Shown here: positions 1 through 53,430 of the stretch, one piece after another | How the letters are laid out: every line of letters begins with the position of its first letter | Numbering within the stretch: position 1 is the first letter of the stretch | Source of the DNA: Gammaproteobacteria bacterium | GTDB lineage: Bacteria; Pseudomonadota; Gammaproteobacteria; GRL18 | Direction: 5' to 3' | Assembly (NCBI GenBank): GCA_015488755.1 | Contig: WFNB01000020.1 | Location: forward strand, 1 to 53,430 | DNA length: 53,430 nt | The notes under the pieces: model-generated | Seen by the model: only the letters and a program-made list of their open reading frames with translations | Databases searched by the model: none | Told to the model about the DNA's origin: nothing | Program-made: the position numbers and the translations under genes

Positions 1-1
1 G

Positions 2-172
2 CTAACCACCTGTAAATTACAGAATGTTAATCCCTATCATTATTTAGTGGACGTACTGCAACGGATCAATCTGCACCCAGCCAGAGATGTGGTTGAATTA
101 ACGCCCAGATGTTGGAAAGATAAGTTTGAGGCTGTTCCTCTTTTATCAGATCTGGCTAGGTTGGGGAAATAG
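2..172 (+). CDS. IS66-family transposase, C-terminal end (partial)
   Basis: An open frame enters from the left edge and stops with TAG at 170-172, giving 56 residues. The segment contains YLVDVLQRINLHPARDV, followed by LTPRCWKDKF and a final PLLSDLARLGK. This matches the usual C-terminal element of IS66 transposases, which reads YLVDVLQR..HP...V..LTPR.WK..F. The catalytic DDE core lies outside the window, so I cannot tell whether the element is intact. A likely IS66 right terminal repeat follows 15 bases later, which supports the assignment. Confidence 0.85.
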   Translation, partial: LTTCKLQNVNPYHYLVDVLQRINLHPARDVVELTPRCWKDKFEAVPLLSDLARLGK

Positions 173-186
173 AATCGTTGATTGAT

Positions 187-193
187 CGCTTAC
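187..193. repeat. Probable IS66 right terminal inverted repeat end
   Basis: CGCTTAC is the reverse complement of GTAAGCG, the terminal sequence typical of IS66-family inverted repeats. It lies 15 bases after the transposase stop. If position 193 is the outer end, the adjoining 8-base target duplication would be GTTATACC at 194-201. The left end, which would confirm this, is outside the window. Confidence 0.55.
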
Positions 194-254
194 GTTATAC
201 CATCTAACTGCCCGATGCTTTTAGATTAGCCTAAATAAAATCATAAGGCTTATA

Positions 255-1169
255 TTATGCGCTGTGAGTAGCCGAGTTTGTTTGTATCATACCGGGTTCA
301 CCATACCAATAGCCATTGCAATTATCTTCAATCTGATAAGGATTATCTGCTTGATCAGGAACTTGATTGAGCTTCTGACGATATGCATGAATAATATCCA
401 GCATATTTTTTGAGCGTGGACTTAGGCGAATAATATCCACGCCAATTGCTTGCATTTCGGCTAATTCATTATAAAGATCATAGCGTAAACCAGATAAGGT
501 CTGGATACCATTAAGCGTGAATAAAGATTCATCTTCCTGACTTTTCACTTGCAAACCATCCGGATAATCAATGCATTTTAAATCACATTGATCCTTGGGA
601 AGATTATGTGCTCGCGCCGTAAAACAACGTGCCGATAATGCCAGAGGCATATGACCATAACTGAAAATTTCAGTTTCAATATCATCCTTAATACCCAAGC
701 GATCAAGATCGGCTAAAATACCCGATAGTGTGTGCTTTGATAATTCAACGGGCATCGTCCAACGTTGTAAACCCTGCTTTTGCATAATAGCTAAGGCTTG
801 GGCATTGTAGGTATTAATGGTTGGGCCAATGGTAAATGGAATTTCATGGTGAGATAATAGTTGTACTGCTGCCATATCATTGGCTTCTACTAAAAAATCA
901 CCATTATCACAATAATGTCTTAGTGTTTTTAGTTCGGACTCTGCTTCAATGAGTGATAGGGTTGATAGCACAATTTCTTTGTCTGGAGCAGCGTCTTTTA
1001 TCTCATGAGCCAAACTCAACCATTGTTCAAAATTAAGCGATCGGCGTTTTGAGCAAACCGTTTCACCCAAATAAATAATATCCACGGGTGCTTCTGTCAT
1101 ACTTTGGTAAAATTGTTTAATCTCGTCAAATGACCAGAAATATAAGAGTGGGCCAAGTGATAATTTCAT
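255..1169 (-). CDS. ubiV: UbiV, O2-independent ubiquinone biosynthesis protein (U32 family)
   Basis: This is a U32-family protein of 304 residues. With UbiU it forms a heterodimer needed for the O2-independent hydroxylations of ubiquinone synthesis. Four cysteines expected to hold a [4Fe-4S] cluster are present at C39 (in GETVCSKRR), C182, C195 and C199, matching my memory of the E. coli layout. I chose the ATG at 1169 (MKLSLGPLLYFW) because GTGGAAAC lies just upstream as a ribosome site. A longer frame to 1220 would overlap ubiU. It follows ubiU by 22 bases on the same strand, so the two are cotranscribed. Family assignment is firm; function is inferred from homology and context. Confidence 0.9.
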   Translation of the reverse strand: MKLSLGPLLYFWSFDEIKQFYQSMTEAPVDIIYLGETVCSKRRSLNFEQWLSLAHEIKDAAPDKEIVLSTLSLIEAESELKTLRHYCDNGDFLVEANDMAAVQLLSHHEIPFTIGPTINTYNAQALAIMQKQGLQRWTMPVELSKHTLSGILADLDRLGIKDDIETEIFSYGHMPLALSARCFTARAHNLPKDQCDLKCIDYPDGLQVKSQEDESLFTLNGIQTLSGLRYDLYNELAEMQAIGVDIIRLSPRSKNMLDIIHAYRQKLNQVPDQADNPYQIEDNCNGYWYGEPGMIQTNSATHSA

Positions 1170-1191
1170 AAAGTTTCCACGAGTGATAGGA

Positions 1192-2190
1192 TTATTGCCA
1201 TGGTCGGCTATAGGCACCAAGTGTTGTTTGAGAGCCTTCTGATACTTTATTTAACGCATTCAGCCATTGCTCCTGGGGCGTATAATGTTCAGGGTCTTTA
1301 TAATAGGCATCAATTGCCTGGCGCCAGACATGTGTCACTTGTTGTGTATAAGCAGGGCTACGCTGACGACCTTCAATTTTAATGGCTTTAATACCAATCG
1401 AATCCAACTCAGGTAAAATTGCGATGGTATTTAGGCTGGTTGGTTCTTCCAGAACATGAAAGGTATTTTTACCGATACTAAAACGCCCTTTACACAAAGT
1501 TGGGTAGCCGGCATTTTCATTGTCATCATAACGATCAATCAACACATTGTTTAGGCGTGATTCCAGACCATTCGGTGTTTTCTCCCAGCGTACTGATTTA
1601 GCAGGTGAGCAGGCTCCACAGGTATTGGGTGATTCACCGGTAACATAAGAAGATAGATGGCATCTTCCTTCCGCCATAATGCATAAACTGCCAAAGCCAA
1701 ATACTTCTAGTTCAACGGGCGATTGTGTTGCTAAATGAGCGACTTGAGATACGGATAGGACACGGGGTAACACAGCACGCTTAATACCAAAATTTTGTTG
1801 GTAGTAACGCAAGGATTCATAGCTAGTTGCCGAACCCTGAACTGACAAGTGACGTGAGACTTGAGGATGCTTATTCATGGCATAATCAAGAATACCAATG
1901 TCCGCCATAATTAACGCATTAACCCCCAAATCCGCGGCCATATCAACGGCCTTTTGCCAGCGTAACCAACCTTCTGGCTGAGGGTAAGTATTAATAGCAA
2001 CAAACACTTTGCAATCTCTTTGGTGTGCATAGTCAATAGCTTTAGGCAGGATTTTTTCATTGAAATTTAAACCGGCAAAATGACGAGCATTGGTATCATC
2101 TTTAAAGCCGATATAAACCGCATCAGCACCATTATTAACGGCCTCTTTTAAGGCTGGGAAATTGCCCGCAGGACAAACAAGTTCTATCAT
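1192..2190 (-). CDS. ubiU: UbiU, O2-independent ubiquinone biosynthesis protein (U32 family)
   Basis: The protein has 332 residues, the usual UbiU length, and starts MIELVCPAGNFPALKEAV as U32 proteins do. Candidate [4Fe-4S] ligands are C170 and C177 (GSLCIMAEGRCHLSSY), C194 (CGAC) and C233 (TLCKGRF), the spacing known for UbiU. It heads the ubiU-ubiV pair and is transcribed away from ubiT across a 140-base region that holds a near-consensus FNR box. Together the three genes make the set required for ubiquinone synthesis without oxygen. U32 peptidase is an alternative generic label, but the divergent ubiT gene makes UbiU the better call. Confidence 0.92.
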   Translation of the reverse strand: MIELVCPAGNFPALKEAVNNGADAVYIGFKDDTNARHFAGLNFNEKILPKAIDYAHQRDCKVFVAINTYPQPEGWLRWQKAVDMAADLGVNALIMADIGILDYAMNKHPQVSRHLSVQGSATSYESLRYYQQNFGIKRAVLPRVLSVSQVAHLATQSPVELEVFGFGSLCIMAEGRCHLSSYVTGESPNTCGACSPAKSVRWEKTPNGLESRLNNVLIDRYDDNENAGYPTLCKGRFSIGKNTFHVLEEPTSLNTIAILPELDSIGIKAIKIEGRQRSPAYTQQVTHVWRQAIDAYYKDPEHYTPQEQWLNALNKVSEGSQTTLGAYSRPWQ

Positions 2191-2266
2191 AATGTATCGT
2201 ATTTATTTAAGTTAACGTGCAGGATCATCAAGTTCGCCATGCTATCATTTCATAGTTTAAATAGAA

Positions 2267-2280
2267 TTGACGATGATCAA
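2267..2280. promoter_or_regulatory. Predicted FNR/ANR box between ubiUV and ubiT
   Basis: TTGACGATGATCAA matches the FNR consensus TTGAT-N4-ATCAA at 9 of 10 defined positions. It lies 51 bases before the ubiT ATG and 76 bases before the ubiU ATG. A TATTA-type -10 near 2305 would put it close to -42 for ubiT, the class II activation distance; this is an estimate. Ubiquinone synthesis by UbiUVT is an anaerobic process and is FNR-controlled in E. coli, so the site fits the biology. Confidence 0.6.
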
Positions 2281-2331
2281 TGAATAACTTATCAAATTAT
2301 TGCACTATTACAGGCTTACTCACTTTATTTG

Positions 2332-2934
2332 ATGATATTATTAATGATTGCCTTTCCTAAGCCGACCTTGCCGACTGTTATTGCTAATAAAATAGCCTCT
2401 CAGCTAGCAAGAACATTAACAACTACTGTACCAAGTATCATTAAACATCTGCCTGAACCCCCTTTTATTTTACAAAAAACCGTAGGGGAAAAAATTCTGC
2501 AACAACTTATGGCAGAACAAATTGAAATGGGTGATTTTGATTTTCTAGAAGATAAGTGGCTACAGATTCATGTTGAGGATATGGGACTGAGTTTTTTTCT
2601 AAGTTTTACTGACCATAAATTAGTGATGGCTCACCAAGTTGCACAGGCTGATGTGTGTTTTTCAGGCAGTTCAAAAGAATTTATCTTGCTTGCTGCTCGC
2701 ACTGAAGATCCAGACACACTTTTTTTCCAACGCCGTTTGGTGATTGAGGGTGATACGGAGTTAGGACTTTATATTAAAAATTCCATTGATGGCATTGATT
2801 TTGATAACTGGCCACAATGGCTTAACTCATTGGTTAGCAAAATTGCAGTCGTAGTTAAAGAGGCAGAAAAATTAGAAAGGAATGCGGACAAAAATGAACC
2901 CACATCCGACCTAGATACAGCAACTCAGAACTGA
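2332..2934 (+). CDS. ubiT: UbiT, SCP2-domain lipid-binding accessory factor
   Basis: This 200-residue protein carries an SCP2 sterol-carrier fold, with the typical core around FLSFTDHKLVMAHQVAQADVCFSG and a C-terminal segment FFQRRLVIEGDTELGLYIKN. UbiT is the O2-independent counterpart of UbiJ and is thought to bind ubiquinone intermediates for UbiU-UbiV. It is divergent from ubiU across the FNR box. I placed the start at the ATG at 2332. A TTG directly precedes it, and an ATG at 2344 is also possible because no strong ribosome site is visible. The acidic tail after residue 180 is low complexity. Confidence 0.85.
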   Translation: MILLMIAFPKPTLPTVIANKIASQLARTLTTTVPSIIKHLPEPPFILQKTVGEKILQQLMAEQIEMGDFDFLEDKWLQIHVEDMGLSFFLSFTDHKLVMAHQVAQADVCFSGSSKEFILLAARTEDPDTLFFQRRLVIEGDTELGLYIKNSIDGIDFDNWPQWLNSLVSKIAVVVKEAEKLERNADKNEPTSDLDTATQN

Positions 2935-3000
2935 ATCCACACACTCTTTTTTACTCTTGTTAACTCTTTTTAATGATCCGTTTAAAATAATAGCAAAACC

Positions 3001-3750
3001 ATGCGACTATCCCGTTTTTTTATTGATGACACACTGGCTTCAGGGCAAGTTCTAAGCCTTCCTGCACATTTGGTAAATTACCTTGTTAATGTCTTACGCC
3101 TCAAACAAAATAGCCCGATTATTTTATTTAATGGCCAAACTAATAGCCAACCATTAGGTGAATTTAATGCCACTATTGTTGAGCTTAGTAAACGACATTG
3201 TCGTGTTCTGATTGAAGAGTTTGTTGCAGTAAACAATGAATCCCCGATTAAAACACATTTATTTCAAGGGATTTCACGGGGCGAGCGAATGGACTACACC
3301 ATTCAAAAAGCGGTTGAACTTGGGGTTAATCGTATTACACCTGTATCAACACAATATTCTAATTCACGAAAATTAAATAACAAACAATTACAAAAGAAAA
3401 TACTCCATTGGCAAGGTGTGGCAAGCAGTGCCAGTGAACAATCAGGACGTGTTATACAAGTTGAGGTCACCCCCCCTATAACGGTTTATGATATGGCTAA
3501 GCACATCGCCGATTTTAACCTACTCTTATCTCCAATAGGCAAAAACACATTATCCCAACTTAACCTTGCATCAAACAATAGTGTAAATATTTTTATTGGC
3601 CCAGAAGGAGGTTTAAGCCCTGAAGAAATTTGTTTGGCACAAGAATATGGTTATTTAGACATAACTCTTGGCAGTAGGATATTGCGAACGGAAACGGCAG
3701 GGCTGGCAATACTAAGTATCCTCCAATTTCTATGGGGTGATTTATGCTAA
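3001..3750 (+). CDS. rsmE: 16S rRNA (uracil(1498)-N3)-methyltransferase RsmE
   Basis: This 249-residue SPOUT methyltransferase methylates U1498 of 16S rRNA using S-adenosylmethionine. An N-terminal PUA-like domain (about 1-75) starts MRLSRFFIDD. The SPOUT domain follows with GISRGERMDYTIQKAVELGV, then IFIGPEGGLSPEE near residue 197 and LGSRILRTETAGLA near 222, which form the knotted SAM site. It starts 66 bases after ubiT and may be read through from that promoter. Length and motifs are standard. Confidence 0.95.
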   Translation: MRLSRFFIDDTLASGQVLSLPAHLVNYLVNVLRLKQNSPIILFNGQTNSQPLGEFNATIVELSKRHCRVLIEEFVAVNNESPIKTHLFQGISRGERMDYTIQKAVELGVNRITPVSTQYSNSRKLNNKQLQKKILHWQGVASSASEQSGRVIQVEVTPPITVYDMAKHIADFNLLLSPIGKNTLSQLNLASNNSVNIFIGPEGGLSPEEICLAQEYGYLDITLGSRILRTETAGLAILSILQFLWGDLC

Positions 3751-3764
3751 GCTGCTATTGGAGT

Positions 3765-3780
3765 CGGGGCTTTAGCCCCG
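3765..3780. repeat. Hairpin CGGGGC-TTTA-GCCCCG after rsmE
   Basis: A perfect 6-bp GC stem with a 4-base loop lies between the convergent ends of rsmE and pyk. It has no T-tract on the 3' side for either direction (A-rich on the plus strand, ACTCC on the minus strand), so it is not a textbook intrinsic terminator. It could slow both transcripts or be a small repetitive palindrome. Confidence 0.4.
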
Positions 3781-3809
3781 AAAAATAATTCATGACCAAA
3801 TATTAACCT

Positions 3810-5276
3810 CTATGGCACATTAATAACACGTACCATATTGGTACCACCGGCTTCTTGACCTGGGCCTGCGGTAACAACAATAATATCCTGAGACTTAATA
3901 AAGCCAAGGCGCTTACCCTCTTCAAGTGCATAGTCCAGTTTTTCTGTATTGGTAGCCCCTTTTTTGTACAAAATAGAATACACTCCCCAATTCATTGATG
4001 AGCGTAATACAACTGATTTTGTACCAGTAACCGCTAAAATAACAGATTCAGGACGATATTTTGATATTTGCCGTGAGGTGAAACCAGATTCTGTCAAACT
4101 GATAATGGCCGATGCTTTTAAATGGTTTGCCATAGTAATGGCTGCCTGACTCACGGCCTCTGTAACAACATTACTGCTATGTGGCTGGATTTTCTGCAAA
4201 TAACCAAATTCTTTTAAGGATGCTTCTGCTCGAACTGCCAAAGAAGACATCATTTGAACTGATTTAACAGGGTATTTACCCATGGCGGTTTCGCCTGAAA
4301 GCATAATAGCTGAACTGCCATCTAAAATAGCATTGGCCACATCGCTGGCTTCGGCTCGAGTTGGTTTAGGATTGAGTTCCATTGAGGCCAACATTTCAGT
4401 CGCCGTAATCACCGGCTTACCACTGGTAACTGTGGATTGAATAATACGTTTTTGCATGGCTGGAACATCGGCTAAAGGCAACTCAACACCTAAGTCACCT
4501 CGGGCAACCATAGTACCATCAGCAACAGCAACAATGGCTTTTAAGTTATCAATGCCTGCTCGATTTTCAATTTTAGCAATAATGGGAATTTTGACTCCTT
4601 TGTCTGCTAAAATAGCACGCATTTTTATAATATCATCCGCATTTTGTACAAAGGATGCAGCAATGTATTCAACATTATTCTCAGCAGCAAAACTCAGTTC
4701 ACGAAGAATTTCTTCTTGATTTTCAGGGCTAACAGCACTCATCTCTAATTGTGTATCAGGCAGGTTAACACTCTTGTTTTCTCTGAGTAAACCACCATGA
4801 ATAACGCGACAATGCACTTCTCCACCATGGGTTTGATCAATGCTTTCTACTTCTAAATCAATGGCCCCATCATTAAGTAAAATGGGGGTTCCCTGACTGA
4901 CCTCATTATGCAAGTTAGCATAATTAACGGAAACGCCTTGCTCATTACCTTCTCTATCATAAGAGTATAAAATAAATTTATTATCGGCCTTAATTTCAGC
5001 AGTACCATCAGTAAGTTTGCCCGTGCGGATTTCAATGCCCTTGGTGTCAGCCATAATGGCGATAGAACAGCCCATATCACTGGCGACCTGACGGACACGG
5101 TCAAGACGTTGTTGTTGCACATCATCAACACCAAATGACATATTTAAACGGGCAACATTCATACCCGCCTCTATCATTTGTTTTAAAATTTCTGGGCTGT
5201 CACTGGCAGGACCAATGGTGGCAACAATTTTTGTTTTACGCGGTATGGGGCTATTACTCATGGTGTCTGAATTCAC
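3810..5276 (-). CDS. pyk: Pyruvate kinase
   Basis: The protein has 488 residues and catalyses phosphoenolpyruvate plus ADP to pyruvate plus ATP, the last glycolytic step. Family landmarks are TKIVATIGPASDSPE at the N-terminus, a B domain around residues 80-180, IIAKIENRAGIDN, MVARGDLGVELPLADVP, TATEMLASM, the signature PTRAEASDVANAILDG, and SGETAMGKYP. Glu in DTKGIEIR suggests the K+-dependent class. Two usual motifs are altered: NFSHG reads NMSFG, and DTKGPEIR reads DTKGIEIR. The gene appears monocistronic and faces rsmE. Identity is sure; catalytic strength is open because of those changes. Confidence 0.93.
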   Translation of the reverse strand: MNSDTMSNSPIPRKTKIVATIGPASDSPEILKQMIEAGMNVARLNMSFGVDDVQQQRLDRVRQVASDMGCSIAIMADTKGIEIRTGKLTDGTAEIKADNKFILYSYDREGNEQGVSVNYANLHNEVSQGTPILLNDGAIDLEVESIDQTHGGEVHCRVIHGGLLRENKSVNLPDTQLEMSAVSPENQEEILRELSFAAENNVEYIAASFVQNADDIIKMRAILADKGVKIPIIAKIENRAGIDNLKAIVAVADGTMVARGDLGVELPLADVPAMQKRIIQSTVTSGKPVITATEMLASMELNPKPTRAEASDVANAILDGSSAIMLSGETAMGKYPVKSVQMMSSLAVRAEASLKEFGYLQKIQPHSSNVVTEAVSQAAITMANHLKASAIISLTESGFTSRQISKYRPESVILAVTGTKSVVLRSSMNWGVYSILYKKGATNTEKLDYALEEGKRLGFIKSQDIIVVTAGPGQEAGGTNMVRVINVP

Positions 5277-5380
5277 TGATTAGAGGTTAAATTTCTATTG
5301 GCTTATTTAGCTTGCACCGAGCATTCTATATGAATATGGTGTAGATATCATCTTTAAAAAATCAACTAGCTAGGGGGGAT

Positions 5381-8116
5381 CTATTTCTGCATTTGTTTTT
5401 TTGCTTCAAGAAGTTGACTAATAAAATCGGCAGGAGCAGGGCGTTGAAATAAATAACCTTGGATGCTTTTACATTGTTCAGCCAGTAAAAAATCTTTTTG
5501 GGCTTCTGTTTCTACTCCTTCAGCAATCACATGCAGATTCAAGCTATTAGCCAGAGAAATAATGGAACGGACAATGGTTTCATCTTCTTGATCACCTGGA
5601 ATATCACGTATAAAGGATTGATCGATTTTTAGCTCATCCACAGGCAGACGCTTAAGATAGGATAATGAGGAGTAACCCGTACCAAAATCATCAATAGAAA
5701 TAGAAAATTTCAAATCATTAAGCTGTTGCAGGGTCTTAATTGCCCGCTCAGGATCAGTCATAATATAACTTTCAGTAACTTCAAACTGAATGTGTTCAGG
5801 ATTGTATTGATGCTCATTTAAGGTATCCAGTATTTTATTAATAAAGTCATCTTGCTGAATTTGTTTCACCGATAAATTAATTGATAAGCGCCCCTGACAA
5901 TAACCCATAGCCATCCAGTCTTTAAGTTGATGAATGACTTTTTCAATAATCATCCAACCAATCGTAACAATCATCCCTGTTTCTTCTGCAATAGGGATAA
6001 ATTTAGCGGGTGAAATTAAGCCCATTTCTGGATGTTCCCAGCGTATTAATGCTTCCATTCCAATCATCTCATTGCTTCGAGCATTATATTGTGGCTGATA
6101 GTACATAACAAATTCATCATTTTTAATGGCTTTACGTAGATTTTTCTCCAAAAGTGCTCTTTCTAAGGCTTGTTCAGTCATCGCCTGAGTATAAAACTGG
6201 TAGTTATTGCGCCCCTCATTTTTTGCCTGATACATGGCTGAGTCTGCATTTCTTAATAAAATTTCGGTATTATCACCATCATCAGGGTAAATGCTGATGC
6301 CAATACTGGCAGTAATATAGAGGGTATGTTCACCAAAGATAATTTTTTTTGCCAGAGTGTGTATCAGTTTTTGCGTGATTTCCATAACATTAGATGCATT
6401 TTGAATATCCGTTAAAATTAAGGTAAATTCATCACCACCTAAGCGTGCTACGGTATCTGCTTGGCGAATGCTTTGTTGTAAGCGATCGGCCACCTCAATT
6501 AACACAATATCACCAATACTATGTCCTAGTGTGTCATTAATTTCTTTAAAGCGGTCAAGATCAATAAATAAAATGGCCACCTTATTCTTATTTCTGGGTG
6601 CCAGTTTAATCGCCTGATTAATGCGATCAATAAAAAGTACCCGATTTGGCAAGCTCGTTAAGGCATCATGATGAGCCTGATGATCCAAGCGGTTTTTTTG
6701 TTGCTCTAATTGTTCATGGATCATAAGGTGGTTAGTAATGTCATGCCCCAGTTCAACAATGGCCTCAACATCACCATATTCATTCATAAGAGGGCTTGCC
6801 GTAATTTCTATAAACTGAGTTTGCCCATTTTTTGCCTGATGTTCATGAATAACTTTGCTACTTTTTCCTGTTTTAAATACCTCACCATGAGGACAGATAT
6901 GATCTTCTGAACTACAAGGAGCATCAAAACCATGTGAAATAGCATAGCATTTGTGTGACTCATCAGATGTTAATGTGTAATCAGTCATTATTTTTGCCAT
7001 TTTATTCATCATCTTCACATTATAATCTTTGTCAATAACCACCACAGAATTGGACACACCATCTAAAATACTTTGCAAAAAGAGACCTTGTTTAATCAGC
7101 TTTTTATTTTTTGTCGATATGTTTTTCTCTAAATTGATATTAAGTTGTTTTATTTGTCTGGTTAAGTGAATACTAGCAATATAGCGAATAATAACTAAAA
7201 GCAATATGGCTAGTATAATGACAGATAAAAAGAATTTGTCTCGTTTGGAATAAATATCAGCAATGGCAGTATCGTATAAAGGCTTAAATAAGAAGAAGTG
7301 TCCCATAGGCTTATTATTTATATCTGGCAAAGCAATATAAGCAATAAGTCGATTATTTTTTTGATCAATCAAGTAATGATTTTTGAGCTGAATAAGATGA
7401 CTAATTGAGTGATCTTTCAATAGTTCTAAGTCGTTATCTTTAGCATTAATATTGGCAACATAATAATCCTGAATAAATTTTTTGCTAAATGGCTTGCTCA
7501 TCTGTTTTCGATAGCTTTTATCGACTAGAAAAGTTGCATCAATACCCTTTTGTTTAAGCTTCACTGCAATGGAATTAAATTTGGCAATCACCTCAAATAT
7601 GCCAATAAATTTTTGCTCTTCAAATAGAGGTACCATGGCCTTAAAAGTAAGGTCAAATTTGCCGGTACTAATTGAAGTCATAATTTTAGGTTCTTGTAGC
7701 ATTTTGGCAATATCAAGGCGAGCATTAATGAGACTATCGCCCCTTTTTTTTGTCCAACTACGATAAAAACTGGTTCCGTCTTGTTTGATGACTTGAAACC
7801 AGAGGTTTTTTAATGCCGTATATTGTTCGAGTAGAGCAGAAAAATTTTCAAGTTGCAGTAATAAAGGATTGTTTTCTCTAATAGATTGATAAATAACACT
7901 ATTATTCTGTTTGGACAAAGCAATAAGAAGAATTGCCTCTTGTTTTTCCTCAATAAGTAAATGCACTTGCTGGCGCATCTCTTTGGCAATACTATCATAG
8001 TGATCATGAACTTGTTGCTCAACTTGCGTATAATAAAAGATAGAAATAATCACACTAATACTGAGTACAACAAAGAATAAGAGTTGCAATAAATCTTGTT
8101 TAAACGAATGTTTCAT
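5381..8116 (-). CDS. Membrane dCache-PAS-GGDEF-EAL c-di-GMP signalling protein
   Basis: This 911-residue inner-membrane protein has a helix at about 10-30, a periplasmic double-Cache-like sensor (LWFQVIKQDGTSFYRSW), a second helix at about 296-316, and a PAS domain near 345-465 with a cysteine cluster (CYAISHGFDAPCS, then ICPHG). GGDEF at 560-564 has RQAD five residues before it, an intact inhibitory I-site. EAL begins at E688 (MEALIRWEHP) and keeps INLSVKQ, EVTES, DDFGTGYSSL, DELKIDQSF and AEGVE, so phosphodiesterase activity is expected. Both activities look possible. A 4-codon frame with a strong ribosome site lies just upstream. Confidence 0.9.
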   Translation of the reverse strand: MKHSFKQDLLQLLFFVVLSISVIISIFYYTQVEQQVHDHYDSIAKEMRQQVHLLIEEKQEAILLIALSKQNNSVIYQSIRENNPLLLQLENFSALLEQYTALKNLWFQVIKQDGTSFYRSWTKKRGDSLINARLDIAKMLQEPKIMTSISTGKFDLTFKAMVPLFEEQKFIGIFEVIAKFNSIAVKLKQKGIDATFLVDKSYRKQMSKPFSKKFIQDYYVANINAKDNDLELLKDHSISHLIQLKNHYLIDQKNNRLIAYIALPDINNKPMGHFFLFKPLYDTAIADIYSKRDKFFLSVIILAILLLVIIRYIASIHLTRQIKQLNINLEKNISTKNKKLIKQGLFLQSILDGVSNSVVVIDKDYNVKMMNKMAKIMTDYTLTSDESHKCYAISHGFDAPCSSEDHICPHGEVFKTGKSSKVIHEHQAKNGQTQFIEITASPLMNEYGDVEAIVELGHDITNHLMIHEQLEQQKNRLDHQAHHDALTSLPNRVLFIDRINQAIKLAPRNKNKVAILFIDLDRFKEINDTLGHSIGDIVLIEVADRLQQSIRQADTVARLGGDEFTLILTDIQNASNVMEITQKLIHTLAKKIIFGEHTLYITASIGISIYPDDGDNTEILLRNADSAMYQAKNEGRNNYQFYTQAMTEQALERALLEKNLRKAIKNDEFVMYYQPQYNARSNEMIGMEALIRWEHPEMGLISPAKFIPIAEETGMIVTIGWMIIEKVIHQLKDWMAMGYCQGRLSINLSVKQIQQDDFINKILDTLNEHQYNPEHIQFEVTESYIMTDPERAIKTLQQLNDLKFSISIDDFGTGYSSLSYLKRLPVDELKIDQSFIRDIPGDQEDETIVRSIISLANSLNLHVIAEGVETEAQKDFLLAEQCKSIQGYLFQRPAPADFISQLLEAKKQMQK

Positions 8117-8119
8117 TTC

Positions 8120-8134
8120 TTAGTAGTTGCTCAT
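8120..8134 (-). CDS. Possible 4-codon leader frame (MSNY) before the GGDEF-EAL gene
   Basis: A strong ribosome site AAAGGAGG is spaced for an ATG at 8134, which encodes only M-S-N-Y before TAA. The frame is the same as that of the GGDEF-EAL gene, whose ATG comes three bases after this stop. The downstream ATG has no good ribosome site of its own. Either reinitiation couples the two, or the stop is a recent nonsense change in an originally longer N-terminus. Confidence 0.4.
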   Translation of the reverse strand: MSNY

Positions 8135-8221
8135 AGCTAACCTCCTTTAAAGATAGCTCATTTTTCTTTAATAGCAATGTCTGCGAGCAAGTTTTGTTGA
8201 TAATAATATGAGAGAGAATGC

Positions 8222-8249
8222 TTGAAATTTTTATTTATTTTCCTATACT
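8222..8249 (+). promoter_or_regulatory. Candidate sigma70 promoter of the yfiR-like operon
   Basis: TTGAAA at 8222-8227 and TATACT at 8244-8249 are separated by 16 bases, close to the sigma70 consensus. The start would fall near 8257 and leave a leader of about 100 bases before the GTG at 8356. Read by eye only. Confidence 0.4.
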
Positions 8250-8355
8250 TTGATGATAATAATCGTTTTATTGCTCAAAATAGTCTTTACCCTAAACACT
8301 CAATGGAATTGTCAGTGCATTTTTTTTATCTCATTATAAAAAGGCTTGTTTTTAG

Positions 8356-8919
8356 GTGATTCGAGCTCGTCTAATATTCCTATTCTCTGCCCTTATTTTA
8401 CTACTGAGTAGCTCAGTAAGTTCTTATGCCGATGGACGTCAAGCAAAAGAACATTATGTCAAAACAGCCTTTTTATATAATTTTGCCCGTCTAAGTGAGT
8501 GGCCAAAAAAGACCTTTATTCATAATGAAAACATCCAAATTTGCCTGATAGGTAAGGATAATTTTGGTGATGCGCTCTATAGCATACAACACAAAAAAGT
8601 ACGTGATCAGGCATTAACTTTGCGCCGCCATATAAAATTCAGTGATATTACTCAATGCCATCTGCTGTTTATTAGTCAGTCTGAAAAAATTAAGGTGCAG
8701 AAAATTCTTAATGTGACAAAAAATCATGCTATTTTAACCATCAGCGAATTGCCTGACTTTGCTCATGACGGTGGTCATATTCGGTTATTTTTAAATGCTC
8801 AAAGTACCCTCAGTCTGGAAATAAATCTCGCGGCTATTAAGCATTCTGGTATCAAAATTAGTTCTCGAATATTAACTATAGCGACTATTGTCTCTTCTGA
8901 TAACGAGGCTAATAAGTGA
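8356..8919 (+). CDS. YfiR family (DUF4154) periplasmic protein
   Basis: This 187-residue protein has an N-terminal signal peptide (IFLFSALILLLSSSVSSYADG). The YfiR pattern follows: VKTAFLYNFARLSEWP, an ICLIGKDNFGDAL strand-loop, a second cysteine in DITQCHLLFIS, and ILTISELPDFAHDGG near the end. YfiR proteins are periplasmic repressors of CHASE8-containing YfiN diguanylate cyclases. Here the next gene encodes a CHASE8-like histidine kinase instead, with a 4-base GTGA overlap that implies translational coupling, so the kinase is the likely partner. The start is a GTG at 8356. Confidence 0.85.
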   Translation: MIRARLIFLFSALILLLSSSVSSYADGRQAKEHYVKTAFLYNFARLSEWPKKTFIHNENIQICLIGKDNFGDALYSIQHKKVRDQALTLRRHIKFSDITQCHLLFISQSEKIKVQKILNVTKNHAILTISELPDFAHDGGHIRLFLNAQSTLSLEINLAAIKHSGIKISSRILTIATIVSSDNEANK

Positions 8920-11129
8920 ACATACCCTCTTTTAAAGCACTCTCTATCAAAGGCAAACTCATTGTTACCATTATGGGTATCAGTACCTTAACCTTACTCA
9001 CCAGTTTAAGCATTTTTATGAGCAGTGAACTGGTGACATTGAAAAAAAATATGCGTGAAGATTTATCTGCTTTAGCTAATTTGGTGGGTAAAAATAGTGA
9101 AGGTGCACTGATGTTTTTAGATAATCATGCTGCGGGAGACAATTTGCTGGCACTAAAAGCAAAAACTCATATCCATAGTGCCTATCTATTTAATGCCAAA
9201 GGACAACTCTTTGCGTATTACAGTATATCTCCTAACTCAGTTGCCGGTACAAAACTGCCCCAAGCAGTTAAGCTTATAGATAATAAGCAAATGGAAGTTT
9301 ATTTTTATAAGGCTGATCATATTCACCTGATTAGGAGGATTTTATTTGAACAGGATAAAAGCCTCTTAGGCTTCATTTATATTGAGTCAGACAGAGAATT
9401 ATATTGGGGGCGGGTATCAGAATACCTTTATACTATTATTATTATGGTGGGGTTTTCTCTATTATTAACACTCATACTCGCGGTTAAAGCACAGAAAATA
9501 TTCACCTCACCTATTTTTGAACTATTGCATTCGATGCAATTTGTATCCACTAGCCAAAATTATTCACTTAGTCTTAAAAATGAACATAATGATGAATTTG
9601 GTGAGTTGATTAGTGGCTATAATAATATGCTCAGCGAGCTGGATCAACAAAACCAGCTCACCAAGAACTATCAACAAGAATTAGAAAAACGAGTGGCTGA
9701 ACGCACACGACAGCTAAAAAAGGCACGTGATGAAGCACTTTCAGCCAGTAGAACGAAAAGTATTTTTTTAGCCAATATGTCCCATGAAATAAGAACACCT
9801 ATGAATGCTATTTTGGGCTATGCTCAACTATTACAACAAAGCCAATTAGATAAAGAGCAAATACGCAAACTAAAAATCATTGATGATAGTGGTAATCATC
9901 TACTGTCTTTAATTAATAATATTTTAGAGTTATCAAAAATTGAAGTCGGCATGCTAGAACTCTGTCATAGTGATTTTGATCTTCGAGAATTGGTGAGAAA
10001 TATTGAAAATATGTTTAAAATTCGTTGTGATCAGAAAAACATTGCTTGGCAAGTTGAGTTTTTTAGTGAACAGCCTGTTTTAGTTCATGGTGATCAGGGT
10101 AAACTACGACAAATACTCATTAACTTGGTGGGTAATGCTTGTAAGTTTACCGATTATGGCAAGGTTATTTTTCAAGTTAAACAGATTGCCAATGATCACT
10201 ATCAGTTTACAGTGAAAGACACTGGAATGGGTATCGAAGAAGATGCTCTATTGCGTATTTTTGATGCCTTTCATCAAGAGAAACAGGGTGAACTCAAAGG
10301 GGGAACAGGCTTAGGACTTAATATTACCCGACGTTATATTGAGTTACTATCCGGCGAATTATATGTTGAATCACGTTTAAATCAGGGTTCAAGCTTCTCT
10401 TTTGATATTGAGTTACCCCAAGCCCAGCTATCGCTACAAGCACTAAGTGAGCCGTCAAATTCTCTATTTATATTACCCGAAAATAGCCATCTATCCGCGC
10501 TTGTTGTGGATGATATTAAAGATAATACCGATCTATTAAGTAATATTTTAAAGGACATGGGCTTTAGTATACGAGTGGCAGAAAATGGTCAGGATGCCTT
10601 GGATGAAATTAGCCGTATTTGTCCTGATATTGTCTTTATGGATATTAGAATGCCCGTAATGGATGGTGTTGATGCGATTGTTCAACTACGAAAAAGTTAT
10701 CCTTCGGAACAATTAAAATGCGTAGCAGTCTCTGCAACTGGTTTGAAACATAATGCCCAATATTATTTAGATAAAGGTTTTGATCAATTTATATCAAAAC
10801 CCTTTCGCTTTGAGGTTATCTATCATGCAATTGCCAATCTCTTAGGAATTCAATTACAGGCTGTCGATAATAAGCACGGGCTGGAAAATCAAGATAAAAC
10901 GATCCATCACCCTGCGTATAAGCATGAACCACACTATGACAGACAATGGCTTAAAAAAATAATACATGCCGCAGAGTATGGGCAATTAACAGAGCTTAGA
11001 TCATTGATATTGGGTTTTAATGACTACGGTGAAGCAGGACAAGTTGTGGCTCATCACTTGGATTTATTAATTACTAAAGCCGATTTAGACGGTATTATTG
11101 ACTATATGGAGCTTATTATTAATGACTGA
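8916..11129 (+). CDS. CHASE8-like hybrid sensor histidine kinase
   Basis: The 737-residue kinase has two membrane helices (about 15-35 and 168-190) around a CHASE8-like periplasmic sensor (VGKNSEGALMFLDNHAAGDNLLALKA). A HAMP linker and coiled coil (ELEKRVAERTRQLKKA) follow, then HisKA with phospho-accepting H290 in ANMSHEIRTPMNAILGYAQ, and HATPase with NLVGNACKFTD, DTGMGI and GTGLGL motifs. A receiver domain has D576 in FMDIRMPVMDG. The last 90 residues are helical but show no Hpt-like histidine motif. It starts with GTG inside the yfiR-like stop and overlaps the next gene by 8 bases. It replaces the YfiN cyclase normally paired with YfiR. Confidence 0.9.
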   Translation: MNIPSFKALSIKGKLIVTIMGISTLTLLTSLSIFMSSELVTLKKNMREDLSALANLVGKNSEGALMFLDNHAAGDNLLALKAKTHIHSAYLFNAKGQLFAYYSISPNSVAGTKLPQAVKLIDNKQMEVYFYKADHIHLIRRILFEQDKSLLGFIYIESDRELYWGRVSEYLYTIIIMVGFSLLLTLILAVKAQKIFTSPIFELLHSMQFVSTSQNYSLSLKNEHNDEFGELISGYNNMLSELDQQNQLTKNYQQELEKRVAERTRQLKKARDEALSASRTKSIFLANMSHEIRTPMNAILGYAQLLQQSQLDKEQIRKLKIIDDSGNHLLSLINNILELSKIEVGMLELCHSDFDLRELVRNIENMFKIRCDQKNIAWQVEFFSEQPVLVHGDQGKLRQILINLVGNACKFTDYGKVIFQVKQIANDHYQFTVKDTGMGIEEDALLRIFDAFHQEKQGELKGGTGLGLNITRRYIELLSGELYVESRLNQGSSFSFDIELPQAQLSLQALSEPSNSLFILPENSHLSALVVDDIKDNTDLLSNILKDMGFSIRVAENGQDALDEISRICPDIVFMDIRMPVMDGVDAIVQLRKSYPSEQLKCVAVSATGLKHNAQYYLDKGFDQFISKPFRFEVIYHAIANLLGIQLQAVDNKHGLENQDKTIHHPAYKHEPHYDRQWLKKIIHAAEYGQLTELRSLILGFNDYGEAGQVVAHHLDLLITKADLDGIIDYMELIIND

Positions 11130-12498
11130 TTTATCTCCAGCAACACTATTGATTGTTGATGATACACCCGCTAATGTTATGCTCTTATCAGAAATATTAG
11201 AGAACAAGGGCTACCAAATAGTCATTGCCAACAATGGTAACAAAGCAATTAAAATTGCTCAACACAGTCTTCCTGATTTGATCTTGCTGGATATTATGAT
11301 GCCAGAAATGGATGGTTTTGAAACGTGTAAACAGTTAAAGCAGCACACATTAACCAAAGACATTCCTGTTATTTTTATTTCGGCAAAAACAGAGGTTGAT
11401 GACTTAGTTAAGGCATTTTCTGTTGGTGCAGTTGATTATATCTATAAGCCCTTTCATGAAAATGAAGTCAATGCTCGAATTATTAATCATTTAAAAATAC
11501 GCCAGTTGAACCAACAACTTGCTGTATCTGAATTAAATATGCGTAATTTGCTCCATGATTTTCAGTTTCAAACGGAGCGCTTGCAACAAATTGTCGATCA
11601 TGTTGTTGATGGTATTGTTGAGGTAAATAGTGCTGGGCATATTAAATTTGCCAATCCAGCAGTAGAAAAGCTTTTTGGTTATACTGCTAAAGAACTGCAC
11701 CTGATGAATTTTAGCCAGTTGTTAGCAGAACCATTTTCTCATCAATACAAGACGCTTTTTAATGAAGAATTTTCACAAAAACAGTTACTTAAGCAATACG
11801 AGTGTTTTTCCAGTGATGCTGTTTTAGAGATTAGAGCAAAACGAAAAGATGGTAGTGAGTTTCCCATTGATTTTTCTTTTATAAAAATTTCACTGGATAA
11901 AGAAGTCTATCTTGGTGTAATCCATGACATTACAACACATCAAGAAAAGGTGAATAAATTTCGCTCCTTATCCAATACGGATCCTTTGACAGGTTTAGCA
12001 AACCGAAGGTATTTTGAAGAAGTCTTTGCACAGAAATGGTCTCAAAACCACTGGAATAATAAACAAATGGCTTTCATTATGGTTGATATTGATTTCTTTA
12101 AGCAATTTAATGATACCTACGGACATCAAGCCGGTGATGACTGTTTAAAACAAGTTGCCTGGTCACTAAAAAATAATGTGCAACGCCCTAACGACATCGT
12201 TGCCCGTATTGGCGGTGAAGAATTTGCCATTATATTACCGAATACGTTAAAAGCAGGAGCCATACATATTGCTGAGCAATTAAGGGCAGAAATTCAAGCA
12301 TTAAATATTAGTCATAGCACGTCTAAACACCAAGTGGTAACAATCAGTCTAGGCATTGCCATTACCGATAGTGAAAAGTGCTGTAGTCACTCAAAAGAGC
12401 TGTATCAAATGGCTGATAAAGCACTTTATGAAGCAAAAAATTTAGGGCGCAACGGCTATGCCATTACTTATTGTGGAGACCATCAAGATAAAGCCTAG
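11122..12498 (+). CDS. REC-PAS-GGDEF response regulator diguanylate cyclase
   Basis: This 458-residue cytoplasmic regulator has a receiver domain (1-125) with phospho-accepting D57 in LILLDIMMPEMDG, a PAS domain at about 160-285, and a GGDEF domain with GGEEF at 364-368. RPND five residues before it is an intact I-site, so an active, feedback-inhibited diguanylate cyclase is expected. I chose the ATG at 11122 over a start at 11098 because GGAG lies 10 bases upstream and receiver domains normally begin here. It overlaps the kinase gene by 8 bases and is its likely phosphorylation target. Confidence 0.9.
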   Translation: MTDLSPATLLIVDDTPANVMLLSEILENKGYQIVIANNGNKAIKIAQHSLPDLILLDIMMPEMDGFETCKQLKQHTLTKDIPVIFISAKTEVDDLVKAFSVGAVDYIYKPFHENEVNARIINHLKIRQLNQQLAVSELNMRNLLHDFQFQTERLQQIVDHVVDGIVEVNSAGHIKFANPAVEKLFGYTAKELHLMNFSQLLAEPFSHQYKTLFNEEFSQKQLLKQYECFSSDAVLEIRAKRKDGSEFPIDFSFIKISLDKEVYLGVIHDITTHQEKVNKFRSLSNTDPLTGLANRRYFEEVFAQKWSQNHWNNKQMAFIMVDIDFFKQFNDTYGHQAGDDCLKQVAWSLKNNVQRPNDIVARIGGEEFAIILPNTLKAGAIHIAEQLRAEIQALNISHSTSKHQVVTISLGIAITDSEKCCSHSKELYQMADKALYEAKNLGRNGYAITYCGDHQDKA

Positions 12499-12506
12499 TT
12501 GTGACT
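12499..12506. repeat. Left copy of the 8-bp target duplication of the MITE
   Basis: TTGTGACT begins directly after the stop codon of the diguanylate cyclase gene and recurs in direct orientation at 14510-14517, just outside the matching inverted arms. This is what a transposition target duplication looks like. Confidence 0.6.
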
Positions 12507-12621
12507 TATACGTAGGTACTTAAGGATAACTCTGTGTTTACGGAGGAAGTTTTTGCCACATGGATGTGGCAATAAAGCCTCCAGGGATGGATTTATGGTG
12601 TCTTGTGTAGTAAATACAGAG
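12507..12621. mobile_element. Left part of a split palindromic MITE-like element
   Basis: This part holds the arm GTAGGTACTTAAG (12512-12524), then GGATAACTCTGTGTTTAC (12524-12541), then an inner hairpin GCCACAT-GG-ATGTGGC (12555-12570) inside GGAGG/CCTCC, then GTAAATACAGAG up to 12621. The matching rest of the palindrome, TTATCC and CTTAAGTACCTAC, is found 1,849 bases further on at 14471-14509. Joining 12621 to 14471 restores a 154-base palindrome in which GGATAACTCTGTGTTTAC pairs with its partner at 17 of 18 positions. It has no transposase gene. The first base shared with the cassette junction is G12621. Confidence 0.7.
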
Positions 12622-12671
12622 TTAGCGTAAAATACCCCCAGTCCGGCTTAACTTACTGATATTTAATCGTT

Positions 12672-12700
12672 TTTACATGGCTTTGAATTTAATGTATAAT
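12672..12700 (+). promoter_or_regulatory. Strong sigma70-type promoter inside the cassette
   Basis: TTTACA at 12672-12677 and a perfect TATAAT at 12695-12700 are 17 bases apart, the ideal spacing. The start would be near 12707, only about 14 bases before the first ATG, so the leader is very short. Most cassettes rely on an external Pc promoter; cassettes with their own promoter often encode toxin-antitoxin or defence genes. Confidence 0.7.
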
Positions 12701-12720
12701 TCAATAATATTATTTAATGA

Positions 12721-13443
12721 ATGGAAATTATGACTCAGCTACCAAAGAAAATTTCACCCTGCCCTATTAAAGAGTCGGTGTTCGAAATAAGGTTTGATTC
12801 GGATTTTCCTGAAGATGCCATTTTTGGTATTTTGTATGAAAAATTTAAAGAGCAATATGCAAATGTCGAGCAATTGCCAATTTTACAACTTCCACAAGTT
12901 GTGCGCTCTCAAGATCCTAATTTAATTTATGCGCCCCATTATAAATTGACTCAAGAGAACACAACACTTCAAATCGGTCCAAAAGTTTTTTCATTAGCCC
13001 GTGATGGTGAGTATGTAGGGTGGGATGCATTTTATGATGAAATAATCGATATATATGATAAAGTTGAAAAAACAAATATTATTTCAAAACTTCAAAGAGT
13101 TGCTCTTAGATATATAAATATATTCGAGAATATGAATATATTAGACCATGCAGATTTTAAGGCTTATCTGGGAAGAAATATATTAAATAGTGAAAAAATA
13201 AACTTTTCAGCTGAGATTCCGTCTAAAAAATCAGTATTGCAACTTAAAATTATTAATGCTGCTGAATTTATTATTTCTAATAATGCTATTCAAGGCTCTA
13301 TCATAGATATTGATTCTCCCGTAAATTGTGATGATTTTGGTAGTTTTTCAGAGGCTATTAAATATTCTCATGATCAAGAAAAAATATTATTCTATAAAGT
13401 TCTTGGTGATAACTTTATTAAAACACTCAATCCCGAATACTAA
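12721..13443 (+). CDS. TIGR04255-like protein of unknown function (cassette gene 1)
   Basis: The 240-residue protein opens with the pattern of the sporadically distributed TIGR04255 family: KKISPCPIKESVFEIRF, then LQIGPKVFSLARDGEYVGWD and KLQRVALRYINIFE. No signal peptide, membrane helix or enzyme motif is visible. ATG at 12721 and ATG at 12730 are both possible starts; no clear ribosome site precedes either, in line with the very short leader. It is first in a three-gene cassette operon and is followed 15 bases later by the next gene. TIGR04255 proteins have no established function, and I infer none beyond cassette cargo. Confidence 0.75.
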   Translation: MEIMTQLPKKISPCPIKESVFEIRFDSDFPEDAIFGILYEKFKEQYANVEQLPILQLPQVVRSQDPNLIYAPHYKLTQENTTLQIGPKVFSLARDGEYVGWDAFYDEIIDIYDKVEKTNIISKLQRVALRYINIFENMNILDHADFKAYLGRNILNSEKINFSAEIPSKKSVLQLKIINAAEFIISNNAIQGSIIDIDSPVNCDDFGSFSEAIKYSHDQEKILFYKVLGDNFIKTLNPEY

Positions 13444-13458
13444 ATATAGGTAACTATC

Positions 13459-13749
13459 ATGAGCAATATAATAATTTCAAATATGGTAGGAGTTGTAGCT
13501 ACTGCAGTAGCAATAGGTTATTCTGGTTTTGGGGAACCTATTCCGCAAAGTAGCTTTTTATATGATAGTAATGAACCTATTCCTATTCTATTCTCTGATC
13601 ACTATCGACTATCCAATAGTGATTCAATAGCTTTATCAGAGCAAATAGAAACACTTAAACAATTCTCATCTTCAATATTGAATAATATAAAAGATATTGA
13701 ACCTGAATATACTGAATTAGTAGATGAGAAATTCTGGGACTTAATATGA
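13459..13749 (+). CDS. 96-residue protein of unknown function (cassette gene 2)
   Basis: I do not recognise this protein. Residues 3-25 are hydrophobic and rich in small residues (IIISNMVGVVATAVAIGYSG) and could be a membrane helix or signal-like segment. The rest is acidic, with a helix-like stretch from about 55 to 92 (SEQIETLKQFSSSILNNI). A ribosome site TAGGTAA lies upstream of the ATG. It overlaps the next gene by 4 bases (ATGA), which suggests fixed stoichiometry with it. It could be a membrane anchor or a small partner of its neighbours. Confidence 0.7.
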   Translation: MSNIIISNMVGVVATAVAIGYSGFGEPIPQSSFLYDSNEPIPILFSDHYRLSNSDSIALSEQIETLKQFSSSILNNIKDIEPEYTELVDEKFWDLI

Positions 13750-14369
13750 CCTCAATTGAGGAAATAAAAAAATACCTTCCTCAATACCTTTCAGCATCTG
13801 CTACTGTTTCTTTGTTTGAGGAATTAAAACAGTTCCCAAGTAATATTGATCAACGAATTTATACAGAAAGCCTTAAAGGCGAAAGTATAATATTTCAAGG
13901 TGACGGGTTAATGGGGCTATTGTATGTGAATTTACCTGACACTACTTCAAAACCGTTATTGGGCATGATCTTTTCAAACACTTGTGACACTGACGAAAAG
14001 AATGACAGGTTATTTGATGCGCGTATATCTTTTGCACCGATTTTTAATCTAAATAAATATAAATGTGCTCTAATTGAAAAATATGTTAATTCAAATAAAA
14101 AAACTATTCATGCTATTGACTCACATATCAATGATATTAAAAAACAAAATATAAGCCAGATTTTTTATCTTCCTAAAGGCAGTGGTTTAGAAAATGATTC
14201 AATAGTTTTTTTGGATCGAATAAATAACCTTCCATCAGGTTACTTTTCTAAAAACCAGATATTAGAAAATAGGCTTTTCACATTAAGTGACTATGGCTTT
14301 TATTTATTTCTTTTTAAGTTGTCAGTACATTTCACAAGAATTAGAGAAAGCGTTCAAAGAAGCAAGTAA
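13746..14369 (+). CDS. 207-residue protein of unknown function with an SNTCD motif (cassette gene 3)
   Basis: I do not recognise a named family. The most distinctive segment is LLGMIFSNTCDTDEKN (about residues 74-89), an S-x-T-C-D motif after a hydrophobic strand, seen in several uncharacterised proteins. It is followed by a beta-rich region (FAPIFNLNKYKCALIEKYV) and a C-terminal LFKLSVHFTRIRES. There is no signal peptide. It is translationally coupled to gene 2 through ATGA and ends 4 bases before the attC site, the usual arrangement for a cassette's last gene. A cysteine-dependent or metal-binding role is conceivable but unproven. Confidence 0.75.
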   Translation: MTSIEEIKKYLPQYLSASATVSLFEELKQFPSNIDQRIYTESLKGESIIFQGDGLMGLLYVNLPDTTSKPLLGMIFSNTCDTDEKNDRLFDARISFAPIFNLNKYKCALIEKYVNSNKKTIHAIDSHINDIKKQNISQIFYLPKGSGLENDSIVFLDRINNLPSGYFSKNQILENRLFTLSDYGFYLFLFKLSVHFTRIRESVQRSK

Positions 14370-14373
14370 AATA

Positions 14374-14470
14374 CGCTAACAAATAGCTCCACCGGACAAT
14401 TTAAAGCGGCACTTATTTTGCTAAAAAATCAGCAAAAACGTGCCGCTTTAAATTGCCGGTGAGCAAGGCG
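14374..14470 (+). other. Integron attC recombination site
   Basis: The 5' box CGCTAAC (14374-14380) is followed by an unpaired spacer and GCTC (14386-14389), which pairs with GAGC at 14461-14464. ACCGG pairs with CCGGT, and CAATTTAAAGCGGCAC (14397-14412) pairs with its reverse complement at 14440-14455. An inner stem TTTTGCT/AGCAAAA closes the tip. C14390 and A14396 have no partner; on the recombining bottom strand they are the extrahelical G and T typical of attC. The site ends GGCG and recombines at G14470^TT. The form resembles the Vibrio VCR layout. Confidence 0.88.
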
Positions 14471-14509
14471 TTATCCTGCCTCAGATATGCTTAAGTACCT
14501 ACCTATGAA
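14471..14509. mobile_element. Right part of the split MITE-like element
   Basis: TTATCC at 14471-14476 completes the GGATAAC/GTTATCC pair with the left part, and CTTAAGTACCTAC at 14490-14502 is the exact 13-base reverse complement of 12512-12524. An extra 13-14 bases (TGCCTCAGATATG) on this side would bulge from the stem. Confidence 0.7.
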
Positions 14510-14517
14510 TTGTGACT
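14510..14517. repeat. Right copy of the 8-bp target duplication of the MITE
   Basis: TTGTGACT repeats the sequence at 12499-12506 in the same orientation, just outside the right arm. Confidence 0.6.
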
Positions 14518-14563
14518 ATTTAACCAGAGCAATCTTTCTTAGCGCTTAGGCATTAAAGTGAAA

Positions 14564-16666
14564 TTAAAATTTATAACGGACTTCCGCATAAAAATTGCGC
14601 TCTGGCAGAGGCAGATCATCTTTAATAGAAACACCCGTATGCTCTTTGGCATTCTCATCAAACAAATTACGTACAGAAGCAATAAACTCCCACTGCTTTA
14701 GCCCCGTATAACGAAATGTTGTATCAGTGATAAAGTAGTCATCAATAGCCGAACGAGGATCACTATCAGCACGCTTTCGCTGTGCTATCCAATTCGTTTG
14801 TACATTCCAATTCCAACCGGCTTGAAAGTGCCAGTCTGCTCGTAAGTAGGCATCCTGTTCAGGTTCCTCCACTACGCGAAACTCATTTTCATCCGGATCA
14901 CGATAACTATAATTACCAGAAAACTTAAGATTTTTACTTGCTTGCCAACTGGCTTCCAGTTCAATACCCAGTGTTTTATGCTGCCCCGTATTTTGATATT
15001 GATTATGAGTCGTACCGGCAACAGGCAGGGCACGAATAAAGTCTTTTACTTTAAAATGATAAAGATTCATACCTAAATGCAGAGTACTGCTTGCAGTATA
15101 TGAAAATGCCAGTTCTAGGGTTTTTGATTCCTCAGGATTCAGGCCAGAATTGGCTAAAGCCCTTGAGGTATTGGCATATAATTCCTGAAAAGACGGTGCT
15201 CTAAACGCTTCACCATACATTAATTTTGTGGTCAGTTTGTCAGTGGTTTCCCAAATCAATGCTAAACGAGGATTTACCGTCGTGCCAAAATCACTATAGT
15301 GATCATAACGAGCACCCAGTGTTAACTCCCAGTCATCGCTAATACTCCAAATATCTTGAACAAAGGCATAGTGGATGGTGCGATCTTCTTCAGGTGCAAA
15401 AGCATACGGGGTATTCGAAATATCAACTAATGGCTCGCCTGGTGGTAATATTTGGCCATTACTGCCTATTCCTCGGTTGATGCGTTGCTCTACCTGATAG
15501 AGATCTTGCCACTTATAACCACCACCTATTCGTATCTGATGTTTATTAATGGCCGAATATAAAGCACTGGCCTCAAACAAAACTTGTTGCTCAGCAGAGC
15601 GCATCTCATTAATGACGCCATCGGGGTAACTACCATCAGCGAAACTAGCACCCGGTGGGTTTTCCTGAAAACCATTATTAGAGGTGTAGTTTAAATTTTG
15701 ATAATGCAACTTGGCATCAACCCCCCAGTCTTTATTAAAATCAGGATTATGATAAATCAGATCCAGATCATAGCGTGCATCTTCTGCCTCAGTAACAGGA
15801 TCTAATACCCCAGCACCGGTGATCCCTGTTTCTAAATTACTATGATATACATAATTAGCTAAAAATTTTAGCTTATCGCCAGCAATGGAAAAGCGTATGT
15901 CTTGATTATCCCAACCATATTGAGCTTTACCCGGTGCATACGAAGTATGGCTGCCAAATTGGGTATCCAGAGCTGTTTGTGCATCACTACGAATACTTGG
16001 GCTATGGCCATCCGTAGTAGAAAATTCAGCGGTAAAGCCAATATCCAGATCCTGCCAATCTGTACCATACTGCATCCAAGCAGTTTGAGTATCAAAACTC
16101 CCTGTTCGGACACCAAATTCGGTTGTCTCAATTTTTCCAGCAGTCTTAGTAATAATATTAATTACACCCGCACTAGCGTCTGCACCATAAAGAGCAGAGC
16201 CAGGACCACGGATCACCTCAATGCGCTCAATCATACTGGCAGGTAGGCCTTTCCAATAAATACCAAAAGCCCACATAAGATCTTTCATAGGGTTGCCATT
16301 GACCATGAGCAATGTTTGGAAGCTATTAGTACCACGCATCCGCACTAGGGGTCTAAAGCCAAATGTACTTGCTCTGATATGGACTCCTGGTACACTTTCA
16401 AGAACATCACTTAGATTTGTAGCACCGGTCATCTTAATATCATCCGATGTGATAACGGTGACTACTGCAGGAGCATTTTTTATCGTTTGTTCTGTCCCTG
16501 AGGCAATAATAACCTTAACTTTAGATAGTTCTTCAAGGCTCAGGTCAAATAAGGAATTATCCCCATTATCTTTCAGGTTGCTCTGAAGAGTGTTCTGAGA
16601 ATTAGCCAAAGGGATACCACTTAAAAATAAACAGCAACTTATAATAAACGTATGATAATATTTCAG
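14564..16666 (-). CDS. TonB-dependent outer-membrane receptor
   Basis: This 700-residue receptor has a plug domain near residues 50-170 (NAPAVVTVITSDDI, VIRGPGSALYGADASAGVINIIT) and a 22-strand-type barrel that ends in LPERNFYAEVRYKF with terminal Phe. The conventional TTG at 16609 would cut off the signal peptide. Upstream in frame, codons for KYYHTFIISCCLFLSG give a clear signal sequence but contain no ATG, GTG or TTG. A CTG at 16666 sits 8 bases after AGGGGGG, so I place the start there. The substrate is not evident; the plug type suggests a siderophore, haem or cobalamin-like ligand. A long palindrome lies just before the ribosome site. Confidence 0.85.
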   Translation of the reverse strand: MKYYHTFIISCCLFLSGIPLANSQNTLQSNLKDNGDNSLFDLSLEELSKVKVIIASGTEQTIKNAPAVVTVITSDDIKMTGATNLSDVLESVPGVHIRASTFGFRPLVRMRGTNSFQTLLMVNGNPMKDLMWAFGIYWKGLPASMIERIEVIRGPGSALYGADASAGVINIITKTAGKIETTEFGVRTGSFDTQTAWMQYGTDWQDLDIGFTAEFSTTDGHSPSIRSDAQTALDTQFGSHTSYAPGKAQYGWDNQDIRFSIAGDKLKFLANYVYHSNLETGITGAGVLDPVTEAEDARYDLDLIYHNPDFNKDWGVDAKLHYQNLNYTSNNGFQENPPGASFADGSYPDGVINEMRSAEQQVLFEASALYSAINKHQIRIGGGYKWQDLYQVEQRINRGIGSNGQILPPGEPLVDISNTPYAFAPEEDRTIHYAFVQDIWSISDDWELTLGARYDHYSDFGTTVNPRLALIWETTDKLTTKLMYGEAFRAPSFQELYANTSRALANSGLNPEESKTLELAFSYTASSTLHLGMNLYHFKVKDFIRALPVAGTTHNQYQNTGQHKTLGIELEASWQASKNLKFSGNYSYRDPDENEFRVVEEPEQDAYLRADWHFQAGWNWNVQTNWIAQRKRADSDPRSAIDDYFITDTTFRYTGLKQWEFIASVRNLFDENAKEHTGVSIKDDLPLPERNFYAEVRYKF

Positions 16667-16680
16667 GCTAACGTCCCCCC

Positions 16681-16708
16681 TACCTTAATAAGGCCTTTAC
16701 TTAAGGTA
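16681..16708 (-). promoter_or_regulatory. Near-palindrome abutting the receptor ribosome site
   Basis: TACCTTAA and TTAAGGTA flank a central AAGGCCTT. On the transcript this would fold directly in front of the AGGGGGG ribosome site of the TonB-dependent receptor. It could be an operator or a leader hairpin that controls translation. It does not resemble a Fur box or a cobalamin riboswitch. Confidence 0.4.
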
Positions 16709-16942
16709 TACCACTATGGCTACAAAGTAACTTGATTAGAATATATGCTATAGACAGCAATTGTCTTTTTTGAGTCTAGCAGAGTAAATGGTTATTTGCA
16801 TTTTTTTATAAAAGATTTATTCTATTATTTAGAGTAATACACTTCATTTCTAGTACATTTGCTTTATATAGCCATTCTACTTGACTTACAATACAGGAAA
16901 TAAATATGCTCAAAATTATCCTTATCTTATTATTATTTTGTT

Positions 16943-19900
16943 TTATGATTCCAGAGGGTTAAGCAATTCCATAAGATCTTCTTGAGAAAATTTCGGCCCT
17001 TTGGCTTGTGATGACGCATTTGTTTTTTGCTTGTCGCTGGCTTTATCATCTTGATAAAGTGCATCGGCCAGTTTTTGTTTGTTTTTTTGCATTTGTAAAA
17101 TTTTTTCTTCTACTGTTTCTTCAGTGAGCAGTTTATAAACAAAAACTGGCTTATCTTGCCCAATACGATACGCTCTATCCGTAGCTTGTCGTTCCACTGC
17201 GGGGTTCCACCAAGGGTCATAGTGAATAACCGTATCGGCTGCTGTTAGGTTTAAACCAACCCCTCCAGCCTTTAGACTGATTAAAAAGACCTGAGCATCA
17301 CCCTCTTGAAAACTCATGATCATATCGTCTCTCTTTTTCGTTTGTCCTGTTAGTTTTGCATAGCGAATATTGAGTGCTTTTAATTCATCTTCAATAAAGC
17401 CTAACATTTTAACAAATTGGGAAAATATAATAATTTTTCTACCTTCCTCAACCATTTCCGGCACCATCTCCATCAACATGTCCAGCTTAGCAGAGGTTTG
17501 TACCTCTTTGGCTTTGCTGAGTGATAATAAGCGAGGGTCACAACAGGTTTGACGCAATTTTAATAAGGCATCTAAAATCATTATCTGACTACGAGCTAAG
17601 CCTTTTTTGCTGATCTCTTCACGTACTTTTTCATCCATAGCAAGACGCACGGTTTCATAGAGATCTCGTTGCTTACCTGTAAGGGGGACTGTGCGGATAA
17701 TTTCTGTTTTTTCAGGCAGTTCAGTGGCGACCATTTCTTTGGTACGACGTAGCATAAAAGGCTTAATGCGTTTATGCAATTGCTGTTGGCGATCGTAGTC
17801 TCCTTGCTTCTCTATGGGGGTGCGAAACAGTCGGTTAAAACGATCCTGAGTACCTAAAAATCCAGGCATAAGAAAATGAAACAATGACCAAAGCTCACCT
17901 AAGTGATTTTCCATTGGCGTACCCGTCATACAAATCCGGTGCTTTGCTTTGAGCTTAAAAATAACCTGAGAAGTTTTAGAGCGAGCATTTTTTATATTTT
18001 GCGCTTCATCTAAAATAACAAAATTATACGCTTGCTGCTCATGAAACTCTTTGTCTCTTAGCATCAAAGCATAGGTCGTTAAAATAATATCATATTGTTT
18101 AATTTCATTAAATAGTGCTTTGCGTTGAGAGCCATGCAACACTAAGACCTTTAAATCGGGTGTAAAACGCTCTGCCTCACGTTTCCAATTACCCATTAAA
18201 CTGGTTGGAGCAATAACCAGAGAAGTAAAAATTTGCTCATCTTTTTTCTTTTTGTGATGTTGCTTTTCATATAACAAATGGGCCAGTGCTTGTACCGTTT
18301 TACCCAGCCCCATATCATCGGCCAGAATACCATTAAATTGATATTCTCTAGTAAATTGCAGCCAATTTAAGCCCTGTTGCTGGTAGTCTCTTAATTCTGT
18401 CTGTAAGTTTTTTGGTGCGTTAACTACCTCAATACCTTTAAAGTTTATGAGTTTTTTACTTAAGGCCTTGAGCTGATCGGCTCCTTTCCATTTTAAGCGG
18501 GGATCATTTAATAACTCACCTAATTGCATACCCTGATGCTTGCTGAATTCTAAGTTGCCATCATCATTCAGAGCATGAGTATCATAAAGTTCAACTAGGG
18601 TATCAAAAATACCCATAATACGTTCAGAAGGAAGTTTTATCCAGCGGGGATGTTGCTCATCTTCTGATACGGGTAAAATAATAGACTCACGAGCTAAAAT
18701 ACGCTGTCTCATTTGGGCAGGGTCATTTTCCAGTGCTAGTAATTCAACTAGGGATGGGAGTAAATTGATGGTTTGACCATTTAACTCAATACCTAAGCTA
18801 ATCTCAAACCAATCACTGCCTTCTTGCTCTTCCAGTTCACCATACCATTGATCGGCCTCTTCAATTTGCATATGAAAGCTATCATCAAATTGAATTGCCC
18901 AGCCTTGTTCGATAAGTTTGGGAATAATATCATATTGAAAATCGTGCCAGTACCAAAGTGCTGTGGTGGCTGAGTCGGCCTGAATTGTTTGATCCAATGT
19001 TTTAAAACCGACAAAGCCCATTTTGCCGACACTGATGAAATGATGCTGTTTGAGTAAATCAAGGCAAGCCTCTTCAAAGGCCATATTACGAGCAATGTGA
19101 TATTGTTGTGAACCACCTTCTTGTTTTTGTAACAGTTGATAGCTCTTACTAAGTTTTTCTGGCTGAATAAGTTGCCCGCCATAATTAAAACGCAGACTCA
19201 ATAAATGAACACGATGTCCATCTTGAGCTAAAGCAGAATGCAATAAAATATCGGCACTGGGAGAGTCCTTAATGTGAATAACATCACTACTTGGTTCAAT
19301 GGGGGTTGGTACTTCATTTTCAGGCCAAACTTGAACTAATTGTTCACTGACTTTTTCTGCCATGGTATCAGGAACAGGGGGGGCACTAAATAATTGCTGT
19401 AGTTGGTTATTTGATAAGCTGGGGTGTTGCACAAGACCAATTTCATTATTTTTGGCATCAATATAGTAAAAAGACTCTAAACGAAAGGACTCTTGTGCCT
19501 CTGGGCTAATGTTAATACTGAGTTCGTGCTGTTTGTTACTATGCACCCATGACAAATCAAAGGAGCGAGTCTGAGCAAATTGCAAAGGCTGATTAAGTTC
19601 TTGAGTTAGCCAGAAAAAACGTTGGGTAGATACTAACTTTTTTAATGCCAGTTCACCAATCTCACCTTTTAATGCATAGTTATTCTGGCGATAAAAAATA
19701 CCTCGACCAGTCATACTATACAATAAGCCCGCAATCTCAATATCTTGATCCGTGTGCTCAAATTTAAGATAAGAGGTATAGCCATCAACCAGATCTTCTA
19801 AACTCTGAGTCCGACCTTTACCATAACCCCCTTTTTTAAGTTGTCGTGCCACAATGGAAATGATTTCAACACCATTGTCATCTGTCGAAGGGGTAAGTAG

Positions 19901-20440
19901 ATAGAGTAAGACGCTATTATGAACACTTCGAGTGTTCTTTTTGGTATCAGTCTGTGTTGCCTCAAGCACTGTTTTTGGGTCAAAAGAATGTAACCAGTGT
20001 TCAACTTCTTGTTCATGTGCCTGCTCAGGATGACTTAATTGTGCTTTTTCTAAAATTGCTTGAGCATTTTCCTGAGCAAATTCAAGTAAGGTCGCCACCG
20101 CATGCTTACAACGAAAACCTACAGGGCAATCACATTCACCAATGATACTGGTCTGTTTCGGTGAAATTCGCAAGGTAACAACGGTATTGTAGGAAAAGCC
20201 CTGACTACCAAATACATCAGCATAAATAATAATATCCTGACCTGTTGATGAGTCAATATCCATTAACTCAACCCGATCATCTTCAAAATACTCAATACCA
20301 CGCCCTAGTGTTGCGTTGCTAAAAGAATTTTGAATTGTGGCTTCAGATAGACCAAGTTGCGCCAGCATTTGAATGTATTCTTCGTTCATCTTATTGCTAT
20401 CAAGCCCAACTCTCTTTTTTAAGGGGGGATATTGTAGCAT
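16943..20440 (-). CDS. SWIM zinc-finger SNF2-family helicase/ATPase
   Basis: The protein has up to 1165 residues. A SWIM motif near 110-125 reads CDCPVGFRCKHAVATLL (CxCx(n)CxH, zinc). A middle region of unknown fold leads to the SNF2 motor: motif I DDMGLGKT with K714, motif Ia LVIAPTSLMGNW, motif II DEAQ, motif III TGTPMENHLGELWSLF, motif V GVGLNLTAADTVIHYDPWWNP, and motif VI QATDRAYRIGQ. Such proteins translocate on DNA and may remodel protein-DNA complexes; bacterial members lack a clear assigned role. The ATG at 20440 gives the longest frame, but one at 20389 (MNEEYIQML) fits the family start better. Neither has a good ribosome site. Confidence 0.9.
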   Translation of the reverse strand: MLQYPPLKKRVGLDSNKMNEEYIQMLAQLGLSEATIQNSFSNATLGRGIEYFEDDRVELMDIDSSTGQDIIIYADVFGSQGFSYNTVVTLRISPKQTSIIGECDCPVGFRCKHAVATLLEFAQENAQAILEKAQLSHPEQAHEQEVEHWLHSFDPKTVLEATQTDTKKNTRSVHNSVLLYLLTPSTDDNGVEIISIVARQLKKGGYGKGRTQSLEDLVDGYTSYLKFEHTDQDIEIAGLLYSMTGRGIFYRQNNYALKGEIGELALKKLVSTQRFFWLTQELNQPLQFAQTRSFDLSWVHSNKQHELSINISPEAQESFRLESFYYIDAKNNEIGLVQHPSLSNNQLQQLFSAPPVPDTMAEKVSEQLVQVWPENEVPTPIEPSSDVIHIKDSPSADILLHSALAQDGHRVHLLSLRFNYGGQLIQPEKLSKSYQLLQKQEGGSQQYHIARNMAFEEACLDLLKQHHFISVGKMGFVGFKTLDQTIQADSATTALWYWHDFQYDIIPKLIEQGWAIQFDDSFHMQIEEADQWYGELEEQEGSDWFEISLGIELNGQTINLLPSLVELLALENDPAQMRQRILARESIILPVSEDEQHPRWIKLPSERIMGIFDTLVELYDTHALNDDGNLEFSKHQGMQLGELLNDPRLKWKGADQLKALSKKLINFKGIEVVNAPKNLQTELRDYQQQGLNWLQFTREYQFNGILADDMGLGKTVQALAHLLYEKQHHKKKKDEQIFTSLVIAPTSLMGNWKREAERFTPDLKVLVLHGSQRKALFNEIKQYDIILTTYALMLRDKEFHEQQAYNFVILDEAQNIKNARSKTSQVIFKLKAKHRICMTGTPMENHLGELWSLFHFLMPGFLGTQDRFNRLFRTPIEKQGDYDRQQQLHKRIKPFMLRRTKEMVATELPEKTEIIRTVPLTGKQRDLYETVRLAMDEKVREEISKKGLARSQIMILDALLKLRQTCCDPRLLSLSKAKEVQTSAKLDMLMEMVPEMVEEGRKIIIFSQFVKMLGFIEDELKALNIRYAKLTGQTKKRDDMIMSFQEGDAQVFLISLKAGGVGLNLTAADTVIHYDPWWNPAVERQATDRAYRIGQDKPVFVYKLLTEETVEEKILQMQKNKQKLADALYQDDKASDKQKTNASSQAKGPKFSQEDLMELLNPLES

Positions 20441-20455
20441 AAATATTATAAAATA

Positions 20456-20477
20456 ATCAATGGGGTCAGAGTTAAGG
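20456..20477. repeat. Possible RAYT/REP-like relic (TGGGGTCAGAGTTAA)
   Basis: TGGGGTCAGAGTTAAGG between the methyltransferase and helicase genes resembles a GGGGTCAGAG core often seen near REP-associated tyrosine transposases. Only one copy is visible and no transposase is nearby, so this is weak. Confidence 0.2.
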
Positions 20478-20488
20478 AGAGTTGAAAA

Positions 20489-21136
20489 CTAACTTGATTT
20501 TTTCTTAAAAAGAACTACATCTTTTTCTGGAAAACTCACTTCTGCTCGCCAATTATCCGCCAGCCATTGAAAGGTTTTTGTGGAGAAAAAACAGATATGG
20601 GTTTGATCATTTTTATAGTGCCACTGAGCAAATGCTTCTTTGCTTATAACACGTTTGGTCATTAAGGCCAATATGCCATTGTATTTGAGACAAGTCCATA
20701 AACGTGCTAATTCTTCTTTGGGCTGGGCTAAATGCTCAACGACCTCTGTGGCACAAATAAAATCATATTGACTATCAAAGACCTCTTTATTATCGGCATA
20801 AAAAATATCATAGTTTTTCATCTTATGCCCCTGCTCAGCAAACATAATGGCCAGTGCAGGACCTGGGCCTGAGCCAAAATCCAGACCAGAACTTTGTGCT
20901 TTAATTACTTTTAAAACAGGATTCATTAAGCGGCTTAAAAATTGACGGTACTGGGGATCATCAGGGGAATTATTATGCTGATCATAAATGGCTTTTTCAT
21001 TTTCTAATGTTAATTGCTGGTGTTTACCAACAAAGACCAGATCACACTTTAAACATTGATAGTAATCACGTCTATCTTGATAAAAGGCATCCCAATGATG
21101 GCTATGGCATAAAGGGCATTGCTGGCTCGATATCAT
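20489..21136 (-). CDS. Class I SAM-dependent methyltransferase with zinc ribbon
   Basis: The 215-residue protein begins with a zinc-ribbon pattern (CPLC and YQCLKCDLVF). The methyltransferase core follows, with LDFGSGPGPALA as SAM-binding motif I and FICATEVVEHLAQPKEELARL as motif IV region. The C-terminal part resembles methyltransferase type 11/23 enzymes (LMTKRVI, HICFFSTKTFQWLA). The substrate is unknown. It lies just upstream of the helicase gene on the same strand, with 48 bases between, and could share its transcript. Confidence 0.85.
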   Translation of the reverse strand: MISSQQCPLCHSHHWDAFYQDRRDYYQCLKCDLVFVGKHQQLTLENEKAIYDQHNNSPDDPQYRQFLSRLMNPVLKVIKAQSSGLDFGSGPGPALAIMFAEQGHKMKNYDIFYADNKEVFDSQYDFICATEVVEHLAQPKEELARLWTCLKYNGILALMTKRVISKEAFAQWHYKNDQTHICFFSTKTFQWLADNWRAEVSFPEKDVVLFKKKSS

Positions 21137-21243
21137 CTTATCTCACTTAGATAACCTGAACTCAGGTTAGATACACAGATTTTTCTAGGATTATTAACTC
21201 ATTACTATTGTATTCATAAGCAACTAACTCAAACTATATTAAT

Positions 21244-21259
21244 TGTCATAATCGTGACA
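21244..21259. promoter_or_regulatory. Palindrome TGTCA-N6-TGACA upstream of the PDC-sensor gene
   Basis: A perfect 5+5 inverted repeat lies 63 bases before the TTG start. A third TGTCA half-site follows at 21276-21280. The form suits a dimeric repressor or activator site. I cannot name the regulator. Confidence 0.35.
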
Positions 21260-21321
21260 TACAAATACGCTATTATGTCAATTTTGGCACTATTTTCACT
21301 ACTTTAATAGGAAGTATTACT

Positions 21322-22263
21322 TTGCTGGAACAAAACTGGAAAAGCAGCATCAACAAGCAGCGACTACTACTTGCACAATCACTTTCTGTTCCCTTAAAAG
21401 AATTAGCACAAATGTGCTCTCAGATTGAACTGACGCAAGCAAGTATTGATGCACTATTGTGCGAGAATTTTACCACAATTCCTGATTGTACGTTTCTTTA
21501 TGTCTTGGATATTCAAGGCGTACAACTCAGTTCAAATATGAGTAAGAATGGCTTGCTTAGTGAGCATTATGGTCGTAACCGCTCTGAGCGACCCTATATG
21601 AAAGAAACCATACCTAAAGAAGGTTTTTTACTCTCTGATGCCTATATTAGTCTTAATTCCATTCGGCCATCTCTAACAGCATTACAGCTTATAAAGCAAG
21701 GTGACACTATTTTAGGGTATCTATGTGCTGACTTTGACTTAAGAGACTTGCCCATTACAACTAAGCTATATCAAGAGCCTGAGCAGTGGCGTCAAATTAA
21801 GGGTGATCCTGCTATTCGTAGTATGGTCTTTCAACAAAGCCGTATTGAAAGCTTATGGGATAAAAATATTCATCAGGTCTTTGCCATTCTTGAAGAGCTT
21901 TTTACTCAAAGAGGCATTTTTCAAAGTGTCTTTCATTTTTCTAGCAGTCGAGCAACCATCTGGGTAATGGATGATCCCTTTCGTTACCGGATATTGGATC
22001 AAGAAGCCTTAAGTGATACGGATATTTGTATTGCCTATCCATGTTGTACATACCCTAAAGATGCCATTATTCCACAGAATAAGATTGCTATGATTTTTGA
22101 AACCATGAAAAAATTACGCATGGCAGATGAAACGATTTATTTACGCTCTGCCTCTATTAATATTTTTAATGGCCTAATCAGTCTAACGTTTTCATGTGAT
22201 GGTAGCCACTACATGCCTTATCATGAATTTTTAGATAAAGACTTATCCTTTTGGGGGGCTTGA
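21322..22263 (+). CDS. PDC (Cache-like) sensor domain protein
   Basis: The 313-residue soluble protein has a PDC/Cache-like pattern at about 60-155: FLYVLDIQGVQLSSNM, then GRNRSERPYMKETIPKEGFLLSDAYIS. No membrane helix, signal peptide or known output domain is visible; the C-terminal half (residues 170-313) is unassigned. Such stand-alone PDC proteins occur in gammaproteobacteria next to c-di-GMP genes, and their role is unclear. The start is TTG at 21322 with AGGAAG eight bases upstream. It is monocistronic and convergent with the next gene, 6 bases away. Confidence 0.75.
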   Translation: MLEQNWKSSINKQRLLLAQSLSVPLKELAQMCSQIELTQASIDALLCENFTTIPDCTFLYVLDIQGVQLSSNMSKNGLLSEHYGRNRSERPYMKETIPKEGFLLSDAYISLNSIRPSLTALQLIKQGDTILGYLCADFDLRDLPITTKLYQEPEQWRQIKGDPAIRSMVFQQSRIESLWDKNIHQVFAILEELFTQRGIFQSVFHFSSSRATIWVMDDPFRYRILDQEALSDTDICIAYPCCTYPKDAIIPQNKIAMIFETMKKLRMADETIYLRSASINIFNGLISLTFSCDGSHYMPYHEFLDKDLSFWGA

Positions 22264-22269
22264 TACTCA

Positions 22270-23079
22270 TTATAATAACTGAGCATCAAACTGGGTAGGA
22301 TAGTGTATAAATAACTCAGCACTATTAAAATCACGATTCCAATAGGCATCACCACATAATTTAGCTCCTTGTTCAAAGAAATAATCAACCAATGGGTTTT
22401 TAGTCTGGTGGGTGGCGTTTTTCATCCGTGACTTATCTGGCAGAATTTGATACGGAACAACCCGATAGTCATAAGCACTCATATGGTTGCACTTTAAATA
22501 ATTTAGCAATGCATAGGTTTGTGTTTCATGGCTTAAACTAAGTGATAGCGAGCCAAAGATGCTATCTATTCCCTTACTTTTAGCATGTTGCATAATACCT
22601 GACCACATTAATTGTGCTAATTCAATGTTATTATAAGCCTGATCTAAAACCAAACGACTCATTTCCATATAAAATGTTTGCTTATTGAATAGGTGGTTGA
22701 GATTAAAGCGTGTTTCACAATAATAACCACCAATTTTATAGGCTGTATAAGTATCAATTAGTCGTACATAAGCAACGATAGAATCATTTTGTTTATCCAT
22801 AATAACCAAGTGCTCGGCAAAGCTATCATAACCATCATGGATCATAATTTCTTGTTGTTTAATAAGCTCTTTAGATTGTAGGGTATTATTTTTAAATTCC
22901 TTTTTAGCCATTGAATTTGCTAAATAATTGGCATGAAACTTTAAACGTAATTTTTTTGCTTTATTCAGAATAATAGGGTCTTGAGTAATAAACACCTCAA
23001 GCTGTGATTGCTCAGGGCAATCAAATGATGTGTTATGGAATGGTACATGATCATATTCTCTTATATTAGTGCTATGCAT
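22270..23079 (-). CDS. GNAT-fold N-acyltransferase, OlsB-like
   Basis: The 269-residue protein follows the Acetyltransf_5/OlsB pattern: an N-terminal LRLKFHANYL segment, HLVIMDKQNDSIVAYVRLID, FYMEMSRLVLDQAYNN and LWSGIMQHAKSKGIDSIFGSLSLSLS. OlsB enzymes transfer a 3-hydroxyacyl chain from acyl carrier protein to ornithine in lyso-ornithine lipid synthesis. No OlsA gene is present here, so the product could also be another N-acyl amino acid or a quorum-type signal. It sits 109 bases downstream of the lipoprotein gene on the same strand. Confidence 0.65.
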   Translation of the reverse strand: MHSTNIREYDHVPFHNTSFDCPEQSQLEVFITQDPIILNKAKKLRLKFHANYLANSMAKKEFKNNTLQSKELIKQQEIMIHDGYDSFAEHLVIMDKQNDSIVAYVRLIDTYTAYKIGGYYCETRFNLNHLFNKQTFYMEMSRLVLDQAYNNIELAQLMWSGIMQHAKSKGIDSIFGSLSLSLSHETQTYALLNYLKCNHMSAYDYRVVPYQILPDKSRMKNATHQTKNPLVDYFFEQGAKLCGDAYWNRDFNSAELFIHYPTQFDAQLL

Positions 23080-23188
23080 TGGTATGCCTCTACTTTTATT
23101 ATTAAATGTAGGGACAATATAAGCCTTTGCTATGTCAGTTTTATGACAAACTCAAACAATATTCATCAACCTGACTGTATCGTTATTT

Positions 23189-23782
23189 TTATATTGTGGT
23201 GGTTGAATGCTCTTGTGGTTTTTGCTCTTTTTGATTTTGTTTTTGTTGTTTCTCAATTTGCCTATTTAGATCATTAATTGCATCTTGTATAGAATGATCC
23301 AATTGTTTTAATTCTTTTTTAACAGAATCTCCCATAACTTTAATTCCTTTATCAAGTGCTTCTTTCATGTTATTTGAGAGACGTTCGATAACAGATTTTA
23401 ATTCTATATCGGGAACAGATGCTCGAGTTTTATCAAAATCAACCAGCCATTGCCCATTGTCTAATACGAGAATGGTTTCCATAGAAATGATTTTTTTTAG
23501 TTCTTTATTATGACGTACTAGCTGGGTTGCTATTTGAGCGTGTGATGTGTTGATACGTTGCTCACCAAAGGTAACATAATCCTTTGGATTTTTAAGTGTG
23601 ATCATAAAATTAGCTTTACTTTGAGGACTTAGAAAAGTTTTAGCTGTTTCTGTATCACCGTTTAATGTGGCCTTCCAGAATGCTTGAGAAACAGATAATG
23701 GTGTATTAGGTTTGTTATCGGAGCAGGCGGAGATAAAGAAAGTAATAATAAAGAATAGTATAAGAGTAGATATCTGTTTCAT
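23189..23782 (-). CDS. Putative lipoprotein (DUF4878-like)
   Basis: The 197-residue protein has a lipoprotein signal peptide (ILFFIITFFISACSDN) with a lipobox ISAC. A globular part of the NTF2/DUF4878 type follows (SQAFWKATLNGDTETAKTFLSPQS, then LDNGQWLVDFD). From about residue 125 it turns into a long charged helix that ends in a Q/K-rich low-complexity tail. The function is unknown. It is 36 bases downstream of dtd on the same strand, so it probably shares the GTPase-dtd transcript. Confidence 0.7.
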   Translation of the reverse strand: MKQISTLILFFIITFFISACSDNKPNTPLSVSQAFWKATLNGDTETAKTFLSPQSKANFMITLKNPKDYVTFGEQRINTSHAQIATQLVRHNKELKKIISMETILVLDNGQWLVDFDKTRASVPDIELKSVIERLSNNMKEALDKGIKVMGDSVKKELKQLDHSIQDAINDLNRQIEKQQKQNQKEQKPQEHSTTTI

Positions 23783-23818
23783 GTCTTTTTATGGACTCAA
23801 GTTTGAGGTGAGTAATGA

Positions 23819-24256
23819 TTAAATAGTGATAGAAAATGTAGCGGGGCCATCATTAAGTAGTGATACTTTCATATCTGCGCCAAACTGGCCAGCACCGACA
23901 TAAGGATAGCGATTCTGAGCCTGAGAAAGTAGGTAAGCAAAGAGTTGTTCTGCTTCTGATGGGGATTTGCTGGAGCTAAAGCTTGGACGCAAACCCTTTT
24001 TTGTGTCTGCAGCTAAGGTAAACTGAGGTACTAATAGAAATCCCCCCTGAATATCCAATAAGCTGAGGTTCATTTTATCAGCACTATCAGGGAAAATACG
24101 ATAATTTAAGAGTTTGTGTAATAGCTTATCTGCATGGTTTTTTTGATCCTGTTTTTCCATGCCAACCATAACGAGAATGCCCTTCTCAATTTGAGCAATA
24201 GTGTCTCCTCGAACTTCGATCTTTGCCCACGCCACTCGCTGAATTAAACCAATCAT
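23819..24256 (-). CDS. dtd: D-aminoacyl-tRNA deacylase
   Basis: This 145-residue enzyme hydrolyses D-aminoacyl-tRNA (and Gly-tRNA(Ala)), protecting translation. It shows the two signature segments: VPQFTLAADTKKGLRPSF (SQxT-type motif, here PQFT) and NDGPATFSI (the GP cross-subunit motif). It starts MIGLIQRVAWAKIEV as the family does. It follows the dynamin-like gene by 7 bases, so the two are cotranscribed. Confidence 0.93.
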   Translation of the reverse strand: MIGLIQRVAWAKIEVRGDTIAQIEKGILVMVGMEKQDQKNHADKLLHKLLNYRIFPDSADKMNLSLLDIQGGFLLVPQFTLAADTKKGLRPSFSSSKSPSEAEQLFAYLLSQAQNRYPYVGAGQFGADMKVSLLNDGPATFSITI

Positions 24257-24263
24257 GTGTTTT

Positions 24264-26246
24264 TTAAGCTCGTATTGCTGTTACATTATCAGGTATTTTG
24301 TCACTATGCATATTTGCGGGCATTGGAGTATTAATGATTGTGAGCATTTTATTGGCCTCAAAAATATATTTTTGTAAGCTTTTTGCTTCTATTTTAAGAG
24401 TGGTAACTCGTTCTGCTATCGAATCTCTGGATTGTCCTGCTTTTTTTAATTGATCAAGACGTAACTTTAGCTCATTTTTATGTGCTTTAACATGTCGAAT
24501 TAATGGGGTTAAGGCTCGTTTTGCCCAATCATCACAGTCATTATTTAATTGGTAATAAATATTTCTGGCACGACTGACAAGTGAGATAAAGAACTTTTTA
24601 ATGACAAAACTCTGTTCAGTCATTGTTGAGTAAACACTGGTGCGGTACTCTTCAGCATCATGATAAAGCAGTTCAATCTCCTGCTGGTATGAGGCAATAG
24701 AAAACAACTTAGGTTTAATATCGGTGCCCTCATTTTCATTTTGAAAGCGGTTGTAAATAGACTTTACTAGACGGTTGGTTAATTCTGTTTGTTTGGCTGC
24801 TTCGCTCATGGTATTGCTAATGTCATCAAAAAGAGACTTCATGCTATTTTTCATGCCTGTCGTTGTCCAACTGCCTTTCATTAGATTACGAGCGACGTTG
24901 ACCTGTTTGTCTAGTTTATCTAAATTGATAATACTTTTTAAGCGCTTATGCTGACCACCAAGGATTTGATGACTGGATTGCAGACTTTCAGCATTATGAT
25001 GGTAAATGGCTTGTTCATCTCGGGTTTTTTCCAGTAATTTATGAATGATGTTTTCATTTTTACCACCAAGACCACTAAAATCTTCAATGGATTGTTTTTT
25101 ACTATTGAACTGTGTGAGTAGAATGCTTTTTGATTCCTGCATCATCTCATTCATATCAGCAATTGTGGTATTACGGACTAATTGTTCTTTTTGAGGTAGT
25201 ATTTCTTTGGAAAGAACATTTTCCATAGCCGATAAATTGCTCTCTTGAATCATCTTTTTGTCGTTTTTAACACGACCGATAAGGCCTTTTTGGGCAGAAA
25301 TGGCGAATACGCGCTTAGGATCAACATTGAGTGTTTGTGCGGTTTCAGAGCATTGCCTCTGAATGCTATTTTTGATTTCACTGTCGCTTTTTAAGTCGTC
25401 CCAGAGTGTGTCAATTTTATTGAGAGCAATGACTAGACCAGAGTTATGATTGTGGCGAAAGCTTTTCAAGTGGCGTCGCCAAATATCCATATCGGATCGT
25501 GTTACACCGGTATCTGCTGCGAGCACAAAAATAGCAGCCTGTGCGCTAGGTAGCATGTTAATGGTTAGTTCTGGTTCATTGCCCAGTGAATTGAGTCCAG
25601 GGGTATCTAAAATAGTGAGACCCTGTTCTAAAAAGGGGTGTGGAAAATTAATCAGAGCATGCCGCCACATAGGGATTTCAACAATTTGGTTATTATCTAA
25701 CTCGGTACCGTTTTCATCGGTGATTACATCATACAAGCCAAGACGTTTTGCTTCACTGGCTTTCACTTTTTTGGTATTCGTAATTTGGGCAAATGATTTT
25801 GCCATGCTTTCACCAGAAGAAATATCAAGTTGAATATGAGTCCAGTTGATGGCATTTTCTTTTTGTTCAGTAATGCTGATATCTTCAGTACGACTTTCAA
25901 TAGGGAGTAAGCGCATATAAGGCTTAGGATCATCAAGATCATAAAAAAGCTCAGTAGGGCACATGGTGGTACGGCCTGCTTCACTGGGTAACAAGCGACG
26001 TTTGAATTGCGAAAAGAAAATCGCATTAATTAATTCGGTCTTGCCACGGGAAAATTCGCCCACAAAGGCAAGGGTGATCCGATCATGTTTTAATGTTTGT
26101 AGAGTCTCATAGATTTTTAAACTTTGCTCACTGTCTTCAAGCCCAGTGGTATCGAGCCATGATTGAAAGTTCTCAATGGCATTTACTAAATTACTTTTCC
26201 ATTTTCCGTAGGCGTGGATATTGTCGAAAAAGTTGTCATTTGTCAT
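24264..26246 (-). CDS. Dynamin-like GTPase
   Basis: The 660-residue protein has a dynamin-type GTPase domain: G1 VGEFSRGKTELIN with K69, G2 EAGRTTMCPTEL, G3 LDTPGLNSLG and G4 ALNKIDTLWDD. Long helical bundles follow from about residue 340. Bacterial dynamin-like proteins act at membranes, for instance in membrane repair or resistance to phage. No clear transmembrane paddle is visible. It leads the transcript with dtd and the lipoprotein gene; about 200 bases upstream hold its promoter. Confidence 0.88.
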   Translation of the reverse strand: MTNDNFFDNIHAYGKWKSNLVNAIENFQSWLDTTGLEDSEQSLKIYETLQTLKHDRITLAFVGEFSRGKTELINAIFFSQFKRRLLPSEAGRTTMCPTELFYDLDDPKPYMRLLPIESRTEDISITEQKENAINWTHIQLDISSGESMAKSFAQITNTKKVKASEAKRLGLYDVITDENGTELDNNQIVEIPMWRHALINFPHPFLEQGLTILDTPGLNSLGNEPELTINMLPSAQAAIFVLAADTGVTRSDMDIWRRHLKSFRHNHNSGLVIALNKIDTLWDDLKSDSEIKNSIQRQCSETAQTLNVDPKRVFAISAQKGLIGRVKNDKKMIQESNLSAMENVLSKEILPQKEQLVRNTTIADMNEMMQESKSILLTQFNSKKQSIEDFSGLGGKNENIIHKLLEKTRDEQAIYHHNAESLQSSHQILGGQHKRLKSIINLDKLDKQVNVARNLMKGSWTTTGMKNSMKSLFDDISNTMSEAAKQTELTNRLVKSIYNRFQNENEGTDIKPKLFSIASYQQEIELLYHDAEEYRTSVYSTMTEQSFVIKKFFISLVSRARNIYYQLNNDCDDWAKRALTPLIRHVKAHKNELKLRLDQLKKAGQSRDSIAERVTTLKIEAKSLQKYIFEANKMLTIINTPMPANMHSDKIPDNVTAIRA

Positions 26247-26441
26247 AATTTTCTCTTTATTTAGTATAGCGTGCCAGTGAATATTTCTTTTTAGTGTTAT
26301 TGTCGTTGTTTATTATAGTATGTGGCTGTCTGAGTGATTATTGGATAAGATTAGCAGAAAAACAGCGTATTGCTAAATTTTATCCTGCACTACAGTGTAG
26401 CAAATGAGCTAAAAAAAAATGTGATAGGTTTCAATTGTTGC

Positions 26442-27002
26442 CTAAAATGGGTGACTAAAAATAACAGGAACAAACATAATTAAAATATTTAATGCGACAA
26501 AAACCAGTATGGGGGATAGATCAAAGCCTGAAAAAGGAGGCAGTAGCCTTCTGGCTGGGCGCATGATTGGCTCACTAATATGATTAATTAAGGCAATGGC
26601 AGGATTATAAGTGCCAGGATTTATCCAACTGAGAATTACCTGCATAAGAATGGCAAAAAAGTAAATATAGAGGATCAGTGTTATTAAAGAGCCAATACTA
26701 TACCAAAGTAAAAAAATGGGCTTAATTGCACTGCCTGTAATAGCAAATAGTAGAATATTTTCTATGTACTGGAGGCCATAGGCTAATACCAATGAGGCTA
26801 TATCAAGCCCCCAAAAGCCCCGAATCACTTTACGTAGTGGAATTAACACTGGGCTAGTTGCTTTGACTATAAATTGTGATAGGGGATTGTAAAAATCAGC
26901 ACGTGTTAGCTGCAATAAAAAACGCAACAATACGATGATAATATAAAGACCAAATGCAGTACTGACTAAATAAGTACCAGCATTAATGAGGAAATTGTCC
27001 AT
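26442..27002 (-). CDS. yggT: YggT family membrane protein
   Basis: The 186-residue integral membrane protein has two YggT repeats, each with helices around a PLSQF-type loop: YNPLSQFIVKATSPVLIPLR in the first and INHISEPIMRPARRLLPP in the second. The family is tied to osmotic tolerance or membrane function, but the mechanism is unknown. It follows proC by 67 bases, the normal yggS-proC-yggT order in gammaproteobacteria. Confidence 0.9.
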   Translation of the reverse strand: MDNFLINAGTYLVSTAFGLYIIIVLLRFLLQLTRADFYNPLSQFIVKATSPVLIPLRKVIRGFWGLDIASLVLAYGLQYIENILLFAITGSAIKPIFLLWYSIGSLITLILYIYFFAILMQVILSWINPGTYNPAIALINHISEPIMRPARRLLPPFSGFDLSPILVFVALNILIMFVPVIFSHPF

Positions 27003-27069
27003 TGGATAACTCTCTTTTCTTTTTTATAGGCTTAAGCAAATAGTCGTTAAGCAACTGTTAAATTGACCT

Positions 27070-27912
27070 TTATGTCGCATTACCTAGGAGCTTTGCTAAC
27101 TCAATGGATCGATCTTTAGCACCTTCCAAGGCTTTTAAAAATAAGGGCTCTAGCTGACCTTCTTGTAAAATATTAATGGCTTTTTCGGTGGTGCCGCCGG
27201 GTGATGTTACCTTTTTTCTTAATAGTTCGGGTGAATCATTGCTTTCTAAAGCCATTTTTGATGCACCAAATGCCGTTTGAATGGCCAGCAGATGAGCGGT
27301 TTTTTCATCTAGACCTAATTGAACGCCTGCTTTCTCCATAGCGTCAATAACCAAGAAAAAATAAGCGGGTCCACTTCCTGATAGGGCGGTAACCGCATCC
27401 ATATCCGATTCATTTTCTAGCCATATGGCCAGCCCTACAGCACGTAAAATAGATTCTGCCAGAGTTTTTTGCTCATTGTTTACTTGAGCATTAGCAAATA
27501 GTGCGGTTGCCCCGCTTTGTACTAGAGCGGGTGTGTTAGGCATACAACGAACCAGAGTGATGGGCTTGGCATTATCGACTTGTAACCAGTGCTCAATATC
27601 TTGGCTAAGTACACCTGCAGCAATGGAAATAATTAACGGTTGAACCTCATTAACAGCGGTGGCGATTTCACTGCAAACGATGGCAAGTTGTTGGGGCTTA
27701 ACGGACAGAATAATAATATCAGTCGCATGCACTAGCTCAGTGTTATTTTTACTGATATTGACATTAAACTGGCTGGCCATTGGGGTCATTTTTTCAATAT
27801 CGGGATCACTGACCCAGATATTTTTGCCCGCAACTCCGGTGGCTGTTAAACCTCCAATAAGACTAAATGCCATATTGCCTGAACCAATGAAGCCGATTTT
27901 TTTATTAATCAT
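27070..27912 (-). CDS. proC: Pyrroline-5-carboxylate reductase
   Basis: The 280-residue enzyme makes proline from pyrroline-5-carboxylate with NAD(P)H. It has the Rossmann motif KIGFIGSGNMAFSLIGG at its start, LSVKPQQL, CMPNTPALVQSGATAL, the signature ALSGSGPAYFFLVIDAM and KVTSPGGTTEKAI. I chose the ATG at 27912 because AGGA lies 6 bases upstream. The longer frame to 27990 would overlap yggS and add 26 residues without family support. Confidence 0.95.
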   Translation of the reverse strand: MINKKIGFIGSGNMAFSLIGGLTATGVAGKNIWVSDPDIEKMTPMASQFNVNISKNNTELVHATDIIILSVKPQQLAIVCSEIATAVNEVQPLIISIAAGVLSQDIEHWLQVDNAKPITLVRCMPNTPALVQSGATALFANAQVNNEQKTLAESILRAVGLAIWLENESDMDAVTALSGSGPAYFFLVIDAMEKAGVQLGLDEKTAHLLAIQTAFGASKMALESNDSPELLRKKVTSPGGTTEKAINILQEGQLEPLFLKALEGAKDRSIELAKLLGNAT

Positions 27913-27949
27913 TATTATCCTAAAGTATGACTGAAGTGCTGTGTTTGAT

Positions 27950-28666
27950 TTATTTAGAATTATAGCGTGTTTTATCTTCTCTGGCACCAAAAAGAGCAGT
28001 GCCTATGCGAACAATTGTTGCTCCTTCAGCGATAGCGGCTTCGAGATCATTGGACATGCCCATTGATAAGGTGTCCATATTGAGCTCAAACTGGGTATTT
28101 AATTGTTGCATTAACTGGCGTAGTTGGCTGAATGCTAATTGTTGCTGTTGTAAATTTGTCGATGCTTGAGGAATTGCCATCAGTCCTCGAACGGCTAAAT
28201 TAGGAAGTTTTATTATCTCAGAGAGTTGCGTATTGATTTCATCAAGGGAAAAGCCTGATTTTTGTGGTTCATTACTAATATTAATCTGTAGACAAATATT
28301 AAGTGGTTGACTGCGTTTGTTTGGGTATTGAGCACTTAATCTACGGGCAATTTTTAGACGATCAACCGAGTGAACCCAGTGAAAATGAGAGGCAATGTCT
28401 CTGGTTTTATTGCTTTGAATTGGACCAATAAAATGCCAGATAATATCTTTATGAGGGTTGGCATTTATTTTAGCTAATGCCTCTTGAAGATAACTTTCAC
28501 CAAAATCCCTTTGTCCTAAATCATATAAGGTCATTATTTTTTCTAATGGGTGGCGCTTGCTGACAGCAAGTAAGGTGACTAAATTGTCTATTGTGTGAGT
28601 GCTTTGCTCAATTGCAGATTTGATGCGTTGATTAATGTGAACAAATCGGTTTCTTGTATGGCTCAT
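27950..28666 (-). CDS. yggS: YggS family PLP-binding protein (PLPBP)
   Basis: The 238-residue fold-type III PLP protein has the lysine that binds the cofactor in LLAVSKRHPLEKI, then DFGESYLQEAL, WHFIGPIQSNK, QINISNEPQKSGF and LSMGMSNDLEAAI, followed by VRIGTALFG. YggS proteins keep vitamin B6 and amino-acid pools in balance rather than catalysing a known reaction. It precedes proC and is transcribed away from pilT, as in Pseudomonas. Confidence 0.94.
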   Translation of the reverse strand: MSHTRNRFVHINQRIKSAIEQSTHTIDNLVTLLAVSKRHPLEKIMTLYDLGQRDFGESYLQEALAKINANPHKDIIWHFIGPIQSNKTRDIASHFHWVHSVDRLKIARRLSAQYPNKRSQPLNICLQINISNEPQKSGFSLDEINTQLSEIIKLPNLAVRGLMAIPQASTNLQQQQLAFSQLRQLMQQLNTQFELNMDTLSMGMSNDLEAAIAEGATIVRIGTALFGAREDKTRYNSK

Positions 28667-28722
28667 TTTAGTCTATACTTACTCATTGTAGGTTTAACTT
28701 AAATTTACTGGAAATTTTAGTT

Positions 28723-28741
28723 AATACAGTACCGCTGTATT
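28723..28741. promoter_or_regulatory. Inverted repeat AATACAG-N5-CTGTATT upstream of pilT
   Basis: A perfect 7+7 palindrome with a five-base spacer lies between the divergent yggS and pilT genes. It could be an operator or a small hairpin. It is not a LexA box, because the half-sites are inverted relative to CTGT-N8-ACAG. Confidence 0.3.
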
Positions 28742-28863
28742 ATTGGATTAATTATAACAAAGCTGTCTTTTAAATACTCTGCTTAGCTCCTATACGCTGA
28801 AAAATAGCTTGAAGCAAAAGGTATTAAAGCAAAAAGACACATTTAAGACTGGAATGCAAAACC

Positions 28864-29901
28864 ATGGATATAACAGAACTGCTTGCTTTTAGTGCTAAAA
28901 ATGATGCGTCAGATTTGCACTTATCGGCGGGATTACCCCCTATGATCCGTGTTGATGGTGATATTCGCAGAGTGAATGTGCCACCATTAGAACATCGTGA
29001 AGTGCATGATATGGTTTACGATATCATGAACGATAAACAGCGTAAGGATTATGAAGAATTCATGGAGACTGACTTCTCCTTTGAAGTGCCCGGTCTTGCT
29101 CGTTTCAGGGTCAATGCCTTTAATCAGAATCGTGGTGCTGCTGCTGTTTTTCGTACTATTCCTTCCAATGTGTTATCACTTGAAGAGTTGGGTGCCCCAG
29201 CAATTTTTAAGGAAATTTGTGAAAATAAGCGGGGGATTGTACTGGTAACTGGACCAACGGGTTCAGGTAAATCAACGACCTTAGCCGCTATGATGGATCA
29301 CTTAAATGATACCATTTATGAGCATATTTTAACGGTAGAAGATCCTATCGAATTTGTGCATGAGAGTAAGAAATGCCTGGTCAATCAGCGAGAGGTTCAC
29401 CGAGATACCTTAGGCTTTAATGAGGCTCTACGCTCTGCTTTGCGTGAAGATCCGGATATTATTCTAGTGGGGGAATTGCGTGATTTAGAAACCATCCGCT
29501 TGGCACTAACAGCGGCGGAAACAGGCCACTTGGTGTTTGGAACTCTGCATACCAGTTCGGCAGCAAAAACCATTGACCGTATTATTGATGTCTTTCCAGC
29601 TGCTGAAAAAGACATGGTACGTGCTATGTTGTCAGAATCTTTGAAGGCAGTTATTTCTCAGACCTTGATGAAGAAAAATGGCGGTGGGCGTATTGCTGCT
29701 CATGAGATTATGATCGGTACACCAGCAATTCGAAACCTTATTCGAGAAGCTAAAATTGCGCAGATGTATTCTGCCATCCAAACGGGTCAAAATATTGGTA
29801 TGCAGACTTTGGATCAATGTTTGAAAGTGCTTCTTGCTCAAGGAAAGATCACCAAGGTAGATGCACAAACGTATGCAGCGCATAAAGAAGATTTCTTATA
29901 A
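28864..29901 (+). CDS. pilT: Type IV pilus retraction ATPase PilT
   Basis: The 345-residue hexameric ATPase drives pilus retraction and twitching motility. It shows Walker A GPTGSGKS at 130-137 (K136), the Asp box LTVEDPIEF, Walker B DIILVGELRD with E204, and the His box GHLVFGTLHT. The PilT-specific motif AIRNLIRE is intact at 288-295, which marks it as a true retraction motor. It is followed by pilU after 59 bases on the same strand. Confidence 0.97.
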   Translation: MDITELLAFSAKNDASDLHLSAGLPPMIRVDGDIRRVNVPPLEHREVHDMVYDIMNDKQRKDYEEFMETDFSFEVPGLARFRVNAFNQNRGAAAVFRTIPSNVLSLEELGAPAIFKEICENKRGIVLVTGPTGSGKSTTLAAMMDHLNDTIYEHILTVEDPIEFVHESKKCLVNQREVHRDTLGFNEALRSALREDPDIILVGELRDLETIRLALTAAETGHLVFGTLHTSSAAKTIDRIIDVFPAAEKDMVRAMLSESLKAVISQTLMKKNGGGRIAAHEIMIGTPAIRNLIREAKIAQMYSAIQTGQNIGMQTLDQCLKVLLAQGKITKVDAQTYAAHKEDFL

Positions 29902-29960
29902 TAGGTAATTGGTATAATATGGGCTGGCTATAGAGCCTCTGAACTAAAGGTAACGAACAG

Positions 29961-31121
29961 ATGGATTTTGATTCATTATTAAAATTGATGGTGCATAAAA
30001 AAGCATCCGATTTATTTATTACAGTGGGTGCTTCGCCTTCAATTAAGGTGAATGGAAAAATCTCACCAGTAACCAAAAAATCACTTAGTGCTACTCAGGC
30101 ACATCAGATTGTTACAGGCATTATGAGTGATAAGTTGCGTGCGCAATTTGATGAAGAACATGAGTGTAACTTTGCTATTAGTCGAGCAGGTGTTGGGCGC
30201 TTTCGTGTCAGTGCTTTTATGCAACGTAATCAAGTTGGCATGGTATTGCGGCGTATTGAAACCACCATTCCAACCTACAAAGATCTAAAATTACCAGAAG
30301 TGATCCGTGATCTTGCTATGACCAAACGTGGTTTGATTTTATTTGTTGGCGCAACCGGCTCAGGTAAGTCCACTTCATTGGCTTCTATGATCGGCTACCG
30401 AAATCAAAATGGCAGTGGCCATATTATTACTATCGAAGATCCCATTGAATTTGTTCATAATCATGATGGCTGTATTGTCACTCAAAGAGAGGTGGGAATT
30501 GATACAGACTCATTTGAAATTGCTTTAAAAAACACCTTACGTCAAGCTCCGGATGTCATTCTTATTGGTGAGATCCGTACCAGAGAGACTATGGATCATG
30601 CCATTGCCTTTGCTGAGACAGGGCATTTATGTCTAGCAACCTTACATGCCAATAATGCCAATCAGGCACTGGATCGAATCATTAACTTCTTTCCAGAAGA
30701 ACGTAAGCCACAATTATTGATGGATCTATCTCTTAATGTGCGTGCTTTTGTGGCGCAACAATTAATTCCAACACCGGATGGCAAGGGACGTCGAGCAGCC
30801 GTAGAGATCATGATCAACTCCCCATTAATGGCGGATTATATTCGTGATGGTGAAATTCATAAACTTAAGGAAGTGATTAAAAAATCTCGTGATGAAGGGA
30901 TGCAGACCTTTGATCAAGCCTTATACGATCTTTACCGCACAGAAGCCATTACTTATGAAGATGCCTTGCATCATGCAGACTCACCCAATGACTTACGTTT
31001 AATGATTAAGTTGGGTGATGAAGAAGCAACAGATGCCATGGGATCATCTCTAGAAGGTGTGAGCTTTACTGATACGCGTGAAGAAAAAGGTAGTAAATAC
31101 GGGAGTTTAGATTTTTCTTAA
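29961..31121 (+). CDS. pilU: PilT-like accessory retraction ATPase PilU
   Basis: The 386-residue ATPase is close to PilT, with Walker A GATGSGKS at 130-137, ITIEDPIEF, Walker B VILIGEIR and GHLCLATLHAN. It lacks the AIRNLIRE motif and carries a longer C-terminal tail rich in charged residues, both typical of PilU. PilU assists PilT-dependent retraction under load. It shares an operon with pilT and converges on pyrC'. Confidence 0.95.
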   Translation: MDFDSLLKLMVHKKASDLFITVGASPSIKVNGKISPVTKKSLSATQAHQIVTGIMSDKLRAQFDEEHECNFAISRAGVGRFRVSAFMQRNQVGMVLRRIETTIPTYKDLKLPEVIRDLAMTKRGLILFVGATGSGKSTSLASMIGYRNQNGSGHIITIEDPIEFVHNHDGCIVTQREVGIDTDSFEIALKNTLRQAPDVILIGEIRTRETMDHAIAFAETGHLCLATLHANNANQALDRIINFFPEERKPQLLMDLSLNVRAFVAQQLIPTPDGKGRRAAVEIMINSPLMADYIRDGEIHKLKEVIKKSRDEGMQTFDQALYDLYRTEAITYEDALHHADSPNDLRLMIKLGDEEATDAMGSSLEGVSFTDTREEKGSKYGSLDFS

Positions 31122-31142
31122 CACACAGTTTTTTTTGCGTCT

Positions 31143-31169
31143 AAGCCATCAATAGAGTATTGATGGCTT
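31143..31169. terminator. Bidirectional hairpin between pilU and pyrC'
   Basis: AAGCCATCAATA (31143-31154) and TATTGATGGCTT (31158-31169) form a perfect 12-bp stem with a 3-base loop, followed on the plus strand by GTTATTCTTT. It sits between the convergent stops of pilU and pyrC', so it probably ends both transcripts. The T-tract is imperfect. Confidence 0.65.
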
Positions 31170-31170
31170 G

Positions 31171-32496
31171 TTATTCTTTCGCCTTACTAAAAACGACTTC
31201 ACCTGATTTCAATGTGTGTGTCACTTCACCCTTAAGCTCCCATGAGTGAAACGGTGTGTTTTTGCCCTGACTTAATAGTTTGTCTCGATCAACCAGCCAA
31301 TACGCATTGGGATCAAAAATACAGACATCGGCATCACTGCCAATACTTAGAGTTCCTTCTGGAAGATTGAGTATTTTTGCTGGCTTGGACGTGAGTGTGG
31401 CAATTACGTCACTCAGAGACATGGCTTGTTCATCAACCATCTTTAATGCTAATGATAAGAGTGTCTCAACACTACTGATCCCCGCCTCAGTTTCGGCAAA
31501 GGGGGCTAATTTGGCATCGCTACCATGAGGCTGGTGATCAGAAACAATATTACTGATTACTCCTGAAACTAGGCCTTGACGTAATGCTTCTTGATCTCGC
31601 TGGGTTCGTAATGGTGGGATAACATGACAGTCACTATTAAAGTCAGCAATATCCATTTCGGTTAAATGTAAGTGATGTGCTGTGACGTCAGCACTGACTG
31701 GCAAGCCATCTTCTTGCGCCTGTTGAATAAGCTGTACCGCTTTGGCGCTGGATAATTGACAAAAGTGTGCTTTAACGCCACTGAGTTCAATCAGTTGTAA
31801 GTCTCTGGCAATGGCAATAGTTTCTGCGCTGACTGGGATGCCAGCAAGTCCCAAACGAGTGCTGACAGCACCTTCGTGAGCACAACCGCCACTTAACCAA
31901 GGATCAAATGCTTGAATGAATACGGTAATATCATGACTGGATGCGTACTCAAGTGCGCGTCGCATAACCAAGGTGTTTTTTACTGGATGCAGGGCATTGG
32001 TTGTGCCCACACAACCCGCATCTTTGAGTTCACGCATTTCACTGAGTTTTTCACCTTGTAATTGTTGGGTAAGGGCACTCAGAGTATAAATTTTGGCAAC
32101 CCCCTCTGTTTCTGCCTTAAGGCGTATCAGTTTAACAATGGCAGCATTATCAATAATTGGGTTGGTATCCGGTGGACAACAGAGGCTGGTAACCCCACCG
32201 GCAACAGCAGCTCTTGTTTCAGAGGCAATGGTTCCCTTGGTTTCATAGCCTGGTTCACGTAGGCGAAAACGTAAATCAATCAGTCCAGGACAGACAATCT
32301 GTGCCTTAGCATCAATAATTTGATCGGCTTGAAAATTAGCAGGTGCGGCTCCTAAGGCAATGATTTTTCCATGTTGTATGTGAATATCAAGGTCTTGATC
32401 AAGGTGATTTTTTGGATCAATTACTCGACCATTAATAATGCTAATAGTGGGTTTGTTAAGTGATAATACTGAGGTCAGCTGAGTAATATCAGGCAT
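31171..32496 (-). CDS. pyrX: Non-catalytic dihydroorotase-like protein PyrC' (PyrX)
   Basis: The 441-residue protein has an amidohydrolase fold like dihydroorotase, but the metal-binding HxH is lost: the usual DxHxHxREPG reads DLRFRLREPG, with R76 and R78 replacing the histidines. The region normally holding the carboxylated lysine and the following histidines is also altered, although SDHQPH remains. Inactive homologues of this kind encoded after pyrB form the scaffold of class A aspartate transcarbamoylase in Pseudomonas. The gene overlaps pyrB by one base (TAATG), so assembly with PyrB is the expected role. A catalytic PyrC should be encoded elsewhere. Confidence 0.9.
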   Translation of the reverse strand: MPDITQLTSVLSLNKPTISIINGRVIDPKNHLDQDLDIHIQHGKIIALGAAPANFQADQIIDAKAQIVCPGLIDLRFRLREPGYETKGTIASETRAAVAGGVTSLCCPPDTNPIIDNAAIVKLIRLKAETEGVAKIYTLSALTQQLQGEKLSEMRELKDAGCVGTTNALHPVKNTLVMRRALEYASSHDITVFIQAFDPWLSGGCAHEGAVSTRLGLAGIPVSAETIAIARDLQLIELSGVKAHFCQLSSAKAVQLIQQAQEDGLPVSADVTAHHLHLTEMDIADFNSDCHVIPPLRTQRDQEALRQGLVSGVISNIVSDHQPHGSDAKLAPFAETEAGISSVETLLSLALKMVDEQAMSLSDVIATLTSKPAKILNLPEGTLSIGSDADVCIFDPNAYWLVDRDKLLSQGKNTPFHSWELKGEVTHTLKSGEVVFSKAKE

Positions 32497-33503
32497 TAGT
32501 GACTTTCCTCTGCTATTGCTGTTATCTGCTTAGGTGGTTTAATATTAAGGCTACGCCCTAATGTCTGGGACATAACGGCCATGCGAATAGCAATACCATT
32601 GGTTACCTGTTCAAGAATAACTGATTGTGGGCCGTCGGCGATACTGGAGGCAATTTCTACACCTCGATTAATCGGTCCAGGATGCATAACAATGGCATCT
32701 GGTTTTGCATAGGCTAATTTTTGCTCGGTTAACCCGTATTGGTGATAATATTCATCTTCGCTGGGTAATAAAGCGCCTTGCATACGTTCTTTTTGTAAAC
32801 GGAGCATAATAATAACGTCAGCCCCTATTAATGCACTTTGCATATCATGATAGACATGAACCCCTAATGTTTCAATTTGAGTGGGTATCAATGTTTTGGG
32901 TGCGACAACACGAACCTCACTAACGCCTAAGGTGTTTAGCGCGTGAATTTGAGAACGAGCAACTCTGGAGTGTAGAATATCACCCACAATAATAACGATT
33001 AAATTAGCAAATTCTTTTTTGTGCCGTCGAATGGTGAACATATCCAACATAGCCTGTGATGGGTGTGAATGGCAACCATCCCCAGCATTGATGACACTGA
33101 TGTGGGGGGAAACATGTTGGGCAATTAAGTGCGCGGCACCACTTTGATTGTGGCGTACAATAAACATATCACAATGCATGGCTTCAAGGTTATGCAACAT
33201 ATCAAGCAAACTTTCACCCTTACTCGTTGCTGAGGTATTGATATTAATATTCAATACATCGGCAGATAAGCGTTTAGCAGCCAGTTCAAATGTGGTTCGG
33301 GTTCGGGTGCTGGCTTCAAAAAATAGGTTAACAATGGTTTTACCACGTAATAAAGGGACTTTTTTAACCGCTTGTTCATGAACATTGGCAAAGGGTTCGG
33401 CAGCATCAAGAATGCTGATTAAATGCTGTCTTTTAAAGCCTTCAATAGAAAGGAAATGCTTCAAGCGTCCCTGTTCATCCAATTGAATGTTTTTTGAAAT
33501 CAT
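32496..33503 (-). CDS. pyrB: Aspartate carbamoyltransferase catalytic subunit
   Basis: The 335-residue enzyme joins carbamoyl phosphate and aspartate in pyrimidine synthesis. Carbamoyl-phosphate motif [14 protein letters not shown] is at 63-76, the mobile-loop region [14 protein letters not shown] follows, then [20 protein letters not shown] and [11 protein letters not shown]. The N-terminal extension of about 15 residues is as in Pseudomonas class A enzymes. It is coupled to pyrC' and preceded by pyrR. Confidence 0.96.
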
Positions 33504-33574
33504 GAGCCAATGATCCTGTTTTTTTTGAAATTATCCACTAAAGAACTTGCTTATAAGCAAACCAGCCTATCCAC

Positions 33575-34159
33575 TTAGCAGTCAGTCTTAACTATTTTTA
33601 AAGGACTCGGGCCACAGAGTTTGATTTGTTGAGCCGTCTCTAAAGTAAGTGTTTGCCCGACAATCTCGGCATAAATAGGCAGTTCACGGCCACCTCGATC
33701 AAATAAAACGGCTAAGGTGACAGATGCGGGTCGGCCATAGTCAAAAATTTCATTTAAGGCGGCACGTACGGTGCGGCCAGTAAAGAGAACATCATCGACT
33801 AAAATAATGTGTTTATCATCTAAGGCTACAGGTAATTGTGAGGGTTTGACCTCAGGATGTAGGCCAATTTTAGTAAAATCATCCCGATAGAAGGAAATAT
33901 TTAAACTGCCTAAGGGAGTGCTAAGTGCCAGTTTCTCATAGAGTTTTTCTGCTATCCAAAAACCACCGGTGTGAATGCCAATCATAATGACATCATCCTT
34001 GCTACAACCTTGAGTGCTAATTGTGTGCAGTTTTTGCTCAATTGCCTGATGCATAATAGCTAATAGTGGCTCAAGTTCGAGCAGTGTATCACTATTGGCT
34101 GGTGTGCTATGAGGATCTGTCTTCATTATGCTATTGTCCATGAGCGGTTCAGTGTTCAT
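33575..34159 (-). CDS. pyrR: PyrR, pyrimidine operon regulator / uracil phosphoribosyltransferase
   Basis: The 194-residue protein has a type I phosphoribosyltransferase fold with the PRPP motif [19 protein letters not shown] near 117-135 and the hood-side [13 protein letters not shown]. In Gram-positive bacteria PyrR is an RNA-binding attenuator; in Pseudomonas it affects pyr expression and has uracil phosphoribosyltransferase activity. I see no obvious anti-terminator in the 71 bases before pyrB. The ATG at 34159 overlaps ruvX by 11 bases; ATGs at 34141 and 34126 are alternatives. Confidence 0.9.
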
Positions 34160-34631
34160 TGAGCCAGCTTTGTAAAATAAGTTGGGCTGCTAATTGATCA
34201 ATATCATGACCGTATTGCTTCTTTTTTTTCACTTTTTTACCCGGTTTGCTGTGGCGTCTGGGAGAAGTAAGGCCATCATAGCCTAAAAGATGGCTGGCTT
34301 CTCGTGATGTTAAACGCTCATCCATAAAGTGAATGGGAAGATTGTAGCGCTTATGGAGTTGTTTGCCAAAAATTTTTGCTGTCTCTGTTGTTTCCTGCTC
34401 ATCACCATCCATAGTTAATGGTAGGCCAACAATAAAAGCAATGGGATTCCATTGTTTGACCAGTTGCTCAATACCATCCCAATTAATTTTTTTATTATGT
34501 GAAACCAGTGTTGTTAATGAACTGGCTGTGCTTGTTAAGCGTTGTCCCACGGCAATGCCAATTTTATTTTGGCTGTAATCAAAACCGAGGAACGTACTGC
34601 TGATGGGATAGTTATCAAAAGTTTTAGGCAT
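34149..34631 (-). CDS. ruvX: RuvX/YqgF Holliday-junction resolvase-like nuclease
   Basis: The 160-residue protein has an RNase H-like fold, with the first acidic residue in [32 protein letters not shown] in the middle, and [14 protein letters not shown] near the end. Members act in 16S rRNA 5' maturation and possibly in junction resolution. The ATG at 34631 overlaps the yqgE stop by 8 bases and fits the family length; the longer frame to 34664 does not. Confidence 0.93.
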
Positions 34632-35184
34632 GGCCAATCTCAGCAGAGATAAGATTAATATCAACGCCTAATTTTAAAGCTGCTTGTTCCCAGCGTTTTT
34701 CATAAGGGGTCTTAAAAATGATTTGCTCATCAGCCAGTACATTAAGCCAAGAATTTTCCTGCATCTCATGTTCAATTTGATTTTTTATCCAGCCAGCATA
34801 ACCAAGAGTAATGAGATAATTAGAGGGTCCATCACCATTTGCAATGGCTATTAATATGTCCTTAGATGAACTTAATGAAATGTGGTCATTAATTTTTAAT
34901 GTCTGATCCCATGAAGTTAAATCTGTATCATTGCTATGTAAGATAAATCCATGTCCTGTTTCAACGGGGCCGCCAAGATAAATGGGGGTGCGGGCAATGC
35001 TTTTATCGACTAAAGGGATTTCAAGCTGAGATAATAATTGTGCCAATGTAATGTCAGTCGGGTGGTTAATGGTTAGACCCATGGCGCCTTGTTCCGTATG
35101 TTGACAAATAAAAGTAACACTTTTTTCAAAAATGGGGTCGGCCATGCTAGGCATAGCAATAATAAAATTATTGGTTAGATTCAT
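34624..35184 (-). CDS. yqgE: YqgE/AlgH family protein (UPF0301)
   Basis: The 186-residue protein shows the family start NNFIIAMPSMADPIFEKSVTFICQH, then GAMGLTINHP, IYLGGPVETGHGFILHS and LITLGYAGWIKNQIEHEM. It is linked to alginate regulation in Pseudomonas, but the biochemical role is not settled. It lies between tonB and ruvX, as in P. aeruginosa. Confidence 0.94.
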   Translation of the reverse strand: MNLTNNFIIAMPSMADPIFEKSVTFICQHTEQGAMGLTINHPTDITLAQLLSQLEIPLVDKSIARTPIYLGGPVETGHGFILHSNDTDLTSWDQTLKINDHISLSSSKDILIAIANGDGPSNYLITLGYAGWIKNQIEHEMQENSWLNVLADEQIIFKTPYEKRWEQAALKLGVDINLISAEIGHA

Positions 35185-35213
35185 AAGATAGTAATTGGCT
35201 TATAGGCTGTCAT

Positions 35214-36155
35214 TTATTTATGGGAAAAATTTCTACCGGCATTACGTGTAAACTGCCAAGTTCGGGTGATGACGACACGATTGTTACCTTGTAGTACCTC
35301 CTTTGGTAGGGCTGCAAAGGGGGCGGCGAGTTCAACAATACGTTTGGCCGCATCATCTAAGACTTTATGTCCAGATGATTTTCTTATCCGTGTATTGATA
35401 AGGTGCCCATCTGGGGCAATGGTGACAGATAATGTAAGTTGTCCCTCTAATTTATCTTTTCGAGCTTGATCAGGGTAGTTTAAATTACCAATACGCTCTA
35501 TTTTTTTTGTCCATGCAAATAGGTACATAGCATCTGCTGTACGTCGGGTTGATGCCGTAATATAGGTTGCCTTTGGACTTTTAGCATACCGCTTTGTTTG
35601 CTGATCCAACATGGCTTCCATATCAACAATTTTTTGTTGTATTTCAGATAAAGATGTGGTCATTACCTTGGCTGTTTTCTTAGGTTTTGGTTTCTTTTTC
35701 TTAACCAGTTTTGGTGCTTTTATTTGGCTTGGTTTTGGGGTAGATAATATGGATTTTTTTGGTGTTTGTTGTGCCTCAGGAATAGGTGCTGTTTTAGGCT
35801 TATTTTGCAAAGCATTACCCTGAGTCGGGGTTTCACCAGGGTTTTTGCTGGTGGGTTTGGCCTTTTCTTTAAGATTTCCACCACCCATTTGATCGGCCTG
35901 AGCAAGATAGTCTGGTTCTTCTGGTGGCTTCTCGGACTCTGTTTTGACCAGCACAATATCAAGTGTCTGACTCAGTTTCGATTTTTGTGGGGCTGGAATG
36001 GTAAAGGTGATGCCAAAAATAATGCTACTATGGACTAATACCGTGATAAAAAAAGCAGTGATCAGGCTTTCATTGGTTGATAAATGGCTCTGTAAATGCC
36101 TCAAAGATGCGCTACCACTATCAGGTAAAGATATATTATTTGCTGTTTTGGCCAT
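35214..36155 (-). CDS. TonB family protein (TonB3-like)
   Basis: The 313-residue protein has a single N-terminal membrane helix (AFFITVLVHSSIIFGITFTI, about 34-53), a long Pro/Lys-rich periplasmic spacer (residues 70-170) and a C-terminal TonB domain (LNYPDQARKDKLEGQLTLSV, then IRKSSGHKVLDDAAKRIV). It couples inner-membrane energy to outer-membrane proteins. At the same place in P. aeruginosa stands tonB3, which is needed for twitching, so a role in pilus function rather than iron uptake is plausible. No exbB or exbD lies nearby. Confidence 0.88.
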   Translation of the reverse strand: MAKTANNISLPDSGSASLRHLQSHLSTNESLITAFFITVLVHSSIIFGITFTIPAPQKSKLSQTLDIVLVKTESEKPPEEPDYLAQADQMGGGNLKEKAKPTSKNPGETPTQGNALQNKPKTAPIPEAQQTPKKSILSTPKPSQIKAPKLVKKKKPKPKKTAKVMTTSLSEIQQKIVDMEAMLDQQTKRYAKSPKATYITASTRRTADAMYLFAWTKKIERIGNLNYPDQARKDKLEGQLTLSVTIAPDGHLINTRIRKSSGHKVLDDAAKRIVELAAPFAALPKEVLQGNNRVVITRTWQFTRNAGRNFSHK

Positions 36156-36166
36156 AAATAATGAGC

Positions 36167-36754
36167 TTAGAGGTCACTTGATTGTTGATATTGATTGATT
36201 AAAAACTGGGTGATTATACCGCTAACAATGCCAAGTATCACTGCAAAAGTAATTAAAATGGGTAATAGTTTGAATAATCCTGGATGAGGAATGAAAAAGT
36301 ACCATGCCATGAAGAACTGTCCAGCCATATGGCTGATTGAAGCGATAATGGCGTAGCCAATGGCACTGGGTTGGTAAGCTTGTTGATTTGTGGGTGTGCT
36401 ACTTAAGGATAATAATTTTAGAACTTTTTGTGGCCAATGTAGGTAAAAAGGAAGTTGGACTAGAGTGATGGCAAATAAACTCAATAATGCACCGCTTAAG
36501 CTCAGTAAAAAGGTAGGTGATAAAAAGGTGCCTAAAAGTAAACTGCTTATGATGACTCTCAGTAAACTGATCTGCAATGCACTTTGCCAGCCATATTGTA
36601 TAAAAGCAAACAAAGTGACGACATTGGCTAAGCCTGGTTTTATCCCCGGCAACGGGCTGGGAATGGCAGACTCAAAAATATGAATAGTGATCGCTAATGC
36701 CGCTAATAAGGCAATTTTGTGATCTTCTTGAGTGCTGATAAACTGTTGTTTCAT
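36167..36754 (-). CDS. Gx transporter family membrane protein (EetB-like)
   Basis: The 195-residue membrane protein has about five helices with the Gx_transp pattern: ALAITIHIFESAIPSPLPGIKPGLANVVTLFA is the family core, followed by SLLRVIISSLLLGTFLSPTFLLSLSGALLS. It is often labelled heptaprenyl diphosphate synthase component I, though no synthase activity is shown. In Gram-positive electron-transfer loci the same family appears as EetB. It overlaps the NusG domain II gene by 4 bases and is 11 bases from tonB. Confidence 0.85.
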   Translation of the reverse strand: MKQQFISTQEDHKIALLAALAITIHIFESAIPSPLPGIKPGLANVVTLFAFIQYGWQSALQISLLRVIISSLLLGTFLSPTFLLSLSGALLSLFAITLVQLPFYLHWPQKVLKLLSLSSTPTNQQAYQPSAIGYAIIASISHMAGQFFMAWYFFIPHPGLFKLLPILITFAVILGIVSGIITQFLINQYQQSSDL

Positions 36755-37182
36755 TGTTCACCCGCTATGGCATCAAAGGTATTTAATGAGCCTTTTAAGG
36801 TGATGCTAACACGATTGGGCAAACAGGCACTGGTCTCCTCAGGTGCTGATAGCCAGCCATGAAATACACAAAACTGATTGCGACATGGTGAGTGTATAAA
36901 ACGTGCTTTACCCTGTTTTATCTCAATGAGACTTAATCCCTTGTCGCCATGAATGCTGAGAATTTTATTCTGATTTAATGGGTACTCTAGTGGTGCTTTG
37001 TGGTTAATTTGAATCAGCACTCGATTTGCTTTTCCTTGGCTATCCGAGGTAAATAAGAAATGGCTATACAGCCAAAAACATAAGTAACTGGCTAATATAA
37101 TGATCAGAATGTCAGCTAATTTTAGCTTAAGTGGTGTGTCTATTATAATAAAAGAAGTGGCCTGTGACGTGTTGTTTTGCAT
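36751..37182 (-). CDS. NusG domain II-containing membrane-anchored protein (EetA-like)
   Basis: The 143-residue protein has an N-terminal helix (ADILIIILASYLCFWLYSHFLF) and an extracytosolic NusG domain II, with RFIHSPCRNQFCVFHGWLS carrying two cysteines and a typical ACLPNRVSITL end. Such proteins occur beside Gx transporters and ApbE in flavinylation and electron-transfer gene sets. It is not the transcription factor NusG. It follows apbE by 17 bases. Confidence 0.85.
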   Translation of the reverse strand: MQNNTSQATSFIIIDTPLKLKLADILIIILASYLCFWLYSHFLFTSDSQGKANRVLIQINHKAPLEYPLNQNKILSIHGDKGLSLIEIKQGKARFIHSPCRNQFCVFHGWLSAPEETSACLPNRVSITLKGSLNTFDAIAGEQ

Positions 37183-37199
37183 AGCCTGATCATAAGTAT

Positions 37200-38270
37200 T
37201 TATAAATGTACAACAATGGGTTTTTGATTGCCTAGTAACGTAATGCGTTGCGCCATGGCCGGTGACAGATAAATCTGACCATCATCAGCAATGAGCATAA
37301 CATAAGTAATCCCCATTTTTTTTGCAATCGTTGGCCAAAGCTTGGGGCCTGCTATAAAAAGTGCTGTTGATGCTGCATCAGCTAATGCGGCATCATTAGT
37401 GAGAACGGTGAGTGATTGGGTTCCTATCGCTGGATACCCCGTGCGAGGATCAATAATATGATGATAACGTTTTCCCTGAAACTCAAAGAAACGCTCATAG
37501 TTACCAGAAGTAAATAAAGACTCATTATCCTTTAATTCAATAGCAGCAATAATGTTTTCTGCTTGTGGATCACGCTTGTGGGCAGGATTTTTAATACCTA
37601 TACGCCAAGGTTTGCCATTTTTTGAGCCTAATACTTTAATATCACCACCAGCATTAATAAGGGCATTATTAATATGGTGTTGTCTAAGAATTTCGATCAT
37701 ATTTTCAATGGCAACCCCTTTAGCATAAGCTCCAAAGTCAAGAGCTACGGCCGAATTATTACTTTTGATCTGAGCTTGCTGAACAATAATATCACTCATT
37801 GTGGGTTTTTGTTTAAGTATTTGCTTGATTTTCTCTGCATCAGGTAAGGTAAATTGGTAGTGTTCATCTTCAATTTTATCAAATTGCCACAGCTTAATAA
37901 GTTGCCCAATTGCGGGATTAAATAAACCATTACTTTTTATGGATAATTGCTGTGACTCTTTAATTAATTCAATAATAGACTCAGATGTGGGAGAAAATTG
38001 TGACTTAACAAAGCTCTTATTAGCTTGTCCCAGCTCACCATTTAACCAAGGATGCCATTGCTCGTGCAGGGCCTCAAATTTATGACTGATAAGCTGAATT
38101 GTTTCTTCTGCTTGTTTTTTATCATCAGCGATAATACTAATATCGACTAAAGTACCAAAGGTAAATAGTTGTTGCTGTATTATTTGCTCATGCTTAGTTT
38201 GCTGGCAGGCTGTTACGAGTAACAATACACTGCTAAGGGCTAAGAAAGAAATGTTTTTCAGGTACTTCAT
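37200..38270 (-). CDS. apbE: FAD:protein FMN transferase ApbE (lipoprotein)
   Basis: The 356-residue enzyme transfers FMN from FAD to a Thr or Ser of periplasmic partner proteins. It has a lipoprotein signal (LSSVLLLVTACQQ), the flavin-binding motifs FGAYAKGVAIE, INAGGDIKVLG, TSGNYERFFEFQGKRYHHI, DPRTGYPA, and DAALADAASTALFI with the magnesium site. No target with an FMN-binding domain is seen in this window, so the acceptor (for example RnfG or NqrC) is elsewhere. It overlaps gshB by 4 bases. Confidence 0.94.
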   Translation of the reverse strand: MKYLKNISFLALSSVLLLVTACQQTKHEQIIQQQLFTFGTLVDISIIADDKKQAEETIQLISHKFEALHEQWHPWLNGELGQANKSFVKSQFSPTSESIIELIKESQQLSIKSNGLFNPAIGQLIKLWQFDKIEDEHYQFTLPDAEKIKQILKQKPTMSDIIVQQAQIKSNNSAVALDFGAYAKGVAIENMIEILRQHHINNALINAGGDIKVLGSKNGKPWRIGIKNPAHKRDPQAENIIAAIELKDNESLFTSGNYERFFEFQGKRYHHIIDPRTGYPAIGTQSLTVLTNDAALADAASTALFIAGPKLWPTIAKKMGITYVMLIADDGQIYLSPAMAQRITLLGNQKPIVVHL

Positions 38271-39235
38271 GTGCTTGCTTTTTTGGCAATCAAGTGTTCA
38301 ATTGCGTCCATAAGTAAGGCACTGATATTCAGTTGGTACAATGAATCCAGTTCTCGAATACAAGTCGGACTCGTTACATTAATTTCGGTAATGTAGTCAC
38401 CAATGACATCCATACCAACAAAAATAAGCCCCATGGCTTTTAGCTTTGGTGCTACCTGTTCACAGAGCCAGTAATCACGTTTGCTTAGTGCTAAGCCTTG
38501 ACCTGTGCCTCCGGCAGCGAGATTGCCCCGTGTTTCACCTTCTGGTGGGATACGTGCTAAGGCATAATCAACAGGAACACCATTAATAATAAGAATGCGC
38601 TTATCGCCTTGAGATATTTCAGGGATAAAGCGTTGTGCCATGATGTATTGGCTACTGTGCTGGGTCATAGTTTCTAAAATAACATTAAAGTTTGGGTCAT
38701 TGTCTTTAATTCTAAAAATAGAGTGCCCTCCCATACCACCCAAGGGTTTAACAATAATATCTTTATGCTGATTGAGGAAGTGTTTAAATTGATGTTTATT
38801 TCGGCTGACCAATGTTGGCACCGTACAATCGGGAAATTGATGAGTAAATAACTTCTCATTTGCATCGCGTAATGATTGAGGCTTATTGACCACTAAGGTA
38901 CCAGAACTTTCTGCCATTTCAAGGATATAAGTGGCGTAAATATACTCCATATCAAAGGGTGGATCTTTGCGCATTAAAATGGTATCTAAGCTTGCAAGTG
39001 GGATAATTTCTGGTGACTTGTCAATAAATTCAAACCAATGCCCAGCATCATCTGTAACGGATAAACGTCGTGTTGATGCCTTAGCCTGATTATTTTCGAT
39101 AAAAAGATCCGACATAGTGATATAGTAAATATCATATTGTCTATTTTGAGCTTCGAGCAACATGGCAAAGCTACTGTCTTTTTTTATATTGATGGATTCA
39201 ATTGCATCCATCACGATACCAAGTTTTATAGGCAT
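38267..39235 (-). CDS. gshB: Glutathione synthetase
   Basis: The 322-residue ATP-grasp ligase joins gamma-glutamylcysteine and glycine. Its landmarks are KLGIVMDAIESINIKKDSSF, MRKDPPFDMEYIYATYIL, VVNKPQSLRDANEKL, VKPLGGMGGHSIFRI, the loop RIPPEGETRGNLAAGG and ITEINVTSPTCIREL. It heads the ten-gene minus-strand operon that runs to pyrC' and is divergent from pilG. Confidence 0.96.
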   Translation of the reverse strand: MPIKLGIVMDAIESINIKKDSSFAMLLEAQNRQYDIYYITMSDLFIENNQAKASTRRLSVTDDAGHWFEFIDKSPEIIPLASLDTILMRKDPPFDMEYIYATYILEMAESSGTLVVNKPQSLRDANEKLFTHQFPDCTVPTLVSRNKHQFKHFLNQHKDIIVKPLGGMGGHSIFRIKDNDPNFNVILETMTQHSSQYIMAQRFIPEISQGDKRILIINGVPVDYALARIPPEGETRGNLAAGGTGQGLALSKRDYWLCEQVAPKLKAMGLIFVGMDVIGDYITEINVTSPTCIRELDSLYQLNISALLMDAIEHLIAKKAST

Positions 39236-39637
39236 GTGTTTCTCTGTCTCTTTGAATAAGATGGTAATTTTATTGGATAATAAAGTGAGTCTATGTTCTT
39301 AAGTATACCTCTAATTGCATGGATTAATTTAATTTTTTAAGGCATGCGAATAATAAATTTTCAGCCATATTATAATATAAGAAACTGCTTAATAATCAAG
39401 CTATAATCTGTTCAATTTGTTCACAATGTCAATAGATTTATGGTATTTTTTTATGTTTTACTGCATGTTACGCAAATTTATTAAAAGAATTATCAAAAAG
39501 GATGGTATGTCATCGAAAGTTATGCTAAAAATAGCTTTTGTTAAATCCATTTTTAGCCGAGAGTGACTTTAAAATAAGGCTGAGCTTTAATTTTATAAAG
39601 TCATTTAAGTGATCACACCGTTTTTATGGGGGAGTAC
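39236..39637. promoter_or_regulatory. 402-base region between divergent gshB and pilG
   Basis: This AT-rich stretch must hold the promoters of the gshB operon and the Pil-Chp operon. A TATAAT at 39402-39407 points towards pilG but lacks a good -35 partner. TGACTTTAAAAT (39564-39575) and ATTTTATAAAGTCA (39590-39603) form an imperfect hairpin about 35 bases before the pilG start. A basic 37-codon frame at 39453-39566 has no ribosome site. I see nothing else convincing. Confidence 0.4.
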
Positions 39638-40036
39638 GTGGGAATTTCTGATTCAAATATCTTGGATGGCTTTAAAGTAATGATCATCGATGATAGTAAA
39701 ACAATTCGTCGTACCGCTGAAACCTTATTGAAAAAATCAGGCTGTGAAGTGGTTACTGCAACTGATGGCTTTGAAGCACTTTCAAAAATTCTAGAACATC
39801 GACCTAGTATTATTTTTGTAGATATTATGATGCCTAGGCTTGATGGTTATCAAACATGTGCCCTCATTAAAAATAATAAAATGTTTAAAGATACGCCAGT
39901 CATTATGTTATCAAGTAAAGACGGATTGTTTGATCGTGCCCGTGGTAGAATTGTCGGTTCTGAGCAATACTTAACAAAACCGTTTACTAAAGATGAACTA
40001 TTGGGTGCGATTACTAAATATGTTGGCAATAATTAA
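39638..40036 (+). CDS. pilG: Twitching response regulator PilG
   Basis: The single-domain CheY-like receiver has KVMIIDDSKTIRRTAETLLKKSGC, the phospho-accepting Asp in IIFVDIMMPRLDGYQ, the switch Ser in VIMLSSKDG and the Lys in YLTKPFTKDEL. PilG promotes pilus extension and cAMP signalling. I chose the GTG at 39638 because GGGGGAG lies directly upstream. The ATG at 39626 contains that ribosome site and has none of its own. It is the first gene of the pilGHIJK-chpABC operon. Confidence 0.95.
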   Translation: MGISDSNILDGFKVMIIDDSKTIRRTAETLLKKSGCEVVTATDGFEALSKILEHRPSIIFVDIMMPRLDGYQTCALIKNNKMFKDTPVIMLSSKDGLFDRARGRIVGSEQYLTKPFTKDELLGAITKYVGNN

Positions 40037-40111
40037 ACTATTTGTTGTATCGCTACTGCTAATGGCTGGTTGGCAGTTACTATCTAACGTTATTATAGAG
40101 AGATGTTTAAA

Positions 40112-40477
40112 ATGGCACATATCCTAGTTGTAGATGATTCACCTACAGAAACGCATATTATATCGACAACCCTAGAGAAACAGGGGCATAAAATTTCTAC
40201 TGCAGTAGATGGCAAGGACGGTGTAGAAAAAGCAACTGAAATTAAGCCTGATCTGATTTTAATGGATGTTGTTATGCCCGAACTTAATGGTTTTCAAGCG
40301 ACTCGTCAATTAAATAAACAAGATTCAACGGCACATATTCCCGTTATTATGGTCACTACAAAGGATCAAAAAACAGATAAAATGTGGGCAGAAAGACAAG
40401 GTGCCAAGGGGTATATAACCAAACCTTTTGTTGCTGATGATTTAATTCAAGAAGTTAATCGATTGCTACTATCCTAA
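40112..40477 (+). CDS. pilH: Twitching response regulator PilH
   Basis: The 121-residue CheY-like receiver starts MAHILVVDDSPTETHIIS, with the phospho-accepting Asp in LILMDVVMPELNGF, VTTKDQKTDKMWAERQGAKG and the Lys in YITKPF. PilH opposes PilG and acts on the retraction side or as a phosphate sink. The ATG at 40112 fits the family start and has GAGAGA upstream; an ATG at 40103 would add MFK. Confidence 0.95.
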   Translation: MAHILVVDDSPTETHIISTTLEKQGHKISTAVDGKDGVEKATEIKPDLILMDVVMPELNGFQATRQLNKQDSTAHIPVIMVTTKDQKTDKMWAERQGAKGYITKPFVADDLIQEVNRLLLS

Positions 40478-40522
40478 ACAAATAGTCATTATTAATAAGA
40501 ATTTATTTTATCAGGAAATAGA

Positions 40523-41086
40523 ATGGCTTCTCAGTCGTTAATTAGTCAACCCAAAAATACTCAGCAAATTATCCGTCTGCTCCAGCAGATGGAAGAGTAT
40601 AGTCGGAATAATGCTGCCCCTTTACCACTCAATGAGGAAGTCCGAACTTTGTGGTCAGGAATTGGTTTTCGGATTGCTCAGCATCATTTTGTTGTCTCTA
40701 TGGAGTTTGTCAGGGAAATAATGAAATATCCAAGCGTCTCTCAAGTGCCCGGAAGTAAAGAATGGGTGAGAGGTATTGCTAATGTCCGTGGTAATTTGTT
40801 ACCTATCTTTGATTTACAGGGTTTTTTGGGAAAAGTATTGACCCCAGTGAAAAGAGAAACCCGTGTTTTATCTATTGCTAGAGATAAGCTTTCAGCAGGA
40901 TTAATTGTTGATGAAATCTACGGCATGAAATATTTTGATCAATCCCTCTTTGATGCACACATTGGGCGTGATATGAAGTGGAGTGATTTTTTTAGTGGTG
41001 GTTATGAGGTAGATGGTAAAAACTGGATGGTGTTTAATATGCAGCAGCTTGTTGAGAGCAGGGATTTCTTAAATGTAGCCAGTTAA
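40523..41086 (+). CDS. pilI: PilI, CheW-like coupling protein
   Basis: The 187-residue coupling protein carries a CheW domain (GIGFRIAQHHFVVSMEFVREIM, then GIANVRGNLLPIFDLQGFLG). It links the receptor PilJ to the kinase ChpA. It sits between pilH and pilJ with short gaps, and TCAGGAAATAG provides a ribosome site. Confidence 0.94.
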   Translation: MASQSLISQPKNTQQIIRLLQQMEEYSRNNAAPLPLNEEVRTLWSGIGFRIAQHHFVVSMEFVREIMKYPSVSQVPGSKEWVRGIANVRGNLLPIFDLQGFLGKVLTPVKRETRVLSIARDKLSAGLIVDEIYGMKYFDQSLFDAHIGRDMKWSDFFSGGYEVDGKNWMVFNMQQLVESRDFLNVAS

Positions 41087-41170
41087 TGAAGTAAAGTGCG
41101 TTATCGAAGTTGAAAATATAAAATTAAAATTAAAAATCTCTGCAAGTGATGATTTAGGAGCGGATTAAAA

Positions 41171-43207
41171 ATGCAAGGTGAAACTACAAATAAAAAGAGC
41201 GTCTATTTGCCCTTTGTTCTTCTGGTAGTCTTTGTGGTTGCCATGGTGGTTGCTTATTGGCTGGCCTTTGAAAAGGACAATAATGATTCTCAGTACCTTT
41301 CTCTGGTTGTTGAACAAAGGGTACTTTCTCAGGGAATGGCGAAGTCAGCAACATTGGCTGCTGCAGGTAATGAGAGTGCCTTTTTAACTCTGCGAAAATA
41401 CCAGAAAGAATTTGCCCGTAATATGTCTCAACTCGCCAAGCTTGTAGATGAAACAGGGGGGCAGGCCGCTTTACCTGAAAAAGTTGCTAAATCTTATGAA
41501 TCACTCAATAAGACATGGAAAAATTACAATAATCATATTGAAACTATTGTAAAAAGTCAGGATACCATTCTTATTCTATCTGATGATATTAGAGCAATTA
41601 ATGAGCAAATGCCTGATATGCTTAATGCCTCAAATGAGGTAGCAGAAATACTGGTTGATAGTAATGCACCGACTCGCCAAGTTTACCTAGCTAGTCAGCA
41701 GCTTATGTTTATCGAACGAATTACTGGCAATATTTCAGTTATGATGTCTGGTAGCAATGATGCAGCACAAAGTGCACAGCGTTTTGGTTTGGATACGGCA
41801 ACCTTTAAGCGAGTTTTGGATTCGCTACTTAATGGCAGTAAAATGTTGGGTGTGGGTCAGGTAGAAGACCCAGATGCAGCAGAGTTATTAGCAGAGATTG
41901 CTAATTTATATGATGAAATTAAGACTAAAATTGCTGATATTCTAGAACGTTCTCCTGAAACATTTGAAATTAATAATAGTGCCCTTGCGCTGTACAATAA
42001 TTCAGATAATTTATTGCAACAGATTGTTACCCTAGGTAAGAACTATCAGGAAGTTGTCGCAGATGATGATACCTTATCTTTAATTGGTAATGGTCTTTCT
42101 GTTGCATCTATGTTGATGTTTTTCTTAATCGGTGGAGTTTTGATTTCTCAGGAAAAGCGTATTGCCAAAGACACAGAGAAACAACGTAATGAAGTTGAAG
42201 CTCAGAATAATCGAAATGAAGCAGCGATTATGCGTCTACTTGATGAAATGGGAGCCTTGGCCGATGGTGACTTGACTGCTCACGCAACTGTGACAGAAGA
42301 TATTACTGGGGCTATTGCAGATTCTATTAACTACACGATTGATGCTTTAAGAAGCCTGGTAACACAGATTAATGATACCACCGTACAAGTATCATCAGCG
42401 GCACATGAAACACAGGCAACGGCTATGCACTTAGCTGAGGCCAGTAACCAGCAAGCAACACAGATTACCACAGCGAGTACTGCGGTTAATGAGATGGCAA
42501 ACTCTATTGAGGAAGTATCATCAAACTCAAATGATTTGGCAAACGAAGCAAGTAAATCGGTTGAAATTGCGAATAAAGGTTCAAAAGTGGTACAAGATAC
42601 CATTAGTGGTATGGATACCATTCGTGAACAAATTCAAGAAACATCAAAACGAATCAAACGTCTAGGTGAATCATCACAAGAAATTGGTGATATCGTTGAG
42701 ATTATTAATGATATTTCAGAACAAACCAATATTCTGGCGTTGAATGCAGCGATTCAGGCCGCCATGGCGGGTGATGCTGGTCGGGGTTTCGCCGTTGTTG
42801 CAGATGAGGTTCAGCGACTTGCAGAACGTTCAGGTAATGCCACCAAACAGATTGAGGCTCTGGTAAAAACCATTCAGGCTGACACCAATGAAGCGGTTAT
42901 CTCTATGGAACGAAGTACTTCTGAAGTGGTTCAAGGGGCACAACTGGCACAAAATGCGGGTGGTGCTCTGGAAGAAATTGAGCATGTATCTTCCTCTCTG
43001 GCTAAATTGATTCAGGCAATTTCTGATACTACCAGACAGCAGTCTATCGCAGCAGTTAGTATTTCAGACTCAATGAACGTGGTACAGGAAATCACCACCC
43101 AAACATCTGCAGGTACTAATGAAACAGCGGCGTCTATTGGTAACTTGGCTGAGTTAGCGAATGAATTAAGACAGTCAGTTGCAGGTTTTACATTACCTAA
43201 TAGCTAA
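41171..43207 (+). CDS. pilJ: Methyl-accepting chemotaxis protein PilJ
   Basis: The 678-residue receptor has helices at about 12-32 and 303-326 that flank a helical periplasmic sensor related to PilJ/NarX type. A HAMP region and a signalling domain follow, with the conserved tip [20 protein letters not shown] near 519-540. QA in place of EA at the tip, and [20 protein letters not shown], are typical of PilJ. It senses surface or pilin-linked signals for the ChpA kinase. Ribosome site TTAGGAGCG precedes the ATG. Confidence 0.95.
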
Positions 43208-43252
43208 AATTTTACGTATGTTAAATAAATATAAAATGAGATTTGAGATCCT

Positions 43253-44137
43253 ATGGCTGCACTAAATGGCACTCTATCATGTTTTGAAAAAATGGATGAT
43301 GTTTTATTTAACTCGTGGACTTCATTACTAGAAGAAAGAACAGGGATGTATCTCCCTAAAGAGCAACGTTCTTTTCTTGAGACCAATCTTGGTTTAAGAA
43401 TGAAGGAAATAGGGATGCAGGATTATGCGAGCTATTACCAGCATCTACAGTCAGGTGAAGAATCAGGAAAGCATGAGTGGTTAACTTTGGTTGATCGCTT
43501 AACAGTCCATGAAACCCGTTTTTTTCGCCATCAACCTTCCCTTGATTTACTGGAACAAATTATTTTACCAAAGTTGCTAACTAGTCAATCAGATAGAAAC
43601 CAGTTGCAGATTTGGAGTGCCGGTTGTTCCACAGGTGAAGAAGTTTATACCTTAGCAATGGTAATAGAACAATTCATGAAAAGGCATTTTTATGATGAAA
43701 ATTGTTATCTTGCTGTTACTGGAATGGACATTAGCATACCAGCATTAAGTGTCGCTAAAAAAGCGGTTTACAATCATTATAAAATTCGTGATGTGCCCAG
43801 TAGTTATTTAAAAGAATACTTTATTGAGCAAGACAATGGGCATTATCAAGTGCTTGATGCTTTGAAAAAAAGAGTGTGCTTTGTTCCTTTTAATATTATT
43901 GATATTAAAAAGGCACTTTTGGGGACAATGGATATTATATTTTGTCAAAATGTATTGATTTATTTTAAGAGTGCTACTCGAAAAAAAATTATCCAACAAC
44001 TGGTCGAACGCTTAAAACCAGGTGGCTTTTTAGTATTGGGGGCAGGAGAATCTCTGGGTAATCCACATCCCGAGTTAATAAAGATTGATTTTCCTAATAC
44101 ATTAGCTTTTTTAAAAGAGCCAAGCAGTAGTAAATAG
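43253..44137 (+). CDS. pilK: PilK, CheR-type chemoreceptor methyltransferase
   Basis: The 294-residue enzyme methylates glutamates of PilJ with SAM. An all-helical N-terminal domain reaches to about 85, with VDRLTVHETRFFRHQPSLD. The SAM motif is IWSAGCSTGEEVYTLAMV, then TGMDISIPALSVAKKAVYN and IIFCQNVLIYFKSATRKKI. Its counterpart demethylase is ChpB downstream. Confidence 0.94.
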   Translation: MAALNGTLSCFEKMDDVLFNSWTSLLEERTGMYLPKEQRSFLETNLGLRMKEIGMQDYASYYQHLQSGEESGKHEWLTLVDRLTVHETRFFRHQPSLDLLEQIILPKLLTSQSDRNQLQIWSAGCSTGEEVYTLAMVIEQFMKRHFYDENCYLAVTGMDISIPALSVAKKAVYNHYKIRDVPSSYLKEYFIEQDNGHYQVLDALKKRVCFVPFNIIDIKKALLGTMDIIFCQNVLIYFKSATRKKIIQQLVERLKPGGFLVLGAGESLGNPHPELIKIDFPNTLAFLKEPSSSK

Positions 44138-44310
44138 CTTACTTATGTTATAGATAGTTGTAAAAATATGGCTCTTACAAGTGGTCTAGTCATTATAAAT
44201 AATAAGGGCATGGGAAAAAAGATAAAGAATAATTCACTTCTTTTTTTCTAAGCATCTAAAAAGCAATAACATCAATCTTGATGTACTAAAAATAAGATTT
44301 TGGAGCAGAA

Positions 44311-47300
44311 ATGTCGACCGATTTTGAACATGGTGGCCTAAAGTGGGTAGTTGATGAGATTTATGAGACCCTTAAACAGGCCCGCGTGCATTTTGAATCA
44401 TTCGTTGAGGATGCAGAGGATAGCACTCAGTTGCAATTCTGTACAACCTATTTACATCAGGTTTCTGGAAGCTTAAACATGCTAGAGCTTGGTGGTGCAT
44501 CGCTTCTTGCAGAAGAAATGGAGCTCTTATCCCAAAAAATTTATGATGAACCTAATATTCGAAATGAAGAAACGTATGAACTTTTAATGCGTTCTCTGAT
44601 CCAACTTCCAGACTACCTTGAGCGCTTAGAACGCGGTGCACGTGATCTACCAATGGTATTACTACCATTGCTGAATGATATTAGAGCGATCCGTGGTGAA
44701 ACCTTATTAACAGAGGGGGCAGTTTTTTCGGTTGATTTAAGTTTAGATCATGTTGTTCCCGAAAAAGATAATGGTATTAATCCTGGACTTTTAGCAAAAA
44801 AAATACGCCAATACTATCATGTTGGTTTATTAGGTTGGTATCGTGATACGAATAATATCGTTAGTATCAATAAAATAAAAAAAGTTATTTATAAATTAAA
44901 AGAAACGGTTAAAACACCTAGCTATTACCAATTGTTTAGTTTAATGGACGCCTTTATTGATGGCTTAATGGATAAAGGGATTGAGTCAAGTGCATCAACA
45001 AAATTTCTGCTAGGACAAGCCGATCACTACATAAAATTATTAATTGATGTGGGTGAGTCCACGGATAATTTTACTTCCTCAGATGAAAAATCATTACAGA
45101 ATCTAAAGAAAAATCTACTCTTTTATATTGCTAATAGTAAGACATCCAGTGTTGCTATCGATGCAATTTTTAGTGCCTATAAATTGTCTGAACTACTCCC
45201 TGATGAGGCTGAGCTTGAGGATGCAAAAGCCAGTATGGGTGGGGCTAATGCCGATTTAATGAGTGCTGTTACAGATGTTATTTTAACCGATTTGTCAGCT
45301 GTTAAAGAACAATTGGATGTCTTTGTTAGAAACATACATGAACCCGATGGTTCACTATCTGCTGAAAACGCTACTCTTCTAGAAGGGAGTGAGCACAGAG
45401 AAAACTTGCAGAATATCGTTGTAACCATGGCGCAGATTTCCGATACGCTTGCCATGTTAGGAAAAAATACACCTAGGAATGTACTTCAGGAGAAAATAGA
45501 ACTATTAAAATTAATGCTGACGGATGGTTTTGAACCTGAACGCAAAACTTTGATGGAAGTTGCCAGCGCATTATTGTTTGTTGAGTCATCTGTTTCTGAA
45601 ATGGGGCATGGACATTTATTTAGCAACTCTGAGGAAGATGTTGATTTGTCAAAAATTGAAATGACAAGTCAGGAAAAAGATGAGCTACTTAAAGTTGCTA
45701 TTAAGGAATCAAAAATAGAGCTTATTTCGATAAAAGAAAGTATTGTGTTTCTTATTGATGCTTTTGCTAATGGGACACAAACTACAGAAAAAAATGATCA
45801 GACAATCCTTTCAATTATCAACGGGTTGCAGTCGATTTGTGGTGTGCTTGATATTCTTGGGAATGAAAATGGTAGTAACATTGTAAAAGATTGTGCCACT
45901 TTTGTTCAGGAAAAAATGATTATTGGTAATGCGATTGTCGAAGAAGATAAACAGCATTCTTTGGCGGATACCATAACCGCATTAGAATATTACCTTGATG
46001 CTGTTGCTAGGAAGCAGAAAGATCTTTCAGTTATTGAAAGTGTTGCCCAAGCAGGAATCGATCAATTATTTGATCGAGTAAGTAATGACTCTGAATTTGA
46101 ATCAGAACTTAGTAAGACTCTTTCACTTTGGATGAAAGATGTTGCTAATGTGCAAGTAAAAGATAATTTACTTGCAGAAGTAGAGTCAATTATTGCACAA
46201 GTAAAATTATTACAGAATGAGCATGCTGAAGAGATTGCTCAACAAATGAATTCAATGATTTCTCTGGTTGGAAATGATCAAAGCTCACTCAGTGATGATA
46301 TATCAAGTACCTTACGATGGGCGACAGAGACTCTAAACCGTATTATTAGTAAAGCGACTCAACAGGAAACGCTTGAAGTTGCAGATAATAATACTCTGGA
46401 AAACGAAAAAAAAAGTATTGAGTTAGAAGAAAATACCACAACTTCTTCTCCCCTTCTTGATTTAGAACAAGACCTCCCTCCTAAACAGATAGATATTGAT
46501 AATGCTTTTGTTGAAGAAGCATTTACCATTGAAGCTGGCTTGGATGTGACTGATATTCAGCTAGAAGAAGCACCTTTTGCTGAAACTACAGAACAAAATA
46601 ATAGCCCAGAAATAGAAATTATAGAGCCCTTGCTAGATGCAGAGCCATTAGCCGATGAGCTGCCTTTAGTAGATTTAGAGCCTTTAGCGGACAAACAAGA
46701 GCCTTTAGCGGACAAACACAAACAAGAGGTTTTAGCAGACAAAAAAGAACCTTCAGATGATGAGCTAGAGCCTTTATCCGAGAAAGAGGTTCAAGAAGTA
46801 TTTGTTCGAGTAGATGAACCTGCTAAAGATTATCCTGATATAAAGAAAGTCGGTTTATCTGATGATATTGATGAGGAAATAATAGAAATATTTATTGAAG
46901 AAGCTCAGGAAGAAATAGAAAAAATATCTGAGCTATTTCCCAAATGGAAAAATTCTTCTGATAATGATCTACTAACTGAAATGCGTCGCTCTTATCATAC
47001 ATTAAAGGGAAGTGGCCGTTTGGTTGGTGCCTATGAGCTTGGAGAGTTCTCCTGGGCATTTGAAAATATGATGAATCGAATTATTGATAATACGATTGTC
47101 ACTAATGAATTACACTTTGCAATTGTTCAAAAAAGTATTGAAATGTTACCTGAAATGGTTGAAGCTTTTGAACAACAAAGGCTTTCAAATGTAGATTCTT
47201 CTCGTTTTGCTGCTTATGCTGACTTGCTAAGTCAAGGAGAAGCCTTTGATGTGCGCTATATTACAGAAGATATTCCTGAAACATCAGATGCTAGCCAAGC

Positions 47301-50300
47301 TGAAATGCAGGAACTTGATGTCTCTTCTGATAGTGATAAACAGAACACACCTACTCATAATGAAGCAATAGCAGATACTAATAAGCTAAGTGAAGATGAT
47401 GAAGAAATTGATCTTGTTCTGCTAGAAATTTTTAGCAATGAAGCATCCACTCATATTAAAAACATTGAGCAGTTTATTTTGTCCTGCCATCAGGATGATG
47501 ATATTTGCAAGCCCAATGACACCCTAATAAGAAGCTTGCATACCCTGCGTGGCAGTGCTCATATGGCAGAAATTCATGCCATTGGCAATACCAGTGAGCA
47601 TATGGAAAAAGCGATTAAGTGTATTGCAGAAAAAGGTCAAAATATTGATCTTGAGCTAATCAATCTACTTGATGAAATGTGTCAGCATAGCCTTGTCGCC
47701 TTAAAGCAATTAGATGAAACAGCAACAATTCCAGAAGAAAATCGCGACCTAGAAAATAAAATTATTAACAAGCTTGATGAGATATTACAACTTGATAACC
47801 TGCTTGATTTTACTGAAATTGATGAATCTATTAGTATTTCTGAAGAACGTTTAGAACAAGAAGCAGTAGAAGAGCAAGAACAAAAATTTAACTTGCCGGA
47901 TAACTCTCTAGAGCCCACGCCAGAAGAAGCGTTGACTTTAGTCGCTGTGGATAGAGTGGATGATAGTGACATTACTGAGATAGATATAGATAGTGAAGTA
48001 GCTGGAGCAGAAGAAGATTTACTCTTAGACTTAGGGGGCTCTTTTGGAACCGAATCTACTGAAGATGTATTAGTTCTTGATGAATTGGCAGAGCCAGAAG
48101 AAGGCTCAACGGTAGACCTAGGTGAAATTTCTAAATCAGACTCTAATGATGAAGCTTTAGCATTTGATGAAACAGTAGAGCCAGAAGAAGATTTAACCTT
48201 AGACCTAGGTGAAATTTCTGAATCAGACTCTAATGACGAAGTTGTAGCATTTGACGAAACGATAGAGCCAGAAGAAGATTTAACCTTAGACCTAGGTGAA
48301 ATTTCTGAATCAGACTCTACAGATAAAGCTTTAGCATTTGATGAAACAGTAGAGCCAGAAGAAGATTTAACCTTAGATCTAGGTGAAATTTCTGCATCAG
48401 ACTCTAATGACGAAGCTTTAGCATTTGATGAAACAATAAAGTCAGAAGATGACTTAATATTAGATTTTGGTGAAACTTCTGTAACTGAAGTCAGTGAAGA
48501 ACTGTTACCTCTTGAAGGATCTGAAGATGATTTAATCTTAGATCTAAATGAATCCTCTGCATTGACTGCTGACGATCCAAGTTTTTTGGCAAATGTCGAT
48601 TTAGCCAAAGACTCCGATTCGAGCTTACCCGAGCATGAAGAGCTTTCGAATGAATATGATGATGAGTTACTAGAGATATTTGTAGAAGAGGCTGAAGAGT
48701 TGCTTGTTTCTAGTGAACAAGTATTAAATCAGCTAAAAGATGACAACACGGATACTCAGGCGTTAAACCGTTTATTAAGAGATATGCATACCCTTAAAGG
48801 GGGAGCAAGAATGGCTGGTGTGAGTGCTATAGGTGATCTTGCACATAGTTTTGAAAATAAATTAGAACACTACAAAGAAGGTGATGCACTTTTTTCCCCT
48901 GCCCAAATTGATCGCCTTCTTCAAGTACAAGATACTCTTGCTTCAATGGTTGAGAACCTAAAAAAAGGTCAAGTCGTTGAAAGTAATCCTGAATTTATTT
49001 CTTATCTTGAAAATCTTAACGATCTAGAAGAGCAAGAAATACCTCCTGCTACAAATGATACCGAGGTAAAAAAAACAGCTTCTGAAGCGCTAGAAAATAA
49101 TGCTGATTTACCCTCAGATGCTCTCAATGTAGACACTTTTGGTGAAACTGAAGCCGTTCAAGAGCAAGATAATGGATTAGAATCCGAAGAAGAAGAAGAC
49201 TACGATGATGAATTATTAGAAATCTTCCTTGAAGAAGCTCAAGAACTCATGGATTCTAGCGAGGCGACCCTTACACAATTAAAGAGTGATCCTGGAAATA
49301 AAGAGCAATTAAATCAACTATTAAGAGATTTACACACGATTAAAGGGGGAGCTAGAATGGCTGGCATTACCCCAATTGGTGATCTTGCACACTCTTTAGA
49401 GACACAATTAGAAAGCATTACCGAACAAAATAAGAGCTTAGATGCAGACTTTTTTGAGGTACTTTACCAGTCCCACGATACGCTAAGTGAAATGCTTGAG
49501 AATTTAAAATCAGGCAATGCTATTCAAAATACCAACGATGATGCTTCTCAGGTGATAGAGCAAAATGCTGATGCTCATGAAACCAAGGATGAGCATCACG
49601 TTAAAAGTGATGATGAAGTATTACAGCTAGAAGAATATCCATCAGAAGAACACGGCTCTGATGGCGAGGAAAAAGCACCTCAAAAACAAGAGCTGGAAAA
49701 TAGTGAAACACTATTATTGAGTGAGATTGATGATGCTCATAATGATAGTCAAACTTCCAATGATGTTATAAAAAGTAGTAAGGTGATAGAGCAGTCATCC
49801 TCACTAGATGTTCCCGAGCAAGTTTCAAGATCAGCTGAGCTCATTCAACCAGAAGCAGTAGAACCAGAAAAACCAACGCTTCATCAGGCACCTAAATCAA
49901 GTAGTAATGAGCGGGTTAGGGTAAGTGCTGATATCTTGGATGAATTGGTTAACTATGCTGGTGAAGTCAGTATTTACCGTTCTCGATTGGATCAGGGCAG
50001 TAATGAATTTCAAACATCCTTGGATGAAATGAATGCCACTATTGTACGTATGCGGGAACAGTTGCGGCGTTTTGAAATGGAAACTGAAGCTCAGATCCAG
50101 TCTCGGCGGGATCAAGCTGAATCCTTAGGTTATGAACGCTATGAAGAATTTGATCCACTTGAATTTGACCGTTTTTCCAATATGCAACAGATCACCCGTG
50201 CTATGGCGGAAAGTGTGGCGGATTTAGATAGTATTGAAAATACTATGACCAATCTTAACTCAGAGTCTGAGACCTTGTTGATCCAACAGGGACGAGTTAA

Positions 50301-51726
50301 TACTGACTTACAAGAAGGCTTAATGAGAACTAGGATGATCCCCTTTAAGAGTCAACTAGCGCGCTTTCGTAGAATTATTCGACAAACATCCAATGAACTC
50401 AATAAACAAATCAACTTTGAGCTGTTTGGTGGTGATCAAGAAATTGACAGACGTGTATTAGAAAAAATTATGGCTCCCTTAGAGCACATGCTTCGTAACT
50501 CAGTTGCTCATGGTATTGAATCACCAGAACAAAGGAAGCAAGCAGGTAAAAATCCTAAAGGTAATATAAAATTATTTATCGGTCGGGATGGCTCAGAAAT
50601 TGATATTAAAGTTATTGATGATGGTGCTGGAATTAATATTGATGCGGTGAGAAAAAAAGCCATAGAACAAGGCTTAATGGCTGAGGGAGCCAACTTAAGT
50701 GATAGAGATATCATGCAATTTATTTTAGAATCTGGTTTTTCTACTGCCAGCGAGGTCAGTCAAATTTCAGGCCGTGGTGTTGGTATGGATGTTGTTGGTA
50801 CTGAGATTAAACAGCTTAATGGTACCTTAAGTATTGATTCAGTGACGGGCAAAGGATCTACATTCAAAATTCTAATGCCCCTTACTATGTCTGTGAGTCG
50901 AGCCTTAATGGTTGAGGTAGGTGAAGAGATTTTTGCGATACCATTGGTTGGTATTGAAAACATAATCAGAGAAACCAGTGATGTTCTAAAACGATTAACC
51001 GCACATAATGATACCTACTATCAGTGGCATGATGAAGAGTATCAGTTTTTGCACCTAGGTAGTGTATTAGGTGTTAGTCAGATGGCCTTTCCTGATGAAA
51101 AAATGAAAGCCCCGATACTCTTAGCTCGCTCGGGTGAAAATCGTATTGCCATTTCTGTTGATGGTTTATTAGGAAGTCGTGAAATTGTTGTTAAATCTGT
51201 TGGCCCACAATTAAGTACCGTTAAAGGAGTCACTGGGGCTACTATTCTTGGTGATGGAAAAATTTCACTGATTCTTGATTTAGCTGTTCTAGCTCGTGAA
51301 GGTGTTGCTATGAGGCAGACATCTGAGCAGGAAGATACCATTCAAGTTCAAGCACAAAGACAAATTACCGTTATGGTTGTTGATGACTCAATTACCGTGC
51401 GTAAAGTAACACAACGTTTATTAAAACGTTATGAATATGAGGTTATTACCGCTAAAGATGGTGTGGATGCGATTGCAACATTACATGAGACCCTCCCAGA
51501 TGTTATGTTACTCGACGTTGAAATGCCACGTATGGATGGTTTTGAATTAGCAACGCATATGCGTGATGATGAGAAGTTTAAAAATGTGCCTATTATTATG
51601 ATCACATCTAGAACAGGAGATAAGCATAGAGATAGAGCAATGAAGATTGGTGTCAATGAATATATGGGTAAGCCCTACCAAGAGCATGATTTAATTAGTA
51701 ACATTAAAAAATTAACGACAACCTAA
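44311..51726 (+). CDS. chpA: ChpA, multi-Hpt hybrid chemotaxis kinase
   Basis: The 2471-residue CheA-like kinase has almost the length of P. aeruginosa ChpA. Four clear Hpt modules carry H896 (SYHTLKGSGR), H1077 (LHTLRGSAH), H1493 (MHTLKGGAR) and H1675 (LHTIKGGAR). An N-terminal Hpt-like module has H49 in YLHQVSGSLNMLEL; another near Q507 has lost the histidine. The kinase core holds HMLRNSVAHG near 2059, DDGAGI and GRGVGMDVV, then a CheW-like domain and a receiver from about 2352 with D2402 in MLLDVEMPRMDG. Acidic repeats separate the Hpt modules. It phosphorylates PilG and PilH. Confidence 0.95.
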   Translation: MSTDFEHGGLKWVVDEIYETLKQARVHFESFVEDAEDSTQLQFCTTYLHQVSGSLNMLELGGASLLAEEMELLSQKIYDEPNIRNEETYELLMRSLIQLPDYLERLERGARDLPMVLLPLLNDIRAIRGETLLTEGAVFSVDLSLDHVVPEKDNGINPGLLAKKIRQYYHVGLLGWYRDTNNIVSINKIKKVIYKLKETVKTPSYYQLFSLMDAFIDGLMDKGIESSASTKFLLGQADHYIKLLIDVGESTDNFTSSDEKSLQNLKKNLLFYIANSKTSSVAIDAIFSAYKLSELLPDEAELEDAKASMGGANADLMSAVTDVILTDLSAVKEQLDVFVRNIHEPDGSLSAENATLLEGSEHRENLQNIVVTMAQISDTLAMLGKNTPRNVLQEKIELLKLMLTDGFEPERKTLMEVASALLFVESSVSEMGHGHLFSNSEEDVDLSKIEMTSQEKDELLKVAIKESKIELISIKESIVFLIDAFANGTQTTEKNDQTILSIINGLQSICGVLDILGNENGSNIVKDCATFVQEKMIIGNAIVEEDKQHSLADTITALEYYLDAVARKQKDLSVIESVAQAGIDQLFDRVSNDSEFESELSKTLSLWMKDVANVQVKDNLLAEVESIIAQVKLLQNEHAEEIAQQMNSMISLVGNDQSSLSDDISSTLRWATETLNRIISKATQQETLEVADNNTLENEKKSIELEENTTTSSPLLDLEQDLPPKQIDIDNAFVEEAFTIEAGLDVTDIQLEEAPFAETTEQNNSPEIEIIEPLLDAEPLADELPLVDLEPLADKQEPLADKHKQEVLADKKEPSDDELEPLSEKEVQEVFVRVDEPAKDYPDIKKVGLSDDIDEEIIEIFIEEAQEEIEKISELFPKWKNSSDNDLLTEMRRSYHTLKGSGRLVGAYELGEFSWAFENMMNRIIDNTIVTNELHFAIVQKSIEMLPEMVEAFEQQRLSNVDSSRFAAYADLLSQGEAFDVRYITEDIPETSDASQAEMQELDVSSDSDKQNTPTHNEAIADTNKLSEDDEEIDLVLLEIFSNEASTHIKNIEQFILSCHQDDDICKPNDTLIRSLHTLRGSAHMAEIHAIGNTSEHMEKAIKCIAEKGQNIDLELINLLDEMCQHSLVALKQLDETATIPEENRDLENKIINKLDEILQLDNLLDFTEIDESISISEERLEQEAVEEQEQKFNLPDNSLEPTPEEALTLVAVDRVDDSDITEIDIDSEVAGAEEDLLLDLGGSFGTESTEDVLVLDELAEPEEGSTVDLGEISKSDSNDEALAFDETVEPEEDLTLDLGEISESDSNDEVVAFDETIEPEEDLTLDLGEISESDSTDKALAFDETVEPEEDLTLDLGEISASDSNDEALAFDETIKSEDDLILDFGETSVTEVSEELLPLEGSEDDLILDLNESSALTADDPSFLANVDLAKDSDSSLPEHEELSNEYDDELLEIFVEEAEELLVSSEQVLNQLKDDNTDTQALNRLLRDMHTLKGGARMAGVSAIGDLAHSFENKLEHYKEGDALFSPAQIDRLLQVQDTLASMVENLKKGQVVESNPEFISYLENLNDLEEQEIPPATNDTEVKKTASEALENNADLPSDALNVDTFGETEAVQEQDNGLESEEEEDYDDELLEIFLEEAQELMDSSEATLTQLKSDPGNKEQLNQLLRDLHTIKGGARMAGITPIGDLAHSLETQLESITEQNKSLDADFFEVLYQSHDTLSEMLENLKSGNAIQNTNDDASQVIEQNADAHETKDEHHVKSDDEVLQLEEYPSEEHGSDGEEKAPQKQELENSETLLLSEIDDAHNDSQTSNDVIKSSKVIEQSSSLDVPEQVSRSAELIQPEAVEPEKPTLHQAPKSSSNERVRVSADILDELVNYAGEVSIYRSRLDQGSNEFQTSLDEMNATIVRMREQLRRFEMETEAQIQSRRDQAESLGYERYEEFDPLEFDRFSNMQQITRAMAESVADLDSIENTMTNLNSESETLLIQQGRVNTDLQEGLMRTRMIPFKSQLARFRRIIRQTSNELNKQINFELFGGDQEIDRRVLEKIMAPLEHMLRNSVAHGIESPEQRKQAGKNPKGNIKLFIGRDGSEIDIKVIDDGAGINIDAVRKKAIEQGLMAEGANLSDRDIMQFILESGFSTASEVSQISGRGVGMDVVGTEIKQLNGTLSIDSVTGKGSTFKILMPLTMSVSRALMVEVGEEIFAIPLVGIENIIRETSDVLKRLTAHNDTYYQWHDEEYQFLHLGSVLGVSQMAFPDEKMKAPILLARSGENRIAISVDGLLGSREIVVKSVGPQLSTVKGVTGATILGDGKISLILDLAVLAREGVAMRQTSEQEDTIQVQAQRQITVMVVDDSITVRKVTQRLLKRYEYEVITAKDGVDAIATLHETLPDVMLLDVEMPRMDGFELATHMRDDEKFKNVPIIMITSRTGDKHRDRAMKIGVNEYMGKPYQEHDLISNIKKLTTT
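46630..46790 (+). repeat. Short acidic repeat (PLAD/EPLADK) inside chpA
   Basis: The linker before the H896 Hpt module repeats PLADE, PLADKQ, PLADKH and LADKKE units of 5-7 residues, with near-identical DNA (CCTTTAGCGGACAAACA occurs twice). It is a coding microsatellite-like stretch. Confidence 0.6.
48151..48498 (+). repeat. Four in-frame 87-bp tandem repeats inside chpA
   Basis: Units start at 48151, 48238, 48325 and 48412, each exactly 87 bases (29 codons). The core is AFDETVEPEEDLTLDLGEIS followed by a Ser/Asp-rich end. The first three differ at only a few bases; the fourth is more diverged, and degenerate half-units flank both sides from about 48062 to 48560. They form a very acidic linker between the H1077 and H1493 Hpt modules and could vary in copy number without breaking the frame. 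Confidence 0.85.
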
Positions 51727-51742
51727 TAAACATAGAGTATTG

Positions 51743-52984
51743 ATGCAACGTCTTGATGGTATTAACCTTGTTATTGTTTCAGGTTCTAATGAAGTTCAGG
51801 AATGTTTACACGATGTTTTTATGACATTGGGTGCTAATGTTGTCCTCTGTGGTTTTTTGGATTTGAGTTTTGTCAACCAATTAGAATGTGATATAAAAGC
51901 AGATGTTATTCTTATTGAAATGTGTGATGCCTTTGAAGAAGATGAAGAGGCTCTTGATCAGCTCATAGAAACCATTAATATACCTCTCTTGTTTAATGAA
52001 AATACCCAGCTTGATGAATCCAATGATATAGAAATGCATTGTGGTTTTTCTGTTCAGGCTATTGAAAAACTGGCATTTAAACTTTTTAAACTGGCTCAAA
52101 GTAGTAAAGCAGAACAATTACTAGATAATGATGAAGAAAAAACTGAACGAATTGTTTTAGATGCTTATGAAGAGGAAGAGAAAACTGAGCAAATTATTTT
52201 TCAGGTTCAAGAGGATGAAGAAGAAAAAACTGAACGGATTATTGTTCAGCTTGAAGATGAAGAAGAAAAAACTGAGCGGATTGTTTTTCAAAGTAAGAAG
52301 GGAACAAGCTGTGCCGATCTAGGAAATATTGGCGATGCACGGGTAACTGAAAAAGCTCCTGAGCTTAATGTTTGGGTCTTGGGTGCATCAATTGGTGGTC
52401 CCGAATCGATAAAAAACTTTTTATCGAATATACCTAAAGACCTACCCGTTGCATTTGTTTTAGCACAACATTTAGGTGAAGGTTTTAGCTCATTATTAGC
52501 CGCACAACTTGATAGAACAAGCTCCTTTAATGTTAAAGAGGCTCAAGATGGTGATGCTTTGAAACATGGTCAAGTGTGTGTTGTACCAATCGCAAGTCGA
52601 ATTACAATAACAACGGCAGGACGAATTAAATTTATACAAGAGCATTGGCAAGGTTTTTATAAGCCATCCATTGACTGTGTTATTAATGATGTCACTAAGG
52701 TTTTTAAAAAAAATGCAGGTGTGATTATTTTTAGCGGTATGGGAATAGATGGATTGAAGGCATGCCAACTATTTTTTGATCAATATGATGGTTTGATCTG
52801 GGCAGAGGGTTCAGATTCTTGTGTAATAAGCAGTATGCCCGATTCAATACGGGAAAATAATTTAGCAGAATATTCAGGCTCACCTAGAGCCTTAGCATTA
52901 AAAATAACGAAAAAATATCAAAATAATCAAGAGGTTGTTAGGGTTGATTCAACGCATGAATGCACTGTTAATGTCAGCAAATAA
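51743..52984 (+). CDS. chpB: ChpB, CheB-type methylesterase
   Basis: The 413-residue protein has a C-terminal CheB catalytic domain with S216 (LGASIGG), H243 (LAQHLGEGF) and D336 (SGMGIDG) as the triad. The N-terminal 115 residues look like a degenerate receiver without a clear phospho-accepting Asp pattern. A linker of four EEKTE(R/Q)I repeats joins the two. It demethylates PilJ and opposes PilK. A TTG at 51740 directly precedes the ATG at 51743, which I prefer. Confidence 0.93.
   Translation: MQRLDGINLVIVSGSNEVQECLHDVFMTLGANVVLCGFLDLSFVNQLECDIKADVILIEMCDAFEEDEEALDQLIETINIPLLFNENTQLDESNDIEMHCGFSVQAIEKLAFKLFKLAQSSKAEQLLDNDEEKTERIVLDAYEEEEKTEQIIFQVQEDEEEKTERIIVQLEDEEEKTERIVFQSKKGTSCADLGNIGDARVTEKAPELNVWVLGASIGGPESIKNFLSNIPKDLPVAFVLAQHLGEGFSSLLAAQLDRTSSFNVKEAQDGDALKHGQVCVVPIASRITITTAGRIKFIQEHWQGFYKPSIDCVINDVTKVFKKNAGVIIFSGMGIDGLKACQLFFDQYDGLIWAEGSDSCVISSMPDSIRENNLAEYSGSPRALALKITKKYQNNQEVVRVDSTHECTVNVSK
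52130..52300 (+). repeat. Four EEKTERI repeats in the chpB linker
   Basis: The stretch codes for four units of about 13-15 residues: EEKTERIVLDAYE, EEKTEQIIFQVQE, EEKTERIIVQLED and EEKTERIVFQSKK. DNA is likewise repetitive (GAAAAAACTGA(A/G)C recurs), which points to recent tandem duplication. Confidence 0.75.
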
Positions 52985-53059
52985 ATAGTGTCATCGTTTT
53001 AACATATTGCCTAGCGTTTGTTCTCTATCGTTTTAGACAGTGATAAAAGTGAGTAAATA

Positions 53060-53430
53060 ATGAATCAGAGTAGTCATGTTATTCAAGGCATTGAAGCAAA
53101 AAGAACAGGTAGTTCAGCAAGGCAAGAGGATAGAATTCGTTGTCTAACACTGAATTTTTTCAGTTATAAAATGCTAATACCCAATGCTTCGGTTGCTGAG
53201 GTTATTGAGCCTAAGAGTAAAATTGAACCAAGACTGGGTGCGCCAGAATGGTTTGGTGGTATGATGACTTGGCGTGAGCAAGACGTTCCCGTTCTTATTT
53301 TTGAAAAAATAATGAACATTGAAGCGTCAAAACCACAGAAGTATCGGCGGGTACTTATTTTAAATACTCCAGGTAATCAAGGCTGTGCTCCCTTTACTGC
53401 TCTTGGCTGTCAGTCAATCCCTAGTTTAAC
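53060..53430 (+). CDS. chpC: ChpC, CheW-like protein (partial, cut by window end)
   Basis: An open frame from the ATG at 53060 runs off the window after 123 codons. It encodes a CheW domain: RCLTLNFFSYKMLIPNASVAE, then APEWFGGMMTWREQDVPVLIF and a KYRRVLILNTPG strand. ChpC is the second coupling protein of the Pil-Chp system, and the position after chpB supports the name. The C-terminal third is missing. Confidence 0.88.
   Translation, partial: MNQSSHVIQGIEAKRTGSSARQEDRIRCLTLNFFSYKMLIPNASVAEVIEPKSKIEPRLGAPEWFGGMMTWREQDVPVLIFEKIMNIEASKPQKYRRVLILNTPGNQGCAPFTALGCQSIPSL

Follow-up and report, generated by a model that had tools for sequence, protein, structure and literature searches.

How does an integron gene cassette come to stand alone, away from an integron? 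The question is raised by contig WFNB01000020.1 of a gammaproteobacterial assembly (GCA_015488755.1, Gammaproteobacteria bacterium, GRL18), of which we analysed the whole stretch from position 1 to 53,430 on the forward strand, hereafter the window. A preliminary description of this DNA had claimed that the segment 12622-14470 is a complete lone cassette with base-exact boundaries, and that it was either inserted away from its platform or had lost that platform. The segment is real and was correctly recognized as a complete lone cassette. Its features, and those of the element into which it is inserted, are collected in Table 1.

Table 1 Features of the cassette and of the interrupted element, in window coordinates
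Feature	Position	Strand	Remarks
Left 9-bp target-site duplication, GTTGTGACT	12498-12506		Matches ATTGTGACT in 8 of 9 bases
Left part of interrupted MITE, 115 of 153 bp	12507-12621	+	Contains GGATAAC at 12524-12530
Integron gene cassette, complete	12622-14470	+	1849 bp; circular junction GTTAGCG is the reverse complement of R''
Promoter-like TTTACA-17-TATAAT	12672-12700	+	11 of 12 consensus bases; consensus match only
p1, 240-aa TIGR04255 family protein	12721-13443	+	NCBIfam TIGR04255, 114.3 bits (cut-off 30)
p2, 96-aa protein	13459-13749	+	Conserved in most relatives, between the homologues of p1 and p3
p3, 207-aa MazF/PemK-fold protein	13746-14369	+	4-base overlap with p2; predicted fold
attC	14374-14476	-	R'' CGCTAAC at 14374-14380; R' is G14470 plus TTATCC contributed by the MITE; covariance model and folds
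Right part of interrupted MITE, 38 bp	14471-14508	+	From comparison of the joined flanks with other copies
Right 9-bp target-site duplication, ATTGTGACT	14509-14517		8 of 9 bases match the left copy

A complete cassette with an attC site

When G14470 is joined to the TTAGCG that begins at 12622, the resulting GTTAGCG is exactly reverse-complementary to CGCTAAC, and the circularized cassette ends thereby form the full R' core expected of an integron cassette. Bases 5-7 of GTTAGCG deviate from strict GTTRRRY at two places, yet they mirror R'' exactly. The cassette is also lower in GC (0.308) than the window (0.378). The ends close as claimed, but GTTA stands at both of them (12621-12624 and 14470-14473), so that from the sequence alone the boundaries can be placed to within up to 4 bases. 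IntI cuts at G^TT, and because the cut position is taken from this chemistry, the boundary is base-exact by convention only. Judged by the cassette ends alone, another process that leaves a 4-bp repeat might have produced the same arrangement.

The bottom strand of an attC site is the recombinogenic one. In the window, the bottom strand of the attC folds at -34.1 kcal/mol, compared with -12.0 +/- 2.4 for shuffled sequences (z -9.1). Two of its bases are unpaired, a G opposite 14390 and a T opposite 14396, at the positions where attC sites carry extrahelical bases and in agreement with what had been predicted for this hairpin; complementary R'' and R' boxes and L boxes accompany them. We built a covariance model from nine attC sites on other contigs of the same genome, leaving out the window site; in the consensus hairpin of the nine-site alignment, compensatory changes occur at 12 out of 24 pairs. 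The model gives the site at 14374-14476 a score of 88.1 bits (E 1.5e-21), which is to be read with caution as one training site is 92% identical to the window attC. The next-best match in the window is the opposite-strand reading of the same hairpin (35.5 bits), and otherwise scores reach 21 bits. With a single attC by this model, the window falls short of a CALIN, for which at least two attC sites without an integrase are needed. An Rfam search of the window gave zero matches.

The hairpin at 14374 could instead be an ordinary transcription terminator and the segment a non-integron insertion, as a terminator-like match does lie within the hairpin. That match falls on the minus strand, however, and the hairpin agrees with the attC sites of arrays in the same genome in its R''/R' boxes, in its two extrahelical bases and in its covariance score. 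Contradicted by the covariance match and by the closure of the cassette ends, a terminator is highly improbable here.

The cassette interrupts one copy of a repeated MITE

The preliminary description had also noted that removing the segment restores an uninterrupted palindrome. This is indeed seen in paralogues, but the palindrome is not unique DNA: it is one copy of a MITE that is present in about 60 copies in the genome. The complete element of 153 bp (12507-12621 plus 14471-14508) is short, has inverted ends and no transposase open reading frame, and is bounded by 9-bp target duplications, which other copies likewise carry. The left duplication begins where the upstream gene ends, on the last base of its stop codon. 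Because the two duplications agree in 8 of 9 bases, the flanks in the window form a pair, and it is unlikely that the contig was misjoined; several contigs of the assembly break at MITEs.

Used as a query, the joined flanks (12504-12621 plus 14471-14515) have at least 39 genomic matches that span the junction, with identities of 91-98%, and G12621 and T14471 are joined directly in more than 30 aligned paralogous copies. There are 115 occurrences of the 12-mer ACAGAGTTATCC, most of them in paired arms of MITEs, and one of its reversed control. An empty site had been expected in close relatives. It was found in the paralogues, whereas the locus of the relatives has no MITE at all: in nine genomes of the same genus the diguanylate-cyclase gene and the TonB-receptor gene are adjacent, separated by a short gap, with neither MITE nor cassette. 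Empty targets are thus seen both in the paralogous MITEs and, in an older state, at the locus itself. No genome was found with a bare MITE at exactly this locus, the exact empty site being known from the paralogues. From the relatives that lack both elements we infer that the order was locus, then MITE, then cassette. Among 15 other members of the genus the MITE family was not found save for matches of about 25 bp in two genomes, and no transposase was found beside those matches.

One MITE copy elsewhere in the assembly (L085:216-260; contig C81, from 3231 onward) is cut off exactly at ACAGAG^TT and continues as TTCAGG and the end of a gene for a 234-aa protein, with neither an attC nor the right half nearby. 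This may reflect a rearrangement that an integrase made at the same core, or chance.

The genome harbours integrases and cassette arrays

We looked for intI in the genome and found two genes above the curated cut-off of 265 bits for the integrase family TIGR02249, one at C30:32617-33558 (411 bits; open frame of 339 aa) and one at C12:12505-13440 (369 bits; open frame of 462 aa). Judged by these genes, a putatively active integrase would be available in the cell. Cassette arrays lie on contigs C105, C106, C114 and C115, and the covariance model matches attC sites on these four and on C110. A sister attC at C105:3257-3356 is 92% identical to the lone attC. Because the genome has two integrases and several cassette arrays, platform loss is not needed as an explanation, and of the two origins first proposed only insertion off the platform is retained.

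The origins suggested for CALINs include intI loss and rearrangement (review PMC8618304), and decay can leave lone attC sites, so the cassette might also be what is left of an earlier integron or CALIN in this place, its integrase and other cassettes deleted. Its ends, however, directly adjoin the two halves of one MITE copy, 91-98% identical to paralogues, and the 9-bp duplication lies outside those halves. There is no leftover sequence for a former platform, and in the nine relatives the locus holds an ordinary short intergenic gap. We regard a remnant as very unlikely.

The source of the cassette need not be one of the resident arrays. The lone attC is 93.5% identical over 92 bases to an attC in the cassette array of the Thiolapillus brandeum plasmid pTBH13, which indicates that this attC type travels. 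The 13.5-kb plasmid (NZ_AP012275.1; L134) has about ten attC-model matches, carries toxin-antitoxin, caspase-family and TIR-domain genes and has no annotated integrase; its array appears to be CALIN-like.

Other parts of the assembly also hold integron sequences. Two array contigs terminate in different 5' parts of integrase-like genes (L126:7200-7869 and L027:6593-6863), and the genome may therefore hold three or more integrons. The 3.4-kb contig C110 has no integrase, and at least two cassettes on it (L127:253-2870), the first with an 807-aa protein, lie shortly downstream of a gene end that resembles that of rapA; this may be another off-platform site. On contig C43, a weak lone attC-like hairpin (L029:16164-16249; 30 bits) directly 3' of a marC-like gene could be a relic attC or a terminator.

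A model for off-target insertion into the MITE

The data suggest the following course of events. The 153-bp MITE would first have landed on the stop codon of the diguanylate-cyclase-like gene and created the 9-bp duplication. At a later time, a circular cassette would have been acted on by an integron integrase, most likely from the same genome, and the folded bottom-strand attC of the cassette would have recombined with the core G^TTATCC of the right MITE arm. The outcome would be a cassette that stands alone and has a hybrid R' box (G plus TTATCC), an off-platform insertion of the attG kind: the target, the MITE core G^TTATCC, is neither attI nor attC, and the insertion lies at G^TT. Because integrases and arrays are resident in the genome, IntI most likely made this off-target insertion, an attG-type event. 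A promoter-like sequence of its own would permit expression and retention of the cassette away from an integron promoter. We put the probability of this explanation as a whole, that is, MITE insertion followed by off-target insertion by IntI at G^TTATCC of a putatively self-expressed cassette with putative toxin-antitoxin or defence cargo, at roughly 0.88 and consider it the best one.

A variant of this course is that the cassette entered a MITE elsewhere and that MITE and cassette then transposed together to the present locus. The 9-bp duplication encloses both and is compatible with either order, but no second cassette-bearing MITE occurs in the assembly, and a passenger of 1.8 kb is a large load for a 153-bp MITE. 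Joint transposition is improbable, and we treat it as a variant of the best explanation since it leaves the cassette insertion event itself unchanged.

It is also conceivable that the MITE palindrome is itself attC-like when folded, in which case the reaction would have been attC x attC and not attC x attG. GGATAAC and GTTATCC are exactly complementary 7-mers that bound a stretch of 104 nt, and the MITE arms fold as a long hairpin. Yet the helix is continuous around the core, with no unpaired spacer and no attC-type extrahelical bases, and five intact MITE copies gave zero attC-model matches at E up to 1, on which ground we rejected the MITE as an attC mimic. A reaction with a folded target is possible but less likely than off-target insertion at G^TTATCC, and an attC-like MITE seems to us unlikely.

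With about 115 palindromic GTTATCC cores, the MITE family might further be thought to provide dispersed landing pads for integron cassettes; if so, chromosomal integrons would export self-expressed cassettes around the genome. The right and left arms of the copies that we checked showed one cassette insertion only, and MITEs were discarded as preferred targets. With one occupied core site in about 115, the claim of a hotspot or preferred landing pad is not supported, and we think this reading quite improbable.

The cargo is a conserved three-gene operon

The near-consensus sigma-70 promoter-like site ends about 20 bases before p1, and 0.55% of leader shuffles score as well. The start of p1 may instead be an ATG a few codons downstream. 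For p2 no family match was found, and p3 has no match among Pfam, NCBIfam or PADLOC toxin families. The fold that best matches the structure model of p3 (pLDDT 81) is that of MazF (Z 10.6, rmsd 2.8 over 107 residues; Foldseek E 6.6e-4), and this predicted MazF fold would be consistent with a toxin role. For p1, fold comparison gave no convincing match, the candidates being tied around Z 8-9.

Most of the 13 homologous loci, which come from several phyla, keep the order p1-p2-p3, with p3 43-69% identical. In these loci (L112-L124), the set of TIGR04255, ~96-aa and MazF-fold proteins recurs across distant phyla. A class-wide sample of 369 genomes contained p3 in 5 other genomes. By the covariance model no attC was found beside 14 p3-homologous loci, and a folding scan of such loci gave only one weak, unconvincing hairpin (L118). 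As these homologues showed no attC by the model, it seems that the cassette arose by the capture of an ordinary operon from a genome. Some homologues have defence-type genes nearby: in L113 an N6/N4 DNA methylase next to a restriction gene of the helicase type, in L115 a TOTE conflict-system protein and in L120 an nSTAND1 protein.

Sedentary chromosomal integrons hold toxin-antitoxin cassettes, which are small operons with promoter-like sequences of their own. The present cassette resembles them in both respects and in its MazF-fold protein. It differs in having three genes, including a TIGR04255 partner, in being a putative toxin-antitoxin system, and in having homologues that are located outside cassettes. 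The literature that we searched does not name TIGR04255 and describes no function for the three-gene operon. With its predicted MazF-fold protein, the cargo is probably a toxin-antitoxin or defence module, which the promoter-like site may allow to be self-expressed.

Discussion

Off-target cassette insertion is already known but rarely documented. In attG insertions (Loot et al. 2024, doi 10.1038/s41564-023-01548-y, as described in the citing papers PMC12901181 and PMC12444791), cassettes enter the genome outside attI and attC. As far as those descriptions go, the insertion reported here is alike in this respect and differs in that it is a natural case with one copy of a multi-copy MITE as its target. 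CALINs (Cury et al., described in PMC8618304) are clusters of attC sites that lack an integrase, and off-target insertion is among the proposed origins of attC sites without an integrase (PMC8618304). The lone cassette shares with CALINs an attC that has no integrase nearby, and differs from them in having a single one. Because one attC is below the IntegronFinder default threshold of two (PMC12444791), standard screens would miss such a cassette.

MITEs and integron parts are also associated in Acinetobacter, where MITEs flank integrons and mobilise them (Gillings et al. 2009 and others, cited in PMC10969869). By that account the MITEs flank a whole integron there, whereas here the cassette lies inside the MITE and the MITE is the target. 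In the literature that we searched, no cassette inside a MITE is reported, and the links between MITEs and integrons are MITEs flanking whole integrons.

Because the same genome carries intact-looking integrons, the lone MITE-borne cassette is a clear natural example of off-target insertion. What is new is the target, a MITE with dozens of empty sites within the genome, together with the resident platform and the cargo. Off-target insertion is known from experiment, but proof is difficult for natural cases of single cassettes, since an empty site is seldom available and programs call clusters from two attC sites. Here, the multi-copy MITE supplies dozens of empty-site controls from the same genome, in addition to resident integrases and a sister attC. 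An accessory operon with its own promoter-like sequence is the sort of cargo that might persist away from a platform.
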